Below, piece by piece: positions 1 through 20,108 of a DNA stretch of 20,108 nt. The translations under genes and the position numbers were made by a program. Within the stretch, counting starts at the first letter, position 1, and each line of letters opens with the position of its first letter. Source of the stretch: a virus; IMG/VR virus record IMGVR_UViG_3300037247_000224, positions 1 through 20,108 of that record; one strand, given 5' to 3'. The notes under the pieces are model-generated. The model saw only the letters and a program-made list of their open reading frames with translations. It made no database searches and had not been told where the DNA came from.

Positions 1-34
1 CCCTGTTTTCATTGTGTACATGTCGGGGGCTCTG

Positions 35-484
35 ATGCCTAGCCCGATTCCGAAGCCGGCAGCGCAGCGGCAGCGGCGCAACAAAGCCCCTACCCATGCT
101 GTATTGCGAGAGGCGCCAGAGGCTATCAGGCCAAAGCGACGGCCACCGCTGCCGAAGCATCGTAAATGGCATCCCATGACCGTCGCCTGGTGGGCAGATA
201 TTTGGGCGAGCCCGATGGCGCCTGAGTTCCTGAAGGCCGACGTGCACGGGCTCTATCTGCTAGCGGAATTGGTAGATCGCTTCTGGCATGAACCTTCACC
301 GTCTATGTCCCTAAGCATCGCCGCCGAGATCCGGCATCACAGGATGGCGTTCGGGTTGACTCCCATCGATCGGCGCCGGTTGCAATGGGAAGTCGAGCGA
401 GCGGAATCGGCCCAGCGCAAGAAGCCGCCCATCAGGCCGCAAGTGGGGGATGACCCGCGTGAGCGTCTGAGGGTGGTCAGTTGA
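35..484 (+). CDS. terS: Terminase small subunit
   Basis: Likely DNA-recognition subunit of the packaging motor, recruiting phage DNA to the large subunit. The 149 aa protein has a basic, proline-rich N-terminus (residues 1-45), then a helical region with W-rich segments (HPMTVAWWADIW) and the pattern AFGLTPIDRRRLQWEVE near residues 108-124. I recognise that pattern from small terminases of actinobacterial phages. Its place directly upstream of terL agrees. I chose the ATG at 35 because a G-rich stretch (24-28) lies about 6 nt upstream; the in-frame GTG at 14 and ATG at 20 have no ribosome site. Its stop overlaps the TTG start of terL by 4 nt, implying translational coupling. Family recognition is from memory of the pattern, not from a search. 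Confidence 0.8.
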   Translation: MPSPIPKPAAQRQRRNKAPTHAVLREAPEAIRPKRRPPLPKHRKWHPMTVAWWADIWASPMAPEFLKADVHGLYLLAELVDRFWHEPSPSMSLSIAAEIRHHRMAFGLTPIDRRRLQWEVERAESAQRKKPPIRPQVGDDPRERLRVVS

Positions 485-2100
485 CGATTCTCTGCGTGCC
501 CCCTCTTGAGGAGACGCCCTGGCCGACGCTAGGCCCGCAGGTGTGCGCGTTCATTGAGGAATACCTGATCCACGGACCCGGCGACGTGCGTGGCGCGCCT
601 GCGATGCTGGACGAGGAGAAGAGGGCGCTGATCTACCGGATGTATGAGGTGTTCCCAAAGGCCCATCCCCAGGCGGGGAGGCGACGGTTCAAGCGGGTGG
701 CGATATCGCTCCGCAAGGGCTCGGCGAAGACGGAGCTAGGGGCCTGGATCGCCGCTTGCGAACTTCACCCTGATGCGCCGGTTCGGTGTGTTGGATGGGA
801 TAAGGATCAGCCGGTTGGTGGTGGTGTGGTCGACCCTTACATCCCGATGGTGGCGTACACCGAGGAACAGAGCGAGGAGCTGGCTTACGGGACGCTGTAT
901 GTCATTCTGGCTGAGGGGCCGCTACGGGAAGACTTTGACATCGGGCTTGCGCGGATCATGCGGAAGAACGGCGACGGCAAGGCCATCCCACTAGCGACGG
1001 CACCGGATGCGAGGGATGGGGCTCGCACCACGTTCCAGCTATTCGATGAGACTCACCGGCTGGTGCTGCCGCGGCTGAAGGAAGCACACCGCACGATGCA
1101 GGCCAACCTCCCGAAGCGGAAGCTGGCGGACGCCTGGAGCTTGGAGGTGACGACGGCGCCAGCGCCCGGCGAGGGATCGGTGGCCGAGGCGACGATGGAC
1201 TACGCTCGGGCGGTGGCGGAAGGGAAGATCGAGGACTCACGGCTGTTCTTCTTCCACCGTGAGGCAGGCGATCATCACGACCTGAGCACGGACGAGGGGG
1301 TGCGGGCGGCGGTCATGGAGGCTTCTGGGCCTGTGGCTGAGTGGTCCGACATAGAGACGATTGTGGAACAGTGGCGCGATCCAACGGTTGACCGTTCCTA
1401 CCTGGAGCGCGTGTGGCTCAACCGGCTGGTGCGGGCTGCCGACCGCGCTTTCGATGCCGAGACATGGAAGGAACTGGTCAGGCCCGGCTACACCGTTGAT
1501 GATGGCGCGCTGATAACGCTGGGCTTCGACGGGGCACTTTACGAGGACAGCACGGCGCTTATCGGCACGGAGGTGGAGACTGGCTTTCAGTGGATGCTCG
1601 GGATCTGGGAGAAGCCGCCGCACATTCGGGACTGGAAGGTGCCGGATGATGAGGTGGATGCCGTGATGAGGGATGCGTTTGAGAAGTGGGACGTATGGCG
1701 GCTCAACGCCGATCCCTATATGTGGCAGGGCTGGCTGGCGCAGTGGGCCGGGACGTGGGGTGACAAGGTTGTGTCGTGGGCGACGAACCGCTGGCGCTTG
1801 ATGGCCTACGCCGTCATCAACTACCAAACGGCGATTGCATCTGGGGAGGTATCCCATGACGGCAACAAAGCCTTCGCGCAGCATATTGGTAACGCCTATC
1901 GACGGGAGATCACATTGAAGGATGACCAGGGGCGGCCCATGTGGGTGATCCAGAAGGAGCGCCCGGACTCGTCCCATAAGATGGACGCCGCGATGGCGGG
2001 GGTTCTGGGCTGGGAGGCGCGGACGGCGGCGATAGCGGAGGGGGCCACGGGTACTAAGTCACGTTACGAAGAGGAGGGAGCGGGCATTGTTGCAGTTTAG
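481..2100 (+). CDS. terL: Terminase large subunit (ATPase and nuclease)
   Basis: Motor and nuclease that translocates DNA into the procapsid through the portal and cuts concatemers. The 539 aa length is normal for the family. An N-terminal ATPase carries a Walker A-like motif LRKGSAKT (residues 77-84, K83) and a Walker B strand FQLFDE (185-190, D189/E190). The C-terminal RNase H-like nuclease shows candidate metal-binding acids at D350 (LGFDGA), D411 (NADPYMW) and D502 (HKMDAAMA). The start is TTG at 481, overlapping the terS stop, with GAGGG a few bases upstream; no better ATG lies before the ATPase core. The type resembles the terminase of actinobacterial siphoviruses. A strong GAGGAGGGAG ribosome site for the next small gene lies within its last codons. 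Confidence 0.93.
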   Translation: MTILCVPPLEETPWPTLGPQVCAFIEEYLIHGPGDVRGAPAMLDEEKRALIYRMYEVFPKAHPQAGRRRFKRVAISLRKGSAKTELGAWIAACELHPDAPVRCVGWDKDQPVGGGVVDPYIPMVAYTEEQSEELAYGTLYVILAEGPLREDFDIGLARIMRKNGDGKAIPLATAPDARDGARTTFQLFDETHRLVLPRLKEAHRTMQANLPKRKLADAWSLEVTTAPAPGEGSVAEATMDYARAVAEGKIEDSRLFFFHREAGDHHDLSTDEGVRAAVMEASGPVAEWSDIETIVEQWRDPTVDRSYLERVWLNRLVRAADRAFDAETWKELVRPGYTVDDGALITLGFDGALYEDSTALIGTEVETGFQWMLGIWEKPPHIRDWKVPDDEVDAVMRDAFEKWDVWRLNADPYMWQGWLAQWAGTWGDKVVSWATNRWRLMAYAVINYQTAIASGEVSHDGNKAFAQHIGNAYRREITLKDDQGRPMWVIQKERPDSSHKMDAAMAGVLGWEARTAAIAEGATGTKSRYEEEGAGIVAV

Positions 2101-2248
2101 GCGGATCGTCGCCCTCTGGCCTGTGGGGTTGTTCATCGCGGGGCTAGTCGCGGTGGTGGCGGGCGTGGCGCTCATTAGTACACCAGCGGCGCTGATCGTT
2201 TTCGGGATGGCCCTTGCGGCGCTTGCAATTCACGAGGTGTACTTCTAA
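2087..2248 (+). CDS. Small two-helix membrane protein between terL and portal
   Basis: A short gene (53 aa from TTG 2087, 52 aa from TTG 2090) filling the only gap between terL and portal. After a basic start (QFRR) it reads as two hydrophobic helices, about residues 9-29 and 32-48, joined by a short turn (STPA), and ends in HEVYF. Support: a very strong ribosome site GAGGAGGGAG at 2071-2080, correctly spaced from the TTG codons, no stops through the gap, and a TAA stop overlapping the portal ATG by one base (TAATG). A TTG start and small size make it easy to miss. Function is unknown. Membrane or portal association is inference from hydrophobicity and position; a holin role is possible but unsupported. 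Confidence 0.7.
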   Translation: MLQFRRIVALWPVGLFIAGLVAVVAGVALISTPAALIVFGMALAALAIHEVYF

Positions 2249-3762
2249 TGGGCCTTCTGACGAAGCTGACAGCGCAGACGTTCCCGAAACCACAGGATGA
2301 TTGGAGCCAATGGGGGGTCGGGGCGAGCTGGGCCACACAGGCGGGTGTCAACGTGGACGCCGATACTGCTCTCCGGTACTCGGCTGTCTATGCCTGCACA
2401 AAGGTGTTGGCGGAGGGTGTGGCGGTTCTGCCGCTCATTACCTACCGGCGCCGACCCGATGGCGGGAAGGAACGGGTGAGGGGACAGACACGCGGTTTGG
2501 GCGTACCGCCGGAACTCCTCCATGATGACCCGAATCGTTGGCAGACATCGTTTGAGTGGCGGGAGATGTCACAGGGGCACCTGACTTTACGGGGCAACGC
2601 CTACTCCGAGATGATTGCCGGCCCACGAGGGTTCGTGGACGAGCTCGTGCCGCTGCACCCGGATCGCATCAAGGTATACCTTCTGAGCAATGGTGACCTG
2701 TTGTATAAATACAGGGAGCCTGATAGCAACGAACGGGATATAGAGTGGGATCGGATGTTTCATCTGCGGGGCCTGTCGAGCAACGGCCTGACTGGGCTCT
2801 CCGTTGTGTCGCTGGCCCGTGACGCTATCGGCAAGGGTCTAGCGATTGAGGGCCACGGAGCACGCCTGTTTTCGCAGGGCACGCTGGCGAAGGGGGTCAT
2901 TACGAGGCCAACTGGATTGAGCGAAACTGCGGCGAAACGGCTGAAAGCATCGTGGCAAGAATCACAGACTGGCTTGGAGAACGCGCACAAGGTAGCTGTG
3001 CTTGACGAGGGGATGGGCTGGAAGCAGATCGGGATGACATCGAAGGACGCGCAGTTCCTGGAGTGGGGCGAGTTCTCGGTCAAGGACATCGCTCGCTGGT
3101 TCCGAGTGCCGCCTCATATGATCGGCATGCTGTCGGAGGCGACCTTCTCCAATATCGAAAAGCAGTCGATTGAGTTTGTCGTCTACACCCTCATGCCGTG
3201 GCTCACACGCTGGGAGCAACGGATCAGTAAGGACTTGATCCTGGATTCGCAGACGTTCTTCGCTGAGTTCTTGGTGGCGGCGCTACTGCGTGGCGATACC
3301 AAAGAGCGGTACGAGGCCTATGGTCACGCTCGGCAGTGGGGCTGGCTTTCGGTCAATGACATCCGCCGTTTCGAGAACCTGAACCCGATAGCGGGCGGCG
3401 ACATCTACCTACAGCCGACCAACATGGTGCCGGCTGCGACGGGGCAGATGGCCCGCATGAGCCTTATGGCGCGGGAGGCGGCGGCGCGGGTTGTGCGGCG
3501 TGAGATGAGCGCTCTGGGCCGGGCGGCGAAACGTCACGCCGACGACACCGAGGGCTGGCAGGCGGCGGTGTGCGAGTTCTACGCGGGCCACGCCGAGTTC
3601 GTGGCGCAAGCGGTGAGCGTGGACAGTGAACGAGCTGAGCAGTACGTCAGGACGCAGCGAGAACTAGTGTTGGATCGGGGCGTGGGCGTGGTAGAGGATT
3701 TCGAGGACACGAGCACGGAAGCGCTTATAAATCTGGCGATGGGAGAGAGGAGCGAATCATGA
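2248..3762 (+). CDS. Portal protein, HK97 family
   Basis: Forms the dodecameric ring at one capsid vertex through which DNA enters and leaves, and docks the terminase and the head-tail connector. Family signatures are visible in order: ALRYSAVYACTKVLAEGVAVLPL (about residues 41-63, split here only by reading), TLRGNAYSEMI near 112, the MFHLRGLSSNGLTGLS segment near 170-185, and WFRVPPHMIGMLSEATFSNIE near 285-305, which is typical of the stem and crown of HK97-type portals. Length 504 aa is on the long side for the family, with an extra charged C-terminal helical tail. The start overlaps the preceding small gene by one base, and the stop overlaps the protease start (ATGA). Identification is strong. 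Confidence 0.93.
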   Translation: MGLLTKLTAQTFPKPQDDWSQWGVGASWATQAGVNVDADTALRYSAVYACTKVLAEGVAVLPLITYRRRPDGGKERVRGQTRGLGVPPELLHDDPNRWQTSFEWREMSQGHLTLRGNAYSEMIAGPRGFVDELVPLHPDRIKVYLLSNGDLLYKYREPDSNERDIEWDRMFHLRGLSSNGLTGLSVVSLARDAIGKGLAIEGHGARLFSQGTLAKGVITRPTGLSETAAKRLKASWQESQTGLENAHKVAVLDEGMGWKQIGMTSKDAQFLEWGEFSVKDIARWFRVPPHMIGMLSEATFSNIEKQSIEFVVYTLMPWLTRWEQRISKDLILDSQTFFAEFLVAALLRGDTKERYEAYGHARQWGWLSVNDIRRFENLNPIAGGDIYLQPTNMVPAATGQMARMSLMAREAAARVVRREMSALGRAAKRHADDTEGWQAAVCEFYAGHAEFVAQAVSVDSERAEQYVRTQRELVLDRGVGVVEDFEDTSTEALINLAMGERSES

Positions 3763-4727
3763 CGCACGGACACATTCTGGATGCGGTGTTCAATACGCCG
3801 TGGCTGATACACCGGGAATCACCGGAGTGGCAGGCCATTCAGCTAATCGCTCGCATGAGGGCGCGGGGCGAGCGGTTTTCCGCAGAGGAGATCAAGGAGC
3901 GTATCGGGGCGGGACCTGGACGGTCGGCGCGGAAGGAAGGCGCCATCGCCGTGCTGTCTCTCCAGGGACCCATTTCCCAGTATGCGAACCTGATGACGCA
4001 AGTGAGCGGCGGCACATCCACGGAAGAATTCGGCGCGTTGTTCCGTGCGGTCGTGGCGGAGCCTGGCGTTAAGGCTGTCGTCATCAATGTTAATTCGCCG
4101 GGTGGTTCGGTGTTCGGTGTGCAAGAGTTGGCGGCGGAGATATTTCAGGCTCGGGGCGTGAAGCCGATTATCGCAGTGGCGAATAGCATGATGGCGAGCG
4201 CTGCGTACTGGATCGGCTCGGCGGCGGACGAGGTGGTGGTCACCCCCGGAGGGATGGCGGGATCTGTCGGCGTAGTGCTGGAACACATCGACATTTCGGA
4301 ACTGGAGAAGAAGGAGGGCGTCAAGACGACGCTGATTTCGGCAGGCAAGGGCAAGACGATGGGAAACCCGTTTGAGCCCCTGTCGGATGATGATCGGGAC
4401 GAGTTGCAGGCTGTGGTGGATGAGGTGTATGGGCGGTTCGTGTCGTCGGTCGCAAAGAACCGCGGCGTCTCTGCGTCGACGATGAGGAACACCTTCCAGG
4501 CTAAGTTCGTATCGGCGAAGGAAGCGGTGGAGCTCGGCATGGCAGATCGGGTGGGGACGCTGCGGGACACGCTGAAGCGCTTGGGTGCGTCGGACGCGGC
4601 GTTCATGCCGCCACGGCCGACAACCCCGGACGTCTCTGATGCGGATGCCAGCCCCCCCGAATCTGAGTCGCAGGGCCCCAGCCTGGACACGCGGCGCCGC
4701 CGGCTGCGGCTGTTGGAGAAGTCGTAG
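3759..4727 (+). CDS. Head-maturation protease, S49 (SppA-like) family
   Basis: Protease expected to cleave scaffold or capsid N-termini inside the procapsid before packaging. The 322 aa protein shows the S49 fold signatures: VVINVNSPGG (107-116), the nucleophile Ser147 in MMASAAYWIGSAAD, a GGMAGSVGVV turn (164-173), and the general-base Lys199 in AGKGKTMGNPFEPLSDDDR. The Ser-Lys spacing of 52 residues fits short archaeal and phage SppA enzymes. Residues 1-60 are an extra charged N-terminus and 285-322 a proline- and acid-rich tail ending in basic residues. No signal peptide or membrane helix is seen, as expected for an enzyme acting in the cytoplasmic procapsid. It is coupled to the portal by a 4 nt overlap. 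Confidence 0.93.
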   Translation: MTHGHILDAVFNTPWLIHRESPEWQAIQLIARMRARGERFSAEEIKERIGAGPGRSARKEGAIAVLSLQGPISQYANLMTQVSGGTSTEEFGALFRAVVAEPGVKAVVINVNSPGGSVFGVQELAAEIFQARGVKPIIAVANSMMASAAYWIGSAADEVVVTPGGMAGSVGVVLEHIDISELEKKEGVKTTLISAGKGKTMGNPFEPLSDDDRDELQAVVDEVYGRFVSSVAKNRGVSASTMRNTFQAKFVSAKEAVELGMADRVGTLRDTLKRLGASDAAFMPPRPTTPDVSDADASPPESESQGPSLDTRRRRLRLLEKS

Positions 4728-4742
4728 TAGAATGAGGGCGTG

Positions 4743-4946
4743 ATGATGAATTTTCAAGAGTTCGGTAATTGGAGGCTGGCTCAACTGCTGCTGGAGTCTG
4801 CGGGGGCTGAGGTTGCATACCTGGGACAGCAGGCTGAGGCTGCGGGCCGTGCATTTGAGGGCTTCGCGGCAGCTTGGGACGCTATGTGGGATGCCATGTC
4901 GGAAGCCGAAAAGGAAGAGTTTAGGCGGCTTGATGCGTCGCCCTAA
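4743..4946 (+). CDS. Small acidic helical protein of unknown function
   Basis: A 67 aa protein (66 aa if it starts at the ATG at 4746) with the ribosome site GAGGG at 4734-4738; spacing slightly favours 4746. It looks fully helical, rich in Ala, Glu and aromatics, with AEVAYLGQQAEAAGRAFEGF then AWDAMWDAMSEAEKEEFRRL. It sits between the protease and the capsid leader, where phages may carry scaffold, protease partner or other small accessory genes. No family is recognised, and a scaffold-like role is only a guess. It overlaps the next possible gene by 14 nt. Confidence 0.6.
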   Translation: MMNFQEFGNWRLAQLLLESAGAEVAYLGQQAEAAGRAFEGFAAAWDAMWDAMSEAEKEEFRRLDASP

Positions 4947-5205
4947 CCCGCTCGCGGCATGGCGGCGGTGGCGCTTCCAGCGGCTTCTCGCCTCCGTCCA
5001 CGGCTCGCCCGTATTCAGATATGTCCGAATGCCCAATAAGCACATCGGTATAGTCACGAAAGTCACTCGCCTTCATCCACCCTTGAAAGGGCAGAGGCAT
5101 GAAGAGAAGATTGAGATACGTGTGATATTCATTGCGGAGCGCTGGCGTTTACCAGGACAACGAGAGGCGACATTCCAACCGAATGAACTCCAACTAATCG
5201 ACTAG
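4933..5205 (+). CDS. Possible small basic protein of unknown function
   Basis: A 90 aa reading frame starting inside the end of the preceding gene. Its first 28 residues are very basic and W/R-rich. The remainder (from MPNKHIGIVTKV) alternates charged and hydrophobic residues like a small beta-barrel protein (EEKIEIRVIFIAERW). The ribosome site is weak (TAGG about 7 nt before the ATG). Codon third positions are less GC-rich than in neighbouring genes, so either it came from elsewhere or the frame is not coding. An alternative start is the ATG at 5023. If it is not a gene, 4947-5226 is a non-coding stretch. No function can be proposed. Confidence 0.42.
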   Translation: MRRPNPLAAWRRWRFQRLLASVHGSPVFRYVRMPNKHIGIVTKVTRLHPPLKGQRHEEKIEIRVIFIAERWRLPGQREATFQPNELQLID

Positions 5206-5226
5206 TCTCCGCGCCCGCCAACGCCC

Positions 5227-5255
5227 TTGACACCTTAACCGTATAGGCGCATAAT
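5227..5255 (+). promoter_or_regulatory. Sigma70-type promoter of the capsid block
   Basis: A perfect -35 box TTGACA (5227-5232), a 17 nt spacer and a -10 box CATAAT (5250-5255, one mismatch to consensus). The expected start of transcription is near 5262. It is the best promoter match I see in the window and points at the major capsid gene, although a terminator lies between them. It would give the capsid block transcription independent of the upstream packaging genes. Confidence 0.8.
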
Positions 5256-5259
5256 CAGC

Positions 5260-5272
5260 ACAACTGAATACG
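5260..5272 (+). repeat. 13-mer shared by both structured leaders, copy 1
   Basis: The sequence ACAACTGAATACG lies at the predicted transcription start of the capsid leader. An identical copy occurs at 12337-12349 in the other non-coding spacer. I saw no third copy in the window. Confidence 0.75.
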
Positions 5273-5402
5273 AACGTGGTGCTAGGTGGTGGAAGGCTCC
5301 GACGAGACCGGAACCCACCTGAGCAAGACGGGTAAACCGCGCACCCAAAGGTAGAGCGCGTAGCCGTCAAAACGCTTAACCGGCGTTTTGGGCGGCCTTT
5401 TT
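5262..5402 (+). ncRNA. Structured leader RNA ending in its own terminator
   Basis: The stretch between the predicted transcription start and the terminator U-tract is about 140 nt with no convincing ribosome site or reading frame. It has several nested helices: outer AGGTGG (5284-5289) with CCACCT (5315-5320) enclosing TCCG (5298-5301) with CGGA (5309-5312); CGCGC (5338-5342) with GCGCG (5356-5360) enclosing ACC-CAAA-GGT; then the terminator stem. It could be a free-standing phage small RNA, the aptamer-like half of a riboswitch or attenuator for the capsid gene, or both. It does not match a tRNA or any riboswitch class I can recognise. Structure is read by eye; no folding energy was computed. 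Confidence 0.55.
5363..5402 (+). terminator. Intrinsic terminator upstream of the capsid gene
   Basis: The left arm 5363-5375 (GCCGTCAAAACGC) pairs with 5383-5396 (GCGTTTTGGGCGGC) as a 13-pair stem with one G-U wobble and one bulged G, closing a 7 nt loop. CTTTTT follows immediately (5397-5402). This is a good rho-independent terminator. It is odd because it lies between the promoter and the gene the promoter appears to serve, so capsid expression must depend on read-through, antitermination or upstream transcription. Confidence 0.8.
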
Positions 5403-5438
5403 CGTCTACCCCAAACGTCGGACCGAAAGGGGTAGACG
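5403..5438 (+). promoter_or_regulatory. Hairpin sequestering the capsid ribosome binding site
   Basis: A perfect 10 bp inverted repeat: CGTCTACCCC (5403-5412) and GGGGTAGACG (5429-5438), with a 16 nt loop. The capsid Shine-Dalgarno sequence AAAGGGG (5426-5432) lies partly in the right arm, and the GTG start (5439) directly follows. The stem can extend: CTTTTT (5397-5402) pairs with GAAAAG (5441-5446), leaving two bases of the start codon bulged. The left side of the extension is the U-tract of the preceding terminator. This layout suggests translational control of the capsid gene. Confidence 0.7.
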
Positions 5439-6791
5439 GTGAAAAGCAGATACAACGTACTGCTACAGGAGAAGGCGGATCTCATTGCGGAAGCTCAAGC
5501 GATCTTCGAGGAGGCTGCCGCCCACGAGAGCGAGGAAGACGGTCAGCCGGTCAAGGGGCGTGACCTAACCGACGCAGAGAAGAAGCGGGACGACGAGATC
5601 CAGGCCGGCCTTGAGGCAACCACCGATGAACTCGCACGCCTGACCCGCCAGCGGGAGCGCGAGGTCGGCACCGAGGCCGTCAAGGAAGTCATCGATAACG
5701 CCCCAGTGGCGAAGGCGCTGCCCACGCCGTTCAGCCAAGAGAGTCGGCCCTGGCAGCGGGGCTTCGGCGAGCAGCTCGCGGCCATTGCCAGGGCGTATAG
5801 TAACCCGTCTGCGGGGCCGGACAATCGCCTTATGGAGATCATGGCGGCGACAGGCATGAGTGAGGGCGTCGGGAGTGAAGGTGGCTTCCTTGTGCAGACC
5901 GACTTCACTGCGGAGCTAATGCGCGAAGTCTACGAGACGGGCGTACTGGCAAGCCGCACCGACAGGACGCCGATCGGGGCCAATTCCAATGGTCTCAAGG
6001 TCAACGCTATTGACGAGACCAGCCGGGCTGATGGCAGCCGCCAGGGTGGCATTCAGGCATATTGGGCGGCTGAGGCGGGTACACTCACGAAGTCCAAGCC
6101 GACGTTCCGGCACATGGAGCTTACCCTTCAAAAGCTCATCGGCCTCTACTACGCCACCGACGAACTCCTGATGGACACAGTTGCGCTGGGCGCGGAGATC
6201 ACGTCGCTCTTTTCAGAAGAGTTCGGCTTCAAGGTCGATGACGCGATCTACCGTGGTGGCGGCGCGGGGCTACCGTTAGGTGTCCTGGGTCACGCGGGAA
6301 CGGTGAGCGTGGCGAAGGAGGCAGGTCAGCCGAACACGACGATCGTCAAGGAGAACATCGAGAACATGTACGCCCGCATCCGGGCGCGCTCGCTCGTGAG
6401 GGCTGAGTGGTTCATCAACCAGGACTGCTGGCCGCAGCTCTTCCAGCTTTCGCAGGTGGTAGGGGTCGGTGGCGTGCCGGTGTTCATAAACGCCAACATG
6501 AGCAACGCCCCGTTCGGAACCCTGCTGGGGCGCCCGATCAACCCCATTGAGCAGTGCGCCACGCTGGGGACGGTCGGCGACATCATGTTCGCCGACTTCA
6601 ACGCCTACAAGATGATCGAAAAGGGCGGCATCGAAGCCGCGTCTTCGATCCATGTCCAGTTCCTCACGGACGAGATGACCTTCCGCTTCACCCTGCGGAC
6701 GGACGGCCAGCCCAAGCGGAATGCACCCCTGACGCCGTTCAAGGGCACCAAGACTCAATCCAGCTTCATCACCCTGGCTAGCAGGCCGTAG
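5439..6791 (+). CDS. Major capsid protein, HK97 fold
   Basis: Shell subunit of the icosahedral head. Residues 1-95 form a charged, coiled-coil region like the HK97 delta (scaffolding) domain, probably removed by the S49 protease. The fold proper starts near residue 110. Hallmarks are EGGFLVQTDFTAELMREV (147-164), IQAYWAAEAGTLTKSKPTF (205-223) with the following strand and helix TLQKLIGLYYATDELLMD (229-246), and GRPINPIEQCATLGTVGDIMF followed by ADFNAYKMIEKGG near the end. Length 450 aa is normal with an attached delta domain. The start is GTG at 5439 with AAAGGGG 6 nt upstream; that site lies inside the hairpin described separately. No scaffold gene is obvious, fitting a fused delta domain. 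Confidence 0.95.
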   Translation: MKSRYNVLLQEKADLIAEAQAIFEEAAAHESEEDGQPVKGRDLTDAEKKRDDEIQAGLEATTDELARLTRQREREVGTEAVKEVIDNAPVAKALPTPFSQESRPWQRGFGEQLAAIARAYSNPSAGPDNRLMEIMAATGMSEGVGSEGGFLVQTDFTAELMREVYETGVLASRTDRTPIGANSNGLKVNAIDETSRADGSRQGGIQAYWAAEAGTLTKSKPTFRHMELTLQKLIGLYYATDELLMDTVALGAEITSLFSEEFGFKVDDAIYRGGGAGLPLGVLGHAGTVSVAKEAGQPNTTIVKENIENMYARIRARSLVRAEWFINQDCWPQLFQLSQVVGVGGVPVFINANMSNAPFGTLLGRPINPIEQCATLGTVGDIMFADFNAYKMIEKGGIEAASSIHVQFLTDEMTFRFTLRTDGQPKRNAPLTPFKGTKTQSSFITLASRP

Positions 6792-6815
6792 GTGAGAGGG
6801 AGAAGGAGTAGAGAG

Positions 6816-7487
6816 ATGCAGACAATCATCAGGCTGATCATGGTGGTAGCGGCGCTGTTCGCGGTCCGTCTGCCGATGGCCCTCAACCGAGCCATGCGGC
6901 GGCATATGGGGCTGCGCTCCCCTGCCATCGTGGTGCACAACGGCATCCTAGGCTTCTGGGGAGCCGGCGGACGGTTCGTGCCTCGCATCGCGGGCGGCGC
7001 CCCGAACTTTTTAGAGGGCTTGAAGTTCGCCCCGACGTTCGCTCCGGTGGCCGACTTCCTGGCTGGCACGAAGAACTCAGACGTTCACAACATGGCCGGG
7101 TTCGACGGGGCGATGTTCGTCCTCCACTGGGGTGTAGGGGCGACAGGGACCACCCTCATCACGGTAGAGGCGTGTGATGACGTCACGCCATCGAACACCA
7201 CTGCCATCGTCTTCTGGTATCGGGAGATCACGTCGGGGGACACGGACGGCGCCTGGACGAAGGCGACCGCGGCTGGCTTCACCACGACAGCGGGCAGCAA
7301 CCACATCATTCAGATCTTCGTGGACGCCAGCGACGTGGCGGCGGCTTCGGTCAATAACACTGTCGGCAACAAGTACGTCCAGCTCGACTGCGTTGAGGCG
7401 ACTGACAATCCCATCTTGGGTGGCGGGCTGTTCATCGGCATCGGCGGGCGCTACCAGGAGGACGTGAACGCGACAACCATCGTCTAG
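6816..7487 (+). CDS. Putative head decoration protein with hydrophobic N-terminus
   Basis: A 223 aa protein immediately after the capsid gene. From about residue 35 it reads as a beta-rich domain: AIVVHNGILGFWGAGGRF, then AMFVLHWGVGATGTTLITVEACDD, TAIVFWYREITSGD, HIIQIFVDASDVAAAS and KYVQLDCVEATDNPILGGGLFIGI. This succession resembles cement or decoration-type head proteins encoded next to HK97-fold capsids. Unusually, residues 3-22 are strongly hydrophobic (TIIRLIMVVAALFAVRLPMA) followed by a basic stretch, like a membrane anchor or an N-arm. The ATG at 6816 has a good ribosome site AAGGAG (6803-6808); the in-frame GTG at 6792 has none. The decoration role is inferred from position and beta pattern. 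Confidence 0.65.
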   Translation: MQTIIRLIMVVAALFAVRLPMALNRAMRRHMGLRSPAIVVHNGILGFWGAGGRFVPRIAGGAPNFLEGLKFAPTFAPVADFLAGTKNSDVHNMAGFDGAMFVLHWGVGATGTTLITVEACDDVTPSNTTAIVFWYREITSGDTDGAWTKATAAGFTTTAGSNHIIQIFVDASDVAAASVNNTVGNKYVQLDCVEATDNPILGGGLFIGIGGRYQEDVNATTIV

Positions 7488-7495
7488 GTAAAAAC

Positions 7496-7525
7496 GGGGC
7501 GGGGGCTTTAGCTCCCGCCCCCGCC
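7496..7525 (+). promoter_or_regulatory. Very stable GC hairpin between two head genes
   Basis: GGGGCGGGGGC (7496-7506) pairs with GCTCCCGCCCC (7511-7521) in an 11 bp stem with one G-U pair and a TTTA loop; an alternative 9 bp register exists. On the plus strand no U-tract follows, so it is more likely an mRNA stability or processing element or a pause site than a terminator. Read on the minus strand the hairpin is followed by GTTTTT and would be a good intrinsic terminator for antisense transcription. Confidence 0.6.
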
Positions 7526-7542
7526 AGCATAAGGAGCAAGCG

Positions 7543-8043
7543 ATGGCAAACGAACTTTATGAGGGTGATGCGGTTCGCAACATCAACCTCGGACTCAGGG
7601 TCGAGAAGACGGCGATTTCGCTTGCCGACATCGACCTGTTCACGATTACGGGCGAGTGCCTGATTACGCTGATGTACGGCATCGTGACGGGTGTCGGTGA
7701 CGGCGGTGCGACGACTATCGCCCTTAATGAAAAGGCCAGCTCTATCGCAATCATGGCGGCGACAACCGTGACCAGCGATGCAGTGGGCGAGGTCTACCTC
7801 GTCACGGGCCAGCCGAATGCGCTCGCTAACGGCGGAATCGCACCCACGCTCAAGATCGCTGGGGCCACAGCGGAGCACGATTCCGCTACCGATCGTTCGC
7901 CGGTTGTGTCCCCGTGGATCTTCGACGGGCAGGATGGGCTAATCCTTGAGCTGACGCAGACGGGCGCAGACGCCACCCACGCGGTCAAGTGGGTGATTTT
8001 CTACATCCCGCTGGAGGACGGCGCAAGCATCGTGGCGGCGTAG
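7543..8043 (+). CDS. Putative head structural protein of unknown function
   Basis: A 166 aa, beta-rich protein with good ribosome site AAGGAG (7531-7536). The N-terminus (MANELYEGDAVRNINLGLR) leads into alternating hydrophobic strands such as CLITLMYGIVTGVGDGGATTI and SIAIMAATTV, and ends VKWVIFYIPLEDGASIVAA. There is no signal peptide or membrane helix. Location between decoration-like genes and the LamG-like protein suggests a virion head component. The pattern resembles small decoration or stabilisation proteins, but I do not recognise a named family. Confidence 0.6.
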   Translation: MANELYEGDAVRNINLGLRVEKTAISLADIDLFTITGECLITLMYGIVTGVGDGGATTIALNEKASSIAIMAATTVTSDAVGEVYLVTGQPNALANGGIAPTLKIAGATAEHDSATDRSPVVSPWIFDGQDGLILELTQTGADATHAVKWVIFYIPLEDGASIVAA

Positions 8044-8047
8044 AGCG

Positions 8048-8842
8048 ATGGCGACGCTGATAAAGACGCACCAATATCCGTCATCGTCCCTGAACGAGAT
8101 CATGGCGGTGCTGGGGACGACGAAGGCGACGCTGTGGCCGTTTCTTGAAAGCACGGGGGTTGTTATCGGCGCGGTCGGGGCGGGGCCCCGCCTGATACCG
8201 TCCGAGACGGCGGCGGCGGCGGAAGCGCTGGAGGATGATTTCGCGCCCGTGAAGTTCGCTTCGGGGCTGCACTCCTACTACTTCAGCAACCTTGAAGACC
8301 AGCATCTAGCGGTCGGTGCGGACAACGCCAACTTCCATTTTGATGGTGACGCGGCTTTTAGTGTAGGCGCGTGGATTCAGCCCCAGGACATCACCACCGT
8401 TGGGCTGATGGCGCTCTATGATTCTGCCGGCGCTGCGGAAGAGTGGGCGTGGCGGCTGGACGGGAGCAGCAAGCTCGAACTGGAGCTGCACGACGCTTCG
8501 GCTTCGGCCAAAGAGGTGGGGGCGTCTGACACCGCTCTCGTTCAAGGCCAGTGGGCGTTCGTTGTCTCAGCGTATGACGGCACGGCGGCTACACCCGAGA
8601 TCCTGCACTACATCAACGGTGCTGTGGATGGCGACGGTGCTACCACAGAGACCGGGGCCTATGTGGGGATGGAGGACAAGTCCACGCCACTAACTATTGG
8701 CTGCACAGGCGTGACGGCCCTTCCTACGGAGGAATATACCGGCCGTATCGCGTTGCCGTTCATCACGGGCAAGCAACTGACGGCGGCGAACATTTTACTG
8801 CTGTACAACCTAACCCGGCCATTGGTGGGGATCATCTCGTGA
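8048..8842 (+). CDS. Concanavalin/LamG-like domain protein in the head module
   Basis: A 264 aa protein. Residues 1-60 form a short N-terminal part, perhaps a virion anchor. Residues 67-255 match the LamG (Laminin_G_3-like) jelly-roll pattern: YYFSNLEDQHLAVGADNANF, FSVGAWIQPQDI (104-115), WRLDGSSKLELELHDAS, LVQGQWAFVVSAYDG (164-178), LHYINGAVDG, and TGRIALPFITGKQLTAANILLLYN (231-254). Such domains usually bind glycans or act as passive spacers on virions. Finding one between capsid and connector genes suggests a head-surface decoration rather than a tail fibre. The start ATG (8048) is 4 nt after the previous stop with only a weak ribosome site, so translation is probably coupled. The fold is a confident guess; the ligand is unknown. 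Confidence 0.72.
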   Translation: MATLIKTHQYPSSSLNEIMAVLGTTKATLWPFLESTGVVIGAVGAGPRLIPSETAAAAEALEDDFAPVKFASGLHSYYFSNLEDQHLAVGADNANFHFDGDAAFSVGAWIQPQDITTVGLMALYDSAGAAEEWAWRLDGSSKLELELHDASASAKEVGASDTALVQGQWAFVVSAYDGTAATPEILHYINGAVDGDGATTETGAYVGMEDKSTPLTIGCTGVTALPTEEYTGRIALPFITGKQLTAANILLLYNLTRPLVGIIS

Positions 8843-8849
8843 GAAACAA

Positions 8850-9671
8850 ATGAACCTCTATGTTGACCTTGACCAGATGCGCCGGCGCTACTTCCATGAC
8901 TCGACGCTCGTTTCGACGGACCAGTTGGAGCTTCTGCGTGTCATAGAGCAGGCCGGTCGCCAGGTGGACGAGTTCTGTGGGCGGTTCTTCTACCGGCTAG
9001 AGGCTACGCGCTACTACGACGGCAAAGGATTCACGCAACTCTGGCTGGATGACCTTATCAGTATCACCACACTGAAGATTGACGAAGACGGCGACCTAAC
9101 CTATGAAACAACCCTCACGGAAGAGACCGACTTCTGGCTCTGGCCCGACAACGAAACCCCGAAGATTCGCCTGGACGTGAACCCTGAGAGTAGCAACCTA
9201 TCAGCGTGGCCCAGCGGCCGCAAGCGCATCGAGATCGCTGGCTCCTTCGGCTACACGGGCGATACGGAGGCGACGGGCGATACGGTACAGAGCGACCCCC
9301 TCGCGGCTGGCGGGACAACGCTAGCCGTCACCGGTGGGGGTAATTTCTCCATTGGGCAGACCATCCTCATCGGGAGCGAACAGCTCTACATCAGCGACAT
9401 CAGCGACAACAATCTGACGGTTCTGCGCGGCGTGAACGGGACTGAGGACGCGGAGCACGTAAAGACTACGGCCATCACTCGGTTCATCTACGACGAGCTA
9501 GTTGTCGGCGCCACGCTGATGTGGGCGGGGCGGTTGTGGAAGCGGAGGGAGACGGCGGACGCCACCACGATCATCAACCCCATGATGGGGACGCTGGAAG
9601 TCCATAGGGGTATGGATGTTGACGTGCGCGAGGCGCTTGCACCACGGAAGAGAGCGAAGGCGGTCGTCTGA
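8850..9671 (+). CDS. Head-tail connector (gp6/gp15-like) with inserted beta domain
   Basis: Adaptor predicted to sit under the portal. Residues 1-50 (MNLYVDLDQMRRRYF ... LLRVIEQAGRQVDEFCGRFF) and 65-135 (LDDLISITTLKID ... RKRIEIAGSFGY) have the pattern of the phage connector family to which HK97 gp6 and SPP1 gp15 belong. The closing helices are residues 213-235 (IYDELVVGATLMWAGRLW). Between them lies an insertion of about 65 residues (145-212), TTLAVTGGGNFSIGQTILIG ... LYISDISDNNLTVLRGVNGT, resembling a small beta domain recurrent in phage virion proteins. Typical family members lack it and are shorter than 273 aa. The gene follows the LamG-like gene by 7 nt and overlaps the next by 1 nt (TGATG). 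Confidence 0.75.
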   Translation: MNLYVDLDQMRRRYFHDSTLVSTDQLELLRVIEQAGRQVDEFCGRFFYRLEATRYYDGKGFTQLWLDDLISITTLKIDEDGDLTYETTLTEETDFWLWPDNETPKIRLDVNPESSNLSAWPSGRKRIEIAGSFGYTGDTEATGDTVQSDPLAAGGTTLAVTGGGNFSIGQTILIGSEQLYISDISDNNLTVLRGVNGTEDAEHVKTTAITRFIYDELVVGATLMWAGRLWKRRETADATTIINPMMGTLEVHRGMDVDVREALAPRKRAKAVV

Positions 9672-10147
9672 TGACAGCCGTGAGCATCGAGGGCATGGGG
9701 CCGCTCCTGCGGAAGCTAAACCGCGTCAAGAAGCCGATCCGGCCGCTGATGCGGCGGTCGGTTAACATCGGGCGCAAGCATACCCGCATTGCCAGCAAGC
9801 CGCACGCAGGGGATGTCGGGGCGTTCACTAAAGGCAAGTTCATCCGCACCAGAGTCTCCCGTGGCGAGATCCCAAAGGAGGGCAAGGTATTCACCTTTGC
9901 CCCTATCGTGGAGGAGATAGCGGCTGGCCGTAGACCCGGCAAGCGCCCCTCAAGCACGGCTATGGCCCGTTGGGCTGAGCGGCACGGTATCCCCACCAGG
10001 GCAGGCTTCAAGCTGGCCTCAGCGATAGAACGGGGCGGCTCTGAGGGTACGGAGATGTTCGACAAGGGCCGCGATGTGCTACAGCAGCGGCTCCCCATAT
10101 TGATATTGGAAGCGACCACGAAGATGCAGAGGAGCTTCAATGGCTGA
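9671..10147 (+). CDS. HK97 gp10-like neck or tail-completion protein
   Basis: A 158 aa, very basic protein with features of the HK97 gp10 family: an N-terminal SIEGMGPLLRKLNRVKK helix, a basic RRSVNIGRKHTRIASKPHAGDVGAF loop read as two pieces around residues 29-52, a central strand FTFAPIVEEIAAGRRPGKRPSS (about 74-95) and a C-terminal amphipathic helix (DVLQQRLPILILEATTKMQ). Members act at the head-tail joint or in tail completion. Position between connector and tail-terminator candidate is the standard order. It overlaps both neighbours by a few bases. Confidence 0.72.
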   Translation: MTAVSIEGMGPLLRKLNRVKKPIRPLMRRSVNIGRKHTRIASKPHAGDVGAFTKGKFIRTRVSRGEIPKEGKVFTFAPIVEEIAAGRRPGKRPSSTAMARWAERHGIPTRAGFKLASAIERGGSEGTEMFDKGRDVLQQRLPILILEATTKMQRSFNG

Positions 10148-10592
10148 CGCGCTGGAGAGCGTGCTGGACGCCATCAAGGCGGTGCAGGAAGCCGTGACTA
10201 CGCCCGGCGGTGAGAAGGCGCTGACGCACGCCTATGACGAAATGCCTGAATCGCTGGCGACGTATCCCTGCTTCGTCAACGTGCTCCGGGAGGAGACCGA
10301 GTTCAAGCGTCAGAGCGGGGCGCGACAGAGGTCCAGCGTCGCCATCGATATGTACCTCTGCTGGGAGCCTGGCAGCGGCACGTATGCCGACGCTTCGCGC
10401 CGTGTCTGGCGCAAGGCGGTGCTGGACCAGTTCGATGAGAACGGGAGCCTGAGCGCATCGGCGATCACCTCATCGATCGAACGGGTCTCCTTTGAGGAGC
10501 CGCTACAGATGACGCCAGAGAGGTCATATCCCGGCATCAAGTTCGAGCTCCAGATAACCATGCTCCCCTCAACAGTGGAATTGGCGGTGTAG
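10140..10592 (+). CDS. Probable tail terminator (tail completion) protein
   Basis: A 150 aa protein in the syntenic position of the tail terminator, after the gp10-like protein and before the tail tube. It begins with an amphipathic helix (ALESVLDAIKAVQEAV), continues with strands (YPCFVNVLREETEF, SSVAIDMYLCW) and ends in SYPGIKFELQITMLPSTVEL, the alpha/beta layout usual for such proteins, which cap tail polymerisation and join tail to head. The ATG at 10140 overlaps the previous gene by 8 nt and has AGAGGAG upstream at good spacing. The assignment rests on order and overall pattern. Confidence 0.6.
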   Translation: MADALESVLDAIKAVQEAVTTPGGEKALTHAYDEMPESLATYPCFVNVLREETEFKRQSGARQRSSVAIDMYLCWEPGSGTYADASRRVWRKAVLDQFDENGSLSASAITSSIERVSFEEPLQMTPERSYPGIKFELQITMLPSTVELAV

Positions 10593-10594
10593 CG

Positions 10595-10933
10595 ATGAAG
10601 CTGATCTACGTTCCCAGGAACGGATTCAAGGGGCCGTCGGCACCCTGGCCGGGCCAAGATCACGATGAGCCGGATGAGGGAGTCGCGAAGGCCAAGCTCG
10701 CATCCCAGTTCTACCGCTCTGAGTCCGGCAAGGAGATCAAGGACCGGGCGGCGGCGGTGGCGAAGGCGAAGGTGGCCGCGAACGCGAAGGCGGCCGAGAA
10801 CATCAAGGCCGAGGCGACCGACGCGAGGGCCGAGGCTGAGAGCGCGACAAGAGCGGCTGAGCGGCTAACGCAAAATGCGGAGGCGGCGGAGGCGAAGGCT
10901 AGGGCGACGGCGGCAAGGCGCGGAGGTAGATAG
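10595..10933 (+). CDS. Ala/Lys/Glu-rich coiled-coil protein of unknown function
   Basis: A 112 aa protein. Residues 1-25 contain a Pro/Gly-rich start (KLIYVPRNGFKGPSAPWPG). From about residue 30 to the end it is an almost pure Ala, Lys, Glu and Arg helix (AKAKVAANAKAAENIKAEA and similar), predicted as a long single helix or coiled coil ending in a basic RRGGR tail. It lies in the head-tail junction cluster, 2 nt after the previous stop. A short Pro-rich N-terminus with a charged helix is sometimes seen in small phage virion proteins, but I recognise no family. The composition makes similarity-based assignments unreliable. Confidence 0.55.
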   Translation: MKLIYVPRNGFKGPSAPWPGQDHDEPDEGVAKAKLASQFYRSESGKEIKDRAAAVAKAKVAANAKAAENIKAEATDARAEAESATRAAERLTQNAEAAEAKARATAARRGGR

Positions 10934-11290
10934 ATGGCACGACTAGACCTGACCGTTCTACCCACATCGACCGATGGCGTTGACATGGGAGCTGGGCAAG
11001 CCATCGTTGCGGCCAATGACGCGATGTTTGAGAACGACGGGAAGACGATCCTAAAGGTCGTGAACGCGAACGGCGCCCCCCAGACGTTCGACCTGATAAC
11101 GCCGGGGACGGTCGGGGCCGACTCGCTCGCGGTTGCAGATAAGACGGTAAGTATTGCCGGCAGCACGACGGAATACTGCGGGCCCTACCCGACCGGGATA
11201 TATAACCAACCCTCAGGTGCGGACGCTGGCAAGGTCTATCTCGACACCGCTTCGAGCGACCTGACAATCACGGCAATACGAGTCCCGTAG
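10934..11290 (+). CDS. Small beta-sandwich virion protein, decoration-like
   Basis: A 118 aa protein starting directly after the previous stop, with GGAGG 7 nt upstream of its ATG. The order MFENDGKTILKVVNANGAPQ, TFDLITPGTVGADSLAVADK, TVSIAGSTTEYCGPYPTGIY and GKVYLDTASSDLTITAIRVP is a pattern I have seen in small phage structural proteins placed near connector and tail tube genes, thought to be head-decoration or tail accessory proteins. All predicted strands alternate with glycine or proline turns; there is no membrane segment. The exact role is unknown. Confidence 0.62.
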   Translation: MARLDLTVLPTSTDGVDMGAGQAIVAANDAMFENDGKTILKVVNANGAPQTFDLITPGTVGADSLAVADKTVSIAGSTTEYCGPYPTGIYNQPSGADAGKVYLDTASSDLTITAIRVP

Positions 11291-11301
11291 AGGAGCAGCC
11301 A

Positions 11302-12321
11302 ATGAGTGCAATTAGGACCCTCCGCAAATTACAGGTAGGTAAGGAAGGTACGCCAGGGAATGCGGTCGCGGCGACAGCGCGCATCTTCGGCGACATCACC
11401 TACCGGGACGCATCAGAAGCGATCGAAGCTGCTCGCGACTCCGGCGTGTACGCCCGCTACGCTGAGGCGTTCCAGGTCGCGTCCTATCTGACGGAGGTAG
11501 AAGTCGAGACGGATCTTTCCTACGAGCAGATCCTCTACCCGCTGCTGGCTGGCCTCAAGGGTGCCGTGACGGGAGTAGAGCAGACCGGCGGCGAGGATGA
11601 CTATCTCTACTCCTTCGTCGCGCCAGTCACGGGCGATCCCGACCCCGACACCTTCACGATGGAATACTGGGAGGATGACGAGAGCGGCGGCGATCCGGTG
11701 ACGCTAGAGGCTCCTTACGGCTTCTGCAAGAGTATGTCGATCGAGGCGGCTTCGGGGCCCAGCCTGGCGATCCTGCGCCACAGTTGGGCGGCGCGTGAGG
11801 CGACGGTCACCGCACCGACGGCGGCGATTGGCATCCCCGTGCGCACCCTCGTTCCTTCACAGCAATGGGGCGTCAAGTTCGCCGCCACGATGGCGGGGCT
11901 GCCGGGAGCGAGCGTCATCTCGGGGGAAATTCTGAACTTCAACTGGGAGATGTCGTGGTTCGACATCAAGCGGCGCCTGAGCGGTTCGCTGGACTTCGAC
12001 GCGCATCGGATCGGGGCGCGTGAGACCAGCCTATCGATCACGATGGACCTGTCGGCCACGAGCGAAACGGAGCGGGTTTCCATGTTCCGGGCTGGCGCGG
12101 TGCGCTTCATCCGGCTGCAGGCCACGGGGGCACAGATCGGTGCCGGCGACAACTACGGCATCATCATCGACGGGGCGTACACGATGCCAGGGCCGGTTGA
12201 GATGGGGCCGGACGACGACGGGATCTCCAACGTGACCCTTGAATACAAGGGGCTCTACGATTCAACCGCTGGCTACGACCTGAAGGTCGACGTAACGAAC
12301 AACCTAAGCGCGCTACCGTAG
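11302..12321 (+). CDS. Major tail protein (tail tube subunit)
   Basis: The 339 aa protein lies just before the tail chaperone and tape measure genes, the fixed position of the tube protein in siphoviruses. It starts IRTLRKLQVGKEGTPGNAVA, has a strand-rich body with VEVETDLSYEQILYPLLAGL (63-82), a mid-protein repeat of the same fold type (FNWEMSWFDIKRRLSGSLDFD) and a late segment NVTLEYKGLYDSTAGYDLKV. That layout agrees with tail tube proteins of actinophage-type siphoviruses. Ribosome site GAGGAG precedes the ATG. The gene is followed by the second structured spacer and a terminator, matching the need for high, separately ended expression. Confidence 0.78.
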   Translation: MSAIRTLRKLQVGKEGTPGNAVAATARIFGDITYRDASEAIEAARDSGVYARYAEAFQVASYLTEVEVETDLSYEQILYPLLAGLKGAVTGVEQTGGEDDYLYSFVAPVTGDPDPDTFTMEYWEDDESGGDPVTLEAPYGFCKSMSIEAASGPSLAILRHSWAAREATVTAPTAAIGIPVRTLVPSQQWGVKFAATMAGLPGASVISGEILNFNWEMSWFDIKRRLSGSLDFDAHRIGARETSLSITMDLSATSETERVSMFRAGAVRFIRLQATGAQIGAGDNYGIIIDGAYTMPGPVEMGPDDDGISNVTLEYKGLYDSTAGYDLKVDVTNNLSALP

Positions 12322-12336
12322 CTAGAGTACCTGTTA

Positions 12337-12349
12337 ACAACTGAATACG
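12337..12349 (+). repeat. 13-mer shared by both structured leaders, copy 2
   Basis: ACAACTGAATACG, identical to 5260-5272. It overlaps a GTTAAC palindrome on its left and begins the first GCGG hairpin on its right. Confidence 0.75.
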
Positions 12350-12397
12350 CGGCTCATGACCGCAGGGCGGGAAACCGCTAACGGCACATGTGATGGG

Positions 12398-12431
12398 GCG
12401 GCCTAGACCTTTCATCGGGTTAGGCCGCTTT
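12398..12431 (+). terminator. Terminator after the tail tube gene
   Basis: GCGGCCTAGACC (12398-12409) pairs with GGGTTAGGCCGC (12417-12428) around a 7 nt loop; eight perfect pairs at the base, then a wobble, one mismatch and two C-G pairs. The tract after it is short (TTTG), so it may be leaky, letting some transcription pass into the chaperone and tape measure genes. This fits a step-down in expression after the abundant tube protein. Confidence 0.65.
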
Positions 12432-12454
12432 GTTGATTAGGGAAGGGGAAAGGA

Positions 12455-12652
12455 ATGGAGTTCACAATAATCGTGCTCCAGCTCATCGTCATCATGTTGG
12501 TGTCTTGGAATCTGTGGCGAGACAGAGGGCGGTTCCAGAAGCTTCAACGCATGGTTTTTCTCATGCGGCAGATTCTCAACGGTGAATCGGGTTCTTACTG
12601 GAACCACCACCTGAAGCAGCTTGCTGACATCGAGCGCGAATTGGAGCGATGA
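12455..12652 (+). CDS. Small single-span membrane protein of unknown function
   Basis: A 65 aa protein with a strong ribosome site (GGGGAAAGGA just before the ATG). Residues 3-21 form one hydrophobic helix (FTIIVLQLIVIMLVSWNLW), followed by a basic RDRGRFQKLQRM segment and a charged helix ending in ADIERELER, so an N-out, C-in or reverse topology with a cytoplasmic coiled coil is possible. It lies between the tail tube and the chaperones, where a membrane protein is unexpected. It overlaps the next start by 4 nt (ATGA). It could be a lysis-related or superinfection protein; nothing in the sequence decides. Confidence 0.65.
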   Translation: MEFTIIVLQLIVIMLVSWNLWRDRGRFQKLQRMVFLMRQILNGESGSYWNHHLKQLADIERELER

Positions 12653-13158
12653 ACAGAGCAGAGAGAAGGCAGGTAGAACGAGCACACCGCCGGCTGGTAC
12701 GGCGCAACGAAAGGAGGCGAACCATGTTCGCAGGAGACAAGACAAAGGAAGTGGAGATCCCGCACGAGCCGGACAACTTCTTCACCTTCCGCAACCTGAG
12801 CGGGCCCGAGCTCGACGAGGCCGATGTCGCCGGCACCCGGCGAGCGGCAGAGCAGATGAAGGCGCTACCGGACAGCATCGTCAATCAGGCGATGGCGAAG
12901 GACAGCGGCAAGGATCAGGAGCGCGACGAGTTCCGCGGCTACGACCAGGTGACGCTAGTGAAGTACGGCGTCCAGGACTGGCGCGGCCCGAAGTGTGACG
13001 CCACCAACTGCGACGACGAGGCGAAGGCCAGGCTTGACGCCCGCACGCTCACATGGGCGGCGCGGATCGTGTTCGAGATGAACGTGCGACCGGAGGGGGA
13101 AGGCGAAGGCTCCGACGGCAGATCGTCCACGGAACGGGAATCATCCCGGACGAACTAG
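12649..13158 (+). CDS. Tail assembly chaperone, upstream (gpG-like) frame
   Basis: A 169 aa protein located between tail tube and tape measure, the position of the chaperone that binds the tape measure protein during tail assembly. The core (from FAGDKTKEVEIPHEPDNFFT) is acidic and helical, with LDARTLTWAARIVFEMNVR near the end and a low-complexity tail that overlaps the next frame. The first 25 residues (MNRAERRQVERAHRRLVRR...) are strikingly basic. Two starts compete: ATG 12649 overlaps the previous stop but has GGAG only 2 nt away, while ATG 12724 has an ideal AAAGGAGG 6 nt upstream and would give 144 aa. Either is plausible, and both may be used. No sequence family was recognised; the role is from gene order and the overlapping frame. 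Confidence 0.68.
   Translation: MNRAERRQVERAHRRLVRRNERRRTMFAGDKTKEVEIPHEPDNFFTFRNLSGPELDEADVAGTRRAAEQMKALPDSIVNQAMAKDSGKDQERDEFRGYDQVTLVKYGVQDWRGPKCDATNCDDEAKARLDARTLTWAARIVFEMNVRPEGEGEGSDGRSSTERESSRTN
13095..13101 (+). other. Candidate -1 frameshift site, GGGGGAA
   Basis: In the upstream chaperone frame the codons are GAG GGG GAA, so a Gly tRNA on GGG can slip back one base and still pair with GGG. Slippage places the ribosome in the frame that runs to 13415. It is not the ideal lambda heptamer, since the A-site codon does not re-pair fully. A small hairpin CGGGA-ATCA-TCCCG (13135-13148) lies 33 nt downstream, further than usual. Confidence 0.5.
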
Positions 13159-13415
13159 TCGGGGCCTATCGGCTGATGTTGAGCGATGTAACGATCACGT
13201 TGACGGAGTATAGCGGGCCGATGGTGCCCGTGCGGCGGCCGTGGTGGGCGTTCTGGCAACGCCAGGAGCCCGCCGAGCCCTACCTCGCAGCGAAGATGCG
13301 GGATGACCTGATCCTGCTGCGTGCTGGCCTGAACGAACGCCAAGAGCGCCTGGATAGCAAGGGGCGTAAGGAGGCGGAGGGCGCGGTAGAGAAGGCGAGA
13401 CAACGTGGCCGCTGA
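13098..13415 (+). CDS. Tail assembly chaperone, -1 frameshift extension (gpT-like)
   Basis: The frame one base back from the upstream chaperone is open across the overlap and to 13415. Its protein-like part begins QIVHGTGIIPDELVGAYRLMLSDV and continues through VPVRRPWWAFWQRQEPAEPYLA to a charged C-terminal helix (DDLILLRAGLNERQERLDSK). In lambda-like phages the equivalent piece is made only as a frameshift fusion, giving a long chaperone in small amounts. No good ribosome site precedes the in-frame ATG at 13053 or 13174, supporting fusion expression. It overlaps the tape measure start by 11 nt. Confidence 0.65.
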   Translation, partial: GRRRLRRQIVHGTGIIPDELVGAYRLMLSDVTITLTEYSGPMVPVRRPWWAFWQRQEPAEPYLAAKMRDDLILLRAGLNERQERLDSKGRKEAEGAVEKARQRGR

Positions 13416-15720
13416 CCTAAAGATCATCGTCACCCTGAAGGACAAGGCTTCACGCGCCCTGGACAAGATCAAGGGCAAGGCGGGCGCTGTCGGCGGTGCT
13501 GTCGGCAAGGTGATGCGTACCGGCGTCCTGGCTGGGGGTGCCGCGCTCGCGGGCCTGGGCATCCTGTCAATCAAGACGTTCGCCGACTTCGACGACGCCA
13601 TGACGAAATCGCTCGCCATCATGGGCGACGTGTCGAAGGCGATGCGTGAGGATATGTCCGACGCCGCCCGTGAGGTCGCCAAGACGACAACGTTCTCAGC
13701 TAAAGAGGCGGCGGAGGCGTACTTCTTCCTAGCCTCTGCGGGCCTGGATGCCAAGCAATCGCTGGAAGCGATGCCAAGGGTTGCTGCCTTCGCACAGGCC
13801 GGCAACTTTGAGCTGGCCCTGGCGACCGACTTGCTCACCGATGCCCAGTCGGCGCTTGGCCTGACGGTTGATGATACGGCTCAAAACATGGAGAACATGA
13901 GCCGCGTATCCGACGTGCTCATTAAAGCCAACACCATGTCGAACGCGACGGCTCAGCAGTTCTCGGAAGCCCTGACGAACAAGGCCGGCCCCGCCCTGCG
14001 TGCTACCAACAAGTCCATTGAGGAAGGTATTGCTGTCCTCGCCGTGTTCGCCGACCAGGGCATCAAGGGCGCTGAGGCGGGCACCAAGCTGGGAATCGTG
14101 CTGCGCGACCTTCAGACAAAGGCGCTAAAGAACGCGGGAGAGTTCGACAAGCTGAACATCAGCGTCTTCGACAGCGAAGGCGAAATGCGGAATATGGCCG
14201 ACATCGTGGGCGATCTGGAGGGCGCACTCGGCGGCATGAGCACGGCCCAGCGAAAGGCCACACTCCTGCAACTTGGCTTCTCTGACAAGTCCGTTTCAGC
14301 GTTGCAGGCCCTACTCGGTAGCTCCGACGCCCTCCGCGAATACCAAAAGGAGGCAGAGAAGGCCGGTGACATCACGCAAGAGGTTGCGTCAAAGCAGCTA
14401 GAGAGCTTCAGCGCCCAGCTTTCCTTACTCAAGAGCGCCGTGCAGGACGTGTTTATCACCATCGGCTCGGTGTTGGTGCCGGTCCTGCTGGAGCTGGCTA
14501 AATACCTAATGAGCGACGTGCTACCCAGGGTGGAGGAGTTCATCAAGGGATTCCGGGGCGGCTTCAAGCACATGGGGGATGACGCTGAGGGGTTCATCGG
14601 CAAGGGCCAGAGGATGGGCAAGGCAATCCGGGAGTTCATCGATGGCGCCCGACCCCGCGTAGAGAAGTTCCTAAGCCTCTTTGTCGGAGGGCTGAAGTCG
14701 CTGCGCGACGCCTTCCAATTCGTCGCTGACCAAATCGGGAGCAAGGCAACCATAATAATCGCTGCGCTAGTTGCCATTGGTGTCGCTGTATGGCTGGCCT
14801 TCGGTCCGGTTGGTGTTGCTGTCATTGCTATTGTTGGCCTGATCGTCCTCCTGGGGTTGCTGCGTGAGAACTGGGACGAGATCAAGGCGAAGGTCACGGA
14901 GGTCATCGACGACATCATAGCCAAGGTCGAAGGCGTCCCCGTCATCGGGGAGATATTCAAGGTCACGGTGAAGGTCATCGGGGACAAGATCGATGCCCTG
15001 ATCGGCTTCATCCAGGGGTTGATCGCGTTCGTGCAGGAGCTTGTTACGTTCGTGTCCGCCATCTTCCGGGGCGACTGGGCAGCGGCCTGGGATTCGCTCA
15101 AGGAGCTGGCGAAGATTTCGCTCAATCTGTTTCTGGACTTCCTACAGCTCACCTTCTTCGGCACGATCAAGTCCATCTTCTCCAGCCTAGACATCTGGGG
15201 CTGGGCGAAGGAGAAGTTCGAGACGTTCAAGACAGAGGCTGAGGGCTTCTTGGGCGGCGTGGCCGACACGATGAAGGGCATCGGCGAGGACATAGCGAAG
15301 GGACTCGGCAACGGCATCCAGGCGGCTAAAGGGTTTGTGACAGGCGCAATCAATACGCTCATCACCGCTGTCGAGAAGGGGATCAACTTCATCATCGGCG
15401 CCATCAACACCTTCAATCCCGCTGGCTCTATCGGGGCCGCCTTCAACACGCTGGCTGGGCTGTTTGGGGCCCCGAAGATACCGAGCCTCAACATACCCAC
15501 CGTTTCCCTCCCTCGACTGGACACGGGCGGGCGCGTCTTGAAGACGGGCGTGGCTGTGGTAGACCGGGGTGACACGTTCTTCGGACCCGGGCAGAGCGGT
15601 GGCGATATCTATGTTACCGTCGCCATCAACACCCCATTCAACCTGACGAACCCGCACGACATACGCAAGGCGGGGCAGCTCGTTGCCTCAGAGATTCGTA
15701 GGGAGCTGAGGACGGCCTGA
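13405..15720 (+). CDS. Tape measure protein
   Basis: The longest gene in the window (771 aa), directly after the chaperones. It sets tail length and fills the tube. The N-terminal region after a hydrophobic stretch (residues 41-55) matches the TP901-type tape measure core: FADFDDAMTKSLAIMGDVS, AKTTTFSAKEAAEAYFFLAS, AGLDAKQSLEAMPRVAAFAQ and MSNATAQQFSEALTNKAGPAL. Two adjacent hydrophobic segments about residues 449-490 (TIIIAALVAIGVAVWLAF, VAVIAIVGLIVLLGLL) look like the membrane-inserting hairpin. A second amphipathic Gly/Ala/Ile-rich region is near 635-690, followed by LDTGGRVLKTGVAVVDRGD (706-724), usual near the C-terminus. Start GTG 13405 overlaps the chaperone extension. At about 1.5 angstrom per residue a tail near 115 nm would be expected. 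Confidence 0.93.
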   Translation: MAADLKIIVTLKDKASRALDKIKGKAGAVGGAVGKVMRTGVLAGGAALAGLGILSIKTFADFDDAMTKSLAIMGDVSKAMREDMSDAAREVAKTTTFSAKEAAEAYFFLASAGLDAKQSLEAMPRVAAFAQAGNFELALATDLLTDAQSALGLTVDDTAQNMENMSRVSDVLIKANTMSNATAQQFSEALTNKAGPALRATNKSIEEGIAVLAVFADQGIKGAEAGTKLGIVLRDLQTKALKNAGEFDKLNISVFDSEGEMRNMADIVGDLEGALGGMSTAQRKATLLQLGFSDKSVSALQALLGSSDALREYQKEAEKAGDITQEVASKQLESFSAQLSLLKSAVQDVFITIGSVLVPVLLELAKYLMSDVLPRVEEFIKGFRGGFKHMGDDAEGFIGKGQRMGKAIREFIDGARPRVEKFLSLFVGGLKSLRDAFQFVADQIGSKATIIIAALVAIGVAVWLAFGPVGVAVIAIVGLIVLLGLLRENWDEIKAKVTEVIDDIIAKVEGVPVIGEIFKVTVKVIGDKIDALIGFIQGLIAFVQELVTFVSAIFRGDWAAAWDSLKELAKISLNLFLDFLQLTFFGTIKSIFSSLDIWGWAKEKFETFKTEAEGFLGGVADTMKGIGEDIAKGLGNGIQAAKGFVTGAINTLITAVEKGINFIIGAINTFNPAGSIGAAFNTLAGLFGAPKIPSLNIPTVSLPRLDTGGRVLKTGVAVVDRGDTFFGPGQSGGDIYVTVAINTPFNLTNPHDIRKAGQLVASEIRRELRTA

Positions 15721-15721
15721 G

Positions 15722-17644
15722 ATGGCGCTCGTTACGTGGGACGTTGACCTGGACCTCGATGACAGCGGGGGCTACGCAACAGCTATCGAACAGTACGTCC
15801 ACCAGGATGACGGCATCAAGCTCAGCCCCCGCGGGCGTGGGGTAGACCTGGAGGGAGCGCAGCCCGTCATCTGCACCTTGACGCTGGACAACAGCGATAA
15901 GCGCTTCAGCCCTGCCAATAGCGGCAGCCCGTACGATCCCGACTTCCGGCCCTATAAGCGCATCCGAATCCGTGTCACCTTCAACGCCGTCACCTACAAC
16001 GTGTTTCTCGGCATCATCACGAGCATAGTCGTGAACCCGATGTTGCGGGATCAGTTCGTCTACGTGACGGCGACGGACGATTCATACGCCCTATCGCGGA
16101 CGGACATCCGCCTCCCGGCGATGGGGGGCGTGCTGACAGGCACCGTCATACATCGCATTGTTGACCTGGCGGAGATCGGGGAGCTCTGCACCAACACACG
16201 GTTCAAAGATGACCTGACGGGCTATGCCGTCGCCGTTGGAGCTACTCTGACGCGCAAGACGACGGGGGACATACTCGAGGGCGCGGCCTGTATGGAGACG
16301 ATCACCCTTGCCAGCACCGCCTCCGGCTGGACGTACAACCTCCTGAGCGTCACGTCCGATGGCGATGTCCTCACCGCTCGCGTCTACGTTATCGCGGGAA
16401 CGCCGGACGATGTTGGCCGAACGGTCACGCTCAAGGGAAACGGCACCGGGGGCAGTGGCAGCAGCGACACAACGTCACACACATTGACCGACACCTGGGA
16501 GCCCATCGAGGTCTCATGGACTGCGGGCTCAGCCGGCGCTAATGTCCAGGTGACGGCGGGGGCGGCAGCCATCACCACGTTCCGCACCGGCGCCCATCAC
16601 GTAACGCTCACCAAGAACGCCATCCCGCGCAACGTAGACGGCGGCTCTTACGCTCCCTCGCAGATAGCGTTTCACAGACGACCCGCTGCCGACGCCAGCG
16701 AAGAAATAAGGGATAACGAGCTAGGGGCGCTGTTCTTCTTCGACGGCCAGGGGCGAGCCACTTTCCACGATCATACGCACCGCTGGCGGGAATCTGAGAG
16801 CACATCCTCACAGGCAACGATAGACGAGACGTTCTCTGAGCTGGCCTATGAGCAGAACGCCGACGACCGCGTTTTCGAGGTGATCCTGGACTACCCCATA
16901 TTCGAGATAGGCGAGCCCGGCACCCCCATGTTCCACCTCGTGCCCGTTCCGCGAACCGTCGCTCCCAATGGGACGCTGCGGATCGAGATTGATTATGGCG
17001 GCACCCTCGTCCGCGACACCATCACACCTGTCGCCAATTTGGACTACTTCATCCGTTCCCAACCTGACGGTGATTCTGCCGGCGACGATGAAACGGGCAA
17101 CGTGACGCTGGACTTTGAAGACTTTGGACGCGGCGCACAGGCTATCCTCACGAACACGGTGGCCCGGGTTGTTCATGTGACTAACTTCCTGGTGCGCGCT
17201 ACGCCGATACGCCCTCCGTCTGATTTGACCCCTGCGCGTGCCACACCGACGTCCGCGCCTATCCTGGCCGGAGTGTTGACGCACCGCTACTCCCTACTCG
17301 ATAACGAGCGCGCCATTAGCTCATGGGCGACGTATCTCGCAGATCGGTACGGTGAGACGCAGCGCGAGCGCTTGGCGATGACGTTGATAGAGACGTTTCC
17401 CGCCGCACCGACGGCCGGGCTCATGGCCCAGATATTGGGCCGGGAGGTTGGGGATAGAGTGACCGTCGTGAACGACGACCTCGATAGCGCTACGGAGATA
17501 AACGCGGCATTTTACATCGACAGCCGCAGCCTTGAAATCGGAGTCAACCAGATAAGTAGCACATGGGTATTGAGCCCGGTGGATGTTGATATGTTCATTT
17601 GGGATTCATCCTCATGGGATGGTCCCGACGTGTGGGCACCATAG
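15722..17644 (+). CDS. Minor tail / tail hub protein with CBM-like insertion
   Basis: A 640 aa protein following the tape measure by 1 nt. Its N-terminal domain (1-130) has the minor-tail pattern ICTLTLDNSDKRFSPANSGS, FRPYKRIRIRVTF, YNVFLGIITSIVV and VTATDDSYALSR, typical of phage tail-hub (Tal/Dit-like) proteins. An insertion at about 155-300 begins NTRFKDDLTGYAVAVGA and has METITLASTASGWTYNLLSV, VYVIAGTPDDVGRTVTLKGN and WEPIEVSWTAGSAGANVQV; this is the layout of a jelly-roll carbohydrate-binding module (CBM4/9-like). The hub fold resumes near 310 and a C-terminal domain ends about 640. It likely forms the tail tip and binds surface sugars. The hub identity is firm, the CBM is likely, and its ligand is unknown. 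Confidence 0.75.
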   Translation: MALVTWDVDLDLDDSGGYATAIEQYVHQDDGIKLSPRGRGVDLEGAQPVICTLTLDNSDKRFSPANSGSPYDPDFRPYKRIRIRVTFNAVTYNVFLGIITSIVVNPMLRDQFVYVTATDDSYALSRTDIRLPAMGGVLTGTVIHRIVDLAEIGELCTNTRFKDDLTGYAVAVGATLTRKTTGDILEGAACMETITLASTASGWTYNLLSVTSDGDVLTARVYVIAGTPDDVGRTVTLKGNGTGGSGSSDTTSHTLTDTWEPIEVSWTAGSAGANVQVTAGAAAITTFRTGAHHVTLTKNAIPRNVDGGSYAPSQIAFHRRPAADASEEIRDNELGALFFFDGQGRATFHDHTHRWRESESTSSQATIDETFSELAYEQNADDRVFEVILDYPIFEIGEPGTPMFHLVPVPRTVAPNGTLRIEIDYGGTLVRDTITPVANLDYFIRSQPDGDSAGDDETGNVTLDFEDFGRGAQAILTNTVARVVHVTNFLVRATPIRPPSDLTPARATPTSAPILAGVLTHRYSLLDNERAISSWATYLADRYGETQRERLAMTLIETFPAAPTAGLMAQILGREVGDRVTVVNDDLDSATEINAAFYIDSRSLEIGVNQISSTWVLSPVDVDMFIWDSSSWDGPDVWAP

Positions 17645-17653
17645 GAGAAGCCG

Positions 17654-18598
17654 ATGGCTAACGATACATGGACGGCACCGAGCGGACCCAGCGCAGGCGT
17701 TGCCGGTCTAGCGGAGATGCAGGCTCAGCGGACGGACAACATCAACGTGCTCGGCCTGGCGGTGGATGGCGATTCCAGCGCTTCCACTATTAAGCACCGC
17801 CACAAGAGCGGCACCTGGGCCAACCGGCCCGCTGCAGGCGAGGCAGGCCGCTTCTACTATTGCACCGATACCGGCTGGACGCTTATGGACGATGGGGCGC
17901 TGTGGCACGTCATCAGCCACAACCCGAAGCTGTCCGACCATCTCTATAACGACTTCCACGCACCCGGAGTTGATGGGCCGCTGACCGCTAACGGCTGGAT
18001 GTTCGGCTGGACGTTTACTGAGACGACGGAGGGGACGTTAGGCAACGGCATCGGCACTAGCCATTCCTACGCCCAATTAGCCGCCAAGACGACGAGCGGC
18101 GCCGGGGCATCCCTTACGCCCATCGGGAATGGTAACGGCTATCTCGATACATCAAGTAGCCGGTGCTACCCGCTGATCTGCGAGATGGGGCTGAGGCTTG
18201 ACGACAACGCCAACGTCACATACCTCTTCGGATTGGTGTCGGTCGCAGAGGGGTCTCAGGCGGCGCAACCCAGTTCCAGTATCATGTTCGGCTATGGCCG
18301 CTCCGGCGATGCCGACGCCCTGCAATTCTTCGCTGTTACGCAAAACAACAGCGCCGGGGAGACGACGACGGATAGCGCCACGACGCCTACCCACTCCAAC
18401 ATCGACATCTGCCGTATTGAGGTGGATTCAACGTCGGAAGCCCGCTTCTATGTCAACGGGGCGTTAGTGGCGACGCACGCGGCGGGTATCCCATCGTCCG
18501 AGTTGCTACATCCAGCCTTCCGCGTCCGCACCAACACCAACGGTGACAAGACGCTGCGGATAGATTACATCGACCTTTACTACAAGCGGTACATCTAA
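17654..18598 (+). CDS. Tail fibre or receptor-binding protein, ConA-like
   Basis: A 314 aa protein with ribosome site GGAG 6 nt before ATG. Residues 57-87 (NRPAAGEAGRFYYCTDTGWT ... ALWHVI) resemble a short segment common in phage fibre N-terminal regions. The rest (about 95-312) reads as a concanavalin-like beta sandwich: MFGWTFTETTEGTLGNGIG, LICEMGLRLDDNANVTYLFG, ICRIEVDSTSEARFYVNGAL, and closing TLRIDYIDLYYKRYI. The ARFYVNGALVATH segment is the typical LamG strand pair. Such proteins recognise surface glycans. It overlaps the next gene by one base (TAATG), so the two may be made in equal amounts. Confidence 0.72.
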   Translation: MANDTWTAPSGPSAGVAGLAEMQAQRTDNINVLGLAVDGDSSASTIKHRHKSGTWANRPAAGEAGRFYYCTDTGWTLMDDGALWHVISHNPKLSDHLYNDFHAPGVDGPLTANGWMFGWTFTETTEGTLGNGIGTSHSYAQLAAKTTSGAGASLTPIGNGNGYLDTSSSRCYPLICEMGLRLDDNANVTYLFGLVSVAEGSQAAQPSSSIMFGYGRSGDADALQFFAVTQNNSAGETTTDSATTPTHSNIDICRIEVDSTSEARFYVNGALVATHAAGIPSSELLHPAFRVRTNTNGDKTLRIDYIDLYYKRYI

Positions 18599-19668
18599 TG
18601 CCCATCCCCCGTAAAGACTCCCTGCACCGGGAGGCACGTGCCGCCGGCGAGCAATGGCCTGCTCGCGGTTTTCATCTCGAGAAGCAGGTAGAGGGGAGTG
18701 CGCTGGCTCTGGCGGACATTACTCCCGCTGGCATCGGTGCCGCTGCCGCCAAGCACGGTCACCTAAAGCATAACCTCAGTGCGACATCAGATCCTACCGC
18801 CACGGACGACGTTGACTCGGGCTACAGCTCTGGCTCCATCTGGATCAACATATCGACGCCCGCGATATTCGTCTGCGTTACGGCAACGGTCGGGGCGGCG
18901 GACTGGAACCAGATCGACGCGGCAGTGGCGGCGGGCGCCCACGGCCCTGGTGAGCACACCGAATTCGCCAACTGGAAGCTGCTCTACACCGACGGCAGCG
19001 GAGACCAGCAGGAACTCGCACTCGGAGCCGCTGGGACATACGTCCGTTGCGCTGGCGTCGCTGCTGCGCCGACAGTCACGACCATCCCGGGCGGGGACGT
19101 ACCCGACGGCGCAGACTCCACCGCCATACACGACAACGAGTCGGGCGAGATCACCGCCATCGCGGAGAAGGCAACGCCCGTCGCGAACGACGAAATCGTC
19201 ATCGAGGACAGCGCCGCCTCAGACGCTAAGAAGTCGGTCAAGATCAGCAACCTCAAAACCCCACTGAAGGCCGTCCTGTTCTCGGTCCACCAGTACGTCT
19301 TCACGCCGGACGCAGCACCCGGGGCCGACGTAGCGACGGGTGCCCATCAGGGGAACATCTACGTCTCCGGCCCCGCCACTGAAACGGTCAAGCGCATCAC
19401 GGTGATCTGCGAGACGGCGGCGGGGACGGCCTTCACCTTCACCCTGGACTATGACTCAGGCAACGACGACTTCGACAGCTTCACGGTGGACACCGAGATA
19501 GACGAGGTTGCGGTGGGGACGGCAAAGGGCGTGATCGTGAGTGCTGGCTTCACCAACGGAACCATCGCGGCGCAGAGCCTCATCAGCCTCGATATCCCAA
19601 CCATCACGGGGTCCGCGCCGAAAGACGTCACGATCATCCTAGAGGTGTGGAGGCCGTTGCAGACATGA
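18598..19668 (+). CDS. Tail fibre / appendage protein
   Basis: A 356 aa protein. Residues 54-107 (HGHLKHNLSATSDPTATDD ... IWINISTPAIFVCVTATVGA ... WNQI) and 125-160 (NWKLLYTDGSGDQQELALGA ... AAPTV) contain recurring phage fibre modules, and 184-219 (ITAIAEKATPVANDEIVIED ... AKKSVKISNL) is another common attachment segment. From about 225 to the end is a beta-rich domain (VKRITVICETAAGTAFTFTL ... DVTIILEVWRP) that I do not recognise, perhaps a tip or trimerisation domain. The tail-module position after the ConA-like fibre agrees. It overlaps both neighbours (TAATG, ATGA), indicating coupled translation. Confidence 0.7.
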   Translation: MPIPRKDSLHREARAAGEQWPARGFHLEKQVEGSALALADITPAGIGAAAAKHGHLKHNLSATSDPTATDDVDSGYSSGSIWINISTPAIFVCVTATVGAADWNQIDAAVAAGAHGPGEHTEFANWKLLYTDGSGDQQELALGAAGTYVRCAGVAAAPTVTTIPGGDVPDGADSTAIHDNESGEITAIAEKATPVANDEIVIEDSAASDAKKSVKISNLKTPLKAVLFSVHQYVFTPDAAPGADVATGAHQGNIYVSGPATETVKRITVICETAAGTAFTFTLDYDSGNDDFDSFTVDTEIDEVAVGTAKGVIVSAGFTNGTIAAQSLISLDIPTITGSAPKDVTIILEVWRPLQT

Positions 19669-20108
19669 TCGAGATTCAGCCCAACCCCTACACCGGCGGC
19701 AATCGGCTCGTCGTGGTGGGGACGCTCGGCAACCCTGAGACCGTCACCCAGCGCCACTTCGACGCTGTAGGCAAGGACGCCCGCAGCTTCCATTTGGAGC
19801 GGTTCATCGCCGACGGCCTAGACCTGAGCGGCTTCGACCTGAGGGACGGGACGACGCTGGACGGGACGATAGCCAACTCGAACCTCTACGGCGCGACGAG
19901 CTCCTACTGGTATTCGAGAGACACCGTGTTCCCAGGCACGGACATCCCAAAGGACGCCTCTTCCCTGCACCACGACTTCGCCCTGGCTCTCATCCGCACC
20001 TACCTTGCGGAACACCCAACACTAATACGGAAGATGAGGGACGCGCTGAACTCCATCGACACCAACATCAGCGACTACGCCGGGAGCTGGGACGACAGCA
20101 TCGACGCG
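19665..20108 (+). CDS. Partial gene, pentapeptide-like segment, cut by window end
   Basis: The ATG at 19665 overlaps the preceding stop (ATGA), and the frame stays open to the last base, giving 148 aa without a stop. Residues 51-77 read LDLSG-FDLRD-GTTLD-GTIAN-SNLYG, an imperfect pentapeptide repeat of about five units, which would form a short right-handed beta helix. Before it lies NPYTGGNRLVVVGTLGNPET; after it an aromatic SSYWYSRDTVFP segment and a charged helical region (ALALIRTYLAEHPTLIRKM). It probably continues the tail-fibre/tip cluster. The repeat suggests a fibre shaft or trimerising segment, not an enzyme. Function unknown. Confidence 0.6.
   Translation, partial: MIEIQPNPYTGGNRLVVVGTLGNPETVTQRHFDAVGKDARSFHLERFIADGLDLSGFDLRDGTTLDGTIANSNLYGATSSYWYSRDTVFPGTDIPKDASSLHHDFALALIRTYLAEHPTLIRKMRDALNSIDTNISDYAGSWDDSIDA

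Follow-up and report, generated by a model that had tools for sequence, protein, structure and literature searches.

The major capsid gene of an uncultured tailed phage is preceded by a leader of some 140 nt, in which a conserved, covarying hairpin domain and a predicted intrinsic terminator share a strand and exclude each other. We consider it very likely that this leader is a real and so far undescribed RNA switch on capsid production. The reading we favor, with a probability of about 0.6, is that the capsid operon is under a conditional transcription attenuator, opened by a trans-acting factor. The parts of the leader, their order, both structures, their conservation and covariation, their mutual exclusion and the concerted change of two hairpin loops are shown by computation; the conditional control is inferred. 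The whole stretch of DNA that was analyzed, referred to as the window, is a 20-kb fragment (20,108 nt) from an IMG/VR virus record.

Organization of the capsid leader

The window carries terminase, portal, protease, capsid and tail genes. The gene upstream of the leader encodes the head maturation protease (3759–4727, + strand; phrog_53, E 3e-91), a protease-type cluster that is common to most contigs bearing the element. The gene taken as regulated encodes the major capsid protein with an HK97 fold (5439–6791, + strand, GTG start at 5439), and is identified by the profiles Phage_capsid (PF05065, E 1e-38) and major head protein (phrog_10, E 4e-37). From the end of the protease gene at 4727 to the GTG at 5439, the order is promoter, structured RNA, terminator and SD hairpin. 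Among the head-tail genes, a protein with a laminin-G/concanavalin-like domain is encoded at 8048–8842 (PF13385, E 3e-12), and is possibly a capsid decoration protein.

All leader elements lie on the + strand. The promoter (5227–5255) is of the sigma70 type, with TTGACA (5227–5232) and CATAAT (5250–5255) separated by 17 nt and 11 of 12 positions matching. It is the sole promoter-like site in 2.5 kb, where shuffles are expected to yield 0.5. Transcription is inferred to start near 5262, in the absence of transcript data. The RNA spanning 5255–5450 folds with −77.7 kcal/mol (z = −3.5), a value equalled by 1 of 200 shuffles. Domain 1 (5284–5320), which is present in folds of the window, is formed by an outer stem S1 (AGGUGG, 5284–5289, paired with CCACCU, 5315–5320), an internal loop and the hairpin H1 (GG-CUC-CGAC-GAG-A-CC, 5295–5309). 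H1 consists of two base pairs, one bulged nucleotide on the 3' side, three base pairs and a loop closed by a C-G pair. Domain 2 (5327–5368), the putative antiterminator, belongs to the minimum-energy fold of the nascent RNA 5262–5368, and comprises P3 (GACGG, 5327–5331, with CCGUC, 5364–5368), P4 (CGCGC, 5338–5342, with GCGCG, 5356–5360) and the hairpin H2 (ACC, 5343–5345, loop CAAA, 5346–5349, and GGU, 5350–5352). The terminator T (5363–5402) has a stem at 5363–5396 and a U-run (TTTTT) at 5398–5402. The SD-sequestering hairpin (5403–5438) pairs CGUCUACCCC (5403–5412) with GGGGUAGACG (5429–5438) and adjoins the GTG start.

A preliminary description, made from sequence alone, had claimed a promoter, about 140 nt of nested helices, a terminator ending at 5402 and a hairpin starting at 5403. 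All of these held with correct coordinates, and the nested helices are now resolved into two domains, the second of which excludes the terminator. Its claim that the leader lacks a good reading frame also held, as no + strand ORF of at least 60 aa was found there. A conserved leader peptide was not found among 17 leaders, in which short ORFs vary in position and sequence; this mark of a ribosome-mediated attenuator of the trp type is thus missing.

Taken by itself, the window is weak evidence, because shuffles also yield promoter and terminator sites of this sort; two terminators were found in the scanned stretch against 1.6 expected in shuffles. The significance of the leader rests on its relatives, where the order and the covarying structure are conserved.

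Conservation, covariation and strand exchange

A search with the capsid protein yielded 36 viral loci and 4 genome loci, several of which show the same arrangement before the capsid gene as the window, and nhmmer matched the leader to that of L002 (E 7e-7). A gene-blind motif scan of 2.9 million viral contigs, with a promoter followed by GGCUC-nnnn-GAGWCCnGA as the query, returned 13 stretches, all of which proved on inspection to be leaders of this kind before capsid-type genes. Two patterns without a promoter gave the same set and three chance matches. Among the pattern matches, L101–L103 were rejected as chance, with neither promoter nor capsid setting and apparently inside genes, and L209 and L212 were rejected with no such leader around the match.

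Homologous leaders in the same position (protease–promoter–RNA–terminator–SD hairpin–HK97-fold capsid) are thus known from about 18 distinct uncultured phage contigs, namely the window, L002 (with L001 as a partial copy), L003, L004, L005, L042, L043, L045, L046/L047, L048, L049/L052, L051, L063, L066, L067, L069, L132 and L210. The exact −35 element TTGACA occurs at the same place in L002, L003, L004, L005, L063, L066 and L069, all found via capsid homology and not via the promoter, as well as in L210, found via a domain-2 pattern; variants are TTGACG in L132 and TTGATT in L067. The spacing from promoter to H1 is narrow among the members. SD hairpins comparable to that of the window are present in about 11 relatives, and are weak or absent in L004, L067, L069 and L048. 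Each phage contig searched has one credible copy of the element, located only before the capsid gene.

The element precedes capsid genes of two distant lineages. One is the lineage of the window; the other is ~49% identical to the capsids of mycobacteriophage Charlie and Arthrobacter phage Leona. The element is not universal, since comparable leaders are missing from most other capsid relatives. The cultured relatives Dagobah, ppBdUSDA122-1, Caulobacter W2, Leona, Charlie, Lton, Polka and Javan630 lack it, with protease-capsid gaps of at most ~100 nt, and a nucleotide similarity search with the leader in 50,697 phage genomes gave chance matches only. The lack of any member among the cultured phages checked would explain why the leader has remained undescribed. 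In a Nitrospinota MAG contig (L040, JADFGI010000288.1), the encoded capsid is 62% identical to that of the window over residues 207–449; the contig begins inside the capsid gene, so that the leader region is missing, and the match is only a weak hint at a Nitrospinota host.

Sixteen leaders were aligned by hand (alignment A3). Pairing is maintained in 92.4% of the cells, compared with 67.3% in shuffles, and double changes occur in 19 of 22 pairs. The covariation score is 0.545 against 0.156 after shuffling, with none of 500 shuffles as high, and 79 double-change cells are counted against 27 in shuffles. In slid controls, in which one side was moved by 1–3 columns, pairing falls to 30–45%. Double changes were recorded in all four pairs counted in S1, in all five pairs of H1, where they are compensatory and 100% of the cells are paired, and in all eight pairs of the P4/H2 helix. 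These figures are flattering, because the alignment was built by hand to match the structure, and the counts are raised by rows that are related to each other. RNAalifold, run unsupervised on a MAFFT alignment, recovers domain 1 (S1/H1), five of whose nine pairs show double changes. The covariance model R1 finds its training members, all but L063, as well as two leaders on which it was not trained, L132 (E 1e-4 in 486 kb) and L210 (E 5e-5 in 39 kb). When single nascent RNAs are folded without constraints, H1 and H2 appear in most members. A covariance search before HK97-fold capsid genes, as proposed in the preliminary description, was thus run and passed, and the refuting outcome it had named, no conservation or covariation, is excluded by the relatives.

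The 3' strands of P4 and P3 together supply the 5' arm of T, and T and domain 2 are therefore mutually exclusive. The 3' strand of P3 lies within the terminator stem in 18 of 18 members and that of P4 in 17 of 18, the exception being the window, in which T takes the P3 strand only (5364–5368). Upon folding, the nascent RNA of the window (5262–5368) forms domains 1 and 2; when it is extended to 5402, P3 dissolves and T forms. In most members, the unconstrained nascent RNA adopts domain 2. In the window, T and domain 2 differ little in estimated energy (−15.4 and −18.1 kcal/mol, respectively), and in most relatives T is the stronger structure. L042 and L046 have only a poor U-run at T. The exchange of a strand between P3 and T, which is shown by folding, is what defines an antiterminator/terminator attenuator; termination itself is inferred. 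Two marks of this class are present: a promoter, a leader and an intrinsic terminator before the gene, in an order kept in relatives, and a conserved, covarying helix that excludes the terminator. The earlier claim of an attenuator-like leader is thus well supported, and the conditional read-through and the start near 5262 remain inferences, as had been said at the time. The antiterminator and the shared, co-varying hairpin loops, which together supply the mechanism, had not been noticed.

Concerted loops and the putative partner

The loops of H1 and H2 within one leader are more alike than expected by chance (permutation p = 1e-4, 17 leaders; p = 0.011 for tetraloops alone), in a test that is not corrected for the kinship of the leaders. 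The loop CGAGA occurs in both hairpins of L063 and of L210, L066 has CGCGA and CGAGA, and in L004 the CUC-CCAA-GAG hairpin is present in three copies rather than two (1690–1955), all with the CCAA loop. In the window, the two loops are unlike (CGAC and CAAA) and a self-repeat test is not significant (p = 0.42). The divergent leader of L057 contains a duplicated 32-nt hairpin, the second copy of which extends into the terminator arm; more weakly, L007 has another duplicated hairpin motif with the second copy reaching the terminator arm. The CGAGA class occupies two separate positions in the capsid tree, which requires either two concerted switches or an exchange of leaders. Loops that are alike and change together point to one sequence-specific partner that binds both hairpins. 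A single loop-reading partner is, by inference, the best explanation of the concerted loops.

Three further explanations bear on the same data, and we regard each of them as very unlikely. In the first, the leader is a small-molecule riboswitch with domains 1 and 2 as the aptamer and T as the expression platform. The layout (aptamer, antiterminator, terminator and sequestered SD) is riboswitch-like, and the guanidine-II riboswitch has tandem hairpins with like loops. However, a ligand pocket would be invariant, whereas these loops change together in both type and length, and the element does not precede metabolic or transport genes. Rfam 15, riboswitches included, gave nothing above the gathering threshold for the window and 12 relatives, and no consistent weak match.

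In the second, the capsid protein tunes its own transcription by binding to H1/H2, either as free protein or through its cleaved N-terminal delta domain. The position of the element, always directly before the capsid gene and once per contig, is in favor of such autogenous feedback, and RNA operators on coat genes are known in RNA phages. Against it, the same H1 sequence precedes two deeply separated capsid lineages, and closely related capsids have different loop classes (L005 versus L063).

In the third, there is no regulation, and a leaky terminator reduces capsid transcription by a constant amount, setting a fixed level, or frees a small RNA like the lambda 6S RNA. Promoter and T alone would yield a short RNA of ~140 nt, and no transcript data exist. 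This explanation leaves both the paired loops and a conserved, covarying domain 2 that competes with T unexplained.

In the attenuator reading that we prefer, the strong sigma70 promoter would start the RNA, and domain 1 (H1) and domain 2 (P3/P4/H2) would fold first. By default, the polymerase would go on to make the other arm of T, which would open P3 and, in most relatives, also P4, and transcription would stop ~140 nt from its start. A trans-acting factor would bind the look-alike hairpins H1 and H2 together and keep domain 2 closed, so that T is blocked and transcription enters the capsid gene, the translation of which would then be set by the SD hairpin. Termination at T, its conditional release and the late timing are inferred, as there are no expression data. 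The partner is inferred to be one protein, most probably encoded by the phage and produced late; the factor has not been found.

No candidate regulator emerged from an all-against-all BLASTP of the element contigs, as the proteins they have in common fall into structural-type clusters. A Pfam search of the G002 proteins returned HTH_3, methylases and a helicase, and no RNA-binding antiterminator. The ANTAR domain (PF03861) matches none of 12 partial phage contigs, and a host could supply one. The absence of a regulator means little, because the contigs are fragments; the partner may be encoded outside them or be supplied by the host.

A phage particle requires hundreds of capsid subunits, the production of which has to be delayed. 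Known late switches act at promoters, through sigma factors, or via DNA-loaded antiterminators such as Q. If our reading is correct, the RNA switch is located on the capsid gene itself. The 140-nt leader constitutes a defined target for finding the missing factor, and the differing loop classes are ready-made specificity swaps for asking whether one factor reads both hairpins.

Relation to known systems and to other capsid leaders

No description of such a leader was found in the open-access literature searched. Judged by how it would work, and with conditional control inferred, the leader is a new family within a known kind of control, terminator/antiterminator attenuation. By analogy, the closest known layout is that of the ANTAR targets, the dual-hairpin antiterminators of the eut, nasF and amiE leaders, which have hexaloops with A1 and G4 (PMC3369931). 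Both systems have a pair of small hairpins whose terminal loops resemble each other, and the second hairpin extends to the 5' arm of an intrinsic terminator; two binding surfaces are thus available for a dimer. By contrast, the capsid leaders have YRWM tetraloops closed by a C-G pair (or CGAGA), H1 is set within an outer stem and an internal loop, H2 is placed inside P3/P4, and the target is a phage capsid gene on contigs, themselves fragments, without an ANTAR protein. No member shows A1/G4 hexaloops, and in these defining loops the leaders do not fit ANTAR target RNAs.

The put RNA of phage HK022 acts without factors and serves early operons (PMC9378689). In layout only, the capsid leader is similar, being a phage RNA of ~70–80 nt directly behind a promoter with two bulged stem-loop domains. 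A factor-free antiterminator of this type, in which both hairpin domains bind the emerging polymerase, which then ignores T and later terminators, so that T stops unmodified polymerases only, is an unlikely alternative, yet less so than the three above. It is supported by the match to putL (two stem-loop domains, ~75 nt, right behind the promoter; PMC9378689) and by the failure to find a common phage regulator, and it also accounts for the narrow promoter-to-H1 spacing. On the other hand, put is not described as sharing strands with a terminator, whereas the shared strands are kept in every member here, and the concerted change of two loops fits a loop-reading partner better than a conserved polymerase surface.

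As in the RAT of BglG/SacY, the antiterminator helix of the attenuator that we favor shares a strand with the adjacent terminator; RAT is a single ~30-nt hairpin, whereas the capsid leader has two domains with like loops. The lambda PR'-tR' region with Q works in a similar manner, with a constitutive promoter, a short RNA, a terminator and late genes that depend on antitermination. Q acts via DNA near the promoter, whereas the conserved signal of the capsid leader is in the RNA, and the leader is positioned inside the head operon, before the capsid gene. A bolder reading, which at present we would sooner doubt than endorse, is a new class of phage-encoded, loop-reading antiterminator proteins that recognize the twin hairpins of capsid leaders, where each protein and the RNA loops would have co-evolved into specificities private to each phage (YRWM, CGAGA, CCAA, L057 and L007 types). 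If true, it would play, at the RNA level and for the head operon, the part of lambda Q.

Several features of individual loci were also recorded. In L005 (L050), L210 and L046 (L122, 1183–2646, − strand), the capsid frame opens with an extra hydrophobic, membrane-like N-terminal stretch that precedes the coiled-coil delta domain, which is unusual for an HK97-fold capsid. L067 has a short ORF rich in Thr, Asp, Glu and Pro (MAYDPEPKPDDETTTT...) between the leader (2620–2696) and the capsid start near 2887. Upstream of 2842 in L056, four tandem small hairpin repeats (GGAGATAGA..AGCTATCAGG), with no obvious terminator in the stretch, lie directly before a related capsid gene. Divergent capsid leaders with a promoter and a terminator are located upstream of L057 2096, L007 4001, L068 1199 and L006/L035 4001, and that of L068 repeats GTCACGCG.

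Follow-up and report, generated by a model that had tools for sequence, protein, structure and literature searches.

The 5′ leader of the major capsid gene in the window, i.e. the whole stretch of 20,108 bases analysed here (IMG/VR virus record IMGVR_UViG_3300037247_000224), probably works as a two-lock RNA switch over transcription and translation, and the parts of the leader, their mutual exclusivity and their conservation were established by computation. The genes are ordered as portal, S49 protease, two small ORFs, leader and capsid, and the ORF 3′ of the leader's last stem encodes an HK97-type capsid protein (Pfam Phage_capsid, E = 1e-38). The promoter listed in Table 1 is the sole one in 4900–5700, compared with an average of 0.2 in shuffled sequences. 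A common layout was observed before related capsid genes, namely a promoter, a hairpin P1, a hairpin P2 (antiterminator), a terminator and a stem sequestering the Shine-Dalgarno sequence (SD), with the relatives' promoters positioned much as in the window; the leader 5′ end AACTGAATA is common to the window, L002, L270 and L176. A 58-aa small ORF (MPNKHIGIVTKVTRLHPPL...) lies at 5029–5205 of the window, immediately 5′ of the capsid promoter.

Table 1. Features of the capsid leader and its surroundings in the window.
Feature	Positions	Strand	Remarks
Sigma-70-type promoter, TTGACA-17-CATAAT	5227..5255	+	11/12 consensus bases
Leader RNA to terminator end	5262..5402	+	start approximate, ~7 nt past the -10
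Hairpin P1: stem AGGTGG/CCCACCT, cap GGCTC-CGAC-GAG(A)CC at 5295-5309	5284..5320	+	predicted fold
Antiterminator GACGG 5327-5331 / CCGTC 5364-5368 around the P2 cap	5327..5368	+	minimum free energy (MFE), partial transcripts
Intrinsic terminator: stem 5363-5376/5382-5396, U-tract 5398-5402	5363..5402	+	predicted fold
C:D pairing, CCGGCGTTT 5380-5388 / AAACGTCGG 5413-5421	5380..5421	+	MFE at transcript ends 5423-5431
SD-sequestering stem D:E, CGTCTACCCC 5403-5412 / GGGGTAGACG 5429-5438	5403..5438	+	perfect 10-bp inverted repeat
Shine-Dalgarno AAAGGGG	5426..5432	+	GTG begins 6 nt later
Major capsid protein gene, GTG start (5439-5441)	5439..6791	+	Pfam Phage_capsid

Relatives were surveyed in 173 capsid loci obtained from capsid-protein searches and one protease search, 34 of which were flagged by a scan for terminator-like hairpins close to where the capsid gene begins; the scan counted weak flags and missed the window's own terminator. 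Based on position and terminator, 27 leaders were chosen (the window, L002, L003, L004, L005, L006, L007, L068, L121, L123, L125, L126, L129 and L130; L134, L152, L169, L176, L214, L251, L258, L265, L270, L272, L294, L316 and L321), with L214 being part of a Planctomycetota MAG; among the remoter protease relatives L039–L118, a leader was found in L068 only. A covariance model trained with the window left out (R1) ranked the window leader first among its untrained matches (19 bits, E = 1.3e-4), and supports a leader family modestly, because its inspected matches elsewhere at 13–17.5 bits (L005, L007 and L309) were not leaders but the hairpin of a terminator or the start of an ordinary gene. 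Against cultured phages the leader DNA had no useful similarity, and the nearest capsid proteins were 23–38% identical; the two best-matching phages, Streptomyces phage Dagobah and a Bradyrhizobium phage, lack the leader and have no room for it, since their pre-capsid gaps are just 3 and 101 nt. In the capsids of L005:4767, L123:2527 and L130:2788, which begin at the site controlled by the stem, an additional hydrophobic, membrane- or signal-like N-terminal segment precedes the usual capsid N-terminus; this is unusual in capsid proteins.

The stem hiding the capsid SD (D:E in Table 1) is real and exceeds chance. An earlier note on this DNA had described a 10-bp stem covering most of the SD, and this was confirmed, directly 3′ of a strong terminator; all coordinates that it claimed around the capsid start were exact when checked against the sequence (CTTTTT at 5397–5402, GAAAAG at 5441–5446, TACCC at 5407–5411 and GGGTA at 5330–5334). 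The D:E duplex surpassed nearly all shuffled arms in the window (p = 0.002), and the SD stems of 20 leaders yielded a combined p = 5e-13 against shuffles, a value that counts kindred leaders as independent. The stem persists in relatives though its sequence is completely different: 118 of 118 hand-listed pairs were retained (in four leaders after bulge removal), and a pair was changed on both sides in 304 of 675 leader-to-leader comparisons, so that the proposed check for compensatory changes found the stem kept. It is absent from the L004, L006, L129 and L258 leaders. In the MFE structure of 5262–5460, the terminator occurs together with the 10-bp stem, which the U-tract extends with a bulge of two bases, and the whole region outperformed each of 200 dinucleotide shuffles in folding (z = −3.42). 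That extension, by which the U-tract would pair with GAAAAG over the start codon, is thus present in the window's predicted fold but is not conserved, because the second codons of the relatives are not A-rich; an anti-start role of the U-tract is possible in the window phage and is not a shared feature. The SD stem itself seems to form the final element of a conserved RNA switch that occurs in many uncultured phages.

Upstream of the stem, the antiterminator 3′ side of the window is the terminator 5′ arm, and the P2 cap (5338–5360) consists of CGCGC 5338–5342/GCGCG 5356–5360 and ACC/GGT with a CAAA loop and an AGA bulge. When leaders were folded without the terminator 3′ arm, P2 and its flanking helices captured the terminator 5′ arm, hence P2 is the antiterminator, and such an antiterminator was predicted in nearly all leaders, as in L121 (AACAG.GAA.GCGG-CUA-loop-UAG-A-CCGC.UUC.CUGUU). 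The predicted structures thereby have what marks an attenuator, upstream RNA that pairs with the terminator 5′ arm. In the growing window transcript the antiterminator is the MFE structure at ends 5371–5391 and the terminator from 5395. P1-type hairpins are also present in L002, L003, L004, L005, L270 and L129.

In the predicted folds, the recurrent alternative partner of the anti-SD arm (D) is the terminator 3′ arm (C; window 5380–5392). The window pairing includes GGG 5390–5392 with CCC of the anti-SD arm, and as the transcript grows it is the minimum at 5423–5431, with the SD stem dominating from 5435; the window duplex on its own reached p = 0.048 only. When 22 leaders, each representing a close group, were tested under fixed window rules, C:D gave a combined p = 9e-11 against dinucleotide shuffles, for a pairing initially spotted by eye and with kindred leaders not fully independent. 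Its equivalents comprise 13 perfect bp in L002, 10 bp in L068, 8 bp in L130 and L176 and 7 bp in L007, and it is missing in L004, L006, L129 and L258, the same leaders that have no SD stem. RNAalifold, run with no structure supplied on an alignment of eight distinct leaders (A3), returned P1, the antiterminator hairpin and C:D, i.e. the ON structure described below, and for 15 of its 28 consensus pairs one or more sequences had both bases replaced. The terminators of L121, L123, L125, L005, L003 and L316 carry a conserved internal part, ACC...GGTGCGC, which is more than termination needs and is consistent with a double use via pairing with the SD-stem loop.

The switch would operate as follows. 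Transcription would begin at the host-type promoter just 5′ of the leader, and by default the terminator (B:C) would form and most polymerases would halt, while in any leaked readthrough RNA the SD stem (D:E) would fold and leave it untranslated. If the antiterminator (A:B, capped by P2) were held, the terminator 5′ arm (B) would be occupied and polymerase would go on, and the freed 3′ arm (C) could then pair with the anti-SD arm and stem loop (D), leaving the SD (E) open. OFF would therefore be terminator plus SD stem, and ON antiterminator plus C:D, so that a single event would unlock transcription and translation of the capsid gene together. We infer that holding A:B is the regulated step, that it is brought about by a factor which acts in trans and recognises P1 and P2, the simplest candidate being an RNA-binding protein made late by the phage, and that the open state would persist long enough for ribosome binding. 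By the window energies, ON is ∼11 kcal/mol less stable than OFF, and the combination of antiterminator and SD stem lies between them, ∼7 kcal/mol more stable than ON; in isolated 3′ pieces without the terminator 5′ arm, the SD was clearly accessible in L125 only and slightly so in L002 and L068. ON is thus not the resting state, and full SD opening requires a factor or kinetics (e.g. ribosome capture).

These energies bear on the strongest rival, a static insulator in which terminator and SD stem just silence the capsid gene, no refolding takes place, and expression depends on ribosome loading and on a polymerase made resistant to terminators in a Q- or put-like way. The two elements would suffice alone for silencing, and the SD stem usually wins at equilibrium, but the recurrence of C:D, its absence precisely where the SD stem is absent, and an antiterminator overlapping the terminator would all be left unexplained, and we consider this reading unlikely. 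Less credible still is a small-RNA gene whose product, for example a packaging or regulatory RNA, would be the terminated transcript of ∼140 nt, with the SD stem blocking misuse of leakage. An own promoter, conserved hairpins and a strong terminator would suit such a gene, but the leader's location is tied to where the capsid gene begins, P2 and the terminator overlap, and C:D joins the terminator to the SD stem.

As for what the two-lock switch may sense, P1 and P2 carry one motif, 41–47 nt apart, in many leaders, with motif matches at p ≤ 0.01 in L004, L068, L121, L123, L126, L316 and L169, and the motif varies by lineage (UCACGAGAUGA, CUACGAGAUAG, CUUCGACGAG, CUCCCAAGAG, GGCAGAG, CUUCCGUAGA and GCGGUAGCG). 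The window's own P1 and P2 caps are alike in shape, architecture and spacing and have no common sequence motif. Because the loops match within a leader and differ between lineages, P1 and P2 are suggested to be two sites for one putative, co-evolving trans-acting RNA-binding factor. The same pattern speaks against a metabolite running the two-lock switch through tandem small-molecule aptamers, where a fixed ligand pocket would be expected; two similar hairpins, the second shared with the expression platform, do resemble tandem aptamers, but no Rfam riboswitch match was found, and we hold this reading to be slightly less probable than a small-RNA gene. Least credible of all is the pairing by which the earlier note had GGGTA 5330–5334 free the ribosome site by taking up TACCC 5407–5411, which is the minimum-energy pairing transiently, at transcript ends 5411–5419 only, while the anti-SD region showed no enrichment for pairing with the upstream leader over shuffles (22 leaders, combined p = 0.35; window alone, p = 0.58), a test that doubles as a specificity control for C:D. 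The broader idea of a regulatory, switchable leader has held, through a hidden SD, its maintenance by compensatory changes and a refolding alternative, but with a partner other than GGGTA.

Other hairpin arrangements were also seen. The L004:1727-1956 leader, which is without an SD stem, has a CUC-CCAA-GAG hairpin three times rather than twice; L134, L139 and L251 form a separate leader class with repeated CACGCGG(C/U)AGCGG hairpins, one copy of which in L251 is 3′ of the terminator, near the SD. Paired ACGAGAT motifs away from the capsid context were found twice (L244 and L248), in other sequence and by chance. Ribosome stalling is an unlikely sensor as no upstream ORF is conserved: an SD-bearing short ORF is absent in 20 of the 27 leaders, and the seven candidates disagree in position or length. 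Searches of 17 records, mostly fragments, found no ANTAR protein, with none in the control genomes either, and no CAT_RBD (LicT/SacY-type) protein, for which the controls were positive; a host factor is possible.

Among known systems, the vmlR leader of Bacillus subtilis comes nearest; in it, an intrinsic terminator with a competing antiterminator is followed by an SD-sequestering hairpin that pairing in the readthrough transcript disrupts, and an antibiotic is sensed by ribosome stalling on a short upstream ORF (PMC9226507). The terminator/antiterminator/SD-hairpin logic is thus already known. The capsid leader likewise has its SD hairpin after the terminator, with an alternative pairing predicted to disrupt it in readthrough RNA, but differs in having no conserved SD-bearing short ORF, in its twin hairpins and in preceding a phage capsid gene. 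ANTAR (EutV/NasR/AmiR) sites also consist of two hairpins recognised together, with P2 exclusive with the terminator; their hexaloops have A at position 1 and G at position 4, and the eut linker is 5–12 nt (PMC3369931). The capsid leader shares the two successive hairpins and the mutual exclusivity of P2 and terminator, whereas its lineage-specific loops are of 4–5 or ∼8 bases, 41–47 nt apart, and an SD stem is added; the loops read from the leaders break the A1/G4 hexaloop rule of ANTAR target RNAs (PMC3369931). As regards joint control, the capsid leader would govern termination and SD access together. This is also what the Bacillus trp leader does with TRAP, which binds GAG/UAG repeats in single-stranded RNA; the capsid leader, in contrast, shows no array of such repeats. 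In lambda N/boxB and Q/6S, a phage promoter, an RNA element and a terminator are combined, and the polymerase is modified to pass distant terminators. HK022 put is likewise a phage RNA that modifies RNA polymerase, by binding to it, and suppresses termination downstream (PMC9378689). As in lambda and HK022, the capsid leader combines a phage promoter with an RNA element and a terminator, and its phage-specific loops recall boxB, but its P2 shares bases with the terminator next to it and is tied to the SD stem.

Although the switching logic is known, the RNA family and its genetic setting are new. The leader matched no family among the Rfam 15 covariance models, either at the gathering score or in a permissive search, and no description of such a leader was found in open-licence papers. 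More tentatively, these leaders may constitute a tailed-phage family of attenuators with twin hairpins, so far undescribed, that couples readthrough to release of the capsid SD, with an RNA-binding antiterminator of each lineage's own as the late-stage key. If the two-lock switch operates as proposed, a structural phage gene would be guarded by a cis-acting RNA double lock, and not only by late promoters or general antitermination, and simple reporters would allow the timing of capsid synthesis to be tested directly. From hairpin loops that differ by lineage, a set of RNA-binding regulators still to be discovered in phages is predicted, and a leak-proof terminator plus SD stem, both opened by one refolding, would offer a compact model for controlling transcription and translation in a coupled way.
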